From: Herbaspirillum hiltneri N3
Lineage (GTDB): Bacteria > Pseudomonadota > Gammaproteobacteria > Burkholderiales > Burkholderiaceae_D
NCBI RefSeq assembly: GCF_001267925.1
Contig: NZ_CP011409.1
Span: 3,720,001-3,784,000 of the forward strand
Length of the DNA: 64,000 bases
Direction of reading: 5' to 3'
The translations under genes were made by a program, and so were the position numbers. The notes below the pieces were generated by a model, which worked only from the letters and a program-made list of their open reading frames with translations, was not told the DNA's origin and ran no database searches. Of the stretch, positions 1 to 64,000 are shown piece by piece; positions within the stretch are counted from its first letter, which is position 1; each line of letters begins with the position of its first letter.

Positions 1-717
1 TATACCGTCGAACTCTGCCGCAAGATCATCCAGGGCATCCGCCAGGAACTGCGCATGCCGGACATCAAGATCCAGTACCTGCCCGTCAATGCCTCATCCC
101 GTTTCACAGCATTGCTCGACAACCGCGCCGACCTGGAATGCAGCGTCAGCACCAACAACGCCGAACGCCGCAAGAAATTCGCCTTCACCATCCCGCATTT
201 CTTCACCAGCGTGCGCATGCTGGTGAAAGCCGGATCCTCCATCAAGAACTGGAATGACCTGCGCAACAAACGCGTGGTGACCACACGCGCCACGGCGATG
301 ATTGATGTGATCAACAAGCGCAGCAACATTCGCTACCTCGACCTGACTGTGGTTGAACGGGATGGCGACCGGGAGTGTTTTTCGATGCTGGAGCACGGCA
401 TGGCCGACGCCTTCATCATGGATGAGATATTGCTATACGGCGCACGCGAGAATGCCGTCGATCCCGAGAAATTCGCCATCGTCGGTACACCGCTGTCGGT
501 GGAACCCTACGCCATCATGCTGCGCAACGACGATCCGGAATTCAAGAAAATGGTCGACCGGCAAATGGCCAGACTGGCCAACAGCGGAGAAATCTACCGT
601 CTCTATAATCGCTGGTTCATGCAACCGATCGGCCCCGACAAGCGCTCGCTGGACATGCCGATGAGTTATATCCTGCGCGACTCGCTGCGCTATCCGACGG
701 ACAAGATCACCAATTGA
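1..717 (+). CDS. amino-acid ABC transporter substrate-binding protein, 5'-truncated by window edge
   Basis: The frame is open from base 1 to the TGA at 715-717, so the N-terminus with its signal peptide lies outside the window. The 238 visible residues match the GltI-type periplasmic binding fold of polar amino-acid importers (SBP_bac_3). They include the motif LDNRADLECSVSTNNAERRK and a second lobe with ADAFIMDE, and they end shortly after the conserved YRLYNRWF segment. Such proteins deliver glutamate, aspartate or related amino acids to an inner-membrane ABC permease. No permease or ATPase lies downstream in this window, so partners would be upstream or elsewhere. Substrate is inferred from family only. 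Confidence 0.8.
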   Translation, partial: YTVELCRKIIQGIRQELRMPDIKIQYLPVNASSRFTALLDNRADLECSVSTNNAERRKKFAFTIPHFFTSVRMLVKAGSSIKNWNDLRNKRVVTTRATAMIDVINKRSNIRYLDLTVVERDGDRECFSMLEHGMADAFIMDEILLYGARENAVDPEKFAIVGTPLSVEPYAIMLRNDDPEFKKMVDRQMARLANSGEIYRLYNRWFMQPIGPDKRSLDMPMSYILRDSLRYPTDKITN

Positions 718-857
718 CTTCATGGCGCCTGCCGCCAATGCTTCCGCTATCCACGGATGACAGGCGCAGCATGCATGGGGGGTTATCGCTGGAACGAACG
801 CAGCTCGCAAGACGAATCGGCAAGTGCCTGAAAGCGCAAGGAATGACGAGGATGAGG

Positions 858-934
858 TGGCCTGCCCTAAGGGAATCGAACCCCTAACCTATGGCTTAGA
901 AGGCCATTGCTCTATCCGGTTGAGCTAAGGGCAG
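858..934 (-). tRNA. tRNA-Arg(TCT)
   Basis: Read on the minus strand this is a 77-nt cloverleaf. It has a 7-bp acceptor stem (CTGCCCT/AGGGCAG), a D-arm with AGCTCAACCGGATAGAGCA, an anticodon loop with TCT, and a T-arm with GGTTCGATTCC. The CCA end is encoded (TGG at 858-860 on the plus strand). It reads AGA codons. Its transcription runs away from the tRNA-Pro fragment at 1019. Confidence 0.95.
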
Positions 935-985
935 ATCGGGGAATCAAGCAGAAATGACGGCGCTTGAAATCGTCTTCGGAAATGA

Positions 986-1013
986 AAACGGGCTGTCTTT
1001 CGACAGCCCGTTT
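986..1013 (-). terminator. intrinsic terminator behind the displaced tRNA-Pro 3' end
   Basis: A 12-bp perfect stem with a TTTC-type loop is followed on the minus strand by a T-rich run (TTTTCATTT). It sits 5 nt downstream of the tRNA-Pro 3' fragment, so it was probably the native terminator of the tRNA-Pro gene before the island entered. Confidence 0.75.
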
Positions 1014-1018
1014 ATGTG

Positions 1019-1067
1019 TGGTCGGAGTACAAGGATTCGAACCTTGGCCCCCTTGGTCCCAAACCAG
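1019..1067 (-). repeat. displaced 3' fragment of tRNA-Pro, left attachment-site repeat of the island
   Basis: These 49 bases repeat the 3' part of the intact tRNA-Pro at 6058-6106, from the encoded CCA through the T-arm and variable loop to the anticodon stem-loop. Only two mismatches are visible, and the first 29 bases are identical. Similarity stops inside the anticodon arm, so this copy cannot fold as a tRNA. A 3' tRNA fragment at the far side of foreign genes is the usual mark of site-specific integration into a tRNA gene. The paired copy is at 6058-6106. Confidence 0.75.
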
Positions 1068-1274
1068 ACCACACATTTTAGTGTCTTTATAAATCAAAGA
1101 CTTGACTCTGTCCGTTTCAAGATTATAGCAGAGTTGTACCTATGACGGCACAGGAGAGTCGCGCAAAAGTCGCTCAATCTCGAATTTAGATCAGTCAGAT
1201 TTTGACATCAATCATTGAATAGAAGGGGGGGGCCCACTCTCCCAACGGGAGTCGGTAGTGTTCTCTCAAAATTG

Positions 1275-1306
1275 AAAAAGCCCACACGAGGTGGGCTCTT
1301 TTTGTC
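1275..1306 (-). terminator. intrinsic terminator after the methyltransferase gene
   Basis: Stem GCCCAC/GTGGGC with loop ACGAG is flanked by A and T runs on both sides, so it could work in both directions. It lies 16-47 nt past the stop codon of the minus-strand methyltransferase gene. Confidence 0.75.
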
Positions 1307-1321
1307 GTTTAATATGTGACG

Positions 1322-2356
1322 CTAAAAAGGCTTGTAAGCGAGATACATTCTAAGTGGAAAAGCGTTGTTTTCCTTTAGGCGGTCTTCGGCTTGATCAAGC
1401 AGCCATCGCTCATCAATCACGCGGAATCCCGCGTTCGTCAGTCGATCCTTGAAATCCGCACCGTAGTGGCGAACGTGACCGTGGTGAGTTTCGTCTGGTA
1501 TTTCCCATTCACATGTCTTCGCTAACTGCATGCTCTGAGGCACAGACACACTCAAAACACCTCCCGGAACCAGAACCCGAAATAGCTCCGACATCGCCGT
1601 TGCATCATCAAGAACATGCTCTAGGACCCGATGGCAAATAATCACATGAAACTGAGTCTTCAATGTAATATTTGTCAGATCTTGGTTCGTGTCGACGTCA
1701 TCGCCCACAATATTTGACGTCATATATTCGATCGACGCATCAGAACGAATTGACTGAATCCATTCCCGCAGCTCCTCCTCCGGGCTGAAATGAAGGATAC
1801 GCTTGCCGCGTAGTAGGTGGTCATGATTCTGAAAAAAGTACTTCAATGCGCTGCCCCGTGAAACGTGCGGCCAGGAGCCCGTCACTAAATTAGCCCCGTA
1901 GGCAGCATCCGAAACCGCCAAGGCATTCTCCAAACTATCCCGCAGTTCGGTCTCGCGCAGCACCTTGCTGCGATCAGGGATCCCATTTCGAAGATCGCTC
2001 TTGGCGATTTCCAAGGTAATACGCTCACGTAAGGCGGAGTTCGGAACCTTCTTTTGAAGCTCACGCAGGGCATTTCGCGCGGCTACTTCACGCGCCTCTC
2101 CATTTAATGAAGGTAACAGCTTGTAGTAGAAATTCAGAACACCTGATGCAGTATTTTCTTCAATTGGAAGGTCAAACTGCGCAAGAAAATCAAATTTGGA
2201 TCGTAGGTAGAGCGCCTGCCGAACGTCCAACGCTGATAGCATCGGATTTGACGGGGCGCGGCTCTCCTGCACACGACTGATGCGAAACGACGCCCGGTAT
2301 TCTCCAACTCGAATTCCAATACCAGAACTTAACTTACTTTTAATTTTTTGCAGCAT
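1322..2356 (-). CDS. class I SAM-dependent methyltransferase, surface-polysaccharide island
   Basis: This is a 344-residue protein if translation starts at the ATG at 2354-2356. An upstream in-frame start at 2449 gives 375 residues but has no visible ribosome-binding site. The C-terminal half is a Methyltransf_11-type Rossmann domain: the segment GKRILHFSPEEE replaces the usual glycine-rich motif I, followed by HVIICHRVLEHVLDD and a GGVLSVSVP strand. The N-terminal 150 residues are helical and unassigned. It lies in the tRNA-Pro island with a polymerase and a flippase, so sugar or lipid-carrier methylation of a surface glycan is a reasonable inference. Base composition is AT-richer than the flanking chromosome. 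Confidence 0.7.
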   Translation of the reverse strand: MLQKIKSKLSSGIGIRVGEYRASFRISRVQESRAPSNPMLSALDVRQALYLRSKFDFLAQFDLPIEENTASGVLNFYYKLLPSLNGEAREVAARNALRELQKKVPNSALRERITLEIAKSDLRNGIPDRSKVLRETELRDSLENALAVSDAAYGANLVTGSWPHVSRGSALKYFFQNHDHLLRGKRILHFSPEEELREWIQSIRSDASIEYMTSNIVGDDVDTNQDLTNITLKTQFHVIICHRVLEHVLDDATAMSELFRVLVPGGVLSVSVPQSMQLAKTCEWEIPDETHHGHVRHYGADFKDRLTNAGFRVIDERWLLDQAEDRLKENNAFPLRMYLAYKPF

Positions 2357-2753
2357 CGTTGTCAGCGCCTCTGTTGTTCTGAGAAATGCAAATATTGATT
2401 GGTAACAACTATATGCCAATACTTGTTTGCATCGCATTATAAGGCGCAAAGTCAGTATTTACTGACGACAATTCCTTGCCTTGAGCTTGACTGTCCAAGG
2501 GCATCCGGTATTGCTCGTCCGAGATCTCGACTGTTGGTTCTGGCATACCCCCTCGCGGAAAATCTATTTGTTCTACCAATGGTGTCGAAGCAGAACCCCA
2601 TAAACGGTCGCTAGCTACATGTCAACAAGTGGCTAAGCGGCTGCACCAAACTAGCCCGTGTGGGGGCCGACTCTTGCGGTCCCCCTCAGCTTCAATGCCG
2701 CAAAGCGGATCCTTCGAAAATTGGAATGAACGCTGACGCCCAGAAGGGATTAA
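2357..2753. other. intergenic region inside the island
   Basis: About 400 bases between the methyltransferase start and the polymerase stop. The only structure I see is a GC-rich hairpin at 2662-2685 (GGGGG/CCCCC arms), which could act as a weak terminator for the minus-strand polymerase gene. No credible gene or transposase remnant was recognised on either strand. Confidence 0.5.
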
Positions 2754-4118
2754 TTACCCTTCGTCGACAGCATTAAACACACCGTTTGTTGGTTTCGATT
2801 CCCCCGGAATTCGACGCGGAAGCCACACCTTCAAAAATACGCGATCTAGGAAAAACAAAAAGATCGGCACTATAGCGAGTCCATAGGTCAACAAGGCAGT
2901 CTGTAAAGCGATTTGGTTTAAGAATACCGCATTCATTCCCAACACTGCCAAGTAGGTGACACGAATCGGCCTCATTTGGATTCGCCTCCCTATGAAATCC
3001 AAACACCATAGAACAAGCGGCCCCAGCAGCGCAAATATGCAAAGTCCTGGCATGCCAAACGCAGCATAACCCCCGAGAAAAAAAACACCGGGATTGCTAC
3101 CACTATCCGGGCCAAGCAAAGTTAAAGCCACTTCGACGTCGGGCCAGCGCGGGGGTATCCCACTCAGTTTGGCAAGCACATTAATGCCACTTAAACCGGT
3201 AAAAGGCAGCATGTCTGGGTACACTGCAAAATATCGCACGACAACCGAATATGTCTCCCCCCATATTCTTTCAACCGCAAGATTTAGAGGCAGTACGGAT
3301 CCTCCGATGACGGCGTTTTGATACTGCGCAGTGTATAAAACAACGAGCATCGTAACGATGATCGTCGCGACGATGAAAAGCATGGCAGAAAGAAGACGGA
3401 TATCGAGGAAGCGAGGATATCTAGTGGCGACTAAAATAACGCCATATCCGCAAAAGAAAAAAATAGGAAGTTTGGACAGTGAAGCAGGTAAAGCTACAAA
3501 AATCACCGTCGCGGCAAGGATGCCAAAAACTATTTTTTTCCGTGTTAGCAACGGATAGATCGCGAAACAAAATAAAATTGGAATGATCGTAAATCTGGCC
3601 CTTCCAAGAAAGCTCTCGATTAACCAAGACTCTAAAAATTTTTCGTTGCGCACGAACCTATAATCTATACCCTGAAACTGAAAAGTGAGGAATTTGAGAG
3701 TGTCTAACTTGAACTCGCGGAAATCAGCGTTTAATAACAGGCCTGTAAAAAAAGCCACAGTAAAAATGGCGGCCACGCCCGCAAAAAATCCAGAAATTCG
3801 CGATGACGTAAATGCTTCGCTCAAATTCGTTAAGACAGGAAACTTTTGCTCGACATATTTCCGCAAGGTGAACATGAGCGTGCTGATACCGAACACCATC
3901 ATCATGCCAAAGTCCGCCCTTCTGGCCGCCGCTTCACCCAAATGCAATCCATTAAGGCTAGTCTGCCCAGTTGGATTGAATAGGAAGCCAGGTACATAAA
4001 TAAGCAGAAAGGAGAGAATAAAAAAATCGCTTGGCTCGGCTTGCCGAGATCGGCGCGATTTCAACCATGCAAGAATAAATACCAAAATCAGTAAAATCTT
4101 TGCGACGATCACAGACAC
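2754..4118 (-). CDS. putative oligosaccharide repeat-unit polymerase (Wzy-like)
   Basis: This 454-residue integral membrane protein starts at GTG (4116-4118), overlapping the flippase stop codon by 10 bases, so the two are translationally linked. The sequence is a series of about ten or more hydrophobic segments with a large polar loop around residues 280-340 (VYPDMLPFTGLSGINVLAK, GPDSGSNPGVFFLGGY), the topology of O-antigen or oligosaccharide polymerases. Such proteins join lipid-linked repeat units on the periplasmic side. Wzy sequences diverge strongly, so the assignment rests on topology and on the adjacent Wzx-like flippase. It is AT-rich relative to the flanks, consistent with acquisition. 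Confidence 0.7.
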   Translation of the reverse strand: MSVIVAKILLILVFILAWLKSRRSRQAEPSDFFILSFLLIYVPGFLFNPTGQTSLNGLHLGEAAARRADFGMMMVFGISTLMFTLRKYVEQKFPVLTNLSEAFTSSRISGFFAGVAAIFTVAFFTGLLLNADFREFKLDTLKFLTFQFQGIDYRFVRNEKFLESWLIESFLGRARFTIIPILFCFAIYPLLTRKKIVFGILAATVIFVALPASLSKLPIFFFCGYGVILVATRYPRFLDIRLLSAMLFIVATIIVTMLVVLYTAQYQNAVIGGSVLPLNLAVERIWGETYSVVVRYFAVYPDMLPFTGLSGINVLAKLSGIPPRWPDVEVALTLLGPDSGSNPGVFFLGGYAAFGMPGLCIFALLGPLVLWCLDFIGRRIQMRPIRVTYLAVLGMNAVFLNQIALQTALLTYGLAIVPIFLFFLDRVFLKVWLPRRIPGESKPTNGVFNAVDEG

Positions 4119-5386
4119 GCCCCTTTATATGCATCTCCTTCGTCCACCATAAGATCGTACATCCCGAGACCGAAAAATACAGAAAACAAAACCGTGTTTG
4201 CGACTAATGACGCAAGGGCAATTGCGTAGGCGCCCCAAGCTTGGACCATCCCCAATGCGATAGGAAAGACCAATAGCAGCACCAGAATATGTGCATATCC
4301 ATAGGTGCTTTCTTTATCACTCATCAGCGTCAGGTTGCTCCACGGCAGAGAAAGAGCGAACATCACTTGGGAAAATACAATCAATCCAAGTATTTGATTA
4401 GACGTGGTGTATTTTTCACCAAACAGAAAGCCCATGACGGCATCTGGATAAAGTATCAATATTGATGCTAACGGGAGTACGCAGGTAGCGACGATTGCTG
4501 TTTGCAATAACATTTCACGGCGTAATAGTGGAATGTCATTAAGCAAAAATGCCTTACTTACGTGAGGTGAAAAGACCGGCAAAAGGACCATCGGTGCAAC
4601 CATCAATAGCACCGTGGCCCTCTGCGCCGAGTTATAGTGAGCGAACTGCACTGCTGGCGCCAAGGTCGCCAATACAATTGTGTCCAGTCTATCCAGCACT
4701 GTTCTCCCTCCGAATCCCAGCAAAGAGAATCCTCCTGCACGGATCCAGGAACGAGTTCTGTACTCCGGCCTGCCTTGCTTGATATAAGGCTTCAACGCGC
4801 GCATCGCCACCGGAATCTGCAGCCCACAGGAGACTAATAGCCCTAACAGGAATAAGAGCGCAGCGCCAGTGGCGTGCGCTGGCGGGAAAAACCATATGCA
4901 GATACTGGCAAATCCAAAAGGGATCGTTTCAGATGCCACAATGCTGAAAGCTGGCGTGCCAAGAGCGATTAGATATTCTCGGAGAATTGCCACCACAGCA
5001 TAAACAACTGTAATTGCTGCGGCACATAAGAACAGGCTTTGGTCGTCGCTCTTTAAGAACGAAAATAGAACTAAACCGACTCCAATCGCCAAAACGGGAA
5101 GCAACGGTATCTGAATTGAACGGAGTACGAAACCCTTGAAAAGGTTTGCAGGCATCTCCGACCTTCGGGCTATCTCCCGTCTGATTACATTCAACCAGCC
5201 AATGGTGCCCAACTGAATTAAAAGCTGAGGCAATGTAATGGCATAAATGAAAACTCCGTTTTCGTGCTGGGAAAAGTGGCGTGCAGAAAGAGCGAACAGT
5301 GCTATTGAAAAAAATCTCGCGGACGCGACGCTAAAAGCCGTCTTAAAAAGTGTCAATGCGCGAGGCAACATACGAGCGAGCATCAT
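4109..5386 (-). CDS. polysaccharide flippase (Wzx/MATE-like, lipopolysaccharide biosynthesis family)
   Basis: The gene encodes about 425 residues from the tandem ATG codons at 5381-5386, chosen because GGGAAG lies just upstream. The open frame extends to 5557, but the extra residues look non-coding. The protein has repeated hydrophobic helices (residues 20-60, 75-100, 110-135 and onward), an N-terminal ARFFSIALFALSARHFSQHE segment typical of Polysacc_synt flippases, and a conserved central SLLGFGGRTVLDRLDTIVLA. It would move undecaprenyl-linked oligosaccharide across the inner membrane for the polymerase encoded next. No glycosyltransferase is present in the island, so it probably works with a cluster elsewhere. 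Confidence 0.75.
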   Translation of the reverse strand: MMLARMLPRALTLFKTAFSVASARFFSIALFALSARHFSQHENGVFIYAITLPQLLIQLGTIGWLNVIRREIARRSEMPANLFKGFVLRSIQIPLLPVLAIGVGLVLFSFLKSDDQSLFLCAAAITVVYAVVAILREYLIALGTPAFSIVASETIPFGFASICIWFFPPAHATGAALLFLLGLLVSCGLQIPVAMRALKPYIKQGRPEYRTRSWIRAGGFSLLGFGGRTVLDRLDTIVLATLAPAVQFAHYNSAQRATVLLMVAPMVLLPVFSPHVSKAFLLNDIPLLRREMLLQTAIVATCVLPLASILILYPDAVMGFLFGEKYTTSNQILGLIVFSQVMFALSLPWSNLTLMSDKESTYGYAHILVLLLVFPIALGMVQAWGAYAIALASLVANTVLFSVFFGLGMYDLMVDEGDAYKGACL

Positions 5387-6000
5387 GCTTCCCACGATCA
5401 GATGAGTTAATTTGAATTGCTCTCGCCCGGCCGCATTTTTCAGTGCCAATGCTGAATCCAGAACGAGTAGACAGGCGCGTGAGCAGCGAAGCGTGACGAA
5501 ATTAGGTATCAAGCCGCGGTATTGCGGAATCCATCTACAAAATGGACAGTCAAACATGACGCTGACCCACCGCTTTCATCTACGCCACCTTCGCTTTAGA
5601 TCATGCGGCCATCAACATGGACCGATTTTTATCTTGTTTGTTCTCGGCTTTATAGGTGCAGCATCCTTATCGCTCGACCATTTGCCACTGAGTGGCCGAC
5701 ACCAGCGCCTTCCTCTACCCAAGAGCTGTAACCTCCTATCGTCATCCCAAGGTAGATGCCAAGTCGGCGCCATGCCGGAATGCCTGCTACCTTCGACGCC
5801 TTCAGAAGCACCAGATTTACGGACTGCTCATCGCACACCTCATGATGGAAGAGCCAGTCATGCGACACTGCAACTCGATGGTTAGTGTCGCCAAGTGCCT
5901 GGTGGGGTTGGCCAATAGCGTGCAGCACGCACGCGACACGATGACGTTGCTCAGGGTCGTAGATAGGTGATGGGAAAAGGTGATGGGAAAAGTCGCGCGC
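5387..6000. other. non-coding right part of the island
   Basis: Over 600 bases between the flippase start and the tRNA-Pro terminator. Short open frames exist on both strands, but none has a plausible ribosome-binding site, domain or codon pattern. This is where an integrase next to attR might be expected; none was recognised, which suggests a decayed island end. Confidence 0.5.
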
Positions 6001-6038
6001 AAATAAAAACGGCCTAGATCTTGATGATCTAAGCCGTT
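6001..6038 (-). terminator. intrinsic terminator of tRNA-Pro
   Basis: Stem AACGGC-TAGATC/GATCTA-GCCGTT with a 5-base loop is followed on the minus strand by TTTTTATTT. It lies 20 nt downstream of the tRNA-Pro 3' end. It differs in sequence from the terminator at 986-1013, as expected if this one came with the island. Confidence 0.75.
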
Positions 6039-6057
6039 GATATTGATACAGATATTT

Positions 6058-6134
6058 TGGTCGGAGTACAAGGATTCGAACCTTGGACCCCCTGGTCCCA
6101 AACCAGGTGCGCTACCGGGCTGCGCTACACTCCG
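6058..6134 (-). tRNA. tRNA-Pro(TGG)
   Basis: A 77-nt gene on the minus strand with acceptor stem CGGAGTG paired to a TACTCCG end (one non-Watson-Crick position), anticodon loop TTTGGGA (anticodon TGG), T-arm GGTTCGAATCC and encoded CCA. Its 3' half is duplicated at 1019-1067, which marks it as the integration target of the polysaccharide island. Confidence 0.95.
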
Positions 6135-6482
6135 AGAAGCGAGATAATATCCCGACATGGGGGTTCGGTCAACACCTTCTTCACATTTTCTTCAATATTT
6201 TTAAAATTTCTCCTATGAGCGTACGCGAAGACTCATGTTTTTCCGCGTTCGACGCAATCGTGCCTCGCGCTTCCCATCCGGCTTCGGAAGATGAAACATC
6301 CCTTGCAGTTTGGTTACACCTTGTTGCGATTCCCTGATCGAAGATAAGGACATCAGCGCGTGAGCCGCGTTGCCTGAATTGATACCCCGTATTTTTTGCG
6401 TGCGGTGCAAGGCCGGCAATGGCGTAAATCGTTTATCAGCGATCGTCGGTACCTCGCGCGCCAAGAGCAAAGGAGAATCACC
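6135..6482. other. intergenic region before the DUF3300 gene
   Basis: About 350 bases that must hold the promoter of the downstream gene and, on the other strand, that of tRNA-Pro. I could not place either promoter with confidence. The ribosome-binding site AAAGGAG at 6469-6475 decides the GTG start of the next gene. Confidence 0.4.
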
Positions 6483-7847
6483 GTGAACAAGAGAACCCTC
6501 GCCTGGATCGCCTCCGCCCTCTTTTCGATGGCATCCGGCCTATCCAATGTGTCAGCGCAAGACATGAACCGTCCGCCTGCGGTATTTTCGCAGGAAGAAC
6601 TGGACCAGATGCTGGCGCCGGTCGCACTGTATCCCGATTCGCTGCTCGCGCAAGTGCTGATGGCCGCCACTTATCCGCTGGAAGTGGTCCAGGCCGCGCG
6701 CTTCGTCGACAGCCGTCCCGGCCTGCAGGGCGATGCGCTGGCACGCTCGATTGCGCCGATGCCGTGGGATCCGAGCGTGAAATCGCTGGCGCAGTTTCCG
6801 TCGGTGCTGGCGATGATGAACGACAAACTGGATTGGACGCAACGCCTCGGCGACGCATTCCTGTCGCAGCAGGCCAATGTGATGGACACGGTGCAAAACC
6901 TGCGCATGAAGGCCCAGATCGCGGGCAACCTGCAATCGAGCAACCAGCAGCGCATCGTGCAACAGGAACAGATCATCGTGATCGAGCCGGTCAATCCGCA
7001 AGTCATCTACGTGCCTTACTACAATCCGACCGTGGTGTACGGCGGCTGGTGGTGGCCGCAGCGTCCGCCGGTCTATTGGGCCCCGCCGCCACGCTATCGC
7101 CCGCCCAGCTATAACGTCTCGATCGGCATTTCCTTCGGCGTCGGCACCGGCATCGTGCGTTCGGTCTACAGCGAGGCGCGTCCCGATTGGCGGCAGCATC
7201 ATGTGCTGGTCAACAACGTGCGCATCAACAATGTCAACGTCACCAATAACGTGACCAAGAATGTGGTCGTCAACAACAAGCCGGTGGTGTGGCAGCACAG
7301 CCCGCGCAATGGCCGCGACGATCGCCGCCCGGATGTGGGCAATGTTTCGCGCCCCAATCCGGCGTCCGGCGCCGCCGCTCCGATGGCGCCAAACCAAGGC
7401 AACCGTCGCGACCAGAATCGGCCTGCGCAAGCAAACCTGATTGCACCGAACAACGCTGCGGCCCCGCAACGACCAGCGCCGACACCGCAGTTGCAGACCC
7501 CTCAGCAAGCACCGCAGACTCGCCCTGCGCCCGCTGCTCCATCCCCAGCCGCCGCACATCCGAATCGCACTGAGCGTCCCGAACGTGCAGAACGGCCTGA
7601 CAACGCACCGCGCCCGGAGCACCGTCCGGAACCGCAGGCAGCACCAGCAACACATCGCGCGCCTCCTGCGCAGGCAATGCAGCGCCCCGAGCCGCAAGTA
7701 CAAGCGCCGCGCCCGGCTCCCGCCGTCCATGCCGCGCCGCCGCCGCAGGAACGCCACGAACAAGCTCCGCGTCCCGAACCACGGCCCCAGCCACGCGAGG
7801 AGCGCCCCGACCGTCCGGACCGTCCCGATCGCCCCGACAGGAAATAG
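6483..7847 (+). CDS. exported DUF3300 protein with long Pro/Ala/Arg-rich tail
   Basis: The 454-residue protein starts at GTG 6483, preceded by AAAGGAG; an in-frame extension to 6396 lacks such a site. Residues 1-25 form a signal peptide (VNKRTLAWIASALFSMASG, cleavage near VSA-QD). Residues 35-190 match DUF3300 (EELDQMLAPVALYPDSLLAQ, WDPSVKSLAQFPSVL). A Tyr/Trp/Pro-rich stretch follows near 195-225 (VIYVPYYNP, YGGWWWP), then an Asn/Val-rich region. From about residue 290 to the end it is low-complexity Pro/Ala/Gln/Arg, finishing in repeated RPDRPD units. The biochemical role of DUF3300 is not established; location in the periplasm or outer membrane is inferred from the signal peptide. Confidence 0.8.
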   Translation: MNKRTLAWIASALFSMASGLSNVSAQDMNRPPAVFSQEELDQMLAPVALYPDSLLAQVLMAATYPLEVVQAARFVDSRPGLQGDALARSIAPMPWDPSVKSLAQFPSVLAMMNDKLDWTQRLGDAFLSQQANVMDTVQNLRMKAQIAGNLQSSNQQRIVQQEQIIVIEPVNPQVIYVPYYNPTVVYGGWWWPQRPPVYWAPPPRYRPPSYNVSIGISFGVGTGIVRSVYSEARPDWRQHHVLVNNVRINNVNVTNNVTKNVVVNNKPVVWQHSPRNGRDDRRPDVGNVSRPNPASGAAAPMAPNQGNRRDQNRPAQANLIAPNNAAAPQRPAPTPQLQTPQQAPQTRPAPAAPSPAAAHPNRTERPERAERPDNAPRPEHRPEPQAAPATHRAPPAQAMQRPEPQVQAPRPAPAVHAAPPPQERHEQAPRPEPRPQPREERPDRPDRPDRPDRK

Positions 7848-7904
7848 TGCCTGCCTGAAACCCGCGACCTGCGTCCAGAACGCGGAGAATGGCCGCGAAT
7901 ACGC

Positions 7905-7985
7905 TATAATCGCGGCTTCCGAGACGTGACCAGGCGCCTAGAGCGCCGGGAAACAAAAGGGTTGGATCTTCTCCAGCCCTTTTTC
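7905..7985 (+). ncRNA. candidate short RNA or attenuated leader upstream of prfC
   Basis: A TATAAT hexamer at 7905-7910 is followed by a small hairpin (GGCGC/GCGCC, 7933-7947) and then a strong intrinsic terminator at 7955-7984 (AAAAGGGTTGGA/TCCAGCCCTTTT). A transcript starting near 7917 would be about 70 nt long. It could be a free small RNA, an attenuator in the prfC leader, or simply a chance -10 beside the DUF3300 gene terminator; no good -35 box is visible. Confidence 0.35.
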
Positions 7986-8085
7986 TATTTCTGTCACATT
8001 CCCTTGAACGACGGCAGCCGCCACGCAGGCCGCCTGCCGTACAGGGCGCTCATCGCTTTCAACGCCTTCGACCTACCGACTCACG

Positions 8086-9744
8086 ATGCAAGACATTACT
8101 CCCGATTCCGCGAACGAAGACTCCGGCTCGACCAGCAAGGCCCCGCTCGAACTGATCGTGCGCGAAGTTCAGCGCCGCCGCACCTTCGGCATCATTTCCC
8201 ACCCCGATGCGGGTAAAACCACGCTGACCGAAAAGCTGCTGCTGTTCTCGGGCGCGATCCAGCTGGCCGGCACCGTGAAGGCGCGCAAGAGCGGCCGCCA
8301 CGCCACCTCCGACTGGATGGAAATCGAAAAGCAGCGCGGCATCTCCGTAGCCAGCTCGGTCATGCAGTTCGAATACCGCGACCACGTGGTCAACCTGCTC
8401 GACACCCCGGGCCACCAGGACTTCTCGGAAGATACCTATCGCGTGCTGACGGCGGTCGACTCGGCGCTGATGGTGATCGACGCCGCCAAGGGTGTGGAAG
8501 AGCAGACCATCAAGCTGCTCAACGTCTGCCGCATGCGCAACACGCCCATCATCACGTTCATGAACAAGATGGACCGGGAAACGCGCGATCCGCTGGAACT
8601 GCTCGACGAGCTTGAATCGGTGCTCAAGATCCAGTGCGCACCGGTGACCTGGCCGATCGGCATGGGCAAGAATTTCCGCGGCGTGTATCACCTGCTGCGC
8701 GACGAAATCATGCTGTTCAAGGCCGGTGAAGAACGCGCCGACGGCAACGTCGAAATCATCAAGGGCATCGACAATCCCAAGCTGGTCGAGATGTTCCCGC
8801 TGGAGATCGAACAGCTCAAGATGGAAGTCGAACTGGTGCACGGCGCGTCGCATCCGTTCAACCTGGACGAGTTCCTGGCCGGCATCCAGACGCCGGTGTT
8901 CTTCGGCTCCGCCATCAACAACTTCGGCGTGCGCGAAATCCTCAACGCCCTGCTCGACTGGGCCCCGGCGCCAGGCAGCCGCGACGCCACCGTACGCAGC
9001 GTGGAACCGAAGGAAGCGCCGTTCTCCGGCTTCGTCTTCAAGATCCAGGCCAACATGGACCCCGCCCATCGCGACCGCATCGCCTTCCTGCGCGTGTGTT
9101 CGGGACGCTTCGAGCGCGGCATGAAGCTCAAGCACCTGCGCCTGAATCGCGAGATCAAGGTATCGTCGGTCGTCACCTTCATGGCGTCCAGCCGCGAACA
9201 GGTGGAAGAAGCCTACGCCGGCGACATCATCGGTCTGCCCAACCACGGCAACATGCAGATCGGCGACAGTTTCTCGGAAGGCGAACTGCTGCAGTTCACC
9301 GGCATTCCTTATTTCGCACCGGATTTCTTCCGCGTTGCGCGCATCCGCAATCCGCTCAAGATCAAGCAATTGCACAAGGGTCTGCAGCAGTTGGGCGAAG
9401 AAGGCGCGGTGCAGGTCTTCAAGCCGACCAACAATAGCGACCTGATCCTCGGCGCGGTCGGCGTGCTGCAGTTTGAAGTGGTGGCGAGCCGTTTGCTCAA
9501 TGAGTATGGCGTCGACGCCGTGTTCGAAGGCACCAGCATCAGCAGCGCGCGCTGGGTCACTTGCGACGACAAGAAGAAGTTGGCAGATTTCGAAAAATCG
9601 TCCGCCGGTTTCAACCTGGCGCACGACGCGGCCGGCAACCTGGCCTACCTGGCGACCTCGGGCGTGAACCTGCGCCTGACCCAGGAACGCTGGCCGGAAG
9701 TCACCTTCCACGCCACGCGCGAACATGCCGCCAAGCTTGACTGA
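8086..9744 (+). CDS. prfC: peptide chain release factor 3
   Basis: RF3 is the GTPase that recycles RF1 and RF2 from the ribosome after peptide release. The 552-residue protein carries the translational-GTPase G motifs: G1 at about residues 41-48 (SHPDAGKTT), the switch region around residue 70 ([15 protein letters not shown]), G3 DTPGHQDF, and G4 NKMD. The beta-barrel domain (residues 300-380) and the RF3 C-terminal domain follow. An N-terminal extension of about 20 residues ([18 protein letters not shown]) makes it slightly longer than the usual 525-535. It is flanked by terminators on both sides, so it is probably monocistronic. Confidence 0.97.
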
Positions 9745-9761
9745 GGCTGCGCTGCATCAAT

Positions 9762-9792
9762 AAAAAATCCCCGCCAGATGCGGGGATTTTTT
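9762..9792. terminator. bidirectional terminator between prfC and ppx
   Basis: Perfect 13-bp stem AAAAAATCCCCGC/GCGGGGATTTTTT with a 5-base loop. It has A- and T-runs on both sides and separates the convergent genes prfC and ppx. Confidence 0.9.
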
Positions 9793-9809
9793 ATGCCGGA
9801 AAGTCTTCT

Positions 9810-11267
9810 TCAGGCATTCACGCGGATGGATAAATCGACGCCGATGCCGCTCCACCACTCCTGCTCCTTCTGCATCCAGTAAGACACGGTCGGGTGATCG
9901 CGCAGCCAATCGCGCTTGATTTCAATATCGATGCGACTCTTCATCTTGAGGCGGATGTCGTCGAGATCGAGCGTGATGTGCGCATGCATGAACATCACCG
10001 CGAGTCGCAGCGCCAGCACCGCCTTGGCGAAGTCCGGATCGGACACCACTTCGCCGATCTTGCGCAGGTTGCCCTTCTGGCCGAGGATCAGCGTGCTCAT
10101 CACGCGCTGTTCGCGGGTGGTGAAACCAGGCAGATCGGCGTTGGCGATCAGGTAGGACGAATGCTTGTGGTAGCTGCTCTGCGACACGATGAGGCCGGCT
10201 TCGTGCAGCAAGGCGCTCCAGTTCAGGTATTTGGCGTAGGCTTCGTTGCCGGGCTTGAGCATCTGGAAGAAGCCGAGCGCGGTCTCCGCCACCTGGCGCG
10301 CGCGCAATTCGTCGATGTGGAAGCGCCGGCTGAAATCGTCCACCGATTGTTCGCGCCGGTCGCGCTGCGTGGCGCGCAATTGCAAGTCCCACATCACGCC
10401 CATGCGCAGGCCGGCTTCGACCGGCGAGATGACCGAGACATTCAATTCCTGCATCAGGCCGATCAGCACCGCCAGGCCGCCCATGATGACGGCGGCGCGG
10501 TCCGGTTTCATGCCGGCCAGTTCGATATGATCGACGTGGCCGAAGGCGATCAGGCGCTGCTTGAGCTCTTCCACACTCTGGGGCGTGATGCGGCCGTCGC
10601 CCATGCCGTTCTTGGCGATCGTGTCGGCGATCGCTCGCATGGTGCCGGACGAACCGTAGACCTTGCTGCGATGCTGGGCGCCGAACGGCACCACGGCATC
10701 TTCCACATGCGAACGCGCCGACAAGATGGCGCGCTCGAATGCGGCTTCATTGATGTAGCCGTCGCCGAAAAAAGCCTGGCTCTGGTTGACGGTGCCGATG
10801 CCGAAGGATTCGACCCGGCGCACATCGCTGCCGTGGCCGAGGATGACTTCGGTCGAACCGCCGCCGATGTCGATCACCAGGCGATCTTCGTCAGGCAGGG
10901 CCAGCGCGCCGGCGACGCCCATGTAGATCAGACGGCCTTCTTCTTCGCCGGAAATGATCTCCACCGGATAGCCGATCGCACGTTCGGCATCGGGCAGGAA
11001 TTCGTGCGCGTTCCTGGCGACGCGCAGGGTATTGGTCGCAACCACGCGTACCGCGTCGAGCTGATAATCGCGCAGGATGGTGCGGAAGCGGGCCAGCGAC
11101 TCGACCGCGCCGGCAATCGCCTGCGGCGTCAGTCTGCCGTTCTTGTCCAGGCCGGCTGCCAGGCGAATCGGATCGCGCGCGCTTTTGATGACGCGAATGG
11201 CGTCCCCTTCATGCTTGCCGATGTGCATGCGAAAGCTGTTGGAACCAAGATCTACTGCTGCAAACAT
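9810..11267 (-). CDS. ppx: exopolyphosphatase (Ppx/GppA family)
   Basis: Ppx removes terminal phosphates from inorganic polyphosphate. The 485-residue protein has the acetate-kinase/Hsp70-type fold signatures: an N-terminal phosphate-binding loop FAAVDLGSNSFRMHI, VVATNTLRVARN, the catalytic-glutamate segment SGEEEGRLIYMGV, and the second phosphate loop DIGGGSTEVI. The C-terminal part (residues 310-480) is the HD-like helical domain (LLHEAGLIVSQSSYHKHS). Length and domain order fit Ppx better than the shorter Ppx1 forms. A well-formed Pho box stands 88-105 bases upstream, so expression probably rises under phosphate starvation. Confidence 0.93.
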   Translation of the reverse strand: MFAAVDLGSNSFRMHIGKHEGDAIRVIKSARDPIRLAAGLDKNGRLTPQAIAGAVESLARFRTILRDYQLDAVRVVATNTLRVARNAHEFLPDAERAIGYPVEIISGEEEGRLIYMGVAGALALPDEDRLVIDIGGGSTEVILGHGSDVRRVESFGIGTVNQSQAFFGDGYINEAAFERAILSARSHVEDAVVPFGAQHRSKVYGSSGTMRAIADTIAKNGMGDGRITPQSVEELKQRLIAFGHVDHIELAGMKPDRAAVIMGGLAVLIGLMQELNVSVISPVEAGLRMGVMWDLQLRATQRDRREQSVDDFSRRFHIDELRARQVAETALGFFQMLKPGNEAYAKYLNWSALLHEAGLIVSQSSYHKHSSYLIANADLPGFTTREQRVMSTLILGQKGNLRKIGEVVSDPDFAKAVLALRLAVMFMHAHITLDLDDIRLKMKSRIDIEIKRDWLRDHPTVSYWMQKEQEWWSGIGVDLSIRVNA

Positions 11268-11354
11268 TCATTCCCTTTCGAAGGGTGTTAAAGCTGTACG
11301 GAAATTATTTAGCTAATTTATGTTTCTGCTGAACCGACACAATAGTTGTCTAGC

Positions 11355-11372
11355 ATGACAGTTTCATGACAA
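11355..11372 (-). promoter_or_regulatory. Pho box upstream of ppx
   Basis: On the minus strand the sequence is TTGTCAT-GAAA-CTGTCAT: two 7-base direct repeats with a 4-base spacer, i.e. an 11-bp repeat period, which is the PhoB-binding consensus. A TATTGT hexamer 10 bases further toward ppx could be the -10 element, giving the usual PhoB arrangement in which the box replaces the -35. Confidence 0.75.
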
Positions 11373-11466
11373 CCGCATAAGACTTGCCCTGCAGACCCTG
11401 CGAAAGCTCGCAGGCAGCGGTGAAATCAGGTCTAATAGCGCCAGCCCTTATTTTAACGACTTAGAC

Positions 11467-12219
11467 ATGCCCGGTATTCTTTATCTTGTGCCCAATACGC
11501 TGGGCCCCGCCGAGACGGCGGACTCCAATGTGCTTGCGTCCATCCTGCCGACCGAGGTGCAGATGCTGGCCGCGCGTCTCGAGTATTTCATCGCGGAAAA
11601 CGCCAAGACCACGCGCGCCTTCCTGAAACTCGTCAATGTGCGTCATCCGCTGGCCAAACCGCTGCAGGAAATCCGCATCGCCGAACTCAACGTCAACACT
11701 GAAGCCGCCGCGCTGCCGGCCTTGCTGGCGCCGCTGCTGGCCGGCCAGGACGCCGGGCTGATCTCGGAAGCGGGCGTACCGGCGGTGGCCGATCCGGGCG
11801 CCAACCTGGTGCGCCTGGCGCATCAACACGGCATTCAGGTGCGTCCGCTGGTGGGACCTTCGTCGCTGTTGCTGGCGGTCATGAGCAGCGGCCTCAACGG
11901 CCAGAGTTTCGCCTTCAACGGCTATCTGCCGACCGATGCTGCACAACGCACCAAACGCATCAGGCAGCTGGAAGAGCGTTCGCGCCAGGAAAGGCAGACG
12001 CAACTGCTGATCGAAACGCCATACCGCAACGGCGCCATGCTCGAAGCGCTGGCCTCCGCCTGCAACGGCAGTACCCTGATCAGCGTGGCCACCGATCTGA
12101 CGTTGGCGACCGAAGCGATCCGCACGCAGACCGCCGCTAAATGGAAGAGCGAACTTGGCGCCGGCAAGACGCCTGATTTTCACAAGAAACCGACCGTATT
12201 CCTGCTGCTGGCGGATTGA
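11467..12219 (+). CDS. SAM-dependent tetrapyrrole-methylase-family protein (RsmI-like)
   Basis: The 250-residue protein belongs to the TP-methylase fold shared by cobalamin precursor methylases and the 16S rRNA methylase RsmI. Visible signatures are ILYLVPNTLG at the N-terminus, DAGLISEAGVPAVADPGANL (the RsmI-type SEAG-P-DPG loop), VGPSSLLLAVMSSGLNGQSF, and TQLLIETPYRN. It is shorter than true RsmI and keeps only part of the substrate region, so the methylated substrate is unknown. It lies convergent to the S49 peptidase gene, an arrangement I recall from other Burkholderiales. Confidence 0.8.
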   Translation: MPGILYLVPNTLGPAETADSNVLASILPTEVQMLAARLEYFIAENAKTTRAFLKLVNVRHPLAKPLQEIRIAELNVNTEAAALPALLAPLLAGQDAGLISEAGVPAVADPGANLVRLAHQHGIQVRPLVGPSSLLLAVMSSGLNGQSFAFNGYLPTDAAQRTKRIRQLEERSRQERQTQLLIETPYRNGAMLEALASACNGSTLISVATDLTLATEAIRTQTAAKWKSELGAGKTPDFHKKPTVFLLLAD

Positions 12220-12235
12220 TAAAACGCTGAAAAGC

Positions 12236-12276
12236 AAACAGCCGGCGAAGATGCAGTCATCTTCGCCGGCTGTTTT
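12236..12276. terminator. bidirectional terminator
   Basis: Perfect 18-bp stem (AAACAGCCGGCGAAGATG and its complement) with loop CAGT. It lies between the convergent TP-methylase and S49 peptidase genes. Confidence 0.9.
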
Positions 12277-12291
12277 GCGTGAATTGCGGAA

Positions 12292-13332
12292 TCAGCGCAG
12301 TTGCAATCCGTTGCTGCCCACCATCGACTTGGCGACGCCGCTGCCGACCGCCACGCCGAATTTCTTGAGCACGCGCTCAGGCAAGCCTTCGGTCTGGGTG
12401 TAGTCCACCAGGTCTTCCGCTTTGATGACATCGCGCGCCACGCTGTCGACGGTGCCGAAACCGTCGGCCAGGCCCATCTCAACCGCCTTGGAGCCGGTCC
12501 AGAACAGGCCGGAGAATGTCTCGGGCGTTTCCTTCAGGCGCTGGCCGCGGCCCTTGCGCACCATGTCGATGAATTGCTGGTGGATTTCATTGAGCATCTG
12601 CTGAGCGTATTCCTTCTGCTTCGGATTCTGGGCGCTGAACGGATCGAGGAAACCCTTGTTCTCGCCCGCAGTCAGCAGGCGGCGCTCGACGCCGACCTTG
12701 TCCATCAGCCCGGTGAAGCCAAAACCGTCCATCAGCACGCCGATGGAGCCGACGATGCTGGCCTTGTTGACGTAGATTTTGTCGGCCGCCGCAGCGATGT
12801 AGTAGCCGCCGGAGGCGCACATTTCCTCGACCACGACGTACAGCGGCTTCTTCGGATATTCCTTGCGCAGGCGCACGATTTCATCGTTGATCATGCCGGC
12901 CTGGACCGGGCTGCCGCCGGGGCTGTTGATCTTGAGGATCACCCCCATCGAATCGTCGGCGGCAAATGCCTTGTCCAGCGCCGGGATCACCGCTGCGGCC
13001 GAACCGCGGCCTTCGGCTTCGATGGTGCCGGAGATTTCCACCAGCGCGGTATGGGTGCCGACCGGCTCCGCTTCCGACTTGGTGTAGTTGAAGGCGCTCC
13101 AGACCACGAACACGAAGACGGCCAGGCCGGCGATCTTGAAGAAGATGCTCCAGCGCCGGCGCGCACGCTGTTCCTTGACGGCGAACAGGGCCAGCTTTTC
13201 CAGCACGTCGCGCTCCCAGCCGCCCTTCTTCTCTTCCGCAGCCGCCGTTGCGGTGGCGCCGGTAGTGGGCGGCACGGGCTCAGCTGGCTTGGGCGGCTGC
13301 GCCTCGGGGTTTTCAAATTCGTTATTGCTCAT
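12292..13332 (-). CDS. S49-family signal peptide peptidase (SppA-like), membrane anchored
   Basis: The 346-residue protein starts at the ATG 13330-13332 (MSNNEFENPE), with an alternative start at 13368. A Pro-rich cytoplasmic head is followed by one membrane helix near residues 60-80 (IAGLAVFVFVVWSAF). The peptidase domain then has the Ser/Lys dyad segments: INSPGGSP, EEMCASGGYYIAAAADKIY (catalytic Ser in ASGGYY), SIVGSIGVL, and ENKGFLDPF carrying a candidate general-base lysine. It would cleave remnant signal peptides or small membrane proteins on the periplasmic side. It closes a minus-strand run that begins with the truncated HAD gene and the Rieske gene. Confidence 0.9.
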   Translation of the reverse strand: MSNNEFENPEAQPPKPAEPVPPTTGATATAAAEEKKGGWERDVLEKLALFAVKEQRARRRWSIFFKIAGLAVFVFVVWSAFNYTKSEAEPVGTHTALVEISGTIEAEGRGSAAAVIPALDKAFAADDSMGVILKINSPGGSPVQAGMINDEIVRLRKEYPKKPLYVVVEEMCASGGYYIAAAADKIYVNKASIVGSIGVLMDGFGFTGLMDKVGVERRLLTAGENKGFLDPFSAQNPKQKEYAQQMLNEIHQQFIDMVRKGRGQRLKETPETFSGLFWTGSKAVEMGLADGFGTVDSVARDVIKAEDLVDYTQTEGLPERVLKKFGVAVGSGVAKSMVGSNGLQLR

Positions 13333-13411
13333 ATCGTCACTCGGAACGGCAGCCTGCCGATGCCGCACATGCTGGCTGCGCTGGCGGGGGCTGCCGGGGT
13401 TCCCGCATGGC

Positions 13412-13783
13412 TTATGCCAGCGCGGGCCTTACATAATCGTCGGGCGCCCAGAAGATTGCGCCGTCTTTTTCGAACACCATGATCTTACGCAAACGCGCGC
13501 CCGTACAGGGGCCGCCTTCGCATTTTCCGCTATCGGGCGCATACACCGCGCCATGTGTTGCACACATGATATACAGGCCGCTCGATTCGAAGAACTCGCC
13601 TTCGGCCCAGTCCAGTTCGATCGGGACATGGGCGCAGCGATTCAGGTAGCCGTAGACGGCGCCGCCGTAGCGCACCACGAAGCCGGTGGCGTCGTCGCCG
13701 TGCACCGACACTGCAAAGCGCCGGCCTTTGCCGCCCTCCTCGATTTCAGCCGAGGCGCATACCGGGATCGCCGTTTCTTCCAT
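13412..13783 (-). CDS. Rieske [2Fe-2S] domain protein
   Basis: A single-domain 123-residue Rieske protein. The cluster ligands are in two motifs, C-A-H near residue 50 (NRCAHVPIE) and C-A-T-H near residue 74 (IMCATHGAVY), with a wider gap than usual between them. It resembles the small ferredoxin-like Rieske subunits used as electron carriers, but no oxygenase lies nearby. It sits 11 bases downstream of the HAD gene stop and upstream of the S49 peptidase. In Burkholderiales such a gene often follows rluC and the HAD phosphatase, so this part of the order is ancestral while the part further upstream is disrupted. Its electron partner is unknown. Confidence 0.85.
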   Translation of the reverse strand: MEETAIPVCASAEIEEGGKGRRFAVSVHGDDATGFVVRYGGAVYGYLNRCAHVPIELDWAEGEFFESSGLYIMCATHGAVYAPDSGKCEGGPCTGARLRKIMVFEKDGAIFWAPDDYVRPALA

Positions 13784-13794
13784 AGCCGTATTTC

Positions 13795-14313
13795 CTAAGC
13801 GTTGTCATTGAGCCATTGGTGCAGCACTTTGATGGAACCGGCGGAATACAGCGGATTGAGCGCCTGTAACTGTTCCACCGGATGCGCGCCGAATTCTACC
13901 GCAACCCCGCCCGCCCCCGCATTAAGCGCCATCTGCAAATCGTGGGTGGTGTCGCCGATCATCAGTGTGCGGCCCATTTCCTGGCCGAGTTCGCGGGTGA
14001 GCTCCTGCAGCATGGCGGGATGCGGCTTGGAAAAAGTTTCGTCGGCGCAGCGCGTGGCGTCGAACGCCGACAGGAGATTGGTGCTGTTGAGCGCACGGTT
14101 GAGGCCGACGCGGCTCTTGCCGGTGGCGACCGCGAGGAAATACCCCTGCTGGCCGAGATCGTCGAGCATCTCGCGCACGCCGTCGAACAGGCTCAGGTCT
14201 TTGTCCTGGCCCAGGTAATGGTGACGATAGCGCTCCACGATGCGCGGATAGTATTTCGGATCAACGTCCGGAATCGCCGCCTGCATGGCATCCTGCAGGC
14301 CGAGGCCGATCAC
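13795..14313 (-). pseudogene. HAD-family phosphatase (Gph-like), N-terminus deleted
   Basis: The 172 codons match the C-terminal three quarters of a phosphoglycolate-phosphatase-like HAD enzyme: FDGVREMLDDL, the motif II region (LAVATGKSRVGL), motif III KPHPAM, and motif IV MIGDTTHDLQMA. Motif I, the DxDGT nucleophile loop that starts such proteins, is absent, because about 45 residues upstream are replaced by the end of tamA. The only available start is a GTG at 14311-14313, overlapping the tamA stop TGA at 14310-14312. Without the nucleophile aspartate the product cannot be an active phosphatase. The junction looks like a deletion or inversion scar rather than a sequencing frameshift, because no motif I exists in any frame upstream. 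Confidence 0.8.
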
Positions 14314-16064
14314 ATGCCCAGCGAAATGTGCGGACGGATTTGCTTCTTCTGCACGCCGTAGGCCAGGTCGAGGTTGAGCGAGCCGACCGGGCTGCGCCAG
14401 CGCGCGCCGGCGCCAACGCCGTTATAGAAAGTCTTGTTGTTCCAGTTGTCGGCGGCGGCGCCGACATCATAGAACACCGCAGCGCCCCATTTTTCAGTGA
14501 ACCAGCGCTGATATTCGGCGCTGCCGGTGACCAGGTATTTGGTCGGATAGACGGTGCCGTTGACTTCATTGCCGATGCTCTGGTAACTATAGCCGCGCAC
14601 CGAATCGTTGCCGCCCGCGCGGAACAGCAGCGACGCCGGCACCTCGGATGCGGAGCCCTTGGTGAACACGCCGCCGAGCTCGGTACGCAGGATGATCAGG
14701 TCGCGCTTGGCGACCGGCAGGTATTGCTTGAAGCGTCCGTACAGGCGGCCGAAGGTCTGGTCGGTGACCACGCCCTTGAGCGCGAAGCCGGTTTCCAGCG
14801 TCAGCAGGTTGCCCTTGCGCGGGAAAATGGGATCGTCCACATTGCGGCGCGCCCACGAGAAGCCCGGCACCAACGCCTGGTGCCGGCCTTGCGACACCAC
14901 GGTGTCCGGCGGCAGGGTGGCGCCGTTTTCCTGTTGCAGCTGGTCGCGGTAATACGTCAGCGTATAAGCGGTATCGTAGAACTCCCCCGTGCGTGCGCGC
15001 TTGATGCCGGTGCGCAGGCTGCGCAGGTCGACGCCTTCCAGCCGGGTGCGTTCCATCGAAGCGTTGACGCTGTTGACGAAGGCCTTGCTGTCGGGCGGCA
15101 TGGCCAGGTTGAGCAGGCCGTACTGGCGCTTCTGTTCGAGCCGCAACTGGCTGTCGAAGACGTATGCCTTGTTGAACACGTTGTAGTGCGAATAGCGTCC
15201 TTCGACCTGGGCGCCGGTGTCGGTCGCGTAGCCGATACCGGTGCGGATGCGCTGGGTCGCGAATTCGGTGACCTGCACCTTGACCGGCGCCATGTCGGCG
15301 TTTTCGGGATCGTTGTCGATGCCGACGATGGCATTGCTGAAATAAGGCGTGTTCTGGATCTGGCGTTGCAGCGACAGCAGGCGGTTGACGTCGTACTCTT
15401 CACCGACGTTGAGCGGATTGACGTTGCGGATGATGCTTTCGGGATAGCGCTTGGCGCCGCTGATCTGCAAGGGACCCAGCGTGAAGCGCGGGCCGCTGTC
15501 GTATTGCACGCTCAGGTCGGCCTGCTGGTCGTCGGGGTCGACGCTGGCCTGCGACCGGGCGATGCGGGCGGCGGCATATTTGTGCTGCTGCAGTTTATCC
15601 AACCCCTGGTTCTTGGCCTTGTCCCAGTCTTCCTGGCGGAACGGTGCGCCGACAGGCAGCGCCCAGGTTTTGCGGATATCGTTCACGCGCTCCGGGTCTT
15701 GCTCGGCGGCGACGCCGGAGATCTCGACATCGGCCGAACTGATCTTCGTCTGCGGGCCGGCATCGACATGTAACTGCACCAGTTTTTCCTGCGTGCCGTT
15801 CTTCTCCAGGCGAACTTCGGTTTTAGGCGAAAAATAGCCTTCGGTCGAGGCAAGCTGCACCACCTGGTCGCTGACGGTGTCGAGCAGGAACTGCAATTGT
15901 TCTTCGCTGAGGTCCGCGCGATCCTGATAGCGCACCAGATCGAGATGTTCCTTGAGGATTTTCTTGAGCGTATCGGGCGCGGTGATGTCAACCTTGTAGG
16001 CGGCATGCGCCGCGCCGGCAGCGCAGGACAGGAGGGCAATCGCTAATCGGCAAGTCCATTTCAT
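14310..16064 (-). CDS. tamA: autotransporter assembly outer-membrane protein TamA (BamA family), last residues lost
   Basis: The 584-residue Omp85-family protein starts at ATG 16062-16064; the following 21 residues are a signal peptide (MKWTCRLAIALLSCAAGAAHA). The POTRA region spans about residues 22-250 (PDTLKKILKEHLDLVRY, GPQTKISSADVEISG). A 16-strand barrel follows, with the Omp85 motif around LLFRAGGNDSVRGYSYQSIG. The protein ends in HISLGM. Family members normally continue one or two residues to a terminal phenylalanine that forms the barrel insertion signal; here it is missing exactly at the junction with the HAD fragment. The partner tamB, usually downstream, is absent. Translation may still occur, but assembly is doubtful. 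Confidence 0.85.
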   Translation of the reverse strand: MKWTCRLAIALLSCAAGAAHAAYKVDITAPDTLKKILKEHLDLVRYQDRADLSEEQLQFLLDTVSDQVVQLASTEGYFSPKTEVRLEKNGTQEKLVQLHVDAGPQTKISSADVEISGVAAEQDPERVNDIRKTWALPVGAPFRQEDWDKAKNQGLDKLQQHKYAAARIARSQASVDPDDQQADLSVQYDSGPRFTLGPLQISGAKRYPESIIRNVNPLNVGEEYDVNRLLSLQRQIQNTPYFSNAIVGIDNDPENADMAPVKVQVTEFATQRIRTGIGYATDTGAQVEGRYSHYNVFNKAYVFDSQLRLEQKRQYGLLNLAMPPDSKAFVNSVNASMERTRLEGVDLRSLRTGIKRARTGEFYDTAYTLTYYRDQLQQENGATLPPDTVVSQGRHQALVPGFSWARRNVDDPIFPRKGNLLTLETGFALKGVVTDQTFGRLYGRFKQYLPVAKRDLIILRTELGGVFTKGSASEVPASLLFRAGGNDSVRGYSYQSIGNEVNGTVYPTKYLVTGSAEYQRWFTEKWGAAVFYDVGAAADNWNNKTFYNGVGAGARWRSPVGSLNLDLAYGVQKKQIRPHISLGM

Positions 16065-16347
16065 CGGGTGTTCGCGGGTTCCAGACTTTTTGTAATCAGG
16101 CACTTGCCGGGACGTTCAGGCTGAAGTGCGGTTAGGATGTTGGTTGTGGCCCTGCCGGAGGGGATTAGTTCCCCTGCAACGCACATGGCTATTGGCTCGG
16201 AAAGGATGTTTAAACAGCCTTCGAAGCCACAGCCGCCATTGTATCCGCCAAAGCGGCGTATCGAATGAAGCAAACCCCTGACGGGGCATTTTTGAGAATT
16301 TTCCCGGACGGCGATGGCCGTTCAGGATGCAAACAAGGAGCAAGGAC

Positions 16348-17139
16348 GTGAACGCGCAAATCCCGGCAACCGAAAAGGCCACGCAGGAAACCCTGGTTTC
16401 CATGCATCGCTGGACCGACAAACTGCTGACCTTCCGGACCACGCGTCCCGCTGAATATCGTTTTACAGCCGGCCAATTCGCGCGGCTGGGCTTGCAGGTC
16501 AACGGCGAAATGATCTGGCGCGCCTATTCCATCACCTCGGCCGAGGCGGAAAACGAACTGGAGTATTACGCCATCGTGGTTCCCGACGGCCTGTTCACCA
16601 CCGCGCTGAATGTCCTCAAGCCGGGCGATCCGGTGTGGGTCGAAAAGCTCAGCTACGGTTTCATGACGCCCGACCGGTTTGGCGGCGGCGACGACTTCTG
16701 GATGCTGGCGACCGGCACCGGACTGGGACCTTACCTGTCCATCCTGCAGCAGCCCGAGGTGTGGCGGCAATTCCGCAACCTGGTGCTGGTCCACTGCGTG
16801 CGCCACGAAGATGAACTGACCTATCAGGACAAATTCCAGGCCTTGCGCGAAGAGGCCGCCGCGCAAAACCTGCCGGGCCGCTTGCAGCTGATTCCCATGA
16901 CCACGCGCGATGATGCCGCCGCACATCCCGAGCGCCTGCACGGACGGATCACCAGCGCATTGCGTGACGGCAGCCTCGAGCGCAAAGCCGGCCTCGACAT
17001 CAATGCCGAGGCATCACGGCTGATGGTGTGCGGCAATCCCGACATGATCACCGAAGTGCGCGAAATTCTGCGCGAGCGCGGACTCGGCCCATGCCGCCGC
17101 GCGGGCGGGGGGCAGTTCATCACGGAAGATTATTGGTGA
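16348..17139 (+). CDS. fpr: ferredoxin--NADP(+) reductase
   Basis: FAD enzyme that transfers electrons between NADPH and ferredoxin or flavodoxin. The start is GTG 16348, with AAGGAG 8 bases upstream; a frame extension to 16327 has no such site. The 263-residue protein shows the FAD-binding motif RAYSITS (RxYS), the NAD-binding LATGTGLGPYLSIL, the cysteine-containing LVHCVRHEDELTY, and a C-terminal VCGNPDMI segment. It ends in ITEDYW, a terminal aromatic residue as in bacterial subclass Fpr. A strong terminator follows at 17168-17207. Confidence 0.93.
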   Translation: MNAQIPATEKATQETLVSMHRWTDKLLTFRTTRPAEYRFTAGQFARLGLQVNGEMIWRAYSITSAEAENELEYYAIVVPDGLFTTALNVLKPGDPVWVEKLSYGFMTPDRFGGGDDFWMLATGTGLGPYLSILQQPEVWRQFRNLVLVHCVRHEDELTYQDKFQALREEAAAQNLPGRLQLIPMTTRDDAAAHPERLHGRITSALRDGSLERKAGLDINAEASRLMVCGNPDMITEVREILRERGLGPCRRAGGGQFITEDYW

Positions 17140-17167
17140 CGGCTGCGTGCTTTGCACGCATGACTGA

Positions 17168-17207
17168 ACGGACGCGCAACGCCATCCGGCGAACGCGTCC
17201 GTTTTTG
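17168..17207. terminator. terminator between fpr and the lone pilin gene
   Basis: Stem ACGGACGCG/CGCGTCCGT followed by TTTTTG. The internal loop CAACGCCATCCGGCGAA can pair further. It ends fpr and lies just beyond the convergent minus-strand pilin gene. Confidence 0.8.
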
Positions 17208-17255
17208 CTTTCCAGGAACCTGTTGACGGCCTGGCGGCAAGATCGTGAACAGACC

Positions 17256-17720
17256 TTAACGATAGTCGAAAGAAATCAGCACGCTGCTGTGCATGCTCGC
17301 CGCATCGACGTTGGCCGCCTTGCGCAAGGTTGCCGTCAGCGGCACCGATACTTCCTGTTTCCCTTTGAAGCTGTAGTTGATCGCGTCGCCCGGACCGATC
17401 GTCGCCGCGCCATGACTGATGGCAACTTCCGCGCCGGCAACGCCGCCGTCGAAAGTCCTGCGGCCGGTCGCCGTACCCATGTCCTGCATGGAAATCCGCA
17501 CGGACTGGCTGGCGTTGCAATACACGCTCAACGGAATCTGGCTGCCGGTGCGCGAGGCAGCCAGCGTCTTCATGTCAATCGCCTGGTTTTGCACGGTGCA
17601 TGCCGATTCGACGACAGCGCCGGAAAAGCGTATGGTTCCTCCAACAGCGAAAGCCAGCGAAGAGCATGTGCTGATGATGCCGAAAACGGCAAGGCGTTGA
17701 AAACGGATGGTGGTGGACAT
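17256..17720 (-). CDS. fimbrial (type 1 pilin-like) subunit, separate from the main fimbrial operon
   Basis: The 154-residue protein starts at ATG 17718-17720, preceded by GAGGAG. The N-terminal 25 residues form a signal peptide (FQRLAVFGIISTCSSLAFA). The mature part is a typical chaperone-usher pilin: the N-terminal strand GGTIRFSGAVVESACTV with the first cysteine, a second cysteine in VYCNAS, and the C-terminal beta zipper ending in SVLISFDYR with a penultimate aromatic. It faces the response-regulator gene across a 358-base AT-rich region that holds a perfect 8-bp palindrome. It may be an alternative or minor subunit for the usher encoded at 22753. Confidence 0.85.
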   Translation of the reverse strand: MSTTIRFQRLAVFGIISTCSSLAFAVGGTIRFSGAVVESACTVQNQAIDMKTLAASRTGSQIPLSVYCNASQSVRISMQDMGTATGRRTFDGGVAGAEVAISHGAATIGPGDAINYSFKGKQEVSVPLTATLRKAANVDAASMHSSVLISFDYR

Positions 17721-18078
17721 ATCTTGATACTCCTCGAAAAATGGCTGCTGAAACGGGCTAGGCAATTCGATGTGATATCGAATTTTTTCGAGAATTTGAG
17801 AGGGTGCTACTTATATTTAATTGAAATTTTTCTAGATTATATGTCGCGATAGTTTTGTTTGCTGTTGCTTTTTCGCAATTTTAAAAAATCGAAAAAAAAT
17901 ATTTTTCGCCGCGCTCCATAGGAGGAAAAACAGTTTGCGCAGATTGGCGAAAAACAGCAGGGAACCAAGCGAGATGGCAGCCACTCCAGAGCATATATTT
18001 TTTGAGGGGCATATCGCACATGCACGAAGTGCGTATGGTTGAAGCTGCTAAGCGTGCAAATTAATGATAGGAGAATGT
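17721..18078. promoter_or_regulatory. AT-rich divergent control region of the pilin and response-regulator genes
   Basis: About 360 bases, much richer in A and T than the flanks. The clearest element is the perfect inverted repeat AATTCGAT-GTGAT-ATCGAATT at 17764-17784, 44 bases upstream of the pilin start and well placed for an operator. The rest contains A and T tracts that could bind nucleoid proteins. No gene was seen. Confidence 0.5.
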
Positions 18079-18747
18079 ATGAGTTTAATTTTGAATAAGG
18101 TCCTGCAAATCGCGATTGCGGACGATCATCCGGTAGTGCTCAATGCACTCAAACACGAACTGGGCCGCCTGCCTGAATTCCGCATCGTGCTGATGGCGCA
18201 GACCGGCGACGAACTGCTGGAGTCCCTGCAGCGCACGCCGTGCGAAGTCGTCATCACCGACTTCGCCATGCCCACCGAAGAGAAGGACGAGGCCGATGGC
18301 TTCATCCTCATCAAGCGCATCCGCACGGAGTTTCCGTCGACCAAGCTGATCGTCTACACGGCCATGAACAACAGCGCCGTGGTCAAGCGCCTGTATCGCA
18401 TGGGTGTCTTCTCGGTCATCAGCAAGAAGGAAAAAGCCGAGGAACTGGTCAGCGCCTGCCTGGCCACGCAATCGAACAAACAGGTCTATTTCCCGGTCTC
18501 CTTGCGCGGCGAACTGGAAATGAGCTGGGCCCAGGGCGACGCCTTCGCGCAAAACAAGGAGCTCACCATGAGCGAACTGGAAGTGGTCCGGCTGTTCGTC
18601 GGCGGCTGTTCGCTGGGTGACATCTGCGATCGCCTGTCGCGCACGCCAAGCACCGTCAGCACGCACAAGAACAACGCCATGCGCAAGCTGGGCCTGACTA
18701 CCGACGCAGACCTGATCAAGTACGCCTACGCAACCGGCATGATCTGA
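18079..18747 (+). CDS. LuxR/FixJ-family response regulator next to fimbrial genes
   Basis: The 222-residue protein starts at ATG 18079, with TAGGAG 6 bases upstream. The receiver domain (residues 8-125) has the acidic pocket IADDHPV, phosphoacceptor aspartate in VVITDFAMP, and the switch residue region IVYTAMN followed by lysine in VISKKEKAE. The C-terminal LuxR-type helix-turn-helix (residues 158-220) contains LTMSELEVVRLF and LSRTPSTVSTHKNNAMRKLGL. Architecture matches FimZ, RcsB and BvgA-type regulators that control surface structures. No cognate kinase lies beside it. Control of the adjacent pilin and fimbrial genes is inferred from position. Confidence 0.88.
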   Translation: MSLILNKVLQIAIADDHPVVLNALKHELGRLPEFRIVLMAQTGDELLESLQRTPCEVVITDFAMPTEEKDEADGFILIKRIRTEFPSTKLIVYTAMNNSAVVKRLYRMGVFSVISKKEKAEELVSACLATQSNKQVYFPVSLRGELEMSWAQGDAFAQNKELTMSELEVVRLFVGGCSLGDICDRLSRTPSTVSTHKNNAMRKLGLTTDADLIKYAYATGMI

Positions 18748-19372
18748 TTTCTATTGTCCGATGGACAGTTGATAAACAATTGGGGGTTGGCAGCAGTAGT
18801 CACACAGGCGGCAACAAAACAGATTGAAGCTGCCATTGATGCGCGACCGATTCTTCCGGCTCGAAAGCAGCAAACAATCGTCTTCGACTGAGCGCAGCAG
18901 ATGGGGCGCGCTCTTTCTTTCTCCTTCCTGTTTTTCTTTTCCGTTTCTCTTCCGCATCTGTGACGCGGGATGTACGCGTGTCCGGGCGTTGCTTCGTGCT
19001 TTGTTCTTCGCACTGCGTACAAACGCGCGGCGATTTGCATGTCCGGTCCAGCCGATTATTTTTCGGTTTTTCGGGGCAACTGCATTGAATTTCCGCACGC
19101 AACCGAAGCACGGCGGCAGGAGACGAATCGCCGATAGCGGCCTCGAATTTTCGATTCTTGATACCGGCTTTGGCGGCGTTATCGGCGCGTAGTAGATCCA
19201 AGCTCATGCGGCGAAATATTCTTCAGCGCCACGTCATTTGAGATTTTTCTCATATCCCGGCGCATTGACGCTCTTTATGATGGCGCCATCGGTTCTCGGA
19301 GCCACATTCTCTCCCGCCTGGATGCGCGGGCCTTGGGTTGCCATCGTTTAATGGATTTGTGAAGGAAGTGCT
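18748..19372. other. intergenic region before the fimbrial adhesin gene
   Basis: About 620 bases. Frames on both strands are open for 100 or more codons but are full of rare and low-complexity residues, without start signals or domains. The last 170 bases become AT-richer and probably contain the adhesin promoter; GAAGGAAGT just before 19373 is its ribosome-binding site. Confidence 0.45.
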
Positions 19373-20392
19373 ATGTCTGGTCGTTGCGGGTTGTTTGTCA
19401 GGGGGTGGGTTTGTTTTGCCTTGTTATTGCTGTGGGGGGCAAATGAAGCGAGGGCGGAGTGTCGTTTTTCGCCATCAACAGTTTGGGTTTTCACACCAAC
19501 GCAGCTGGTTAGCGGTCGTGCGGGAAACGTTGGAGATATTGTTTATCAGGAGGAGTGGAGGAGGACGCTTACGATAGCTTGCGCTCCAGTTCCTCGCGAC
19601 GCATATAGAAGTGTCAACGTGATCGAAACGAAACGTGTGACATCTGGGCTTATGGACACCACCGTACAGAATCCGGACAGCTATCTTACAGTATATCAGG
19701 CAGATATCGATATTTCAGGTGCAGTTACTACACGCACTCCGGATAACGGTGGGTGGGATAAGCACAAGTTCCCGGACGGTACTTTCACGCAGGAGGTGAC
19801 GGCCACTGTACGTCTGAAATATAAACGAGTACATGTAGAAGCCTTTAGCCGTGCTACTGCTTCTAAGCCCGCTGTAGGACAGTATGCGCCTGGAACTGGT
19901 TGGGCTGCAATCAGAGCGCCGGGGGGGGGCGTTATTGCGATTAACTCCAGTTCTGGGCCGAGAGTCTTAAACGGCACCTGCTCCATCGGCAACATCACAG
20001 AAACCCTGTCTCCAGTGCCGCTGGGGAAGTTTACCCGTATCGGCCATGTCGAGAGCGCAAAGGATTTCAATATCCCGCTGAACTGTTCCAGCATGACGCC
20101 GGACGTGCGCGTGGGGTTGACATTCGATACCGCCGCTCAGGATTCCTCTGGTGCTCCGGGCGTCATCAAGACCGATCAGGGGTCGGGCAACGCGAGTGGT
20201 ATCGGCCTGCAAATCATCAACCGGACCACCAGTGCGCCGATTGCCTTCGGGAGCTTCGAGCCGGGCACGCCCAATAGCGCAGCCAGCGGCGTATTCAATA
20301 ATCCCTACACGGTACGGTACTACCAGACCAAAGCTGCCGTCAGCCCGGGCAGGGTCGCCGGCCGCGTGGTGGCGACGGTGTCGTACCAATAA
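19373..20392 (+). CDS. fimbrial tip adhesin-like protein with G9 tract
   Basis: The 339-residue protein has a signal peptide (residues 1-28, ending EARA). The N-terminal domain of about 170 residues is unlike known lectin domains that I can name. A C-terminal pilin domain follows (about residues 200-339: GTCSIGNITETLSPVPLG, second cysteine in IPLNCSSM), closing with VVATVSYQ, the beta-strand for chaperone pairing. Two-domain architecture means a tip adhesin. A run of nine G at 19921-19929 encodes Pro-Gly-Gly-Gly in the linker between the domains. Gain or loss of one base would frameshift the pilin domain away, so phase variation is possible. The N-terminal half has lower GC and rarer codons than the pilin half. 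Confidence 0.82.
   Translation: MSGRCGLFVRGWVCFALLLLWGANEARAECRFSPSTVWVFTPTQLVSGRAGNVGDIVYQEEWRRTLTIACAPVPRDAYRSVNVIETKRVTSGLMDTTVQNPDSYLTVYQADIDISGAVTTRTPDNGGWDKHKFPDGTFTQEVTATVRLKYKRVHVEAFSRATASKPAVGQYAPGTGWAAIRAPGGGVIAINSSSGPRVLNGTCSIGNITETLSPVPLGKFTRIGHVESAKDFNIPLNCSSMTPDVRVGLTFDTAAQDSSGAPGVIKTDQGSGNASGIGLQIINRTTSAPIAFGSFEPGTPNSAASGVFNNPYTVRYYQTKAAVSPGRVAGRVVATVSYQ
19921..19929 (+). repeat. homopolymeric G9 tract inside the adhesin gene
   Basis: Nine consecutive G residues at codons 183-186, lying between the adhesin and pilin domains. Such tracts are prone to slipped-strand mispairing in phase-variable surface genes of other bacteria. Confidence 0.8.
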
Positions 20393-21217
20393 ATCGATGT
20401 GAGCACGAATCGACAGAGCGACGGACAGACACACAAACGGTCTGTTCGTCGTCGTCGCGATCAATACGCCTCAGCGCCATCATCCCCTCATCCTCGCAAC
20501 AAGCGTAATGCCCAGGATGCCGGGGTAAGCGCCACCACCTCACCGCATGCTCGCCTGAGACCACCATCTTGGTTCTGTTCCAGCAAGTTCCTTTCTTAGC
20601 CTTCACCTTCACCATCCTGGCCGCTGCCGCCGCGCTCCTTGAGCCGGGAGGTGGATTCCTGCTCGTTCTGCGATTTGTTCTGCGCCTGGCGCTCGTCGAA
20701 GTCGATGTCGTCGTGCTGCGGAAGGACGCGGCACGACGCGGCATCTCCAGTCGTGCTTCTCTTGTCTGCACAGCGCTAACGCTGCCCGACTGTCGGCGCC
20801 GTGCAGGAGGGCGCATGACACGACGACCGGCATTTCCGTTAAGTCGTGTTGGACGGGACGTAGAGTCAGCCGCCTTTCTTCCACGTTGACGACGACTTCT
20901 CTTCCATTGCTTTTGCACCTCTTCCGGTCTTCCAAATTCCTTTTGGGAAATTTGACGCCGTTGCCTTGTGTCGGTTTTTTTCACCAAAAATAGTTTGAGA
21001 GTTTTCTTATATTTTTGCCGTCGGAGAATCCCTATGATGCGTCCTGTGATGAATGTGTCAGAACCAAAAAGCGACACGCTCAACGCAATGATGGCTACGC
21101 AAGGCAACACTATCCGGCGGTATCGGATGAAGGTGCGGCATGGGTAGCGAGGTTTTTTGCAGGTTCAGGCGTCTGCATGAATTGCGAAAATTTTTAAATT
21201 CAATTTGGAGTATCACC
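20393..21217. other. 825-base gap between adhesin and pilin genes
   Basis: No convincing gene. The minus strand reads as scattered protein-like pieces interrupted by stops (for example a charged Gln/Glu/Arg-rich stretch around 20610-20700), which may be a decayed gene, but no family could be named. The last 200 bases are AT-rich and probably carry the promoter of the major pilin; TTGGAG at 21205-21210 is its ribosome-binding site. Confidence 0.4.
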
Positions 21218-21781
21218 ATGAAAAAAATCATTCTGTCTTCTTTGCTGGCTGTCGCAGCAGCGCCTATCGCTTCCCAGGCGGCTAACGGTACCATCACCTT
21301 CGTCGGTTCCGTCACCCCTCAGACTTGCACCATCAACGGCGGCAGCCCGGACTTCACGGTCAATATGCCGAAGGTGCCGACCTCGGCACTTTCGGCTGCG
21401 GGCCAAGTCGCTGGTCAACAGCTCGACTCGATCAAGATCATTCTGACCAATTGCTCCCAAAACGGCGCTGCTCCTGCTGCAAACGGTGCTGTACGTGCAT
21501 TTTTCGAAGGCGGTTCGACAGTTGATATCACTACCCATCGTCTGAAAAATGCGACTGGTACAGCCACCAACGTTCAAGTCGGCCTGGTCAATTCGGATGG
21601 TACGGATATCGCTGTTGGCTCAGCGGCCGGCGCGCAAAACACTGCGTACGTGCCACTCGTCGGCGCTGCCGGTGTGGCCGGTGCGACGCTTGTGTACGGT
21701 TCCAAGTATGTGGCGACCGGTGGTGCAGCAACAGCCGGTACGGTCTTGACCACTGTTCAGTACAGCCTCGACTTCCAATAA
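21218..21781 (+). CDS. major fimbrial subunit (type 1 pilin family)
   Basis: The 187-residue pilin starts at ATG 21218 after TTGGAG. The signal peptide is MKKIILSSLLAVAAAPIASQA. The mature protein begins ANGTITFVGSVTPQTCTIN, with the donor strand and first cysteine; a second cysteine lies in ILTNCSQNG. The middle is Gly/Ala/Thr-rich, and the C-terminus TVQYSLDFQ supplies the penultimate-aromatic chaperone motif. A strong terminator directly follows, so this gene can be made in excess over the chaperone and usher, as expected of the shaft subunit. Confidence 0.9.
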   Translation: MKKIILSSLLAVAAAPIASQAANGTITFVGSVTPQTCTINGGSPDFTVNMPKVPTSALSAAGQVAGQQLDSIKIILTNCSQNGAAPAANGAVRAFFEGGSTVDITTHRLKNATGTATNVQVGLVNSDGTDIAVGSAAGAQNTAYVPLVGAAGVAGATLVYGSKYVATGGAATAGTVLTTVQYSLDFQ

Positions 21782-21792
21782 GTTGTTCGACG

Positions 21793-21825
21793 CAAAGAAA
21801 GCCGGTCCTGGACCGGCTTTCTTTG
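21793..21825 (+). terminator. terminator after the major pilin gene
   Basis: Perfect 15-bp inverted repeat CAAAGAAAGCCGGTC/GACCGGCTTTCTTTG with a 3-base loop. It sits inside the fimbrial gene run, between pilin and chaperone, and probably limits read-through to the assembly genes. Confidence 0.8.
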
Positions 21826-21908
21826 GCGCCATCTTTGCACCTGGACTCGGGTGTCGGGCATCAGCCTTGTTCACCCGGGTTCATTCACAGCAATAAAAAG
21901 GGATTCAT

Positions 21909-22667
21909 ATGAAACGCAACATAACAAGAACAGCCGTTGCCTTGCTACTGGTGGCCAGCGCCGCCTCCAGCTGGGCTAGCGTGGTCATTCACGGCACACG
22001 CGTAATTTTTCCATCCAGCGAAAAAGAAGTTTCCGTACGCCTTAGCAACGAGGGAGTCTCTCCCGGCCTGGTCCAGACGTGGATGGACGCCGGTGACATT
22101 AGCGCCAAGCCGGATGAAACCAAAGTGCCTTTCATCCTCACGCCGCCCCTGTTCCGCATCGAACCGGGCCAAGGGCAGACGCTGCGCATGATCCATACGC
22201 GGGAACCCCTGCCGCAAGACAAGGAATCGGTCTTCTATTTGAACCTGCTCGAAATACCGCCGCGTCCGGTTGACCTGGAAGCGGAAAACGCCAACCTCAT
22301 GCAAATGGCTTTCCGTACACGCATCAAGGTGTTCTACCGTCCCAAGGCGCTGGACAGCCAGGAAGCCTATTCCAAGGGGCCGACGCAGTTTGCATGGACT
22401 GTCGTGCGCGAAGGTTCCGGCTACGCGCTCGAGGTCAGGAACCCGACGCCGTATTACTTCAGTCTCATCAACGCCGGCCTGACTTCCGCAGTGGAAGGTG
22501 GAGCCGACATCATGAATAGTGAGGGCGGCATGGTGGCACCGGGTGGTACCCAGAAATATCCGCTCAAGGACTTGAAGAGCATGCCTGCCCCTGGGCAAAA
22601 AGTGAAATTCGAATTCCTGAACGATTACGGCGGCGCCATCCTCGGTGAAGGCGTGTTATCGAAGTGA
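21909..22667 (+). CDS. periplasmic fimbrial chaperone (PapD/FimC family)
   Basis: The 252-residue protein has a signal peptide (residues 1-24, ending SWA). Two Ig-like domains follow: the first with VIHGTRVIFPSSEKEVSVRLSNEG and the conserved FILTPPLFRIEPGQGQTLRMI, the second with NPTPYYFSLINAGL. These are the hallmark segments of chaperones that donate a strand to unfolded pilins in the periplasm. An invariant Arg in the first strand and Lys near YFRPKA-type segment (VFYRPKAL) would anchor the pilin C-terminus. It precedes the usher by 85 bases. Confidence 0.93.
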   Translation: MKRNITRTAVALLLVASAASSWASVVIHGTRVIFPSSEKEVSVRLSNEGVSPGLVQTWMDAGDISAKPDETKVPFILTPPLFRIEPGQGQTLRMIHTREPLPQDKESVFYLNLLEIPPRPVDLEAENANLMQMAFRTRIKVFYRPKALDSQEAYSKGPTQFAWTVVREGSGYALEVRNPTPYYFSLINAGLTSAVEGGADIMNSEGGMVAPGGTQKYPLKDLKSMPAPGQKVKFEFLNDYGGAILGEGVLSK

Positions 22668-22752
22668 TCGCTCCGGCGGTCAATATCTTGTCATGTCATT
22701 TTCACCGTTATTGAAACGCTATAGGCGCTTGCAAGAGAGCAAAGCAGAAATT

Positions 22753-25383
22753 ATGAAATCCATTCGACAGACGTTTAAGCGCAAGCCCTTGTGCAGCATG
22801 GTCCTGGTCATGCTTGCAGCGTTGCCCCCTTGCGCCGCCTATGCGCAAAAAAAACCGACTGTACTGGCGCAAGCGCAGTTCAATGACTCCTTCCTGCAGC
22901 GCAAGGAAGGCAAGTCGCTGGACTTGTCGCGTTTCAAGAACGGCAATCCGGTCCAGGCGGGCACCTATCGCGCAGACATCTACGTGAATGAAACGTGGGC
23001 GGGGCGCTCGGATGTGGTTCTTCGCAGTATCGACGGCGATCCGACCAACGTGAGGTTTTGTCCTGATCGCGCTTTCCTTGACATGGCCGGCATCGACTTT
23101 GCAAAACTCTCACCCGAGACGTTTGCCACCATCAAGCAGGCGACGCCGGAAAGCTGCCTCAACATCGAGGAGCTGGTTCCCAGAGCGACCGCACTGTTCG
23201 ACAATTCCGAGCTGCGCCTGAATGTCAGCATTCCGCAGATCTCGCTGCGCAGGCAGGCGCGCGGCTACGTCAATCCGGACTCGTGGGACCGCGGCGTCAA
23301 TGCGGCGATCCTCGGCTACAACTTCAACACCTATCGCACCAGTACGCCTGGATCGCCGCCCAATTCCTCTTACTATCTGGGACTCAACGGCGGCGTCAAT
23401 CTGGGCGACTGGCGCCTGCGCAATTTCTCCACGGCGACGAAACAAAGCGGCGGCAAGATACGTTTCCAGAACACGGCGACCTATCTGCAGCGCGAGCTCG
23501 TCGATCTAAAAAGCCAGTTGACCCTCGGCGACACGTACACAACCGGGCAGTTTTTCGACAGCTTCTCGTTCCGCGGCGTACGCCTGGCCTCTGACGATCG
23601 CATGTTGCCGGATTCCCTCACCGGCTATGCGCCGGTGGTGCGCGGCGTCGCCAAGACCAACGCCAAGGTGACGGTTTCCCAAGGCGGCAACATCCTCTAT
23701 GAGACTACCGTTGCTCCCGGCCAGTTCGAGATCAACGATCTGTACTCCACCGGTTACGGGGGCGATCTGTCGGTCGTGATTACGGAGGCCGATGGCAGCC
23801 GCACCAGCTTCACGGTGCCGTATGCGTCGGTGGCGCAATTGCTGCGTCCGGGCGTCGGCCGCTACAGCGTCACCGCCGGCCGCACGCGAAATGGTGCAGC
23901 ATTGCAAGCCAATTTCGTCCAGGCCACGTATGAGCGCGGCATGACCAACAGCCTGACCCTGTTCGGCGGCGCGCAGGCGGCGAACGACTATCTGTCGGCA
24001 GTAGGCGGCGCAGCCTTCAATACCGAGGTCGGTGCGTTGTCGGCGAGCGTGACGCAGTCGCACGCCAAGGTGTCGGAACAGGACACGCGCTCCGGCCAGA
24101 GTTACCGGGCCGACTACAGCAAATTGTTGAAAGACACCGGCACCAATGTCTCGCTGGCGGCATATCGCTATTCCAGCAGCGGCTTCATGCGCCTGCAAGA
24201 CTTGTTGGCGGCGAAGGAGCGGATCGCCAAGGGCCCCCTGGGTAGCCAGATCGACCGTCAGCGCAGCCAGCTGCAACTGCTGATCAATCAGTCCCTGGGT
24301 GAAAAGAACGGTTCCTTTTATCTCAGCAGTTCCATGCAGAACTACTGGAACCGCGACGGATCGACGATGCAATACCAGGCCGGCTACAACAATAACTGGA
24401 AGTCGATCAGTTACAGCGTCTACGTACAGCGTCAGAAGGAGCTGACAACCGGCACCACCAGCACGCAATACTTCACCAGCGCCACCATGCCCCTCGGACG
24501 CGAAGCGCAATCACCGACGCTGTCGGCCAACGTCAGCAAGGACAGTCGCGGCGGAACCAGCCTGCAATCGACGCTCAACGGCGTGCTGGGAGAAGACAAT
24601 GCCTTCAGCTACGGCATGAGCGCAAGCAAGAACCCGGGTTCTTCGAACAGCTCCGTGAACGGCCAGTACCGGGCTGCATACGCCAACGTCGGCGGCAGCT
24701 ACGGTTACGGCAGCCGGGGAACGACGCAAATGTCGGCGCAGGCGTCCGGCGCCATCGTCGCGCATCCGGGTGGCGTCACCCTGGCCCAGTCCGTGGGTGA
24801 GACCATCGGCATCGTCGAGGCGCGCGACGCCGAAGGCGCCATGCTCAACACCGCCGGCGTACGAGTGGACGGTCGCGGCTACGCGGTCGTACCTTACCTG
24901 ACGCCATACCGCCTCAACGAGGTCGCCATCGATCCTAAAGGCAGCTCGACCGACGTCGAACTGGCGATGACCAGCCAGCGCGTGGCGCCGCGTTCCGGCG
25001 CCGTGGTGATGCTGAAATATCCGACCGTGAGCGGCCGTTCCATCCTGTTCCAGGTGACGCTGCCAAATGGTGACGCAGTGCCGTTCGGCGCGGAAGTGCT
25101 AGACGGCGAGGGCAATTCAATCGGCCTCGCAGGGCAGGGTGGTCGTGTGTTCGTGCGTGCATCGAACGAGGACGCCGGACGCCTGGTGGTGAAATGGGGA
25201 CAGGCTGCGACCGAGCAATGTTCGGTGCAGTACCAGCTGCCGCCGCGCCCGAAGGACGCCAAAGGCATCGTGTTCGACACCGCAGAAGCGCGCTGCGAGT
25301 TCACGCCACAAGTCGCCGGCAAGAAGCCGGATGTCAAGATCGTTGGAAAAGCGGCGGATCCCGGTCAAAGCGTAACGCGCTGA
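22753..25383 (+). CDS. outer-membrane fimbrial usher (PapC/FimD family)
   Basis: The 876-residue usher starts at ATG 22753, chosen because it begins a good signal peptide (KPLCSMVLVMLAALPPCAAYA); in-frame upstream ATGs at 22645 and 22693 have no ribosome-binding site. Domains in order: PapC_N (FNDSFLQRKEGKSLDLSRF), the 24-strand pore with plug (around LPDSLTGYAPVVRGVAKTNAKV and YDLYSTGYGGDLSV-like strands), and PapC_C (PFGAEVLDGEGNSIGLAGQGG) with the final cysteine pair. It secretes and orders the subunits delivered by the chaperone. A terminator follows at 25401. Confidence 0.93.
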   Translation: MKSIRQTFKRKPLCSMVLVMLAALPPCAAYAQKKPTVLAQAQFNDSFLQRKEGKSLDLSRFKNGNPVQAGTYRADIYVNETWAGRSDVVLRSIDGDPTNVRFCPDRAFLDMAGIDFAKLSPETFATIKQATPESCLNIEELVPRATALFDNSELRLNVSIPQISLRRQARGYVNPDSWDRGVNAAILGYNFNTYRTSTPGSPPNSSYYLGLNGGVNLGDWRLRNFSTATKQSGGKIRFQNTATYLQRELVDLKSQLTLGDTYTTGQFFDSFSFRGVRLASDDRMLPDSLTGYAPVVRGVAKTNAKVTVSQGGNILYETTVAPGQFEINDLYSTGYGGDLSVVITEADGSRTSFTVPYASVAQLLRPGVGRYSVTAGRTRNGAALQANFVQATYERGMTNSLTLFGGAQAANDYLSAVGGAAFNTEVGALSASVTQSHAKVSEQDTRSGQSYRADYSKLLKDTGTNVSLAAYRYSSSGFMRLQDLLAAKERIAKGPLGSQIDRQRSQLQLLINQSLGEKNGSFYLSSSMQNYWNRDGSTMQYQAGYNNNWKSISYSVYVQRQKELTTGTTSTQYFTSATMPLGREAQSPTLSANVSKDSRGGTSLQSTLNGVLGEDNAFSYGMSASKNPGSSNSSVNGQYRAAYANVGGSYGYGSRGTTQMSAQASGAIVAHPGGVTLAQSVGETIGIVEARDAEGAMLNTAGVRVDGRGYAVVPYLTPYRLNEVAIDPKGSSTDVELAMTSQRVAPRSGAVVMLKYPTVSGRSILFQVTLPNGDAVPFGAEVLDGEGNSIGLAGQGGRVFVRASNEDAGRLVVKWGQAATEQCSVQYQLPPRPKDAKGIVFDTAEARCEFTPQVAGKKPDVKIVGKAADPGQSVTR

Positions 25384-25400
25384 TCAATCGCACCGCCCAA

Positions 25401-25432
25401 AGAAAAAGCCATCCACAAGATGGCTTTTTTCT
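25401..25432 (+). terminator. terminator after the usher gene
   Basis: Stem AAAAAGCCATC/GATGGCTTTTT with loop CACAA, followed by a T-rich run. It closes the fimbrial gene run. Confidence 0.88.
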
Positions 25433-25528
25433 TTTGCTACAGCGCAATGTCCTCGCGGTAGTGCCTGTGAGGCAATCGTTTGTGATGCGGCTGCCGGTGA
25501 TACAGCTGCCGCTACGGCTTGCTCGCGT

Positions 25529-26158
25529 TCAGCGTCCGATAAACTGCGCTGTGCGTTTTTCCTTGAACGCCGCAATTCCTTCCCGCCTGTCCTCGCTGGC
25601 TGCCAGCAGGGAAAACGATTTCCTCTCCAGATTCAGTCCGGCTTCCAGGCCCAGCTCATACGACTTGAGCATGGCTTCCTTCGCCAGCCGCAACGCCAAC
25701 GGCGACTTGGCGGCGATGGTCTCGGCCAGCGCTAGCGTACGTGGCAGCGTGTTCTCGTCGTCGGCGACTTCGGCGATCAGGCCCGCCGCCAGTGCCGCGT
25801 CGGCCGACAGGAAACGGGTGCTGCCGTGGCCGCGCAGGTGCGGCACGATGACGCGATGGCCGACAGCGGCCAGCAGCGGTGCGACGTCGGCGAAACTGTG
25901 GATGTCATACGGCCAGCCGTGCAGCAGGATGACCGGCTTGCCGTTGGCCGGACCGAGTTCCGCGTAACCGATGTTGAGCACGCCGGCATCGATCTGCTTG
26001 ATCGAGGTGAAGCCGGCTGCCGTTGCCGGCGAGGCGCCGGCTGCGATGGTCTGTGTCTGTGCATGGGCGAGCGCGCTGAAACTCAGTTGAGCGGTGGCGA
26101 CGGTGGCTGCTGCGGCGCCGAAGAAACGGCGGCGGCGTTGATCGATCTGGTCGGACAT
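25529..26158 (-). pseudogene. in-frame chimera: Tat-exported alpha/beta hydrolase N-terminus fused to enoyl-CoA hydratase C-terminus
   Basis: The 209-residue frame starts after GGAGAAAAA with a twin-arginine signal (RRRRFFGAAAA). Residues 50-118 match the start of an alpha/beta hydrolase (IDAGVLNIGYAELGP, VILLHGWPYDIHSF, RVIVPHLRGHG) but stop before the nucleophile elbow. From about residue 119 the sequence is the C-terminal third of an enoyl-CoA hydratase/isomerase (ALAAGLIAEVADDENTLP, SPLALRLAKEAM, FKEKRTAQF), without its oxyanion-hole region. Neither half keeps its catalytic core. The join at about 25793-25810 is in frame, as expected from a deletion between two formerly separate genes. 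Stable expression is possible but activity is not expected. Confidence 0.8.
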
Positions 26159-26205
26159 TTTTTCTCCTTGGTATTGATGGCTGTGGATGCGGCGGTTGGA
26201 CTCAG

Positions 26206-26350
26206 AACGTGTTTACGATCTGTAGCGAGCGGCCCTCAGTTGTCGCCAAACGGCACGGAAACACCGGAATGTACATAAGTACATGAGGATGTTGAGTACC
26301 GTTTAGCGGCAAATCAGGGTCGCGCAGTAAGATCGCAAACACGTTCTAAG
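26206..26350. repeat. ERIC-like imperfect palindrome, copy 1
   Basis: About 145 bases form one long imperfect inverted repeat: outer arms AGAACGTGTTTACGATCT and AGATCGCAAACACGTTCT, and a centre GTACATAAGTAC. It lies between the chimera start and the thioredoxin stop. A diverged copy at 48703-48855 shares the centre and its flanks (GGAA-GTAC-TAAG-AC-AGGAT). Confidence 0.8.
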
Positions 26351-26361
26351 GTTGAATCGGG

Positions 26362-26889
26362 TTACTGCGGCTGCGCCAGCAGGTTCTTGATGGCGGCTTC
26401 GGTCTGCGCGTACTGGCCTTCACCGAAGTGCGTGTAGACCACTTGCCCCTTCTTGTCGATCAGGTAGAAGGCGGGCCAGTACTGATTGTTGTAGGCGCTC
26501 CAGGTGGCGTAGCGGTTGTCCTGAGCGACCGGGTAGGTGATGCCGAAACGCTTGATGGCGGTCTTGACGTTGTCGGTGCTGCGCTCGAATGGATATTCCG
26601 GCGTGTGCACGCCGACCACCACCAGGCCCTGGTCCTTGTATTTCTGATACCAGGATTTGACGTAGGGCAGGGTGTTGATGCAGTTGATGCAGGTGTAGGT
26701 CCAGAAGTCGACCAGCACGACCTTGCCGCGCAGTTGCTGCATGGTCAGCGGTTCGCTGTTGAGCCATTTGTCGACGCCGGTGAATTCCGGCGCGGCGACG
26801 CTCTTGCTGAGTGCGCCGGCCGATGCGGCAGTGGAGGTTGCGGTGGCGAGCACGGTCAGTGCGGCGATGGTCTTGAGTCGGGAGAGCAT
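26362..26889 (-). CDS. exported thioredoxin-family protein (TlpA/ResA-like) paired with CcdA
   Basis: The 175-residue protein has a signal peptide (residues 1-24, ending ASA). A thioredoxin-like AhpC/TSA-type domain follows, with VVLVDFWTYTCINCINTLP, where the redox pair is C-I-N-C, and the cis-proline strand YWPAFYLIDKKG. The extended W-T-Y-T-C-I-N-C motif is typical of proteins fused or paired with CcdA/DipZ transporters. It begins 12 bases after the CcdA gene ends, in the same operon, so CcdA probably keeps it reduced in the periplasm. It could serve cytochrome c maturation or peroxide repair; the target is not shown by the sequence. Confidence 0.88.
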   Translation of the reverse strand: MLSRLKTIAALTVLATATSTAASAGALSKSVAAPEFTGVDKWLNSEPLTMQQLRGKVVLVDFWTYTCINCINTLPYVKSWYQKYKDQGLVVVGVHTPEYPFERSTDNVKTAIKRFGITYPVAQDNRYATWSAYNNQYWPAFYLIDKKGQVVYTHFGEGQYAQTEAAIKNLLAQPQ

Positions 26890-26901
26890 GATGGAATCCT
26901 T

Positions 26902-27624
26902 TCAATTGGACGAAGAGAACAGGGAAGACAGGGTGGCGGTGATGAGCACGTCGTATTGCAGGTAGATCGCCAGCGCGGTCAGCATCACCAGCACGCCGAA
27001 CAGCTGTTGCAGGCGTTGGGTGTGGCGCGACACGGCACGAACGTGGCGGGTGATGTACTGTCCGCCATAGAGAATCGCCAGCATGGGAATGGCGGCGCCG
27101 ATGGCATACATCAGCAAGAGCAGCGCCGACCAGCCAAGGTCTTGCGCCTTGACCACCAGCACCAGGATCGAGGCCAGCACCGGACCGGCGCAGGGCGTCC
27201 AGACTGCGCCCAGCGACATGCCGAGGACGAAGCCGCCGGTGTTGCCGGCATGTTCTTTCGGCGGTTTCGGGGCAGTGCCGTGCATGCGTTGCAGCGGCGC
27301 CTGCAAATGCGCCACCAGCCATTCGTAAGGACGCGGCCACAGGCGCAGCAGACCCGACAGCGCCAGCAGCGCGATGGCGGTATTGCGCAAGGCTTCCTGC
27401 GCCACGTGAACGGTGCTGGACACCGCGCCGAGCAACATGGCGAAGGCCGAGAAACTCAGAATGAAGCCGGCGATAATGAACAGCGGCCGGGTGCGGTTGG
27501 GCGTCTTGCCCGGTTCCGTGACCGAACTGCCCAGCAAGATGGGCAGCACCGGCAGTACGCACGGCGAGGCGATGGTCAGCAGACCGGCCAGCAGGGCAAA
27601 GGGCGTTTCGATGAAGTTGTGCAT
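26902..27624 (-). CDS. CcdA-family cytochrome c biogenesis / thiol-disulfide transporter
   Basis: The 240-residue membrane protein starts at ATG 27622-27624 (MHNFIETPF); the frame runs on to 27750 without credible start signals. It has about six hydrophobic segments. The first conserved cysteine is in LLTIASPCVLPVLPILLG and the second in GAVWTPCAGPVLAS, the two redox cysteines of CcdA that carry electrons from cytoplasmic thioredoxin across the inner membrane. The partner periplasmic thioredoxin is encoded immediately downstream. Confidence 0.9.
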   Translation of the reverse strand: MHNFIETPFALLAGLLTIASPCVLPVLPILLGSSVTEPGKTPNRTRPLFIIAGFILSFSAFAMLLGAVSSTVHVAQEALRNTAIALLALSGLLRLWPRPYEWLVAHLQAPLQRMHGTAPKPPKEHAGNTGGFVLGMSLGAVWTPCAGPVLASILVLVVKAQDLGWSALLLLMYAIGAAIPMLAILYGGQYITRHVRAVSRHTQRLQQLFGVLVMLTALAIYLQYDVLITATLSSLFSSSN

Positions 27625-27808
27625 GGTGGCATTCCAATGTTGGTTGCGATGACCGTATTGGAACGCCTGCACGTATCTGGCTTGTGTCTGCAACACCGCA
27701 CGGGTGCAATGTTTTGTGTATGTGTACCAGCCAGATACATTGGGACACAAATCATCCGGAGAGTTGTTTTATAAAGCAGTCATTGCCAACCACCTGAAGG
27801 AGAACAAC

Positions 27809-28180
27809 ATGACCGAAAAACTCTACAAAGGCTCCTGCCACTGCGGCGCCGTCCGTTTTGAAGTACGTACGGCGCTGACGCCGGCCGGACGCTGCAACTG
27901 CAGCCTGTGCCGCCGCAAGGGCGCGCTGATGACGCCGATGATCGACGTCGCCGACGTCAATATAGTCAGCGGCGAAGAGTCGCTGACGCTCTACCAGTTC
28001 AATACGCGCACGGCGAAACACTATTTCTGCAAGCACTGCGGCATCTATCCGTTCCATCAGACCCGCAAGGCGTCCAATCTCTGGCGCGCCAACGTAGGCT
28101 GCCTCGAAGGCGTCGACCCGTATGCACTGGAAGCCTCCGTGGCCGACGGCGCCAGTTTGTCGGTGCTGGAGGACGCATGA
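27809..28180 (+). CDS. GFA-family (glutathione-dependent formaldehyde-activating-like) zinc protein
   Basis: The 123-residue protein starts at ATG 27809 after AAGGAG. Zinc-binding cysteines are in CHCG (residues 10-13), CNCSLCRR (about 31-36) and FCKHCGIYPF (about 75-80), the pattern of the GFA/CENP-V domain. Family members include a debated S-hydroxymethylglutathione synthase, so the reaction is not established. The stop codon overlaps the start of a 47-codon frame that leads into a two-component system. A second GFA gene lies at 57639. Confidence 0.88.
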   Translation: MTEKLYKGSCHCGAVRFEVRTALTPAGRCNCSLCRRKGALMTPMIDVADVNIVSGEESLTLYQFNTRTAKHYFCKHCGIYPFHQTRKASNLWRANVGCLEGVDPYALEASVADGASLSVLEDA

Positions 28181-28320
28181 GGTATCTGCGGCGCTTTCTG
28201 GCGGTATTCGTCTTTGCGATGGGAGGTTTTGCGGCCGAGCTGGCGAAGCCGGTGTATTGCTCGCTGCTCAACGTTGCCAGCACGGCGCCGGCGCGCCGCC
28301 GCAAACGAGCTGGGGTATGA
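28177..28320 (+). CDS. possible 47-residue small membrane or exported peptide
   Basis: The ATG overlaps the GFA stop (ATGA at 28177-28180) and the frame ends just after the first possible start of the response regulator. The peptide begins with an Arg-rich head and a hydrophobic stretch (FLAVFVFAMGGFAAE), then a basic tail. Overlap at both ends suggests translational coupling, but the frame is short and could be chance. No family recognised. Confidence 0.35.
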   Translation: MRYLRRFLAVFVFAMGGFAAELAKPVYCSLLNVASTAPARRRKRAGV

Positions 28321-28328
28321 TCGCCGGC

Positions 28329-29053
28329 ATGGATACAAATTCTCACATTCTGGTCGTCGACGACGACCGCGAAATCCGCACCCTGCTGGCGGAGTACCTC
28401 GACGCCAATGGATTTCGCACGCTGACGGCGACCAACGGAGCCGACATGCGCAAGGTGCTCGATGAAACGCGCGTGGACCTGATTGTGCTGGACCTGACCC
28501 TGCCCGGCGAGGACGGCCTGACGCTATGCCGCAACCTGCGCGCGCAGTCGAACGTGCCGGTGATCATGCTGACCGCGCGCGGCGAACCGCTGGACCGCAT
28601 CCTCGGCCTGGAAATGGGCGCCGATGACTACCTGGCCAAGCCGTTCGAGCCGCGGGAACTGTTCGCACGCATACGCAGCGTGCTGCGCCGGACCCTGGCG
28701 CTGCCGCCGAGCATGATGCGCCCGGAAGCCAAGACCATGCATTTCTCCGGCTGGACGCTGGACCTGACCGCGCGCCATCTACTTAATCCGGAAGGCGTGG
28801 TGGTGGCCTTGTCGGGCGCGGAGTTCCGCATGCTCAAGGTCTTCCTCGACCATCCCAATCGCATTCTCAACCGCGACCAGTTGCTGGAACTGACCCAGGG
28901 CCGCGAAGCCGATCCCTTCGATCGCTCGGTGGATATCCAGATCAGCCGCCTGCGCCAGAAGCTGGGCGACGACGCCCGCACCCCGACCATCATCAAGACC
29001 ATTCGCAACGAGGGTTATGTGCTGGCCACGGCCGTGACATCGGAGGATGCCGG

Positions 29054-29057
<4 letters not shown>
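28329..29057 (+). CDS. OmpR-family response regulator
   Basis: The 242-residue protein begins MDTNSHILVVDDD; an in-frame ATG at 28317 would add four residues. The receiver domain (residues 5-120) has the acidic pair in VVDDDREI, the phosphoacceptor aspartate in LIVLDLTLPGEDG, and a lysine in DDYLAKPFEPREL. The C-terminal winged helix (about 145-235) shows LSGAEFRMLKVFLDHPNR and RSVDIQISRLRQKLGDD. It overlaps the histidine kinase gene by 4 bases (ATGA), a standard two-component pair. The signal and target genes are not shown by the sequence. Confidence 0.93.
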
Positions 29058-31836
<2,779 letters not shown>

Positions 31837-32400
31837 TCAGTATGCGCCCGGCGGCGGACCGTAATATCCCGGGGGCGGGCCGTAGTAACCCGGAGGCGGT
31901 GGCGGCGGTGCGTAATAGTAACGGCGCGGATGATAGCTGTAGACCGTGGCGGCCTGCTGCGTCTGGATCTGGTTGCCCTTGCTGTACATGCATTGGCTGT
32001 AGGTCATGTCGTAGCGTTGCTGCATCGAATAATTGCCACCCGCCGCTGCGTTGCTACCGGCCGCGCTGCCAACAAGCAAACCGCCGCCGGCGCCGATCGC
32101 GGCACCGGCGCCGGCGTTACCTGAAGCCGCACCGATCAATGCGCCGGCCACGGCACCGATGGCAGTGCCTGCTGCGGCACTGTTGGTGGCATTATTTTGC
32201 GTCGATTGTGCCTGGCCGCCGATGGCCTCCTGGGCATATTGCTGGCATTGCATCTGCTCGCCGCGGAATTGCTCGTACGACTTGCCGTTGCCCGGCATGG
32301 CCATGACCGATGGGCCGGTCGGCACGCTGACGCAGCCGCCCAGTGCGAGCAAGGCGGCGACGGCGCCGAGCGTACCGGCTGTTTTATGGATTGGTTTCAC
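31837..32400 (-). CDS. glycine-zipper outer-membrane lipoprotein-like protein
   Basis: The 187-residue protein starts at GTG 32398-32400 with AAGGA upstream. The lipoprotein signal ends LLALGGC (cysteine near residue 22). The central region (about 75-125) is a glycine zipper (AIGAVAGALIGAASGNAGAG, AAIGAGGGLLVGSAAGS) expected to insert as tight helices in a membrane. The C-terminus is Tyr/Pro/Gly-rich (YYAPPPPPPGYYGPPPG). It is followed upstream on the same strand by another small Tyr/Pro-rich exported protein. Both look like envelope proteins of unknown role. Confidence 0.8.
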   Translation of the reverse strand: MKPIHKTAGTLGAVAALLALGGCVSVPTGPSVMAMPGNGKSYEQFRGEQMQCQQYAQEAIGGQAQSTQNNATNSAAAGTAIGAVAGALIGAASGNAGAGAAIGAGGGLLVGSAAGSNAAAGGNYSMQQRYDMTYSQCMYSKGNQIQTQQAATVYSYHPRRYYYAPPPPPPGYYGPPPGYYGPPPGAY

Positions 32401-32458
32401 GATGAGGTCCTTGAAAAGGATGTCCGGAATTTGTCTGAAGTCTGGTTGCGACCGCACT

Positions 32459-32791
32459 TTATTGCGGCGGCGGCTGACCGCCGCTCGGACCGTTCGGCAC
32501 GACCTTCATCCAGTTGCTGGGGCAGCTCTGGACATAGGGGTAGTAGCCCTTGGATTCTTGGCAGTAGTACCAGTAGTTTCCCTGCGCCGGGCTCTGTTCG
32601 ATGTAGACCGGCGGTGCGGCAGGTTGGACATACACCGGCGGCGGATAATAGACCGGCGCCGGATAGTAGGCCGGTGGCGGTATCCAGAGCGGCCCGCCGA
32701 TGTACACACCGAAACGGGTGTGTGCTGAACTTGCCCCGCTTGCCGCCATGCAACCCAGCGCAAGCAATCCCAACAAAGCTGCTTTTCTCAT
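32459..32791 (-). CDS. small exported Pro/Tyr-rich protein
   Basis: The 110-residue protein starts at ATG 32789-32791 after GAGGCGAAG. The signal peptide is MRKAALLGLLALGCMAASGA, with possible cleavage after SSA. The mature part is Tyr/Pro-rich (WIPPPAYYPAPVYYPPPVYV), then a short conserved block WYYCQESKGYYPYVQSCPS with two cysteines, as seen in many small proteobacterial exported proteins. No enzymatic function is known. It precedes the glycine-zipper lipoprotein gene by 58 bases on the same strand. Confidence 0.78.
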   Translation of the reverse strand: MRKAALLGLLALGCMAASGASSAHTRFGVYIGGPLWIPPPAYYPAPVYYPPPVYVQPAAPPVYIEQSPAQGNYWYYCQESKGYYPYVQSCPSNWMKVVPNGPSGGQPPPQ

Positions 32792-32959
32792 CTTCGCCTC
32801 GCGTATTTCGTAGAGACGGCACGCGCCATCCCGCTCCATTCAATATACGCAAAACGGCAAGATTTCAACGGCTTTGTTTCAATTCGTAACCCTATTTAAG
32901 AAAGCTGTACATGGCGCTACAAAGCCTGATACATGCGGGTTTCCGGAGAGCGGAAACAA

Positions 32960-32986
32960 ACACGCCGCTCTTTGGAAGCGGCGTGT
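32960..32986 (-). terminator. terminator after fumC
   Basis: Stem ACACGCCGCT/AGCGGCGTGT with a 7-base loop, followed on the minus strand by TTTGTTT. It lies 50 bases past the fumC stop. Confidence 0.65.
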
Positions 32987-33036
32987 AGGCAAAGCGGAAA
33001 TCCTGCTGAAAACCGGCCGTCAAGGCCCGCAAGAAG

Positions 33037-34425
33037 TTACTTCGGCCCGGTCATTTCTTCCGGTTTGATCCACTGCGCAAACTGCTCTTCGGTAACATAA
33101 CCGAGGGCCAGCGCAGCCTGTTTCAACGTGGTGCCGTCGTGATGCGCCTGCTTGGCGATCTTGGCGGCCTTGTCGTAGCCGATATGCGGCGCCAGCGCGG
33201 TCACCAGCATCAGCGAACGCTCCCTCAGGTCGGCAATGCGGTCGCGGTTGGCTTCGATGCCCTGCGCGCAGTGGTCGTCAAAGCTGTCCATGCCGTCGGC
33301 CAGCAGACGCACGCTTTGCAGGAAGTTGTGGACGATCACCGGCTTGAACACGTTCAGTTCGAAATTGCCGGAGGCGCCGCCGATATTGATCGCGACGTCG
33401 TTGCCGAACACTTGCGCGCACAGCATGGTCAGCGCCTCGCATTGCGTCGGGTTGACCTTGCCCGGCATGATCGAGCTGCCCGGTTCGTTTTCCGGGATGG
33501 TGATCTCGCCGAGACCGGAACGCGGGCCGGAAGCCAGCCAGCGCACGTCGTTGGCGATCTTCATGAGCGCCGCCGCCAGCGTCTTCAAGGCGCCGTGCGC
33601 CGACACCAGGGCATCGTGGCTGGCCAGCGCGGCGAATTTGTTGGGCGCGGTCTTGAACGGGAAGCCGTAGTGCTTCTCCAGCTCGGCGGCGACACGCGCG
33701 CCGAATTCCGGATGGGCATTGAGGCCGGTGCCGACTGCGGTGCCGCCGGCCGCCAGCTCGCTGACGGCATTGAGCGTCGAAATGATCGCCATTTCGGCGT
33801 GCGTGAGTTGCGCAACGTAACCCGAGAATTCCTGGCCCAGCGTCAGCGGTGTGGCGTCCTGCAAATGCGTGCGGCCGATCTTGACGATGTCCTTGAATTC
33901 TTCCGACTTGCGTTCCAGCGTCGCACGCAGCTTGTGCAGCATGGGCACCAGGTGGGTGGCGACGGCCAGGCTGGCCGCCACGTGCATGGCGGTGGGGAAG
34001 ATATCGTTGGACGACTGGCTCTGGTTGACGTCGTCGTTGGGATGGATCTTGCGCTCTTCGCCGCGCACGCCGCCCAGCAGTTCCGAAGCGCGATTGGCCA
34101 GCACTTCGTTCATGTTCATGTTGCTTTGCGTGCCGGAGCCGGTCTGCCAGACCGACAGCGGGAATTCCAGCGGATGCTTGCCGGCGATGACTTCGTCGGC
34201 GGCGGCAACGATGCCTTCCGCCTTTTTTGCGTCGAGCTTGCCGAGGTCGCGGTTGACCGTCGCGCAGGCGCGCTTGACTGCCGCCAGCGCGACGATCAGT
34301 TCGGCCGGCATGCGTTCGGTGGAAATATGGAAATGGTGCAGCGAGCGTTGCGTTTGCGCGCCCCACAAACGATCGTCAGGCACCTCGATGGGGCCGAAGG
34401 TGTCGCGTTCAATTCGATGTTTCAT
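33037..34425 (-). CDS. fumC: class II fumarate hydratase
   Basis: Iron-independent fumarase of the citric acid cycle. The 462-residue protein starts at ATG 34423-34425 after GGAGAAG. Signature regions are [51 protein letters not shown], and the superfamily motif [15 protein letters not shown] with the mobile catalytic serine loop. Length and motifs are complete. The DUF3579 gene lies upstream on the same strand, separated by a long hairpin at 34528-34571. Confidence 0.96.
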
Positions 34426-34527
34426 GATGCTTCTTCTCCGCAGGAAATATGGTTCCGTGGAACCGCTACATCTCGTACGGCTCTGGCGCACGCTGCCGGC
34501 TTGAGCGATAGGAGACAACAAGAACTG

Positions 34528-34571
34528 ATTGCATCAGTATCCGCGCAATTGCCGGCGGATGCTGATGCAAT
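34528..34571. terminator. long hairpin between DUF3579 gene and fumC
   Basis: 17-bp stem ATTGCATCAGTATCCGC/GCGGATGCTGATGCAAT with one mismatch. There is no clean T-run, so it may be a weak terminator or an mRNA-stabilising hairpin. Confidence 0.45.
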
Positions 34572-34576
34572 ACGTC

Positions 34577-34921
34577 CTAGGGCTTGCGGGATGCGGGATC
34601 CGGGAGCAGACAGGCGTCAATCACCTGCAGGTTGTTGTCTTTGGCGAAATTCAGGACGAAATGATAAGCCAGCGGCTCAAGCGCACGCAGCGCTTCGTTG
34701 ACGACGACCGAGCGGACGCCGTTGATCATGGTCGGCAATACGTAGGGGGAATACTGCAGGTGAGCATTGCGGCCGCCCGAACCTTCGGGGCGGAAACAGG
34801 ACATGACGCCGCACAGACGTTCGGCCCAGTCGCTGGGCCGGAACTGCTTCCCATCCTGGGTCAGACCCATGATGATGAATTCTTGTGCCGGCTCGTTGGT
34901 GGTATTGATGGGATCTGCCAT
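34577..34921 (-). CDS. DUF3579 family protein
   Basis: The 114-residue protein starts at ATG 34919-34921; an upstream in-frame ATG at 34996 lies right at the end of a TATAAT element (about 35003-35008, minus strand), so it is probably not translated. The core EFIIMGLTQDGKQFRPSDWAERLCGVMSCF followed by YSPYVLPTMINGVRSVVVNEALR is diagnostic of DUF3579, a short family widespread in Betaproteobacteria with no assigned function. It is soluble with no signal peptide. Confidence 0.85.
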   Translation of the reverse strand: MADPINTTNEPAQEFIIMGLTQDGKQFRPSDWAERLCGVMSCFRPEGSGGRNAHLQYSPYVLPTMINGVRSVVVNEALRALEPLAYHFVLNFAKDNNLQVIDACLLPDPASRKP

Positions 34922-35122
34922 GCGTGCAATTCGTTCTCTGGCGTTTGCCACATAAATGGCTTCCTGCCTCTTGGGAGGGAAGCCGACGAAACCCAAGTAT
35001 TATATCTTATAGAAGACTTGAGATACACCACTATCTGGACAACCGGGGCGGCCCGCAAAAACCTTGCCTTGCGGGCAATACCGGTTTCATGTCAGCCCGC
35101 CCTGCCTTGCCTTGCCTCGCCT

Positions 35123-36082
35123 CTACCCCAGCCAGACCGCCACCGACAACAGCAGCAACAGGAACATCCACAGCAATATGGCGCGCCAGACCAGGCCGAC
35201 CGTGCTTTGCAAGGTGCGCGGCGAAGGCGGATCGCCCGGGAAGCCATCGGTCGACTCCAGCGTCGAATCGACGGTCGCGGCATCGATCGGCAACACGCCC
35301 GAGGCGGATTCCGCCGGCGTGCCGAAACGTACCCCCATGGCGCCGCCACCAGCCGAGAGGATGATGCCGACGGCTTCGTCGGTCCAGCGATCGGCGAAAT
35401 TGCGCCAGGCGTAGATCGCATCTTCGAAATTGCCGACCACCGCAAACGCCGCCGCAGTGAAACGCGCCGGAATCCAGTCGATCCAGTAGAACGCGCGTTC
35501 GGCGAAGCGGCCGAAGACTTCCTGCTTCATGTGATCCGGCTCGTTCCAGGCGCGCGCCAGGTATTCCGATACGCGGTACATCACGGCCAGGGCCGGACCG
35601 ACCGGCATCAGGAACCAGAAGAACACCCCGAACACGTGGCGGTGCGTGGTGACCAGCGCTTTTTCGGCGGCGATGCGGGAAATCTCGCTCACGTCGAGGT
35701 CGGAAGTGTCTTCCTTGGTCCATTCGGCCAGCAAGGCGCGCGCGGCGACGTCGTCGCCGGTGTTCAGCGCCAGCTGGATCGAGGTGAAATAGTGACTGTA
35801 GTGGCGGAAGCCCAGCGTCATGTAGACAATCAGCACGTTCCAGGCCAGCGCCGCCAGCGGGCTGATGCGCAGGCAGACCCAGTAAATCAGGCCGGCCGGC
35901 ACCGTCAGCGCACCGACCATGACAAACCATCCCAGACGTCCATGATGCGCATGACCGGCGTTGAACCAGTTTTCAATCCGGGCCGCGAAGGATTTGATCC
36001 CGGCGTAAATCGGATTGTCCGCCCGCAACGGCTTCAGTTGTTCGATCAGGAGCGCAAAGAGTATGGAAAGAAATGTCATCAA
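35123..36082 (-). CDS. CobD/CbiB-family membrane protein
   Basis: The 319-residue protein has four or five membrane segments (residues 1-15, 50-75, 80-100, 150-170, 300-318). CobD/CbiB-like features are LFALLIEQLKPL at the start, HYFTSIQLALNTGDDVAARALLAEW, and ARFTAAAFAVVGNFEDAIYAWR. True CobD attaches aminopropanol to cobyric acid. No other cobalamin gene is present here, and in Burkholderiales this paralogue typically stands alone before the NUDIX-rplS block, so participation in cobalamin synthesis is unproven. Confidence 0.82.
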   Translation of the reverse strand: MMTFLSILFALLIEQLKPLRADNPIYAGIKSFAARIENWFNAGHAHHGRLGWFVMVGALTVPAGLIYWVCLRISPLAALAWNVLIVYMTLGFRHYSHYFTSIQLALNTGDDVAARALLAEWTKEDTSDLDVSEISRIAAEKALVTTHRHVFGVFFWFLMPVGPALAVMYRVSEYLARAWNEPDHMKQEVFGRFAERAFYWIDWIPARFTAAAFAVVGNFEDAIYAWRNFADRWTDEAVGIILSAGGGAMGVRFGTPAESASGVLPIDAATVDSTLESTDGFPGDPPSPRTLQSTVGLVWRAILLWMFLLLLLSVAVWLG

Positions 36083-36276
36083 GCCGCCTTTTGGTGAGTC
36101 TTATTTGTGTACTTGTTGGTGTACTTATTGCCAAGCGAATATGAGTTCGCACAGAGCGCACGACCTTCGCGGAAACAGCTAAATGATACAACGGCAGCAA
36201 GTATTTCTGAGGTTTTATGTTGTCGGCGGGAGATATTTCCCCTATGAGCGGCCCTCTTCAGGCCGCTGCCCCGCTC

Positions 36277-36942
36277 TCAGCTGCGCAGGAAATGGAACAG
36301 GTTGCGCAGCATGCCGGCGGTCGCGCCCCAGATGAAGAAGCGTTCGTAGGGCATGGTGTAGAAGGTGCGGCGGCCGAGGTCATTCGGCAATTCGATGGTG
36401 CGGCGCTGGTGGTTCATGCCGTCCATCAGGAAGGCCAACGGCACTTCGAAGATTTCGGCCACTTCACGCGGATCGGGTACCACGTCAAACGGCGGCCGGA
36501 TCAGGCCGGCCACGGGCGTGACACGATAGCCGGTGCCGGTGAAATATTCCGGCAGCGAACCGATCACTTCGACATGGCGGCGCGCCAGGCCGATTTCTTC
36601 TTCGGTTTCGCGCAATGCGGTATCAACCGGCGAAACATCGCTCAGTTCGGTGCGCCCGCCCGGGAAACTGATCTGCCCGGCATGGTCCTTGAGATCGGCG
36701 GTGCGCTGGGTGAACAGCAGCGTCGGCCCTTGTTCGCGCAGCACGATGGGCATCAGCACCGCCGCCGGACGCGGCGTACCGGCCGACTGGCGCAGTTGCT
36801 GTTCGACGTTGATTTCCGGTGTCCAGGGGCGCGCCTCGGCGAAACGGCGGCGCAGGCTATCCTCCTGCATGCGCTCGGCATCCAGCCTCGCCTCGCCGGC
36901 GACGGACTCTATCGGAAGATCGAGAGGATCAAAAATTGCCAA
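36277..36942 (-). CDS. NUDIX CoA pyrophosphatase
   Basis: The 221-residue protein carries the NUDIX box GGRTELSDVSPVDTALRETE...EEIGL near residue 100-122 and the UPF0035/CoA-pyrophosphatase signature upstream (LLFTQRTADLKDHAGQISFP). These enzymes cleave CoA and related dinucleotides to 4'-phosphopantetheine and 3',5'-ADP. The box is complete, with the catalytic REXXEE glutamates. It follows rplS on the minus strand after a terminator. Confidence 0.88.
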   Translation of the reverse strand: MAIFDPLDLPIESVAGEARLDAERMQEDSLRRRFAEARPWTPEINVEQQLRQSAGTPRPAAVLMPIVLREQGPTLLFTQRTADLKDHAGQISFPGGRTELSDVSPVDTALRETEEEIGLARRHVEVIGSLPEYFTGTGYRVTPVAGLIRPPFDVVPDPREVAEIFEVPLAFLMDGMNHQRRTIELPNDLGRRTFYTMPYERFFIWGATAGMLRNLFHFLRS

Positions 36943-36966
36943 GACTGCACCTCAAAGATTGAATAC

Positions 36967-36995
36967 AAAAAGGGCGTCCGAAGACGCCCTTTTTT
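36967..36995 (-). terminator. terminator of the rpsP-rimM-trmD-rplS operon
   Basis: Stem AAAAAGGGCGTC/GACGCCCTTTTT with tetraloop CGAA. It lies 18 bases past the rplS stop. Confidence 0.9.
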
Positions 36996-37012
36996 CAAGC
37001 AAATACCGAAGA

Positions 37013-37396
37013 TTACGCTTCAGCCTTGGCAGTGCCACGGCGGTTAGGCAGCTTCTCTTTGATACGTGCCGACTTGCCGGAACGCTCACGCAGATAGTAC
37101 AGCTTGGCGCGACGGACATCGCCGCGACGCTTGACTTCGATCGATGCGATCAGCGGCGAGTACAACTGGAATGTACGCTCAACGCCTTCGCCCGACGAAA
37201 TCTTGCGGACGATGAAGTTGGAGTTCAGACCACGGTTGCGACGCGAAATCACGACGCCTTCGTAAGCCTGGGCGCGCTTGCGCGTACCTTCAACCACGTT
37301 GACGCTGACGATAACTGTATCGCCTGGCGCGAAGTCAGGGATGTTCTTTGCGAGACGCGAGATCTCTTCTTGCTCTAATTGCTGGATCAGATCCAT
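37013..37396 (-). CDS. rplS: 50S ribosomal protein L19
   Basis: The 127-residue protein starts at ATG 37394-37396 ([12 protein letters not shown]). The KOW-like core is [29 protein letters not shown], followed by the L19 signature [21 protein letters not shown] and [21 protein letters not shown]19 sits at the subunit interface of the ribosome. Last gene of the rpsP-rimM-trmD-rplS operon. Confidence 0.97.
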
Positions 37397-37529
37397 TTTA
37401 ATACTCCGAATGCCATCTTGCCGGCGCTCACTTCGTCGACTGAGTCGACCTGCCCGGTAGAGGATGGGGTTGATCAACGAACGCCGCCTTCAGTTGTCTT
37501 CCGGCCTTGTCCGCACTTTTGCTGCTTTG

Positions 37530-38276
37530 CTACAAACTGCTTAAAAATTTCTCGTCCGCCTTGCTCAGCAAGCCGTCCTGGCGCGCCCTGGCGATCAGGT
37601 CGGGACGCTTCTTCGCGGTCGCTTCAAGCGCCCGCTCGCGTCGCCACTTCACGATTTCTGCATGGTGGCCGCCCATCAACACCGGCGGCACCGCCACGCC
37701 TTCATATTCTTCAGGACGCGTGTAATGCGGACAATCCAGCAAGCCGTTGACGAAACTGTCTTCAACCGCCGAGCTGCCGTCGTTGAGCACGCCCGGCAAT
37801 TGCCGGATCACGGCATCCATCAGCGCCATCGCCGGTAATTCACCGCCCGACAGCACGAAATCGCCGAGGCTGATTTCTTCGTCGACATGGCTGTCCAGCA
37901 AACGCTGGTCTATCGCCTCGTAACGACCGCACAGCAACACCACGCCGGCGTCTTCAGCAAACTGCATGACGCGCTGATGCGTCAGCGGCTTGCCTTGCGG
38001 GGACAAATACACCACGCGCGGCGCCGCCAGATTCATGTCGAGTTGCCGCTGCTTCGCCGCCTGCAGCGTCTGCTGCAACGGCTTGGCCAGCATCACCATG
38101 CCGGGTCCGCCGCCATAAGGCCGATCGTCCACGGTGCGATGATTGTCGTTAGTGAAATCCCGCGGATTCCACAGCGACAAGCCCCACTTCTTTTGCTCGA
38201 ACGCACGCCGGGTTACGCCGGACTGCGTCAACGCTGCAAACATTTCGGGAAAAAGCGTGACGACGTCAAATTGCAT
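37530..38276 (-). CDS. trmD: tRNA (guanine-N1)-methyltransferase
   Basis: TrmD methylates G37 of tRNAs with a G36, preventing +1 frameshifting. The 248-residue protein starts [13 protein letters not shown] and has the SPOUT trefoil-knot segments [48 protein letters not shown] and [11 protein letters not shown]. The knot aspartate region and C-terminal tRNA-binding helix are present. It lies between rimM and rplS in the conserved order. Confidence 0.97.
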
Positions 38277-38322
38277 CCGGCACCTTTTTCAATATTTCAA
38301 TATTACGAATGGCGCTGCCGGA

Positions 38323-38922
38323 TCAATAATCCAGTCCCCAGTCGACCACGATTTTCTTGTCCGCCAGACTGACGGTCTTGACGAACTGGTCAACGTACGG
38401 AATCAGGATTTCTGCAGCAGCCTTGCCGCCGGCGCGCTCAGCCTGAATTTCGACCTGAACTTCAGTTTGCACTTCAACCGGAACGGTGGGAACCGCGACA
38501 CGCAGGATCGGGTGAGCCCCGTTGTCCATCAGATCGCTGACCACGCCCAGGGACTCGCCCTGCATGTTTTCAACTGCCAGGCCGATCAGATCGACCCAGT
38601 AAAATTCTCCGTCGGATAAAGCAGGAAAGTGGCTGCGCGCGATCTGCACCACGGCGCCCTTGAGCGCTTCGGCGGCATCACGACCAGCCACTCCCATTAA
38701 CCTTGCCACCACATCACCGCTGTGGGACTTGGCTTGCATCATCTCGACATCGCGCAACTCCGGCTTGTCCAGCCACCAGGTTTTTGCGCCCAGCAGAGCA
38801 TCTGCATCCGCTGAATAAGGTTTGACCCGCACCCATCCCTGAATACCATAAGCACCTGAGATGTAACCTACCGTCAACAGATCCGGGGGAACTGCAACGC
38901 CTGATTGTGATGTGCGCGACAA
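38323..38922 (-). CDS. rimM: 16S rRNA processing protein RimM
   Basis: RimM is the maturation factor for the 30S head and binds S19. The 199-residue protein has the N-terminal barrel GYISGAYGIQGWVRVKPYSADAD and the C-terminal PRC-barrel segment EFYWVDLIGLAVENMQGESLGVV followed by LIPYVDQFVKTVSLADKKIVVDWGLDY. A Glu/Val-rich insert near residues 150-170 (VEVQTEVQVEIQAE) is longer than usual. It is the second gene of the operon. Confidence 0.95.
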   Translation of the reverse strand: MSRTSQSGVAVPPDLLTVGYISGAYGIQGWVRVKPYSADADALLGAKTWWLDKPELRDVEMMQAKSHSGDVVARLMGVAGRDAAEALKGAVVQIARSHFPALSDGEFYWVDLIGLAVENMQGESLGVVSDLMDNGAHPILRVAVPTVPVEVQTEVQVEIQAERAGGKAAAEILIPYVDQFVKTVSLADKKIVVDWGLDY

Positions 38923-38971
38923 ACCTGCCTTACCAATACGCTTGCGAAACTAAAGCCGAATGCAACTGCAA

Positions 38972-39226
38972 TTAAGCAGCGACCTTCTTGCCTGCTTCGC
39001 TGACCAGACGGGCAACGGTTGGGGACAGCTGTGCGCCGACGCCTTCCCAGTGAGCCAGGCGGTCCTGAGCGATACGGAAGGATTCTTCCTTACCGGATGC
39101 AACCGGGTTGTAGAAACCCAGACGCTCGATAAAGCGACCGTCGCGGCGATTGCGCGAATCAGTTGCAACGATGTTGAAGAATGGGCGCTTCTTGGCGCCT
39201 CCACGAGCTAAACGAATAACGACCAT
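38972..39226 (-). CDS. rpsP: 30S ribosomal protein S16
   Basis: The 84-residue protein begins [20 protein letters not shown], the invariant S16 start, and continues with [21 protein letters not shown]. It is the first gene of the rpsP-rimM-trmD-rplS operon; the upstream 270 bases must carry the promoter. Confidence 0.97.
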
Positions 39227-39498
39227 AATGGTTCCAAAAAGTGTTCGAACACGGAAAAGCTGGTGATTATAGCCGAATTACCGGCCACGCAGCAAGATGA
39301 ATACGGGAAAGCGGCCAGACCCGGGCGCGGAACCGGTCCGGCTCCTTCCGTCCTTCCCGCCTGATTTTGCCCTTTTCAGGGCGACGCGCCCCGAAACGGT
39401 CTTCGGGACGCCCTTTCCTGCGGCTATACTAGGCGCAGTTTTTTTACAACACTGCAGGCCGATCCTGCGCCTTCTTTTGCCATCGAGAAATTAGCTTC

Positions 39499-39915
39499 AT
39501 GACAATTCAGCACAAGAACAAGACCTTCACGACTTTCCTGGCCGCCGTTTTCGGCGGCATCGGCATCCATCGCTTTTATATGGCCGGCCGCAAAGACCCG
39601 ATCGGCTGGCTGCATCTCGCCACCTTGCCGGTGTCGGCGCTGCTGATCTGGACGTTCAGCAACTCGCAGCCGCTGTTCATGGGCATGCTGTTTGCGCTGT
39701 CGGTATTGTGCGGCTTCCTCGAAGCCCTCGTCATCGGACTGACGCCGGACGAAAAATGGGATGCGACCCGCAACCCGGCATCCGGCAAGAAATCGGAATC
39801 GCACTGGGTCCTGGCGCTGATCCTGGTATTGACGCTCGGCGTCGGTGCCATGTCGGTGATCGCCTTGATGGCGCGCAGTTTCGATCTGCTCTTCACCGGC
39901 GGCGCTTACGGCTGA
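39499..39915 (+). CDS. TM2-domain membrane protein
   Basis: The 138-residue protein starts at ATG 39499. The N-terminal KNKTFTTFLAAVFGGIGIHRFYMAGRKDP is the TM2 pattern, a short soluble tip between two helices, including the G-HRFY turn. Four hydrophobic segments are predicted (about residues 10-25, 35-55, 60-80, 102-125). TM2 proteins have no firm bacterial function. It is convergent with the acyl-CoA dehydrogenase gene across the very GC-rich hairpin at 39919-39951. Confidence 0.82.
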   Translation: MTIQHKNKTFTTFLAAVFGGIGIHRFYMAGRKDPIGWLHLATLPVSALLIWTFSNSQPLFMGMLFALSVLCGFLEALVIGLTPDEKWDATRNPASGKKSESHWVLALILVLTLGVGAMSVIALMARSFDLLFTGGAYG

Positions 39916-39918
39916 ACC

Positions 39919-39951
39919 GGGGCGCCCGCCGGTCACGCCGGCGAGCGCCCC
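39919..39951. terminator. GC-rich hairpin between convergent genes
   Basis: Arms GGGGCGC/GCGCCCC enclose a second stem GCCGG/GCCGGC. There is no T-run, so it may be a Rho-assisted or structural end for both transcripts. Confidence 0.45.
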
Positions 39952-39955
39952 CGCA

Positions 39956-41755
39956 TCAGAATTGCTCTTCGGTCAGCGCCAGCACGCCGGCGCTGCCCTC
40001 CACCACTGCAGCGCGCAGCGACGAGGATTGGGTCAACACGTGATCCGCATAGAAACGCGCAGTCGCAATCTTGGCCTTGTAGAACTGCGCATCACCCTCG
40101 CCGGCTTTCAGCTTGTCGACGGCCACCAGCGCAGCGCGCGCCATTTGCCAGCCGCCCAGCACTACGCCGGCCAGCTTCAGATACGGCACGCTGCCTGAAA
40201 ACACACCCTTGATGTCGGTCTTGATATTCGCGACCACGTAGTTGACCACGTCGTCCAGCGCGCGCGTTCCGTCAACCAGGCGCTTGCGGATCGCCTGCAG
40301 GTCGTCGGCATACTCACCTGTGCCGGCGGCGAGCGCCGTTTCGGTCTTGTGGATCTGGCCGATGATACCCTTGGCCACGGCGCCGCCGTCACGCGAGGTC
40401 TTGCGGCCGACCAGATCGTTGGCCTGGATCGCGGTAGTGCCTTCGTAAATCGCCAGGATGCGCGCATCGCGGTAATACTGCGCGACGCCGGTTTCTTCGA
40501 TGAAGCCCATGCCGCCATGCACCTGCACGCCGGTCGACGTGACGTCGATGGACAACTCGGTCGACCAGCCCTTGACGATGGGCACCAGGTATTCGTAGAC
40601 GGCCTGGTTGGTTTTGCGGGTCGCTTCGTCGGCGTGATGATGACCGGCGTCCGACGCCGCTGCGGCGACATACGCCAGCGCGCGCGACGCCTCCACCTGG
40701 GAACGCATCGACATCAGCATGCGGCGCACGTCCGGCTGGTGGATGATGGTGACCGCGCCGGCCGAACCCGCCAGGTCGCGCGATTGCACGCGGTCCTTGG
40801 CGTAGGCCACGGCTTGTTGATAGGCGCGTTCGGCGATGCTGATGCCCTGGATACCGACCGCGAAACGCGCGGCGTTCATCATGATGAACATGTATTCCAG
40901 ACCGCGATTTTCTTCGCCGACCAGCATGCCGACGGCGCCGCCATGGTCGCCGAATTGCAGCACTGCCGTCGGGCTGGCCTTGATGCCGAGCTTGTGTTCG
41001 ATCGAGACGCAATGCACGTCGTTGCGCTCGCCCAGCGAACCGTCCGGCTTGACCAGGAACTTCGGCACGATGAACAGCGAAATGCCTTTCACGCCTTCCG
41101 GCGCATTCGGCGTACGCGCCAGCACCAGATGGACGATATTCTCGGCCATGTCGTGCTCGCCGTAGGTGATGAAAATCTTGGTGCCCGACAATTTGAACGT
41201 GCCGTCGTCCTGCGGCACCGCACGCGTACGCACGAGCGCCAGGTCGGAACCGGCTTGCGGCTCGGTCAGATTCATCGTGCCGGTCCACTTGCCGGAGATG
41301 AAGTTGGTCAGATAGGTACTTTTTTGCTCCTCGGTGCCGGCCGTCATCAACGCCTCGATGGTGCCGTCGGTGAGCAGCGGGCACAGTGCGAAAGAGAGAT
41401 TCGCGGAATTGAGCATTTCGATACAGGGCGTCGCCACCAGTTTCGGCAGGCCCTGGCCGCCGAATTCGACCGGATGCTGCACGCCCTGCCAGCCTGCTTC
41501 GCCAAACTGCCTGAATGCTTCCTTGAAGCCCTTGCTGGTCGTGACCTTGCCATCGCTCCAGGAGCTCGGCTCCTTGTCGGCGGAATGGTTGAGCGGCGCC
41601 ACCACTTCACTGCAGAACTTGGCCTTTTCTTCCAGAATGGCTTCCACGGTTTCCGGTGTGGCGTCTTCGCAGTTGGGCAATGCGTTGACTTCCGACAATC
41701 CAGCCAGTTCGTTCATGACGAACAGCATATCCTTCAATGGTGCGACGTAGCTCAT
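39956..41755 (-). CDS. acyl-CoA dehydrogenase with C-terminal extension (DmdC-like)
   Basis: FAD enzyme that oxidises acyl-CoA to enoyl-CoA and passes electrons to ETF. The 599-residue protein starts at ATG 41753-41755 (MSYVAPLKDM). An N-terminal helical extension precedes the standard domains: FAD/substrate loop GTMNLTEPQAGSDLALVRT and TKIFITYGEHDM, then the C-terminal helical domain with MGFIEETGVAQYYRDARILAIYEGTTAIQANDLVGRK carrying the catalytic glutamate. The last about 130 residues are the Acyl-CoA_dh_C-type domain. This is the long family containing 3-methylmercaptopropionyl-CoA dehydrogenase. Exact substrate is unknown. It follows etfA after a terminator. Confidence 0.88.
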   Translation of the reverse strand: MSYVAPLKDMLFVMNELAGLSEVNALPNCEDATPETVEAILEEKAKFCSEVVAPLNHSADKEPSSWSDGKVTTSKGFKEAFRQFGEAGWQGVQHPVEFGGQGLPKLVATPCIEMLNSANLSFALCPLLTDGTIEALMTAGTEEQKSTYLTNFISGKWTGTMNLTEPQAGSDLALVRTRAVPQDDGTFKLSGTKIFITYGEHDMAENIVHLVLARTPNAPEGVKGISLFIVPKFLVKPDGSLGERNDVHCVSIEHKLGIKASPTAVLQFGDHGGAVGMLVGEENRGLEYMFIMMNAARFAVGIQGISIAERAYQQAVAYAKDRVQSRDLAGSAGAVTIIHQPDVRRMLMSMRSQVEASRALAYVAAAASDAGHHHADEATRKTNQAVYEYLVPIVKGWSTELSIDVTSTGVQVHGGMGFIEETGVAQYYRDARILAIYEGTTAIQANDLVGRKTSRDGGAVAKGIIGQIHKTETALAAGTGEYADDLQAIRKRLVDGTRALDDVVNYVVANIKTDIKGVFSGSVPYLKLAGVVLGGWQMARAALVAVDKLKAGEGDAQFYKAKIATARFYADHVLTQSSSLRAAVVEGSAGVLALTEEQF

Positions 41756-41837
41756 CTCCGACTCCTGATCCTGTGTACGCAATCTGTTGTTGCGCTGCTT
41801 ACGCATTCGTTTTTACTGCTTGTCATATTGCCGCTGC

Positions 41838-41873
41838 TAAAAAATCGGCCCTGTCATGCGAGAGGGCCGATTT
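41838..41873 (-). terminator. terminator between etfA and the acyl-CoA dehydrogenase gene
   Basis: Stem AAATCGGCCCT/AGGGCCGATTT with a 10-base loop, followed on the minus strand by TTTTTTAGC. It probably separates or attenuates the dehydrogenase transcript. Confidence 0.75.
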
Positions 41874-41884
41874 GGTATTGCCGC

Positions 41885-42835
41885 TTACCCCAGTTGCTTG
41901 ACCAGCTCGGGCACGACCTCGAACAAGTCGCCGACGATGCCGTAATCGGCCACCGAGAAAATCGGCGCCTCTTCATCCTTGTTGATCGCCACGATCACCT
42001 TGGAGTCCTTCATCCCGGCCAGATGCTGGATCGCGCCGGAAATACCGACGGCGATATACAGCTGCGGCGCCACGATCTTGCCGGTCTGGCCAACTTGCCA
42101 GTCGTTCGGCACATAGCCCGCATCGACTGCGGCGCGCGAGGCGCCCATGGCGGCGTTGAGCTTGTCGGCCAGCGGTTCGAGGATCTTGAAGCTTTCCGAC
42201 GATCCCATGCCGCGGCCGCCCGAGACGATGATCTTGGCGGCGGTCAGTTCAGGACGATCCGACTTCGCCACTTCGCGCGAGACGAAGCTGGACTTGCCGG
42301 AGTCGGCCACGGCCGTCAACGATTCGACCGCTGCGCTGCCGCCTGTTGCTGCAGCATCAAAACCGGTCGTGCGCACGGTGATGACCTTGATCGCATCAGT
42401 CGATTGCACGGTGGCGATCGCATTGCCTGCATAGATCGGACGCGCGAAGGTGTTCGGGCTGTCGACCTTGGTGATCTCGGAAATCTGCGCCACGTCCAGC
42501 CTGGCGGCCACGCGCGGCAGGATGTTCTTGCCGTAGGCAGTGGCCGGGGCCAGGATATGGGTGTAGTCCTTGGCGATGGCCAGTGCTTGCTCGGCGACGT
42601 TCTCGGCGAGGCCGTCGGCGAAGTGTGGTGCGTCGGCCAGCAGGACTTTTGTTACGCCGGCGATTTGCGCGGCGGCGTCAGCGGCGGCCTTGGCATTGTG
42701 GCCTGCGACCAGGACGTGGACGTTGCCGCCGGCTTGTAGTTGCGTCTGTACTGCGGCGGTGACGGTGTTCAGTGTGCTGCCCTTGAGGCTGGCATTGTCG
42801 TGTTCTGCGATAACTAACGCTGCGAGTGCGGTCAT
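41885..42835 (-). CDS. etfA: electron transfer flavoprotein alpha subunit
   Basis: ETF-alpha binds FAD and accepts electrons from acyl-CoA dehydrogenases. The 316-residue protein ends in the FAD-binding domain: [68 protein letters not shown] and [22 protein letters not shown]. It lies 12 bases after etfB in the same operon. Confidence 0.97.
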
Positions 42836-42847
42836 GTTGTCTCTTCC

Positions 42848-43603
42848 TTAAATGACTTTGGCTTCGTTTCTGAGCTTCGCCACCAGCGTGGCGACGTCAG
42901 GCACTTTCACGCCTGCGCTGCGCTTGGCCGGCTCGGCGACCTTGAGGGTCTTGACGCGCGGGGCGACATCGACGCCCAGATCGTCCGGCTTGACGATGTC
43001 CAGCGTCTTTTTCTTGGCCTTCATGATGTTGGGCAGCGTGACGTAGCGCGGTTCGTTCAGGCGCAGGTCGGTGGTGACGATGGCGGGCAGCGTCAGCGAC
43101 AGGGTTTCCAGGCCGCCGTCGACTTCACGGGTGACCGAGACCTTGCCGTCTTCGACCACGACCTTCGAGGCGAAAGTGGCTTGCGGCCAGCCCAGCAGCG
43201 CCGCCAGCATCTGGCCGGTCTGGTTGGAGTCGTCGTCGATGGCTTGCTTGCCGAGGATGATCAGTTGCGGCTGCTCCTTGTCGGCCAGGGCCTTGAGCAG
43301 CTTGGCGACAGCCAGCGGTTGCAGGTCGAGCTCGGCCGGTGTTTCCACCAGGATGCCGCGGTCGGCGCCGATGGCCATGGCGGTGCGCAGGGTTTCCTGG
43401 CATTGCGTCACGCCGCAGGAAACCGCGATGACTTCGGTGACTTTACCGGCTTCCTTGAGACGCGTGGCTTCTTCCACCGCAATCTCGTCGAACGGGTTCA
43501 TCGACATCTTGACGTTGGCGATGTCGACACCGCTACCGTCGGATTTGACGCGTACTTTGACGTTGTAATCTACTACCCGCTTGACGGGGACTAATACTTT
43601 CAT
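42848..43603 (-). CDS. etfB: electron transfer flavoprotein beta subunit
   Basis: ETF-beta is the AMP-binding partner of EtfA. The 251-residue protein starts [20 protein letters not shown]. The family signature VNEIAxEEAxR is seen as [16 protein letters not shown], and [20 protein letters not shown] is the conserved loop that contacts dehydrogenases. First gene of the etfBA pair. Confidence 0.97.
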
Positions 43604-43831
43604 CGCCTGGTCCTTGGAAAAATCGAATTGACGTAAACGTTAACTGAACAGTGATTATAAAAGCAAAAGTGCGGCAAAAGCCGGACACCATTCAAATTTA
43701 GCACGATCGTTCTTTTTAATGTGTGAAGCATACACACTAAATCGCCGCAGCGAAAGTCCTTGGAACAGCTTTTTTGGAAAGGATGTCAGCGGAGTTTCCG
43801 GACGACGCCGTCCGGATTCCGCAGAGGAAAA

Positions 43832-44791
43832 TTACACCGCCAGATGCACCGGTTGTGCGCCGCGCAAGCCGGCAATCAGATTGTCGACGGCGAGTTCGGC
43901 CATGGCGCGACGCGTTTCGTGCGTGGCCGAACCGATATGCGGCAAGGCCACGACATTGGGCAATTGCAGCAACGGAGAATCGGCCGGCAATGGTTCCTGT
44001 TCGAAGACGTCAAGTCCCGCGCCGTAAATGGTCTTGCGCTGCAGCGCCTCGATCAGCGCCGCCTCATCAACGATGCGTCCGCGCGAGGCATTGATGAAAA
44101 TGGCGCTCGGCTTCATCAGTCCGAACTCGCGCGCGCCGATGGTGCGCTCGGTCTGCGCCGTCAGCGGCAGCATCGGACAAACGAAGTCGGCCTGCTGAAA
44201 TAGTTCATCGCGCGTCACATACGTCGCCGCCAGCGAAGCTTCCGCCTCGGGATTGGGGCGCGTGTTGTGATACACGATCTTCATGCCGAAACCATGATGC
44301 GCCCGCCGCGCCACCGCGCCACCGATGCGGCCCATGCCGAGCATACCCAGCGTCTTGCCATGCACGTTGACGCCGAACAGCGACTCACCGATGCTGCCCT
44401 TCCATTTGCCGGCCTTGACGAATTCCGCCAACTCCACCACGCGGCGCGCGCTGGCAAGAATCAGTGAAAAGATCGCGTCCGCCGTCGCCTCGTTCAGCAC
44501 GCCCGGCGTATGCGCCAGCATCAGGCCGCGCTTGCGGAAATAATCGAGGTCGAAGTTGTCGACGCCGACCGACACCGTCGAAGCGATCTTGAGCAAGGGA
44601 GCCGCCTCCAGCAGGTCGTTGCCGATCGGCAAACTGGCGCCGATGATGCCCTGCGCCGTCGCCAGCGCCGCCTGGAACTGGGCGCGGTTGCCGGCGTTGA
44701 CCGTTTCGAAACAGGTGACCTCGAATTCATCGCGCAGGCGTTGCAGCAAATCCTCCGGCAACTTCTTGTATACGACTACATGTTGTTTCAT
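43832..44791 (-). CDS. kguD: 2-hydroxyacid dehydrogenase, probable 2-keto-6-phosphogluconate reductase
   Basis: The 319-residue NAD(P)-dependent enzyme starts at ATG 44789-44791 (MKQHVVVYKK). The Rossmann domain has GMLGMGRIGGAVARRAH, and a basic residue in YHNTRPNPE favours NADPH. The catalytic triad is visible: Arg in NASRGRIVDE, Glu in DVFEQEPLP, His in LPHIGSATHETR. On its own it would be called glyoxylate/hydroxypyruvate or ketogluconate reductase. Its place 19 bases after a sugar-acid kinase and the KguE-like isomerase supports KguD, which reduces 2-keto-6-phosphogluconate to 6-phosphogluconate. Last gene of the operon. Confidence 0.72.
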   Translation of the reverse strand: MKQHVVVYKKLPEDLLQRLRDEFEVTCFETVNAGNRAQFQAALATAQGIIGASLPIGNDLLEAAPLLKIASTVSVGVDNFDLDYFRKRGLMLAHTPGVLNEATADAIFSLILASARRVVELAEFVKAGKWKGSIGESLFGVNVHGKTLGMLGMGRIGGAVARRAHHGFGMKIVYHNTRPNPEAEASLAATYVTRDELFQQADFVCPMLPLTAQTERTIGAREFGLMKPSAIFINASRGRIVDEAALIEALQRKTIYGAGLDVFEQEPLPADSPLLQLPNVVALPHIGSATHETRRAMAELAVDNLIAGLRGAQPVHLAV

Positions 44792-44810
44792 TGGATATTC
44801 CCGAATGGCG

Positions 44811-45755
44811 TCAGGCGGAAGCGGCGTCGAGTTGTGCGCGCGTCGGCAGACCTTCCATGTCGCCCACCACCTGGATGGCGAATGCACCGATACGGTTGCC
44901 GCGCATCACGGCCTCCGGCATGGACAAGGCTTCCAGCAAGCCGCTGATCACGCCGACGGCAAAACCGTCGCCGGCGCCGACCGTGTCGACCACTTCCTTG
45001 ACCGCGACGCCGGCCACGATGCCTTCATCGCTGGCGTTGCGGAAGTAGGCGCCGTCCGCGCCCAGTTTGATGATGACTTGCTTGACGCCGCGCTCAAGAT
45101 AGAACGCGGCGATATCGCGCGGCTCGCTGTGGCCGGTCAGGATCTTGCCTTCACTCAGGCCGGGCAGCACCCAGTCGGCCTTGAACGCCAGCTCGTTGAG
45201 CTTCTGCGCCATGACTTCCTGCGACGGCCACAGCATCGGACGCAGATTCGGATCGAAGGAAATCGTCTTGCCGCGTGCGCGCATGAAATCCAGTGCGTGA
45301 TGCGCGAACGCCATCGTGGTCGGCGACAAGGCGGCGGCGATACCGGTCGTATGCAGGTGGCGTGCGCCACCGAAATAGGCTTCGTCGAAATCGACCTGCG
45401 ACAGATGACTCGCGGCCGAACCCTTGCGGTAATACTCGATGGCGGGATCTCCTCCATCCACGGCCTTGGCCTTGAGCTGGATCGCGGTGCGGAATTCCTT
45501 GTCGGTCGCCACGTGGCTGACGTCGACGCCTTCCTGGGCAACGCGCTTGCAGATGAAGCGGCCGAAGGAATCGTTGCCGACGCGGCTGACCCAGCCAACC
45601 TTCAGGCCCAGGCGCGCCAGGCCGATGGCGACATTGGTTTCCGCGCCCGCGAGGCGGCGCGTGTATTTTTCAACATCCGCGAAATCGCCGACTTCGTCCG
45701 CGACAAACAACGCCAGTGCTTCGCCGTACGTAACGACGTCCAGTTGTGTTTGCAT
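44811..45755 (-). CDS. kguK: PfkB-family sugar-acid kinase, probable 2-ketogluconate kinase
   Basis: The 314-residue ribokinase-type protein begins with VVTYGEALALFVADE and has RRLAGAETNVAIGLARLGLKVGWVSRVG (PfkB signature 1). The C-terminal anion hole and catalytic base are in VDTVGAGDGFAVGVISGLLEAL. The pattern is that of 2-keto-3-deoxygluconate and 2-ketogluconate kinases. It lies between the kguE and kguD homologues, so phosphorylation of imported 2-ketogluconate is the best inference; KDG kinase (kdgK) is the alternative. Confidence 0.72.
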   Translation of the reverse strand: MQTQLDVVTYGEALALFVADEVGDFADVEKYTRRLAGAETNVAIGLARLGLKVGWVSRVGNDSFGRFICKRVAQEGVDVSHVATDKEFRTAIQLKAKAVDGGDPAIEYYRKGSAASHLSQVDFDEAYFGGARHLHTTGIAAALSPTTMAFAHHALDFMRARGKTISFDPNLRPMLWPSQEVMAQKLNELAFKADWVLPGLSEGKILTGHSEPRDIAAFYLERGVKQVIIKLGADGAYFRNASDEGIVAGVAVKEVVDTVGAGDGFAVGVISGLLEALSMPEAVMRGNRIGAFAIQVVGDMEGLPTRAQLDAASA

Positions 45756-45793
45756 TACTTGTTCTCTCTGATGGTGTACGGCAGACGACGCGC

Positions 45794-46540
45794 CTAGGCC
45801 GAAGCCAGCATCGCCACGTAATCGCGGGTCATCGCTTCCAGGTCCTTGCCGATGATCGGGAATTCGATGGCGCGCTGCACGCCGCGCGGGAAATGGGAAA
45901 ACAGGCGGCGCCAGACGGCGTCGTCTTCATCGAGCGGAATCGCCTTGAGCTTGCCCTTGTCGTTCCACACGCCCTTGCAATGCACGTATTGCACGTGCGC
46001 CGCCAGCGTGCGGGCCGCCACTTCGGCATCGACGCCGCTCCAGCGCCAGTTGCCCATGTCGAAGGTCATGCCGACCGGGACGCCGGTGCCGGAACAGACG
46101 GCCAGGAAATTGGCGATCGATTCCAGTTTGCCGCCATGTTCGGTCTGGTCATTTTCCAGCAGCAAAGGCACGGGCGCCTGCGCGACGAAACGCGACCAGT
46201 CCAGCATGTTGCTGGCCGGCGAAAAATGCCCCAGCGACACTTTAAGGAAACGCGACTGCAGCTGTTGCGCCTCGTCCATCACCTGATCGAGTTCATCGCG
46301 CGCCAGCGAACCATCCTGGCGGAACAACTCGATCGGCGCCGAATACACCGAGAACAGCTTGTGCTTCGCCAGAAGTCCGTGCAGGTCCTCGAAATCGGGC
46401 AGCTCGACAAACAATTCCCGGCGTATTTCCAACCCCGCCGCACCGGCTGCGGCGACGATCGGAATCAGGTGCGCATGCCCGACCTGGCGCACGAAATCTG
46501 CGCCGTAGGCCGAGGCCGCAACCAATACGGGGGTCTTCAT
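45794..46540 (-). CDS. kguE: sugar-phosphate isomerase/epimerase family TIM barrel, KguE-like
   Basis: The 248-residue protein starts at ATG 46538-46540, overlapping the ABC ATPase stop (ATGA). It is an AP-endonuclease-2-type barrel: GLEIRRELFVELPDF, VPLLLENDQTEHGG, PVGMTFDMGNWRWSGVD (metal-binding Asp/His-like positions), VQYVHCKGVWNDKGK. In Pseudomonas, kguE is the first gene of the ketogluconate operon; its precise reaction is not settled. Order kguE-kguK-kguD is kept here, with the ABC transporter placed upstream. Confidence 0.7.
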   Translation of the reverse strand: MKTPVLVAASAYGADFVRQVGHAHLIPIVAAAGAAGLEIRRELFVELPDFEDLHGLLAKHKLFSVYSAPIELFRQDGSLARDELDQVMDEAQQLQSRFLKVSLGHFSPASNMLDWSRFVAQAPVPLLLENDQTEHGGKLESIANFLAVCSGTGVPVGMTFDMGNWRWSGVDAEVAARTLAAHVQYVHCKGVWNDKGKLKAIPLDEDDAVWRRLFSHFPRGVQRAIEFPIIGKDLEAMTRDYVAMLASA

Positions 46541-47271
46541 TTGATGTTGCCGGCGCCAACGAACTGGCGCGCTTCCGGCGTTTGCGGATCGGAGAAGAAT
46601 TCCTTCGACGGACGCGCTTCCCACACCTTGCCCTGATGCATGAACACGGTGAGATCGGCGACGCGCCGGGCGAATTCCATTTCGTGCGTGACGAGCAACA
46701 TAGTCATCCCTCCCCTTGCGAGTTCTTCCATGACTTTCAGCACTTCCTGCGTCAGCTCCGGGTCCAGCGCCGAGGTCACTTCGTCGAACAGCATGACCTG
46801 CGGCTCCATCGCCAGCGACCGGGCAATCGCCACGCGCTGCTGCTGGCCGCCCGACAATTGCTCCGGATAGGCGTCGCGCTTGTGATCGAGGCCGACCTGC
46901 TTGAGGACCTTGATCGCGGTTTCACGCGCTTTTTCGGTCGCCACTTTCTTGACGATGCGCGGCGACAGCATGACGTTCTCCTCCACGGTCAGATGCGGGA
47001 ACAGGTTGTAGTGCTGGAACACCATCCCGACATCCTTGCGCAGCTCGATCAGGTGCTCATGCTTGGCGGTGAGCTTGTGACCGGCGACATTGATGCTACC
47101 ACCATCAATCGTCTCCAGGCCATTGATGCAACGCAGCATGGTGCTTTTACCCGAACCGCTGCGGCCGATGACCGCAATAACCTGTCCGCGCTCGACGGAC
47201 AACGATATCCCATTCAAGACCTGGTTGCTGCCGAAGCTCTTGGTGATGTTCTCGATCTCAACGATGGGCAT
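46537..47271 (-). CDS. polar amino-acid-type ABC transporter, ATP-binding protein
   Basis: The 244-residue ATPase has Walker A GRSGSGKST, the Q-loop in VGMVFQHYNLFPHLTV, the ABC signature LSGGQQQRVAIARSL, Walker B VMLFDEVTSALDPE, and the H-loop TLLVTHEME. It belongs to the HisP/GlnQ group. It is encoded with two permeases and a binding protein and overlaps kguE by 4 bases, so the importer is tied to the ketogluconate genes rather than to amino-acid genes. Confidence 0.93.
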   Translation of the reverse strand: MPIVEIENITKSFGSNQVLNGISLSVERGQVIAVIGRSGSGKSTMLRCINGLETIDGGSINVAGHKLTAKHEHLIELRKDVGMVFQHYNLFPHLTVEENVMLSPRIVKKVATEKARETAIKVLKQVGLDHKRDAYPEQLSGGQQQRVAIARSLAMEPQVMLFDEVTSALDPELTQEVLKVMEELARGGMTMLLVTHEMEFARRVADLTVFMHQGKVWEARPSKEFFSDPQTPEARQFVGAGNIK

Positions 47272-47908
47272 GGAATTTCCTTTCTAGGGCAAAACTGAAT
47301 CGCGACAGCGGATAGCAGAAGATGAAATAGATCGCGGCGACAATCGGGAAGACGAGGAAGGGCTGGAAAGTCGCGTTACTGACGAGCTTGCCCGCCTGCG
47401 TCAACTCGACCAGACCGATGATGGAGGCAATCGAGGTGTTCTTGACGATTTGTACCAGGAAGCCGACCGTCGGCGGCAGCGAAATGCGCACTGCCTGCGG
47501 CAGGATCACATAGCGCAGCTGCTGCCAGCGCGTCATCGCCAACGCGGTCGACGCCTCCCACTGCGGTACCGGCACGGCTTCGATACAGCCGCGCCAGATT
47601 TCGCCGAGGTAGGCACTGGTGTAGATCGTCATGGCGATGGTCGCCGCCACCATCGGCGGCAGCTTGAAGCCATAGATCGCCAGTCCGTAGAACGACAGGA
47701 ACAGGATGATCAGCACCGGCGTGCCCTGGATGATCTGGATATACACCGCCGACAAGGTGCGCAGAATCTGCAGATGCGAGGTGCGCATCAGCGCCACGAC
47801 GAAACCGGCGGCGCCGCCGGCGATGAACGCCAGCACCGACAACAGCACGGTCCAGCGCGCAGCTTCCCACAAGAAGATGAACTGGTCCCAGGAAAATTCG
47901 GCAATCAT
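47258..47908 (-). CDS. polar amino-acid-type ABC transporter permease (second)
   Basis: The 216-residue permease has five hydrophobic segments and the HisM/GlnP-type EAA loop EASTALAMTRWQQLRYVILPQAVRISLPPTVGFLVQIVKNTS. It overlaps the first permease gene by 4 bases and the ATPase gene by 14. It forms the transmembrane heterodimer with the 47905-48603 product. Confidence 0.92.
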   Translation of the reverse strand: MIAEFSWDQFIFLWEAARWTVLLSVLAFIAGGAAGFVVALMRTSHLQILRTLSAVYIQIIQGTPVLIILFLSFYGLAIYGFKLPPMVAATIAMTIYTSAYLGEIWRGCIEAVPVPQWEASTALAMTRWQQLRYVILPQAVRISLPPTVGFLVQIVKNTSIASIIGLVELTQAGKLVSNATFQPFLVFPIVAAIYFIFCYPLSRFSFALERKFHAHR

Positions 47909-48603
47909 CGGTTCCCCCTTGGCCGCGCTACGCCAAGACGGCGGCGGCGTTTAAACACAACCAGACCGATGAGCCAGAAACTGAGGCGGAACAGCAACGC
48001 CAGCAGAATATAGAGCCCCATCACGATCAGGTAAATTTCGAAGCTGCGGAAGGTTTCCGCATCAAGCAGGTTGGCGCTCGCGGTCAACTCTTCGGCGGAG
48101 ATCGCCGACACCACGCTCGACGCCAGCATCATCAGCGTGAACTGACTGGCCAATGCCGGATAGACCTTCTCCAATGCGGGCGTCAGCACCACGTGCCGGA
48201 TCACCTGCCAGCGCGTCATCGCCAGCGCCTGCGCCGCTTCGATTTGCGAAGGATGGACCGCCATCATGCCGGCGCGCACGATCTCGGTCGAATACGCACC
48301 GAGATTGACCGTCATCGCCACCAGTGCCGCGACATTGGCGTCGACCTGCACACCCGCAGCGGGCAAGCCGAAAAAGATAATGAACAACTGCACCAGGAAA
48401 GGCGTGCTGCGGATCAGTTCCACGTAGGAAGTGACCGCAAAGCGGGCCGGCGCGGAACCGTGAATGCTCACGATCGCCCCGAAGATACCCACCGCCAAAC
48501 CGCAGATCATCGACAGCGCACTGAGCCGTATGGTGAGCAAAGCTCCCCACAACAGCTGGTCCATGTGCTGAAAGATGAACGCAAACTGAAAATCATAAGA
48601 CAT
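47905..48603 (-). CDS. polar amino-acid-type ABC transporter permease (first)
   Basis: The 232-residue permease starts MSYDFQFAFIFQHMDQLLWG. The EAA loop is IEAAQALAMTRWQVIRHVVLTPALEKVYPALASQFTLMMLASS. The last 20 residues are strongly basic (FKRRRRLGVARPRGNR). The gap to the upstream binding-protein gene is 251 bases and is filled by a long palindrome (48703-48855), which could make the binding protein more abundant than the membrane parts. Confidence 0.92.
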   Translation of the reverse strand: MSYDFQFAFIFQHMDQLLWGALLTIRLSALSMICGLAVGIFGAIVSIHGSAPARFAVTSYVELIRSTPFLVQLFIIFFGLPAAGVQVDANVAALVAMTVNLGAYSTEIVRAGMMAVHPSQIEAAQALAMTRWQVIRHVVLTPALEKVYPALASQFTLMMLASSVVSAISAEELTASANLLDAETFRSFEIYLIVMGLYILLALLFRLSFWLIGLVVFKRRRRLGVARPRGNR

Positions 48604-48702
48604 CGTCTACTCCTTGCCGATTCACTTGGCGGGTCCCATGGTAAGAACCCGCCTTGCCAAGCCCCGTCTTTTTAATTCAACGGAGATCAACGCAATGCAT
48701 CC

Positions 48703-48855
48703 AAACCTGTCTGCGATCAGTTGCGAGAGGCCGTCAGCTGGTGGCGGCCGGAGCGCAGCTCAGTTGAAACCCTTGGAACGTACTCAAGCACGTAAGGATT
48801 CCGAGCTCCGCCCGACGCCAGATGATGGTCTCGCAGCAGGATCGTTGGCAGGTTT
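48703..48855. repeat. ERIC-like imperfect palindrome, copy 2, inside the kgu/ABC operon
   Basis: About 150 bases with inverted arms AAACCTG...CGATC...TGCGAG and centre GGAACGTACTCAAGCACGT. The centre and flanks resemble copy 1 at 26206-26350. It occupies most of the gap between the binding-protein stop and the first permease start and overlaps the first base of the binding-protein stop codon. Confidence 0.78.
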
Positions 48856-49661
48856 TAGAAAACTGGCAGATTCGGCAGTGGCGAACCCGCCCATTTGCGC
48901 GAGATCGCATCCAGTTCGCCATTCAGCTTGACGTAGTAGATGAAGTTGTTGAGCCATTGCTGCAGATCGAATGCGCCTTTGCGAACGGTCATCGAGTTCG
49001 GTTGCACCGAGTAAGGGAACTTCACGTCGATCTTGCCGGCGCCGCGTGTTTTCACGATTTCGTTGGCCATGGTGTTCGGGATCGAGATCGCATCTACCTG
49101 GCCGCTCAGCAGAGCCTGTGTGACGGTGGAGTCATCTTCAAAACGGACCAGCACGGTGCCGGCCGGCGCCAGACGTGTCAGCGCAGTATCGTTGGTGCTG
49201 CCGCGCGAAACGCCGACCTTCTTCTTGACCAGGTCGTTCAGGTTCTTGAATTTGGACGCGACCGGACCGACGATGGACAACTCGAAGCCGCTGTAAGGAA
49301 TCGTGAACATCACCGACTTGGCGCGTTCAGGCGTCGGAGCGAGGGTCGCGGCCAGGAAGTCGACCTTGCCGGATTCCAGCGCAGGAATGCGTGCAGGCGG
49401 CACCAGCGGAACGATTTCCACCGGCAGGCCCAGGTATTTGCCGATCAGGTTGGCGACGTCGACGTCGTAACCGATCGGTTCGCCCTTGGCGTCAACGCTG
49501 CCGAACGGCGGTGTGCCGCTGACGACGCCGATGGTGACCTTGCCCTTCTTGATCAGGTCGGCCACGGTTTGGGCGCTGGCGCTGGCTGCCGCGCCGACTG
49601 CGCAGGTAGCGGCCAGGGTCAGCGCGATGAATTTGGTGCTCAACAGATTCTTGATGCTCAT
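48855..49661 (-). CDS. ABC transporter substrate-binding protein of the kgu operon
   Basis: The 268-residue SBP_bac_3-family protein has a signal peptide (residues 1-30, ending ASAQT). The fold signatures are GTPPFGSVDAKGEPIGYDVDVANLIGKYLG, the hinge VPLVPPARIPALESGKVDFLAATLAPTPERAKSVMFTIPYS, and the second lobe with DLVKKKVGVSRGSTND. The segment SGKVDFLAATLAPTPER matches the D-x-x-x-x-x-x-T-x-x-R ligand pattern of amino-acid binders, with Arg available for a carboxylate. Because it heads an operon with kguE, kguK and kguD, a sugar acid such as 2-ketogluconate is the inferred ligand. Confidence 0.85.
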   Translation of the reverse strand: MSIKNLLSTKFIALTLAATCAVGAAASASAQTVADLIKKGKVTIGVVSGTPPFGSVDAKGEPIGYDVDVANLIGKYLGLPVEIVPLVPPARIPALESGKVDFLAATLAPTPERAKSVMFTIPYSGFELSIVGPVASKFKNLNDLVKKKVGVSRGSTNDTALTRLAPAGTVLVRFEDDSTVTQALLSGQVDAISIPNTMANEIVKTRGAGKIDVKFPYSVQPNSMTVRKGAFDLQQWLNNFIYYVKLNGELDAISRKWAGSPLPNLPVF

Positions 49662-49823
49662 GGTGTAGTCTCCTTTTCGTCATCCCCTGCCCTGGATAAG
49701 GGAGCCGGATGAACGTCCTCGTTATAGGCTTGCGCCCGCTGTAGTACGACTGTCTACGTCTTTCTTACTGCTTCTTTTGCTGCTTTTTTCTGGGCAGTGA
49801 TGCATCGCTTGTGCATTTGATTT

Positions 49824-49843
49824 TTCTGGTATCGGTTCCAGAA
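49824..49843. promoter_or_regulatory. putative LacI/PtxS operator in front of the ABC-kgu operon
   Basis: Imperfect palindrome TTCTGGTATCGGTTCCAGAA centred on CG, lying between the repressor stop and the binding-protein start. Its right half GGTTCCA is identical to that of the operator at 51015-51030. Confidence 0.65.
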
Positions 49844-49847
49844 TTCT

Positions 49848-50909
49848 TTATAAAACCATGTCCTGAGCCAGCTTGCTCGAGCCGCGCGGAATCAGGCGGC
49901 CGTCCAGCAAAATCTCGCGACGCGGTGCGCTTTCGCCATTGATGCGCGCCAGCAGGCGCTCGATCGCGGCAAAGCCGATGTCGTAGGTCGGCTGCTCGAT
50001 GGTGCTGATGCCGCTGCCCACCAGCGGCGACCAAGACAGTTCATCGAAACACAGCAGACCGATGTCTTCCGGGAAGCGCAGTTTCATGCTTTGCAGCGCC
50101 AGCGCAATCTGCAGCGACACCATGCCGTTACCGGCCAGAATCGCGACCCTGCCGTCACCGTTCTGATTACGTCGGCGCTTCAGGAATTCGTGCACGGTCG
50201 TCGCCACGTGACCCGGCTGGTCGATGTGCACTTCCAGCGTCTCGCCATGGCAGTCAGGTCGTGTCGACATTGCCTGCAGGAAGCCGGCCTGCCGTCCCTG
50301 GCGCGAACTGACGCCCTGCAAGGGCTGCACCACCAGGCCGATATCGCTATAGCCGCTGCTCAGCAGATGCTCGGTTGCCATGCGCGCCGCGCCGACGTTG
50401 TCCAGTCCGACCAGGTCAAAATCACAGCCCTCGACGCGCCGGTCCAGCAGCACAACCGGAAACGCCGCCTGTCCCAATTCCTTCAGCGGCGTCACATTGC
50501 GCCCCTGCGTATTGAACAGCAGGCCTTCCACGCTGTAGGAATGCAAAGCCGCCAGCGATTGCTTCTCGCGCTTTTCGTCGTTGCCGGTATTGCACAGCAT
50601 CAGCGTGTAGCCGTGTTCCTGGCAAGCCGCTTCGGCGCCGTGCAGCACGGCGACCGAATACGGATTCAGGATGTCCGCCACCAGCATCCCGATCAGCTTG
50701 GTGCGCCCGCCCTTGAGGCCGCGCGCCATCTGGCTTGGTTGATAGCCGAGCCGGGCGATCGTGCTGCGAATCTGTTCGCGCAGGGGCGCCGACAAGGCGT
50801 CAAGTTCGCCGCCGAGATACCGTGAAATACTTGTCTTCGACACACCCGCCTCGCGTGCGACCTGGGCAATCGTGACCTTGCCCGCGCCGGCGCTGCGCAT
50901 GTGTTGCAT
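49848..50909 (-). CDS. ptxS: LacI-family transcriptional repressor, PtxS-like
   Basis: The 353-residue protein is taken to start at ATG 50907-50909; TTG 50939, GTG 50927 and ATG 50900 are in-frame alternatives. The LacI helix-turn-helix is KVTIAQVAREAGVSKTSISRYLGG, followed by the hinge helix YQPSQMARGLKGGRT (with the usual Leu in the hinge) and the periplasmic-binding-protein-like effector domain (IGMLVADILNPYSVAVLHGAE, VVLLDRRVEGCDFDLVGLDN, FDELSWSPLVGSGISTIEQP). PtxS in Pseudomonas binds 2-ketogluconate and represses kgu genes and itself. Palindromes with CG centres precede this gene and the ABC-kgu operon, supporting the same role. Confidence 0.75.
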   Translation of the reverse strand: MQHMRSAGAGKVTIAQVAREAGVSKTSISRYLGGELDALSAPLREQIRSTIARLGYQPSQMARGLKGGRTKLIGMLVADILNPYSVAVLHGAEAACQEHGYTLMLCNTGNDEKREKQSLAALHSYSVEGLLFNTQGRNVTPLKELGQAAFPVVLLDRRVEGCDFDLVGLDNVGAARMATEHLLSSGYSDIGLVVQPLQGVSSRQGRQAGFLQAMSTRPDCHGETLEVHIDQPGHVATTVHEFLKRRRNQNGDGRVAILAGNGMVSLQIALALQSMKLRFPEDIGLLCFDELSWSPLVGSGISTIEQPTYDIGFAAIERLLARINGESAPRREILLDGRLIPRGSSKLAQDMVL

Positions 50910-51014
50910 ATTGGATTTTTGTCTCACTCTACCTGCCAAATCGTTGATTGTTATCTACCGATAATCGATTGATTTGTGCTACGGGTTCCCAGGTTTCTTT
51001 TTTATGATGAATCT

Positions 51015-51030
51015 TTGGAACCGGTTCCAA
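51015..51030. promoter_or_regulatory. perfect palindromic LacI/PtxS operator upstream of ptxS
   Basis: TTGGAACCGGTTCCAA is a perfect 16-bp palindrome with the central CG step bent by LacI-family hinge helices. It lies about 105 bases upstream of the repressor start and resembles the published PtxS site TGAAACCGGTTTCA. Autoregulation is the likely function. Confidence 0.75.
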
Positions 51031-51246
51031 GATAACAGCCGAAAATTTGTTTGGCAAACTATTTCACATGAAAAATTTGATGGAAAAGGATGAAAGGGAT
51101 CCCGACATTTCCCCCGGGAAAAAATGTCGGCGGCGTATCCCCCGGATACTCTCGTCGTCATGCCTGGCCCATGCGCTGATACTGAGTCAGGCAAATTTCA
51201 GTGACAAACAAGCCGGGCAAGAACTACAAAATATCTCTCAAATCAT

Positions 51247-51299
51247 TTGCTGCATCGCGATATGAGACGATACAATAAATAGAAATAGTTCTCATTATC
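51247..51299 (+). promoter_or_regulatory. sigma70 promoter with Fur-box-like site before the TonB receptor
   Basis: TTGCTG (51247-51252) and TACAAT (51271-51276) are spaced by 18 bases. AGAAATAGTTCTCATTATC at 51281-51299 matches 12 of 19 positions of the Fur consensus, with a full right arm TCATTATC. Iron repression is therefore probable. Confidence 0.6.
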
Positions 51300-51321
51300 A
51301 CAATTTACCTCCCCCGCTCTC

Positions 51322-53436
51322 ATGTCCGTTAAACGCACCCGCACCGCCCTTCTCGGGCTGATTACCCTTGCACCGTCGATCCTGCTGGCGCAAACCACAG
51401 AGTCTTCCACCCCGGCGACCGTCGCAGACACGAACCAGTTGCCCGCCGTGAACGTGACCGCCGACGGCGATGGAGAAAACCGCTACAGCGCGGTGAAAGC
51501 GCAAGTCAACAAATCATCCGTGCCGTTGTCACAGACGCCGCTGTCCATTTCGGTGGTGCCGCGCGCCGTGCTCGACAGCCAGCAGGCCGTGACGCTCGCA
51601 GACGCGCTCAAGAATGCGCCTGGCGTGGTCTCCGGCCAATACGGCCGGCGCGGATGGGATGACCTGATCATTCGCGGCCAGGTGGCGTCCGACTCGCTGT
51701 ATCTGGACGGACTGCGCACTGCCGCCTCCAATCGTGTCGCCGAACAGCTGTTCGGCCTGGAACAAGTGGAAGTGCTGAAGGGACCGGCCTCACTGCTGTA
51801 CGGACTGGTGCTGCCGGGCGGCCTGGTCAACATGGTCAGCAAACGTCCGCAAGGCTACGACTTCGCCAATGCCGACGTCACAGTCGGCAGCCATGACTTC
51901 CGCCAGGCGACAATCGACCTGAACAAGTCGCTGTCGGAAAACGGCAAGCAAGCCTTCCGCATCAACGGCCTGATTTCCAATGCCAATGACGCGACCGACT
52001 TTGTGTGGTATAAGAACCGCTATATCGCGCCGTCTCTCTCGCTCGATCTCGGCGCGCGCACCGACTTCACCATCCTGACCAGCTTTCAGGAACGCGGCTA
52101 CATCCGCCAGCAAGGCCTGCCGCTGTCGGGATCGATCAACCCGAATCGCAACGGCACGCTGCCGCGCAGCCTCTTCATCGGCGAACCTGCGGCGCGGCCG
52201 TACAACGCCACCGAAACACGCCTGGGCTACGCGCTGACGCATCGCTTCGACGACGGCTGGACGCTGAACAACAACCTGCGCTGGCAACAGTTCGCGATGA
52301 GCGGCCAACTGGTTGCCAACAACGCGCTCACCGCCACCAGCCAGAATCTGACGCGCACCGGCACCGACCAGACCTACAATGGCCAGACTTTCACGATGGA
52401 CACCAACTTGCAGCGCAGCTTCAATACTGCGGCCGGCAAGCACCAGATCACCTTCGGCTCGGATTACCTGAACACGCGCGAAGACGTGCGCTCGTTCGCC
52501 TGCACGGTGACCGCGCTGAACGTCTATAACCCGGTCTACGGCGCACGCCTGGTCTGCCCCGCCACGCCGGGCACCAACACCTCGACCACGGTGCGCGATC
52601 TGGGCATCTACCTGCGCGACCAGATCCAGTTCGGCGACCGCTGGCAGCTGCTGGCCGGCCTCCGCCGCGACAACGCTTCCACCTATTCGGACAACATCCG
52701 CACCGCTACGCACACGGACAATCCCGCCAGCGCCAACACCGGCTCGGTAGCGCTGATGGTTGAAGTGTTGCGCGGCGTGCGTCCGTACGTCAGCTATTCC
52801 ACGTCGTTCTACCCGAACGCCGGCACCGACGTCGGCGGCAATACCTTCAAGCCGGAAACAGGCAAGCAGTGGGAAGCCGGCGTCAAGGTGGAACTGGATG
52901 AAGGCGTCACCAACCTGAACATGGCCTTGTTCGATCTGCGCCGCCGCAACGTGTTGCAGACCGATCCGAACAACACCACCTTCAAGATCGCGGTCGGCGA
53001 GCAGCATTCGCAAGGCGGGGAAATCGGCATCACCAGCGACTTCAGGAACGGCGTGAGCCTGATGGCAGGTTATTCCTACACCTCGGCCGTGATCAGCGAC
53101 GACGGCGGACAAAAGGTCACGACCAACGGTCAATGGCTGGACAACGTCCCGCGCCACAACTTCAACACCAGCGCGCGTTACCGCTTCAAAGGCGAACTAA
53201 CCGGCTGGGAGCTCAATGGCGGCGTGCACGGCCAGAGCCGCCAACGCACCAACGGCTATTCGCTGCCGGGTTACGTGCTCACCGACGTCGGCGTCGCCTA
53301 CAATGCCGCGCGCTGGCGCACCGCCCTGAACGTCAAGAACATCTTCAACACGCAATACTACGCCGGCGGCCTGGCCAATGCCGTTGCGCTCGGCGACGAC
53401 CGCATCGTGATGCTGACGCTGGGTTATCGCTACTGA
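51322..53436 (+). CDS. TonB-dependent siderophore receptor
   Basis: Outer-membrane receptor that imports ferric siderophores with TonB energy. The 704-residue protein starts at ATG 51322; the signal peptide ends near ILLAQ. A TonB-box-like LPAVNVTADG follows, then the plug domain (residues 65-170: SVVPRAVLDSQQAVTLADALKNAPGV, RGQVASDSLYLDGLR, EVLKGPASLLYG, GGLVNMVSKRP), and the 22-strand barrel ending in MLTLGYRY with a terminal aromatic. The family includes ferrichrome, pyoverdine and coprogen receptors; the ligand cannot be read from the sequence. A Fur-like site precedes it. Confidence 0.92.
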   Translation: MSVKRTRTALLGLITLAPSILLAQTTESSTPATVADTNQLPAVNVTADGDGENRYSAVKAQVNKSSVPLSQTPLSISVVPRAVLDSQQAVTLADALKNAPGVVSGQYGRRGWDDLIIRGQVASDSLYLDGLRTAASNRVAEQLFGLEQVEVLKGPASLLYGLVLPGGLVNMVSKRPQGYDFANADVTVGSHDFRQATIDLNKSLSENGKQAFRINGLISNANDATDFVWYKNRYIAPSLSLDLGARTDFTILTSFQERGYIRQQGLPLSGSINPNRNGTLPRSLFIGEPAARPYNATETRLGYALTHRFDDGWTLNNNLRWQQFAMSGQLVANNALTATSQNLTRTGTDQTYNGQTFTMDTNLQRSFNTAAGKHQITFGSDYLNTREDVRSFACTVTALNVYNPVYGARLVCPATPGTNTSTTVRDLGIYLRDQIQFGDRWQLLAGLRRDNASTYSDNIRTATHTDNPASANTGSVALMVEVLRGVRPYVSYSTSFYPNAGTDVGGNTFKPETGKQWEAGVKVELDEGVTNLNMALFDLRRRNVLQTDPNNTTFKIAVGEQHSQGGEIGITSDFRNGVSLMAGYSYTSAVISDDGGQKVTTNGQWLDNVPRHNFNTSARYRFKGELTGWELNGGVHGQSRQRTNGYSLPGYVLTDVGVAYNAARWRTALNVKNIFNTQYYAGGLANAVALGDDRIVMLTLGYRY

Positions 53437-53568
53437 GCCCGACCTTATGACGCAAAATGGCCGTCCGGATGTTCCTCTTGGGAACCATCGCTATTGATGC
53501 GGATTTCCGGCCGTCTTATGACGTGAGCGACGGCAGATCCTGGCGGGGTCCTGCTTTTGTTAAAAGTG

Positions 53569-53973
53569 TCATGAGCCGTCAAGTGTCGGGACATGGCAAG
53601 CAACGCAGAACTTGTTCCCGTCCGGGTCCCGAAAGTAGGCGCCATAGTAATTGGCATGGTATTGCGGACGAAGCCCCGGCAAGCCTTCGCAGGTGCCGCC
53701 GTTCGCCAGGGCAACCTGATGCGTCACCCGAACAGCGGCCCTGGAAGCCGCTGCGAACGCAACCATCTGCCCGTTCCCTGAGTGATGAGGCTGCCCGTCA
53801 TGGGGCTTGCAAATGACAAAGAATGGGCGCTCACCGTCTGCGCTATGCCATCCCGCCCACGGCTTGTCCGGTTCACAGAACCGCATTTCGACACCAAGGC
53901 TGTCCATGACGGGACGATAGAAATTCAAGGCTCGGTCGAAATCGCTGACGCTCACGAAAATATGGGAAAACAC
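53569..53973 (-). CDS. VOC-superfamily (glyoxalase/bleomycin-resistance-like) protein
   Basis: The 134-residue protein begins MFSHIFVSVSDFDRALNFYRPVMDSLGVEM, the classic vicinal-oxygen-chelate start with a metal-ligand His at position 4. The second module ends YYGAYFRDPDGNKFCVACH, with the conserved RDPDGN turn and a possible second metal ligand. Members are dioxygenases, glyoxalases or binding proteins, and the substrate is unknown. It stands alone on the minus strand at the edge of the accessory gene patch. A copy of the palindromic motif described at 53993 lies just upstream of its start. Confidence 0.85.
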   Translation of the reverse strand: MFSHIFVSVSDFDRALNFYRPVMDSLGVEMRFCEPDKPWAGWHSADGERPFFVICKPHDGQPHHSGNGQMVAFAAASRAAVRVTHQVALANGGTCEGLPGLRPQYHANYYGAYFRDPDGNKFCVACHVPTLDGS

Positions 53974-53992
53974 AATGGTTCCTTAGCCTGTT

Positions 53993-54025
53993 TGAAGGAC
54001 GGCTTCTGGCCGTTAGCAGACATGC
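53993..54025. repeat. short palindromic dispersed motif, copy A
   Basis: Sequence with core GGCTTCTGGCCGTTAGCAGAC, an imperfect inverted repeat around GGCC. Related copies are at 55440, 56586 and 58054, all at gene borders in this accessory stretch. Confidence 0.55.
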
Positions 54026-54082
54026 GTTGATGCGCGTTCTACGTGATTTCCAGTCGGCTATCTGAACATCAGTGATGTATTT

Positions 54083-54604
54083 CTAATTTTTTGGACACTG
54101 AATACGGGTATCTACATACGCTTGAATCATGCCGGGGACCAATTTGGGTATCGAGTCCAATTTCTCGGGAGAATTGACTGCCAATATAATGGTGTCTGAC
54201 GCCGTTCGCCATTTGAACTCGACCTCTTGAATGTGATTGTAATCAAGCATGGGATGACGTCCAGACACGATATCCGGCGGTCCATATTGATTTAAATGGT
54301 TCGTTAGAAGAGTGACAAACGATGAGGCCGAAAACGACTGCGGGCGATTAATCTGATACAAGTGATTCTCGCAAAACAATAGTGCGTAGGTATCAAATCC
54401 GCGCGTCTCGGAGTTGAAACGGCTGATGGCCAGGGCCGAATCCGTGCCGTTGACAATATCTCTCAGCTCGGCTGCCTTTATTTTGGCCTCCTGCAAACTC
54501 ATACCGCTTTTATAGCCGCCAACATCAAATGCGCTGCAATTCAGTGAGCAACAAGTAAACAGCAAAAACAAAACGCGCTTTAACCGGCTGTGGAAGCATT
54601 TCAT
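54083..54604 (-). CDS. hypothetical exported protein
   Basis: The 173-residue protein starts at ATG 54602-54604, giving a signal peptide with a basic head and a hydrophobic, Cys-rich core (RVLFLLFTCCSLNCSA). The mature part begins FDVGGYKSGMSLQEAKIKAAELR, a pattern of small exported proteins with a G-x-x-x-G-M-S-L-x-E motif, and has no cysteine-rich or catalytic motif beyond a C-terminal QCPKN. Codon use and composition are AT-richer than the chromosome average, fitting an acquired patch. Function unknown. Confidence 0.65.
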   Translation of the reverse strand: MKCFHSRLKRVLFLLFTCCSLNCSAFDVGGYKSGMSLQEAKIKAAELRDIVNGTDSALAISRFNSETRGFDTYALLFCENHLYQINRPQSFSASSFVTLLTNHLNQYGPPDIVSGRHPMLDYNHIQEVEFKWRTASDTIILAVNSPEKLDSIPKLVPGMIQAYVDTRIQCPKN

Positions 54605-54792
54605 TCTTCTTGGTCCTTTTTCGTAGCTGCAATACATAGCCAACATCGGCGTTCCACTGTGACGCGAAGCTGTGTAGCAAGCCTGTCTATTGATTCACCA
54701 CGGGCCGCGACTGGCCGATTGCTATCCCCATTGCGAACCTGGGAAGACGACTGGGCGTCAGTCTACTTGACCAGTGGTCCGAAAATCGGATT

Positions 54793-55380
54793 TCATTTCG
54801 CCGCTACCCGATTTAAAACTGACTTCAGTGCATCCCAATGCCAAACTGAGTCATCGATCAATTCTGCAGGGATCGGGCTCTTGCGAAGTTGAATGCATGT
54901 GGAAATTCCTTCTCGAAGCAGCATCGCTTTCATATGCAGAAGCGTACGCCGCGTTCCAGTAAGCCAACTGGATGACGCGGGTAAAACAAGTTTCACTGCC
55001 TGCTGCAGCGAACACTCAAGTTTCTGCCGGAGCAGAATAACAGCATGCTTGTCGTCCTTCCCAAATCCGGGACCCAGCACGTAGTACATAGCCCCGGCTG
55101 CGGCGACATCGTACTTGTCTTCAAGGTACTGATCGACACTCCGTGCGCTGCCGACGGTTTCGATTTGGCCGGAAACAGCATTGACAAGATGAGCAGTTAC
55201 CCCGACGTAGCAACGTTCCTGGATACCTCGGACGACAAAGTCCTCACTGTTGGCGCGGATGATCCAGTAATCACCACGCTCAGACAGCGTACAGGACTGG
55301 ATAGCAAAGCGTTCCCTACCCTGGGATGAAGCCTCACTGTGACGAAGTACCAGGGTCTTCGCTTGTTCTGCATCGATCAT
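54793..55380 (-). CDS. hypothetical protein: Imm35/YrhB-like N-terminus plus L7/L12-C-like C-terminus
   Basis: The 195-residue protein has no signal peptide. Residues 35-95 (WIIRANSEDFVVRGIQERCYVGVTAHLVNAVSGQIETVGSARSVDQYL) resemble the YrhB/immunity-protein-35 domain: an aromatic strand, then a V-D/N-x-x-S/T-G-x-I turn and a Tyr-Leu helix. Residues 105-165 (DKHAVILLRQKLECSLQQAVKLVLPA, LHMKAMLLREGISTCIQL) resemble the C-terminal domain of ribosomal protein L7/L12 as found in many immunity-like proteins. An orphan immunity protein of a polymorphic toxin system is one possibility. No toxin gene is visible next to it. Both domain calls are from memory of the families. Confidence 0.5.
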   Translation of the reverse strand: MIDAEQAKTLVLRHSEASSQGRERFAIQSCTLSERGDYWIIRANSEDFVVRGIQERCYVGVTAHLVNAVSGQIETVGSARSVDQYLEDKYDVAAAGAMYYVLGPGFGKDDKHAVILLRQKLECSLQQAVKLVLPASSSWLTGTRRTLLHMKAMLLREGISTCIQLRKSPIPAELIDDSVWHWDALKSVLNRVAAK

Positions 55381-55439
55381 TGAATCCTAACTCTTTGAAG
55401 GCAACCCACTCCTGAAGCGCGCAATCATTCCTTGATTTG

Positions 55440-55471
55440 AATGGCTGTTTCTGGCCGATTTTGGACGCTTC
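55440..55471. repeat. short palindromic dispersed motif, copy B
   Basis: Core GGCTGTTTCTGGCCGATTTTG, then GACGC. It lies directly at the 3' end of the 77-codon gene and upstream of the preceding one. Confidence 0.55.
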
Positions 55472-55704
55472 TATCTAAGGATGATCAGTGCAACAGCCAC
55501 CAAGCCACATAGAACGATGATGGTTTGAGCAACATACCACTCCTTGCGTCTCAAGTATTGCCCTCGAAATACAAAGAACTTTTGATTGCAATGCCCGCAA
55601 ACTCTTGTGTACCAAAACTCATTTGACCAAGGGGTATATATGAAGCAATAGGGGCAGCAAAGTGCTTTATGTCTGTCGATTTCTTGTGTCGGATCAATGT
55701 TCAT
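55471..55704 (-). CDS. small zinc-ribbon, single-pass membrane protein
   Basis: The 77-residue protein begins MNIDPTQEIDRHK. Four cysteines in two pairs, C-C-P-Y-C (about residues 16-20) and C-G-H-C (about 36-39), form a likely zinc ribbon. A C-terminal hydrophobic helix (TIIVLCGLVAVALIIL) ends the protein, so the ribbon faces the cytoplasm if the positive-inside rule holds (YLRRKEW before the helix). No family name is offered. It sits between two other minus-strand unknown genes. Confidence 0.65.
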   Translation of the reverse strand: MNIDPTQEIDRHKALCCPYCFIYTPWSNEFWYTRVCGHCNQKFFVFRGQYLRRKEWYVAQTIIVLCGLVAVALIILR

Positions 55705-55825
55705 TTATCAGTTCCTCTTTTATGTCCGCACCGCCGATTGCGGTCATTCCTTTGATTGGCCGGTACGTTAGATGCGCTGTCAAAAATTATTGAATTGATA
55801 CATACGCTTGCACTTGTTATAGATA

Positions 55826-56479
55826 TTACTTCTGATCTCTTGGTTTCTTGGGGTACATCGCTGTTTGGATCTGAAGCACCACGTTGAAGCGAGGCTCTTC
55901 ACCCGGCGCTTGGCCCGTGATCGTTTTCACCAACTCCACCCACGCCTCGTTACCGTACTCGTCATACCAAAATCTTTCGCCTCCTCGTGCCCCACCTGGC
56001 AATTCTCGATACTGGCTAAGTAGCTGCTTTGCTGATTTTGCACTGGGGTTACGTATGTTCGTATCATCGTCTGGGATCCACCCTGCCTGCTCCATCTTGT
56101 GAATGATGTCTTGCAGACGTCTCCATGTTTCCTCTACTCCTTCTGATTCTCGGTAGGGGCCAATACCAAACGAACGAATTGTCGTCTTCTCATACCCGAT
56201 GAACACGTTGACGTATCTGACATCGTCGAGCTGCATCCGATGACGCGGATCTCGATAGATAAACGTATGAGGCCGGTCTATAACAACTCCACCAGACTTA
56301 GGTAGCGCCTCCAATTTTAGCGTTGAACGTTGGATCACTTCGTTCCACGTATCACCGATCTGCGCCTCAATTATCGGCTTCGCTATCTTATTCTCTTCGC
56401 TCGTATTCACGGTTTCACCGCAGCCATTCAATGCCGCAATCATTCCCAGAAATGCGAGTAACTGAAGCCATCGCTTCAT
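55826..56479 (-). CDS. hypothetical lipoprotein
   Basis: The 217-residue protein is taken to start at ATG 56477-56479, which gives a lipoprotein signal MKRWLQLLAFLGMIAALNGC with the lipid-attachment cysteine at residue 20. The open frame extends to 56656 but overlaps the LysR stop and lacks a start signal. The mature part has a conserved-looking GDTWNEVIQRSTLKLEALPKSG, a motif found in small membrane-associated proteins that begin with IGDTW. The rest is polar with several Tyr and Trp. Function unknown; AT-rich composition. Confidence 0.6.
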   Translation of the reverse strand: MKRWLQLLAFLGMIAALNGCGETVNTSEENKIAKPIIEAQIGDTWNEVIQRSTLKLEALPKSGGVVIDRPHTFIYRDPRHRMQLDDVRYVNVFIGYEKTTIRSFGIGPYRESEGVEETWRRLQDIIHKMEQAGWIPDDDTNIRNPSAKSAKQLLSQYRELPGGARGGERFWYDEYGNEAWVELVKTITGQAPGEEPRFNVVLQIQTAMYPKKPRDQK

Positions 56480-56585
56480 GTACGTCTTTAAGTGGCCCCG
56501 CCTTCGGTGCCGCTGGTCGTATGGTGGCAGATATGAAGCGCAATAACGCTCACTCATTGATAGAGGGGTCATAAAATAGAGTTTG

Positions 56586-56621
56586 GTGAGTGTCTGTTTC
56601 TGGCCGGTTGCGGACGCATTG
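56586..56621. repeat. short palindromic dispersed motif, copy C
   Basis: Core GTCTGTTTCTGGCCGGTTGC, then GGACGC. It lies between the lipoprotein gene start and the LysR stop codon and is the most symmetric copy (GTCTG.../...GCGGAC). Confidence 0.6.
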
Positions 56622-57518
56622 TTACACAGCCATTTTCGCAGCGAAGAACTGAGCAAAAACTTCGACCTTCGCCGGGCGCCTACGAGCTTTTGGAAAGACT
56701 ACGTAGATAGCCGGCAACTCAGACGGAATATGTATTGCATATTCCTCCAGCAAGCGAACCAGGCGTCCGTTCCGTAGATCATCAGCGACGAGCCACTCGG
56801 GCTGAATGGTGACCCCCAGACCCGTCCGTGCCCACGCAAGCAGTGCATGCGATTCGTTGCTCGTATACATCCCTGCAACAGAAACCTTTCTGCTGACGCC
56901 ATTGATTTGATAATTCCAATGCGAAGCATGTGGCTCATGACGATACAGAAGACATTGGTGCTGAGGCAGATCATCCGGATGCTCTGGCGCTCCATATTGT
57001 GCGATGTATTTGGGACTTGCACAGGTGACGCGGCGATAGGGCAATAACCTCCGAACTATAAGATCGGAATTTTTGGCATGGCCGGCGCGGAAGGCCAGAT
57101 CAAAACGATTTCCAACAAGATCAACCAGCTGGTCATTTACCTGCAGATCGAGATCTATTTTAGGGAAACGTATTGAGAACTCATGCAGGTGAGGATAGAT
57201 GAAGGTCATCGCTACGCCTAGTGGCAATGCTACTCGAAGAGAGCCACGTGGTTCTGCCGCGAGGCTGCGTATCGCCTCCTCTGCTTCTGCAGATTGCTCG
57301 ACGATTCGTTTTGCATGTTCGTACCAAAGGCGCCCTGCTTCCGTAACGTTGATGCGACGAGTCGTGCGATCGAGCAATCGAGCGCCCAGTTTCGTTTCGG
57401 TACGAGCTAATAGCATCGTGACAGTTGCAGGCGCCAGCCCTAATACTCGCGCAGCTTGCGCCATACTGCCGGAATCAACTATCTGGCAGAAAACTTGCAT
57501 ATTGAAAAGTTGATCCAT
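56622..57518 (-). CDS. LysR-family transcriptional regulator
   Basis: The 298-residue protein starts at ATG 57516-57518 (MDQLFNMQVF). The N-terminal helix-turn-helix has the form VFCQIVDSGSMAQAARVLGLAPATVTMLLARTETKLGARLLDRTTRR. The effector domain (from residue 90) starts RGSLRVALPLGVAMTFIYPHL. This matches the subgroup of LysR proteins that regulate adjacent oxidoreductases. The divergent neighbour is a GFA-family gene, 120 bases away, a plausible target. Ligand unknown. Confidence 0.9.
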   Translation of the reverse strand: MDQLFNMQVFCQIVDSGSMAQAARVLGLAPATVTMLLARTETKLGARLLDRTTRRINVTEAGRLWYEHAKRIVEQSAEAEEAIRSLAAEPRGSLRVALPLGVAMTFIYPHLHEFSIRFPKIDLDLQVNDQLVDLVGNRFDLAFRAGHAKNSDLIVRRLLPYRRVTCASPKYIAQYGAPEHPDDLPQHQCLLYRHEPHASHWNYQINGVSRKVSVAGMYTSNESHALLAWARTGLGVTIQPEWLVADDLRNGRLVRLLEEYAIHIPSELPAIYVVFPKARRRPAKVEVFAQFFAAKMAV

Positions 57519-57638
57519 GTGTCGATTATTTAGGAAAGATAAAGAATCCATTAACAAGGACCTACTTTATCAAACCTCGGAAGGACCATATGATTTCCGA
57601 CACCGAATCTTCATATATCAACCCAAGTGGGAAATGTC

Positions 57639-58034
57639 ATGACTCAACGAGGAAGCTGCCTTTGTCGCCGCGTGCAGTATCAAATTGACGGCCTGCTGAC
57701 CGATGTCCTAAATTGTCATTGCTCGATGTGCCGAAAGCTGCATGCATCTGCGTTTCGAACGCGCGCCAAGGTAGCGAGTAAAGATTGGAAATGGATATCA
57801 GGAGAGGAATTCGTTAAGTTCTACGAGTCCTCATCTGGTGAGCACAAAGGATTTTGCAGTGAATGTGGATCGAGTCTTTTGACGCGCTTCGACGAAAATC
57901 CGGAAGTGTTTGGCTTCCCCTTGGGGACCCTGGATACAGACCCGGGCGTGCAGGCACAACGACATGTTTTTGTCGGAAGCAAGGCACCTTGGTACCATAT
58001 TACAGATCAGCTTCCTCAACACGACGAATATTAA
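57639..58034 (+). CDS. GFA-family zinc protein, divergent from LysR
   Basis: The 131-residue protein starts at ATG 57639 after GGGAAA; GTG 57627 is an alternative. Zinc-binding cysteines are in CLCRRVQY, NCHCSMCRK and FCSECGSSL, the GFA/CENP-V pattern. It is a diverged paralogue of the gene at 27809. The divergent LysR gene suggests inducible expression. The reaction is not established for this family. Confidence 0.88.
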   Translation: MTQRGSCLCRRVQYQIDGLLTDVLNCHCSMCRKLHASAFRTRAKVASKDWKWISGEEFVKFYESSSGEHKGFCSECGSSLLTRFDENPEVFGFPLGTLDTDPGVQAQRHVFVGSKAPWYHITDQLPQHDEY

Positions 58035-58848
58035 GAATCGGTTCACTTTGAGAGAGAACGTCTGCATCTGGCCGATTGCGGCCGTCCATTACGTCAAGCT
58101 CCCGTCCTCCCGCCAATACTTCTATTCACCGGATTCGACCGTACTCATACTGACCTTCTGTTGCCAATTGACCATTTTATGAAATTACGGCAAGCACCAT
58201 GTTCATGGCCGTCAACATAATTCACTTCCGACCGTAACTCACCAGATTGATAGCGGCACCGAAGAGACCGTGCCTCAACCATCTTGAGCCATCGGGGAAA
58301 GATGGCGAGAGTATCAACACTTAACTTCTTAGCTTAGCGCAGATTAGGTAGCCATTTCGCCCGAAGTCTAGACACTGACTACCCAGCCTGACCTATCTTT
58401 CTGCATTCTTTCGTCAGAGAGTGCCGGCACCCGTAGGATTTGGTGTGGGCAACGTGCCCCGTGAGCGAAGCGCACGGAATGTGTCTGTCGCGTCAATTGG
58501 TTGTTAAATTATCACCATTCCCTAGGCGCTTTTTACAAAGCGCATTCCCATTTCGATAGCGACGTCTGCTCAATTGTAAATTTTTTGCTTTTAGCAGAAA
58601 AATTACTTCAGAACATCATTTCGTTCGCCGTTAAGTAATGAAATTCCTAAGCTCCGGAATGAGGAAGATAGTCGGTATTCTTTGAAGCACACGCAGGAAT
58701 TGATAAAAAAGTACATCCCTCGTCTCAGATGAATTTGTTCAATCAATGTGAGTTTGCCAAGCGTTAACGTATTTCAAGTCGATTACGAAGGTACGGTCAA
58801 ACATCAACAGTCACTAACACAGTCACTAATAACTCAAAAATACCCAAC
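58035..58848. other. 814-base gene-free stretch before the chemoreceptor gene
   Basis: It includes palindromic motif copy D at 58054-58091. The rest is AT-rich in its second half. No open frame over 60 codons with a plausible start was found and no RNA gene was recognised. The chemoreceptor promoter must lie near 58700-58848 but was not placed. Confidence 0.45.
58054..58091. repeat. short palindromic dispersed motif, copy D
   Basis: Core GTCTGCATCTGGCCGATTGC, then GGCCGTC. It lies 20 bases after the GFA stop codon and is the plus-strand counterpart of the other copies. Confidence 0.55.
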
Positions 58849-60558
58849 ATGAAACTTGCCTCCCTGACAATCAAGTCGCGTCTCGCACTTGTCATGACCG
58901 TCCTTTCCGCGCTACTACTCTCCATCGGTGCCACTGGCCTCTTCGGCATATCCACCGTCGTGAAGATCAACCGCGAGCTGTATCAGGTTCGCATGCCCAA
59001 GACCGTGGCTGCCGACAATACCTTGTTGTGGGTCGGCCGGCAACGCACCTCGCTGGACCAGGCTGCGCTGACTACCGACCCGGCTTGGGCGCAGCAAATG
59101 TACAAAACCGAAGCAGATGTCGGAAAGCAGGCGCTGGAGTGGTGGGCAAAGTATGCAGCGTTACCGCAAAGCGATCAGGGCAAGAAACTGGTGCAGGAAG
59201 TCACGGACGGTCTGACCAAGACCGAAAAAGCCATAGACGAATTCCGAGACGCGATCAAAGGCGGGGATCGCCAGCAGATTTCCGACAAGGCGCGTTTGGT
59301 CGGCACCGTCTACACGGCGATGCAAAAAAGCGGCACGCTACTCAATGAATATGAAACCGACGCTGCACGTCAAAACTACGAAGACTCGCTGACACGCTAC
59401 GAAAACTTCAGGATGATTTCCATCGCGGCAATGGTGATCGGCCTGCTGCTGGCAGGTTATAGCTGGTTCTCTCTGCGCCGCGCGATCTCGCGTCCGATCG
59501 AACAGGCGCTCAAACATTTCGATGACATCGCCGAAGGCGACTTGACGCATCGGGTGAACGTGCACTCGCACGATGAAATGGGCCAGTTGTTAAAGGGCTT
59601 ATCGAGGATGCAAGAAAATCTGACCAAGACCGTCTCCACCGTACGCACCGGCAGCGATGCCATCGCCACCGCGACCAAGGAAATCAGCGCCGGCAACCTC
59701 GACCTGTCTTCTCGCACAGAACAACAAGCCGCCTCGCTCGAGGAAACTGCGTCCAGCATGGAAGAACTGACTAGCACCGTGAAGCACAACGCTGACAACG
59801 CGCGTCAGGCATCGACGCTCGCCGTCAACGCTTCGCAGATCGCCAGTGCCGGCAACGACGTGGTCAGCCGGGTCGTCACCACCATGGATGAAATCCGGGA
59901 CAGTTCGACCAAGATCACCGAGATCGTCGGCATCATTGACGGCATCGCCTTCCAGACAAATATCCTGGCGCTCAATGCTGCCGTCGAAGCAGCACGCGCC
60001 GGCGAGCAAGGACGCGGTTTTGCGGTGGTTGCGACCGAAGTGCGCGCCCTGGCGCAACGCTCTTCCAGCGCAGCCAAAGAGATCAAGGACCTGATCATGT
60101 TATCGGTGGAGCGCGTGCAGACCGGTTCCACGCTGGCCGGCCAGGCCGGCCAGACCATGAGCGAGATCATTGGCGCTGTGCAGCGCGTAACCGACATCAT
60201 GGGGGAAATTTCTTCTGCTTCGAGCGAACAAAGTTCGGGCATCGATCAAGTTTCGCGCGCTGTCACGCAGATGGATGAAGCGACGCAACAAAACGCCGCG
60301 CTGGTCGAGCAAGCCAGCGCGGCCGCCAAGTCGCTGGAGCAACAGGCCCTGTCGCTCAAGGATGCGGTGTCGATTTTCAAGCTTATCGAACAACAAAGCG
60401 CAGTACCCCGGGCTGTCGCCTTCCCGCAGGCAGCCCGGGCGATCGCCAAGCCACATAAGTCGCCTGCGGCGAAACGTCCGGTGGCAGCACTGAGCTCACC
60501 CGCCTCCGACATCGCCAAGCCGACGGCAACGTCGGGCGACGACTGGGAAACCTTCTGA
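58849..60558 (+). CDS. methyl-accepting chemotaxis protein with CheR-docking tail
   Basis: The 569-residue transmembrane chemoreceptor starts at ATG 58849. The first helix is residues 12-34, a periplasmic four-helix-bundle sensor spans about 40-190, and the second helix is near 190-210 (MISIAAMVIGLLLAGYSWFSL). HAMP follows, then the signalling domain with the hairpin tip FQTNILALNAAVEAARAGEQGRGFAVVA. The last residues are DDWETF, a D/NWETF pentapeptide that tethers CheR and CheB, so it is a high-efficiency receptor. No other chemotaxis gene is nearby. The ligand is unknown. Confidence 0.93.
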   Translation: MKLASLTIKSRLALVMTVLSALLLSIGATGLFGISTVVKINRELYQVRMPKTVAADNTLLWVGRQRTSLDQAALTTDPAWAQQMYKTEADVGKQALEWWAKYAALPQSDQGKKLVQEVTDGLTKTEKAIDEFRDAIKGGDRQQISDKARLVGTVYTAMQKSGTLLNEYETDAARQNYEDSLTRYENFRMISIAAMVIGLLLAGYSWFSLRRAISRPIEQALKHFDDIAEGDLTHRVNVHSHDEMGQLLKGLSRMQENLTKTVSTVRTGSDAIATATKEISAGNLDLSSRTEQQAASLEETASSMEELTSTVKHNADNARQASTLAVNASQIASAGNDVVSRVVTTMDEIRDSSTKITEIVGIIDGIAFQTNILALNAAVEAARAGEQGRGFAVVATEVRALAQRSSSAAKEIKDLIMLSVERVQTGSTLAGQAGQTMSEIIGAVQRVTDIMGEISSASSEQSSGIDQVSRAVTQMDEATQQNAALVEQASAAAKSLEQQALSLKDAVSIFKLIEQQSAVPRAVAFPQAARAIAKPHKSPAAKRPVAALSSPASDIAKPTATSGDDWETF

Positions 60559-60747
60559 TCGTACAAGGCGGCTTTATTCGTGTATGCCACTGTCGTCCGG
60601 GCATTCTTTCTGAGCAGAGAGCCGAAGGTCTGCTCAGGTATTCCATTTCTTACGCAGCCATGCTGAGGCCTCCCTGTCGCCATCTCAATGCGGCGGGACC
60701 GCTCAGCGCACACCACAATCTCACCCACTTGCAATAAGGAGGCACAG

Positions 60748-61512
60748 ATGAGTAACGACACCACTCAACCCCCACCGCGTCGCCACTTCCTGCGACAGGT
60801 CATCACCGTCGCAGGCAGCGCTTCCCTTTCTTCTCCGCTGGCCGTCGGCAGCGGCGCCGCCGCCGCCGTGGCAGTAACCGGCGCGCATGCCGCGCAAGAT
60901 CCCGCGACACCGGTATCCGCACCGGGCCTGATCGGATATGAATGCTTCAGCGCCGACGAAGCCGCGTTCACCGAAACCATGGTCAACGTGATGTGTCCGG
61001 CCGATCAGTTCACGCCCAACGGCGTCGACTGCGGCCTGGCGATTTTCATGGACCGCCAACTGGGCGGTGCCTACGGAAAAGGCGCTGGCCGCTACATGCA
61101 CGGCCCCTGGACGCAAGGCAAGCCGCAGCTGGGCCTGCAGCTGCCGCTCACGCCCGAGCAGTTTTTCAAGGCCGGCGTTGAAGCCGCAAATCGCCAGGCG
61201 CAAGGAAAATTCGGCAAGACCTTCGACCAACTACAACCGGCGGAAGCCGATGCTTTCCTGGCCGCGATTGCTGACGGCAAGGTCATCGATGAGGCGGTCC
61301 CGCTGGCAGCGTGGTTCAACGAGCTGGTCTACCCCTTGTTCACGCAAGCCTGTTACGCCGACCCGCTCTACGGCGGCAACAACAACAAGGTTTTCTGGAA
61401 GATGCTGGGCTATCCCGGCTTGCCGGCGACGCACACCCTCGACATGGTCAACTATCGCGGGAAGCCTTTCCCCGGCGCGAAAGATCCCAAGTCCATCCTC
61501 GACTTCAGCTAA
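60748..61512 (+). CDS. gluconate 2-dehydrogenase subunit 3 family protein (Tat-exported)
   Basis: The 254-residue protein starts at ATG 60748 after AAGGAGG. It has a twin-arginine signal (PRRHFLRQVITVAGSASL), with cleavage near AHA. The mature part matches the small gamma subunit of membrane-linked sugar and sugar-acid dehydrogenases (FSADEAAFTETMVNVMCPADQFTPNGVDCGLAIFMDRQLGGAYG). It carries no cofactor; its Tat signal exports the flavoprotein as a complex. It lies 9 bases before the flavoprotein gene. Conversion of gluconate to 2-ketogluconate is the inferred role, but related complexes oxidise glucose, fructose or sorbitol. Confidence 0.85.
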   Translation: MSNDTTQPPPRRHFLRQVITVAGSASLSSPLAVGSGAAAAVAVTGAHAAQDPATPVSAPGLIGYECFSADEAAFTETMVNVMCPADQFTPNGVDCGLAIFMDRQLGGAYGKGAGRYMHGPWTQGKPQLGLQLPLTPEQFFKAGVEAANRQAQGKFGKTFDQLQPAEADAFLAAIADGKVIDEAVPLAAWFNELVYPLFTQACYADPLYGGNNNKVFWKMLGYPGLPATHTLDMVNYRGKPFPGAKDPKSILDFS

Positions 61513-61521
61513 GGACTCACC

Positions 61522-63282
61522 ATGATTAAAAAACTGCAAAAGCGGACGGTCGTGATCGTCGGTGGCGGCCTCACTGCGGGCCTTGTTTCACGTCAACTGA
61601 CTGACCAGGGCATCGACGTGCTGGTATTGGAACGCGGCGGCGACCACACCAGCGGTGCCGAAGCCAAGCTGCCGTCGCAACGCGACGAATTGCGCTGGGA
61701 CGTGCGCCAGGGCCTGGTGCAAAAATGGAATGTGCAGACCTACACGCTGCGCCATTCGCGCAACGACACCTCGCTGCCGGTACGCTGGATGGAAGCCTTC
61801 CTGCCCGGTGAAGGCATGGGCGGCGCGGCCAATCACTGGAACGGCCACACCTGGCGCTGGTCGGAGTACGAACCGACCTTGCGCACGCACTACGTCAATC
61901 GCTACGGCGCCAAGGTAATTCCCGTCAATATGCCGCTGCAGGATTGGGGCGTTACCTACAAGGAAATGGAGCCGCACCACGATCTGTTCGAGAAGCTGTT
62001 CGGCATCTCCGGCAAAGCCGGTAACATCAACGGAAAAAAACAGCCAGGCGGCAATCCGTTCGAAGCGCCGCGCCGCGGCGAATATCCGCAAAAGCCGCTG
62101 GAGATAACCGAAGCCGGTTCGATCTTCCGGCAGACTGCCGAAAAATTGGGCTACCATCCGTTTCCCACTCCGGCCGCCAACTCCTCCGGCGTGTACACCA
62201 ATCCGGACGGCCAGAAGCTCGGCCAGTGCCAGTATTGCGGCCACTGCGAACGCTTCATTTGTGAAGCGCAAGCCAAGGGTTCTCCGGAAGTCTTGCTGTA
62301 TCCGATGCTCAAGCAGCGCAAGGGTTTTGAATTGCGTCTGAACAGCCATGTACTGGGCGTCAACTATGATCAGAAGGCCAAGCGCGTCACGGGCGTGCGT
62401 TATCTCGACCTGCTTAGTGGCCAGGAATACGAACAGCCGGCGGATGTCGTGGTGCTGGGCGCGTTCACCATGACCAACACCAAGCTGCTCCTGCTAGACA
62501 AGATCGGCACCCCCTATGATCCATCCACCGGCAAGGGCGTGGTCGGTAAAAACTTCTGCTACCAGACCACCTCGTCGGTGAACGTCTTCATGAAGGACCG
62601 CTGGACCAACCCGTTCCTGTCCACCGGCAGCACCGGCACGGTGATTGACGACTTCAACAACGACAACTTTGACCATACCGGCCTCGGCTTCCTCGGCGGT
62701 GGCATGATCAGCGCCAACATGTTCAGCGGCCGTCCCATTGTTGCACGCCGCCTGCCGCCGGGCACGCCCCGCTGGGGCACCAAGTGGAAGCAGGCCAACG
62801 TCGACTGGTATGCACACTCTTTCGGCATGTCGATCCAGGGCAGCTGTTATCCGAACACGGAGAACTTCCTCGACCTCGATCCGGTATACAAGGACGCTTA
62901 CGGCCAGCCACTGGTACGCATGACTTTTGACTGGCGCGACAACGAAACCAAGATGTCGGCATACGTCACCAAGAAGATGGAAGACATCGCCAAGGCCATG
63001 GGAGCCGACATCGTCGGTCCGGCGGTACCACGAAAAAGTCCGTTCGACATCCGAGCGTACCAGACCACGCACATCACCGGTGGCACCGCTATGGGTTCTG
63101 ATCCGTCGCACAGCGTCGTCTCGCCGCACTTGCAGCATTGGGATGCTCAGAATCTGTTCGTGGTCGGCGCATCGGTGTTTCAGCACAACGCCGGCTACAA
63201 CCCGACCGGCCCGCTGGCGGCACTGGCGCTGCGACTAGGCGACGACTTGGTGCAATACGTGCAGCGTCCACGCATGCTGTGA
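61522..63282 (+). CDS. GMC-family FAD dehydrogenase, gluconate 2-dehydrogenase-type large subunit
   Basis: The 586-residue flavoprotein has the FAD-binding start VVIVGGGLTAGLVSRQLTDQGIDVLVLERG and the second GMC region PADVVVLGAFTMTNTKLLLL. The cysteine cluster CQYCGHCERFIC near residues 236-247 is where related enzymes bind a [3Fe-4S] centre. The C-terminal catalytic part has HITGGTAMG and NPTGPLAALALRLGDDL, including the His/Asn active-site pair (SVFQHNAGYNPT). It has no signal peptide and is probably exported with the Tat-tagged small subunit. Electrons would pass to the cytochrome c encoded next. Confidence 0.85.
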   Translation: MIKKLQKRTVVIVGGGLTAGLVSRQLTDQGIDVLVLERGGDHTSGAEAKLPSQRDELRWDVRQGLVQKWNVQTYTLRHSRNDTSLPVRWMEAFLPGEGMGGAANHWNGHTWRWSEYEPTLRTHYVNRYGAKVIPVNMPLQDWGVTYKEMEPHHDLFEKLFGISGKAGNINGKKQPGGNPFEAPRRGEYPQKPLEITEAGSIFRQTAEKLGYHPFPTPAANSSGVYTNPDGQKLGQCQYCGHCERFICEAQAKGSPEVLLYPMLKQRKGFELRLNSHVLGVNYDQKAKRVTGVRYLDLLSGQEYEQPADVVVLGAFTMTNTKLLLLDKIGTPYDPSTGKGVVGKNFCYQTTSSVNVFMKDRWTNPFLSTGSTGTVIDDFNNDNFDHTGLGFLGGGMISANMFSGRPIVARRLPPGTPRWGTKWKQANVDWYAHSFGMSIQGSCYPNTENFLDLDPVYKDAYGQPLVRMTFDWRDNETKMSAYVTKKMEDIAKAMGADIVGPAVPRKSPFDIRAYQTTHITGGTAMGSDPSHSVVSPHLQHWDAQNLFVVGASVFQHNAGYNPTGPLAALALRLGDDLVQYVQRPRML

Positions 63283-63318
63283 TGAAAAACAGCGATTGAA
63301 ATTTTTCAGGAGTCAACA

Positions 63319-63702
63319 ATGATGAATAAAATACCGCAACTACGTCAGGCAGTACTTACTGCCGCGATCGTACTGGCAGGTGCTGCGACACCTGCACATG
63401 CGCAAGACGTCAACGCCGGAAAACAAGTCTATGCGCAATGCGCGGCGTGCCATGCCGTGACAGCGAGCAACGGCGTCGGCCCCGGCCTGCTGGGGATTGT
63501 CGGCCGCAGGTCGGCGGCGGCGCCAGGCTTTCGCTACAGCCCGGCGCTCAAACGCGCCAATCTGACATGGGATGAAAAGACCCTCGACACCTACATCGCC
63601 GATCCGCAAAAAGTGGTGCCGGGCAATCTGATGCCCTTCTCCGGCATTGCCGACGCCAGGCAGCGCGCCGATCTGATTGCGTATCTGAATACGATCAAAT
63701 AA
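63319..63702 (+). CDS. monohaem c-type cytochrome of the dehydrogenase complex
   Basis: The 127-residue protein has a signal peptide (residues 1-28, ending AHA). A single haem-binding motif CAACH lies near residue 45, and the distal methionine is in LMPFSG near residue 109, so it is a class I cytochrome c. It is encoded 36 bases after the GMC subunit. Typical gluconate 2-dehydrogenases use a triple-haem membrane cytochrome of 400 or more residues; this is a small soluble form, so the route to the quinone pool or oxidase differs. Confidence 0.88.
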   Translation: MMNKIPQLRQAVLTAAIVLAGAATPAHAQDVNAGKQVYAQCAACHAVTASNGVGPGLLGIVGRRSAAAPGFRYSPALKRANLTWDEKTLDTYIADPQKVVPGNLMPFSGIADARQRADLIAYLNTIK

Positions 63703-64000
63703 GCAGTCCGGGCCTGTCCGCCAGCACGGCTTGTGGTTCGTGCTGGAATTCTGTGAGATCGGCGGAGATTTCCAGTGTCCGAAAACTGCTGAGGCCGTGT
63801 AAAAACGTGGAGAATTCCAAGCCATCGAAAAATCGGCATTCGTTCAATTTTCTCAATATCGGGAAGAGTCTTTCTCTCCACGATTTTTTTGAAAATTTGC
63901 GTTTTTACACAGCCTCGGTCGTTTTTGGACGTTGGTCGTCTCTTCAGCGGACCTGAACCTTCCGCATCCGCCCCGTGGCACATCGCGCATCTTCCAATGA
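63703..64000. other. terminal 300 bases without a gene
   Basis: They contain an 8-bp perfect hairpin CCAGCACG/CGTGCTGG at 63721-63746, probably the cytochrome transcript end, and the inverted-repeat element at 63777-63930. No gene was found up to the window edge. Confidence 0.5.
63777..63930. repeat. 154-bp element with terminal inverted repeats
   Basis: The ends are imperfect 31-base inverted repeats sharing GTCC-AAAAC and GAGGC-GTGTAAAAACG; the 17-base inner part has one mismatch. A nested pair CGTGGAGA/TCTCCACG lies inside at 63806 and 63875. There is no coding capacity. Structure resembles a MITE or a palindromic intergenic repeat; no flanking target duplication was identified. Confidence 0.65.

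Follow-up and report, generated by a model that had tools for sequence, protein, structure and literature searches.

The closest described enzyme system is the Pseudomonas kgu operon (ptxS, kguE, kguK, kguT, kguD), in which KguT, an MFS permease, is the 2-ketogluconate (2KG) transporter. On the transport side, the nearest systems are the PAAT importers of the LAO/HisJ, GlnH and cystine type, to which annotation routinely assigns amino acid transport. In the window, that is, the whole 64,000 nt stretch of Herbaspirillum DNA analysed here, eight ORFs spanning 50909-43832, a PtxS-like LacI regulator gene and seven minus-strand genes, have features of both. The regulator, the kguE, kguK, kguD order and the PtxS-type operators are common to the Pseudomonas operon, whereas here kguT is missing and four ABC genes lie between the regulator and kguE; the SBP_bac_3 domain, the HEQRo_perm_3TM permeases, the GlnQ-like ATPase and the PAAT-type model of the binding protein (SBP) are common to the PAAT importers, from which the locus differs by its linkage to sugar-acid genes and by a Pro or Ser in place of the amino-binding Asp. 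Because an importer of the PAAT kind stands in for the usual permease, it probably takes up 2KG, and from the sequence comparisons we consider it very likely that this operon serves 2KG utilisation and that an ABC importer of the PAAT type, carrying 2KG, has taken the place of KguT. No description of a kgu-linked PAAT-type importer was found in the open-access PMC literature, in agreement with the first-pass annotation, which knew of none.

By ORFs and Pfam, and with gene starts refined by eye, the regulator gene (about 49848-50909, minus strand; LacI and Peripla_BP_3) is followed on the same strand by the gene of a periplasmic SBP_bac_3 protein of PAAT type, the proposed 2KG-binding protein (48855-49661; PF00497, E 2.4e-32), permease A (47905-48603) and permease B (47258-47908), both with PF00528 and with TIGR01726 (HEQRo_perm_3TM) above cut-off, and the ATPase gene (46537-47271; PF00005, with GlnQ, TcyN and EhuA as nearest NCBIfam models, each below cut-off). 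Then come kguE, encoding a TIM-barrel isomerase/epimerase-like protein (45794-46540; AP_endonuc_2 below the curated cut-off), kguK for a PfkB-family 2-ketogluconate kinase (44811-45755; PF00294) and kguD for a 2-hydroxyacid-dehydrogenase-type 2-keto-6-phosphogluconate reductase (43832-44791; PF02826/PF00389, 2-Hacid_dh). The two permease genes overlap by 4 nt, permease B and the ATPase by 14 nt and the ATPase and kguE by 4 nt, while gaps of 251, 38 and 19 nt separate SBP from permease A, kguE from kguK and kguK from kguD, respectively. Seven minus-strand genes behind a LacI regulator, with stop/start overlaps at the ABC/kguE border, had been described in the first-pass annotation; all ORFs were found at or within the coordinates that it gave, and its end of the locus, 51030, lies one base past the first operator-like palindrome.

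The earlier assignment to a PtxS/kgu operon was borne out by the KguE match, by synteny and identity to the P. aeruginosa PA7 kgu locus and by the operators. At a threshold of E 0.01, the sole PDB match of KguE was 1yx1 (PA2260; E 3.6e-55), and kguE, kguK and kguD stand in the same order as in PA7, with identities of 42%, 54% and 58%, and 47% for the regulator. In PA7, KguT sits between kguK and kguD, where the window has only the 19 nt gap; as KguT is absent from it, the locus was filed as a kgu variant and not as the classical operon. The low identities of KguE and the regulator would fit an operon devoted as a whole to a substrate other than that of the Pseudomonas kgu genes, with paralogous enzymes of shifted specificity; this is nevertheless very improbable, as the gene set and operator type are the same as in Pseudomonas and the Herbaspirillum enzymes cluster with those of KguT-type operons in the unrooted enzyme tree (100/100).

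The 14-bp site of Pseudomonas PtxS is given as TGAAACCGGTTTCA in PMC11678583 and PMC5902321. Upstream of the regulator gene, the perfect palindrome TGGAACCGGTTCCA at 51016-51029 is one of two exact TGGAACCGRTWCCA matches in the genome, and a second PtxS-type operator, TGGAACCGATACCA, lies between the regulator and SBP genes (49827-49840, minus strand). Of 17 related Oxalobacteraceae loci, 15 had an intergenic site with at most two mismatches; in one locus, L019, the second intergenic operator was not found at two mismatches. Among 14 uncut ABC loci of another Burkholderiales family (f49), the region upstream of the first importer gene held an exact TGAAACCGGTTTCA in 10 and a one-mismatch site in 4. 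Since the operator is not enriched by count, either in the window (two sites at no more than two mismatches versus 0 to 4 in ten Markov windows) or in the genome (6 matches at one mismatch versus 20 for the reversed control), its weight lies in its position and conservation. Pseudomonas PtxS also controls gluconate dehydrogenase, according to PMC5902321; for such control, no exact operator match occurs in this genome. A connection with the GMC/Gluconate_2-dh3 pair (60688-63282) was set aside as well, since neither an operator at two mismatches or fewer nor any other sign of a link was found there.

The transport genes are nearest to polar-amino-acid models of NCBIfam, among which HEQRo_perm_3TM alone passes its cut-off, and together the Pfam and NCBIfam results agree with the amino-acid-type ABC importer first proposed. 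The AF2 model of the SBP (pLDDT 91) has a fold of the PAAT type, and its nearest solved structures mostly bind amino acids. This last point favours an ordinary amino-acid importer placed in the operon by chance, a reading that we regard as barely credible: the ATPase gene overlaps kguE, the amino-binding Asp is absent, the association recurs in at least two families and comes in two gene orders and with two importer clades, and the importer and KguT are mutually exclusive across 106 loci, including the best 80 of 586 relatives.

In the binding site of PAAT SBPs, an Arg holds the carboxylate and an Asp the amino group. The window SBP retains Arg113 and has Pro195 where the Asp would stand, and the Arg was present and the Asp absent in all 21 rows of kgu-linked SBPs, which came from the window and from 18 of 30 ABC loci, with Pro or, in the second clade, Ser at that position; an extra row from L150 (14801-16102), in which Asp is present, was left out as a different SBP outside the operon. 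As a control within the same genome, 18 of 19 other PF00497 matches were fetched and gave 16 rows (L177 and L179 gave none), 9 of which, two being poorly aligned, also have no acidic residue at the Asp position. The missing Asp was therefore rejected as a hallmark of kgu SBPs and serves as compatible evidence only; being missing from many SBP_bac_3 proteins, the Asp hardly defines the PAAT family. Ligands beyond plain amino acids are known for SocA, NocT and OccJ, which bind opines or deoxyfructosyl amino acids with the same SBP fold; those ligands include an amino acid part, whereas 2KG does not.

To compare transporters, we laid out 106 kguE loci (6, the best 80 of 586 relatives and 20 more, with the window itself uncounted), a sample weighted to Pseudomonas and Herbaspirillum in which the same genome may occur twice. 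The relatives of KguE and of the SBP compared here all came from searches of genomes. KguT was found in 66, a complete ABC importer in 30 and neither in 7, and a further 3 were contig-cut with an ATPase adjoining kguE; none of the 106 had both transporters. As the four ABC genes recur in 30 of these 106 loci, best 80 of 586 relatives included, the association is more than chance, and the first-pass description of an ABC system instead of KguT held. A separate kguT, named beforehand as counting against that description, was not found as a close relative elsewhere in the genome: the best MFS match is 31% identical. Counting against the 2KG-importer reading, the genome has 22 KguT-like MFS matches, one of which could carry 2KG. 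ABC-type kgu loci occur in Oxalobacteraceae and in f49, where 16 of 120 genomes have kguE, 13 with the full ABC importer, 2 cut with the ATPase adjoining kguE and 1 without it. For one further search, 10 of 24 matches were laid out.

The 7 loci with neither transporter (among the 106, including the best 80 of 586) likewise count against this reading; in L147 and L009, no other transporter was recognised on reading the ORF lists. Also against it is L017, from a MAG, in which the regulator, the importer and kguE are present, kguK and kguD are missing and an ETF gene follows kguE. Alternatively, in an operon that is still of kgu type, the importer may mainly bring in gluconate, 5-ketogluconate, some other aldonate or several such related compounds, 2KG being a secondary substrate or one formed inside the cell. 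This would accord with the lack of an assigned reaction for KguE in PMC11678583, with importers beside kguK and kguD without kguE (L214, L232) or beside kguK alone (L212), and with a related importer of the same genome (L210) that sits with another sugar-acid gene set. We consider it unlikely, because the operators match the site reported for the 2KG-responsive PtxS (PMC11678583 and PMC5902321), L017 is the only uncut ABC locus laid out without kguK on the same side, and the missing gene is that of the 2KG transporter KguT. That importers with no kguE beside them are nevertheless accompanied by kguK and kguD (L214, L232), or by kguK (L212), also speaks for the 2KG reading.

The kgu-linked SBPs were found to cluster, a check proposed at the outset, as two clades in the SBP tree (duplicates L181, L182, L206 and L208 and the poorly aligned L176 and L178 left out), and these share 18 positions present in <40% of 28 relatives. 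A common origin of the two importer clades was not rejected for the SBP (p-AU 0.193; distant rows L163, L165, L166, L173, L174 and L175 and the extra L150 row also left out) and was borderline for the permeases and ATPase (p-AU 0.051; all three proteins in 33 of 40 loci), in tests for which the clades were named once a first tree was at hand and in which long branches are present. Exchange of importer and enzymes between lineages was observed in L152, which has a Herbaspirillum-type importer and f49-type kgu enzymes in one genome; holding its enzymes with those of Herbaspirillum was rejected (p-AU 5e-89). The kgu-type PAAT importer was probably recruited more than once. The Herbaspirillum importer L210/L215, joined with the window importer clade and three other rows (100/98), is likewise beside sugar-acid genes, L210 adjoining a galactarate/altronate-type dehydratase, AraD1, an FAH-family protein, an SDR and SMP-30; it differs from the window operon in its other enzymes and LysR regulator, and shares 45% (SBP), 52-56% (permeases) and 65% (ATPase) identity with its nearest reference. 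We lean towards a PAAT subfamily that moved to sugar acids, of which two clades separately took over from KguT in kgu operons and a relative went to a different sugar-acid pathway of this genome, with a site that kept the carboxylate Arg and gave up the amino-group contacts.

For the 2KG operon with its replaced transporter, we infer the substrate, affinity, induction and each reaction as follows. 2KG would come from neighbours outside the cell or from gluconate through the bacterium's own periplasmic gluconate dehydrogenase, a gluconate dehydrogenase-like set being present in the genome; the SBP would capture it, and the two permeases and ATPase would pump it in. KguK would then phosphorylate 2KG, KguD would reduce the product to 6-phosphogluconate, and Edd, whose gene is present, would feed this to the Entner-Doudoroff pathway, while the PtxS-like repressor would control the operon as well as its own gene, and would release on binding 2KG. 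Such a natural swap of an MFS permease for an ATP-driven importer would suit the scavenging of 2KG at low supply; the PQQ membrane dehydrogenase model TIGR03074 found no match in the genome of this bacterium. If the clade carries 2KG, genomes holding it are misannotated, pathway tools would flag their 2KG transporter as missing, and the ligands of the PAAT family would include one that has no amino group. The SBP-permease intergenic region (48604-48854, minus strand) is structured (fold z-score -4.03) and may favour expression of the SBP over that of the permeases; 16 related gaps of 79-262 nt gave folds of -37 to -131 kcal/mol, as raw values without a shuffle control.

The operon and its regulator gene run from 50909 to 43832 on the minus strand as defined by gene calls and domain search, and all seven genes reported to follow a LacI regulator in the first-pass annotation are present. 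By domain search, the genes encode, in order, a LacI-family regulator, an SBP_bac_3 substrate-binding protein (SBP), two BPD_transp_1 permeases (A and B) and an ABC ATPase, followed by a TIM-barrel protein, a kinase of the PfkB family and a dehydrogenase of the 2-hydroxyacid type. For the transport genes, most of the closest NCBIfam models are those of polar-amino-acid systems. Overlaps were found between permeases A and B (4 nt), permease B and the ATPase (14 nt), and the ATPase and kguE (4 nt), the last being the stop/start overlap described at the ABC/kguE border, and gaps of 251, 38 and 19 nt separate SBP from permease A, kguE from kguK, and kguK from kguD, respectively. The SBP–permease gap (48604-48854) has a predicted fold far exceeding that of shuffled sequences (z −4.03); equivalent gaps in 16 related loci also have strong predicted folding with variable sequence. 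Tandem duplications were observed in Herbaspirillum, of the SBP gene in L018, L019 and L021 and of permease A in the H. lusitanum locus L028, and a divergent TonB-dependent siderophore receptor gene (51322-53436) adjoins the operon.

In the PDB, the TIM-barrel protein matched a single entry, 1yx1 (E 3.6e-55), which is PA2260 from P. aeruginosa, the product of kguE. Compared with the P. aeruginosa PA7 locus (L092), which was found by genome scan and is ordered ptxS-kguE-kguK-kguT-kguD, identities were 42% for KguE, 54% for KguK, 58% for KguD and 47% for the regulator, and the closest named genomes, among the best 80 of 586 relatives, were Herbaspirillum. This upholds the assignment of kgu enzymes with a PtxS-like regulator and, judged by homology, the window operon is a kgu operon.

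The Pseudomonas PtxS site is given as TGAAACCGGTTTCA (PMC11678583; PMC5902321). Two PtxS-type operators were found in the window, TGGAACCGGTTCCA (51016-51029) upstream of the regulator gene and TGGAACCGATACCA (49827-49840) upstream of the one for the SBP, and these are the only exact matches of the pattern TGGAACCGRTWCCA in the 4.97-Mb genome. With up to two mismatches allowed, 2 sites were counted in the window and 0 to 4 in each of ten Markov windows; at one mismatch, there were 6 genomic matches versus 20 for the control. The count alone is unremarkable, and the weight rests on position and conservation. The first operator is conserved without mismatch at 15 of the 17 related Oxalobacteraceae loci, the other two (L020 and L032) being cut at that place, and the second, intergenic one occurred with up to two mismatches in 15 (missing in L019, with L020 cut). 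Upstream of the first importer gene in the 14 uncut ABC loci of the Burkholderiales family f49, a count that takes in genome G1000, the site was exactly TGAAACCGGTTTCA in 10 and had one mismatch in 4. As conserved operators precede the first importer gene, the importer genes stand at the start of the PtxS operon.

Loci were scored for transporter genes with at least 45% identity on the same strand within 6 kb. Among 106 kguE loci, 80 of them named loci that are the best 80 of 586 relatives and mostly Pseudomonas, 66 carried KguT, the MFS permease for 2-ketogluconate (2KG), 30 carried all four ABC genes, three (L020, L143, L145) were cut by a contig end beside the adjoining ATPase gene, and seven (L009, L029, L054, L062, L069, L147, L160) had neither; none carried both, in agreement with an importer instead of KguT. 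Near three of those seven lie an SBP_bac_1 ABC set (Paenibacillus, L054), TRAP genes (Bacillus, L069), and DctP and GntP (Competibacteraceae, L029). The importer was complete in 16 of the 17 Oxalobacteraceae loci (L008, L015-L028, L030, L032) and cut in one. One of the complete loci, L017, from a MAG labelled Duganella, has the regulator, the importer and kguE, the last with an ETF gene immediately behind it; kguK and kguD are missing, which would reflect gene loss or misassembly. In f49, kguE was found in 16 of 120 genomes, with a complete importer in 13, a cut one with the ATPase adjoining kguE in 2, and no importer in 1 (L147); the order there is permA-permB-SBP-ATPase, except in L152, where SBP comes first as in Oxalobacteraceae, and in the two cut loci SBP is not visible. 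An order-wide search with the SBP as query matched 25 of 300 genomes at E 1e-40. In all six with rows inside the two kgu clades (the window's genome, G178, G171, G294, G207 and G267), kguK adjoins the importer; G207 and G267 keep kguK and kguD with kguE not seen, and G294 has kguK only.

A kguT elsewhere in the genome, which would speak against the importer's role, was also searched for: the best MFS match was 31% identical, no full-length match exceeded 33%, and a single short one reached 37%, compared with 75-88% identity to the nearest of three references for KguT of six KguT-type loci. A set of genes resembling those of gluconate dehydrogenase (small subunit, GMC subunit and cytochrome c) is present in the genome, as is a strong edd match; a search for the PQQ membrane dehydrogenase with model TIGR03074 gave no match. 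Thus, 2KG could be formed from gluconate in the periplasm, or be imported after production by neighbours, and the transporter class suggests that the importer would have high affinity. A second Gluconate_2-dh3 and GMC oxidoreductase pair lies at 60688-63282, next to which no gene for cytochrome c was recognised.

Clustering of kgu-linked SBPs, anticipated as support, was found in the form of two clades: clade A (Oxalobacteraceae importers and L152) and clade B (f49/f4 importers). The two are separate in a permease-plus-ATPase tree of 33 loci, where clade A groups with the L210/L215 putative sugar-acid importers and three others (support 100/98). Constraining them together gave a borderline p-AU of 0.051 for permeases and ATPase and an undecided 0.193 for the SBP tree; two separate recruitments of the importer are therefore favoured, not proven. 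In an unrooted enzyme tree of 32 loci, the Herbaspirillum enzymes group with all KguT-type rows (100/100), nearest to one row from Competibacteraceae and one from Pseudogulbenkiania (95/92, 100/99), and the f49 enzymes form a separate clade (100/100) that includes L152; forcing the L152 enzymes together with those of Herbaspirillum was rejected (p-AU 5e-89). The L152 importer is 62-71% identical to that of the window, so this locus has a clade A importer with f49-type enzymes. Between lineages, importers and enzymes have been swapped as modules, which argues for joint working. Together, locus layouts, operators and trees provide good comparative support for the operon and importer swap as first read: the amino-acid-type importer in place of KguT is real, with 2KG as its putative substrate. 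By sequence comparison, the novelty is a variant of a known operon with a known transporter class, for a putative ligand seldom assigned to that class.

The SBP AlphaFold model was confident (pLDDT 91, pTM 0.81), and its top structural matches were mostly PAAT-type (polar-amino-acid-type) binding proteins, including LAO mutants at positions 69, 70, 72, 77 and 161 (entry titles), presumably ligand contacts. Aligned with an ancestral arginine binder, the window SBP retains Arg (R113) and has Pro195 at the Asp position, which we assume corresponds to LAO 161. Arg is retained in 21/21 kgu-linked rows, with Pro (8) or Ser (13) at the Asp position. The absent Asp was ruled out as diagnostic of kgu SBPs, since an acidic residue (Asp or Glu) stands at that position in 7 of the 16 other SBP rows of this genome and is lacking in the remaining 9, two of them poorly aligned. 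Clade A (8 rows) and clade B (16 rows) have in common 18 fixed or nearly fixed residues, each seen in <40% of the 28 relatives compared; one of these is Ala108, aligned by eye with LAO Ser72.

Related importers were also observed beside other genes. One of them, the PAAT importer at L210, is encoded in the window's genome, at 443000-458000 of the contig. Its neighbours there are AraD1, an SDR, a dehydratase of the galactarate/altronate type, a member of the FAH family and an SMP-30 lactonase, and it is probably another sugar-acid importer. At L230/L234 of genome G204, where kguE and kguD matches are absent, a gene for a kinase resembling KguK (56% identical) is found on the same strand as a further PAAT importer from this subfamily, at a distance of ~3.9 kb, a possible third sugar-acid link of these importers.
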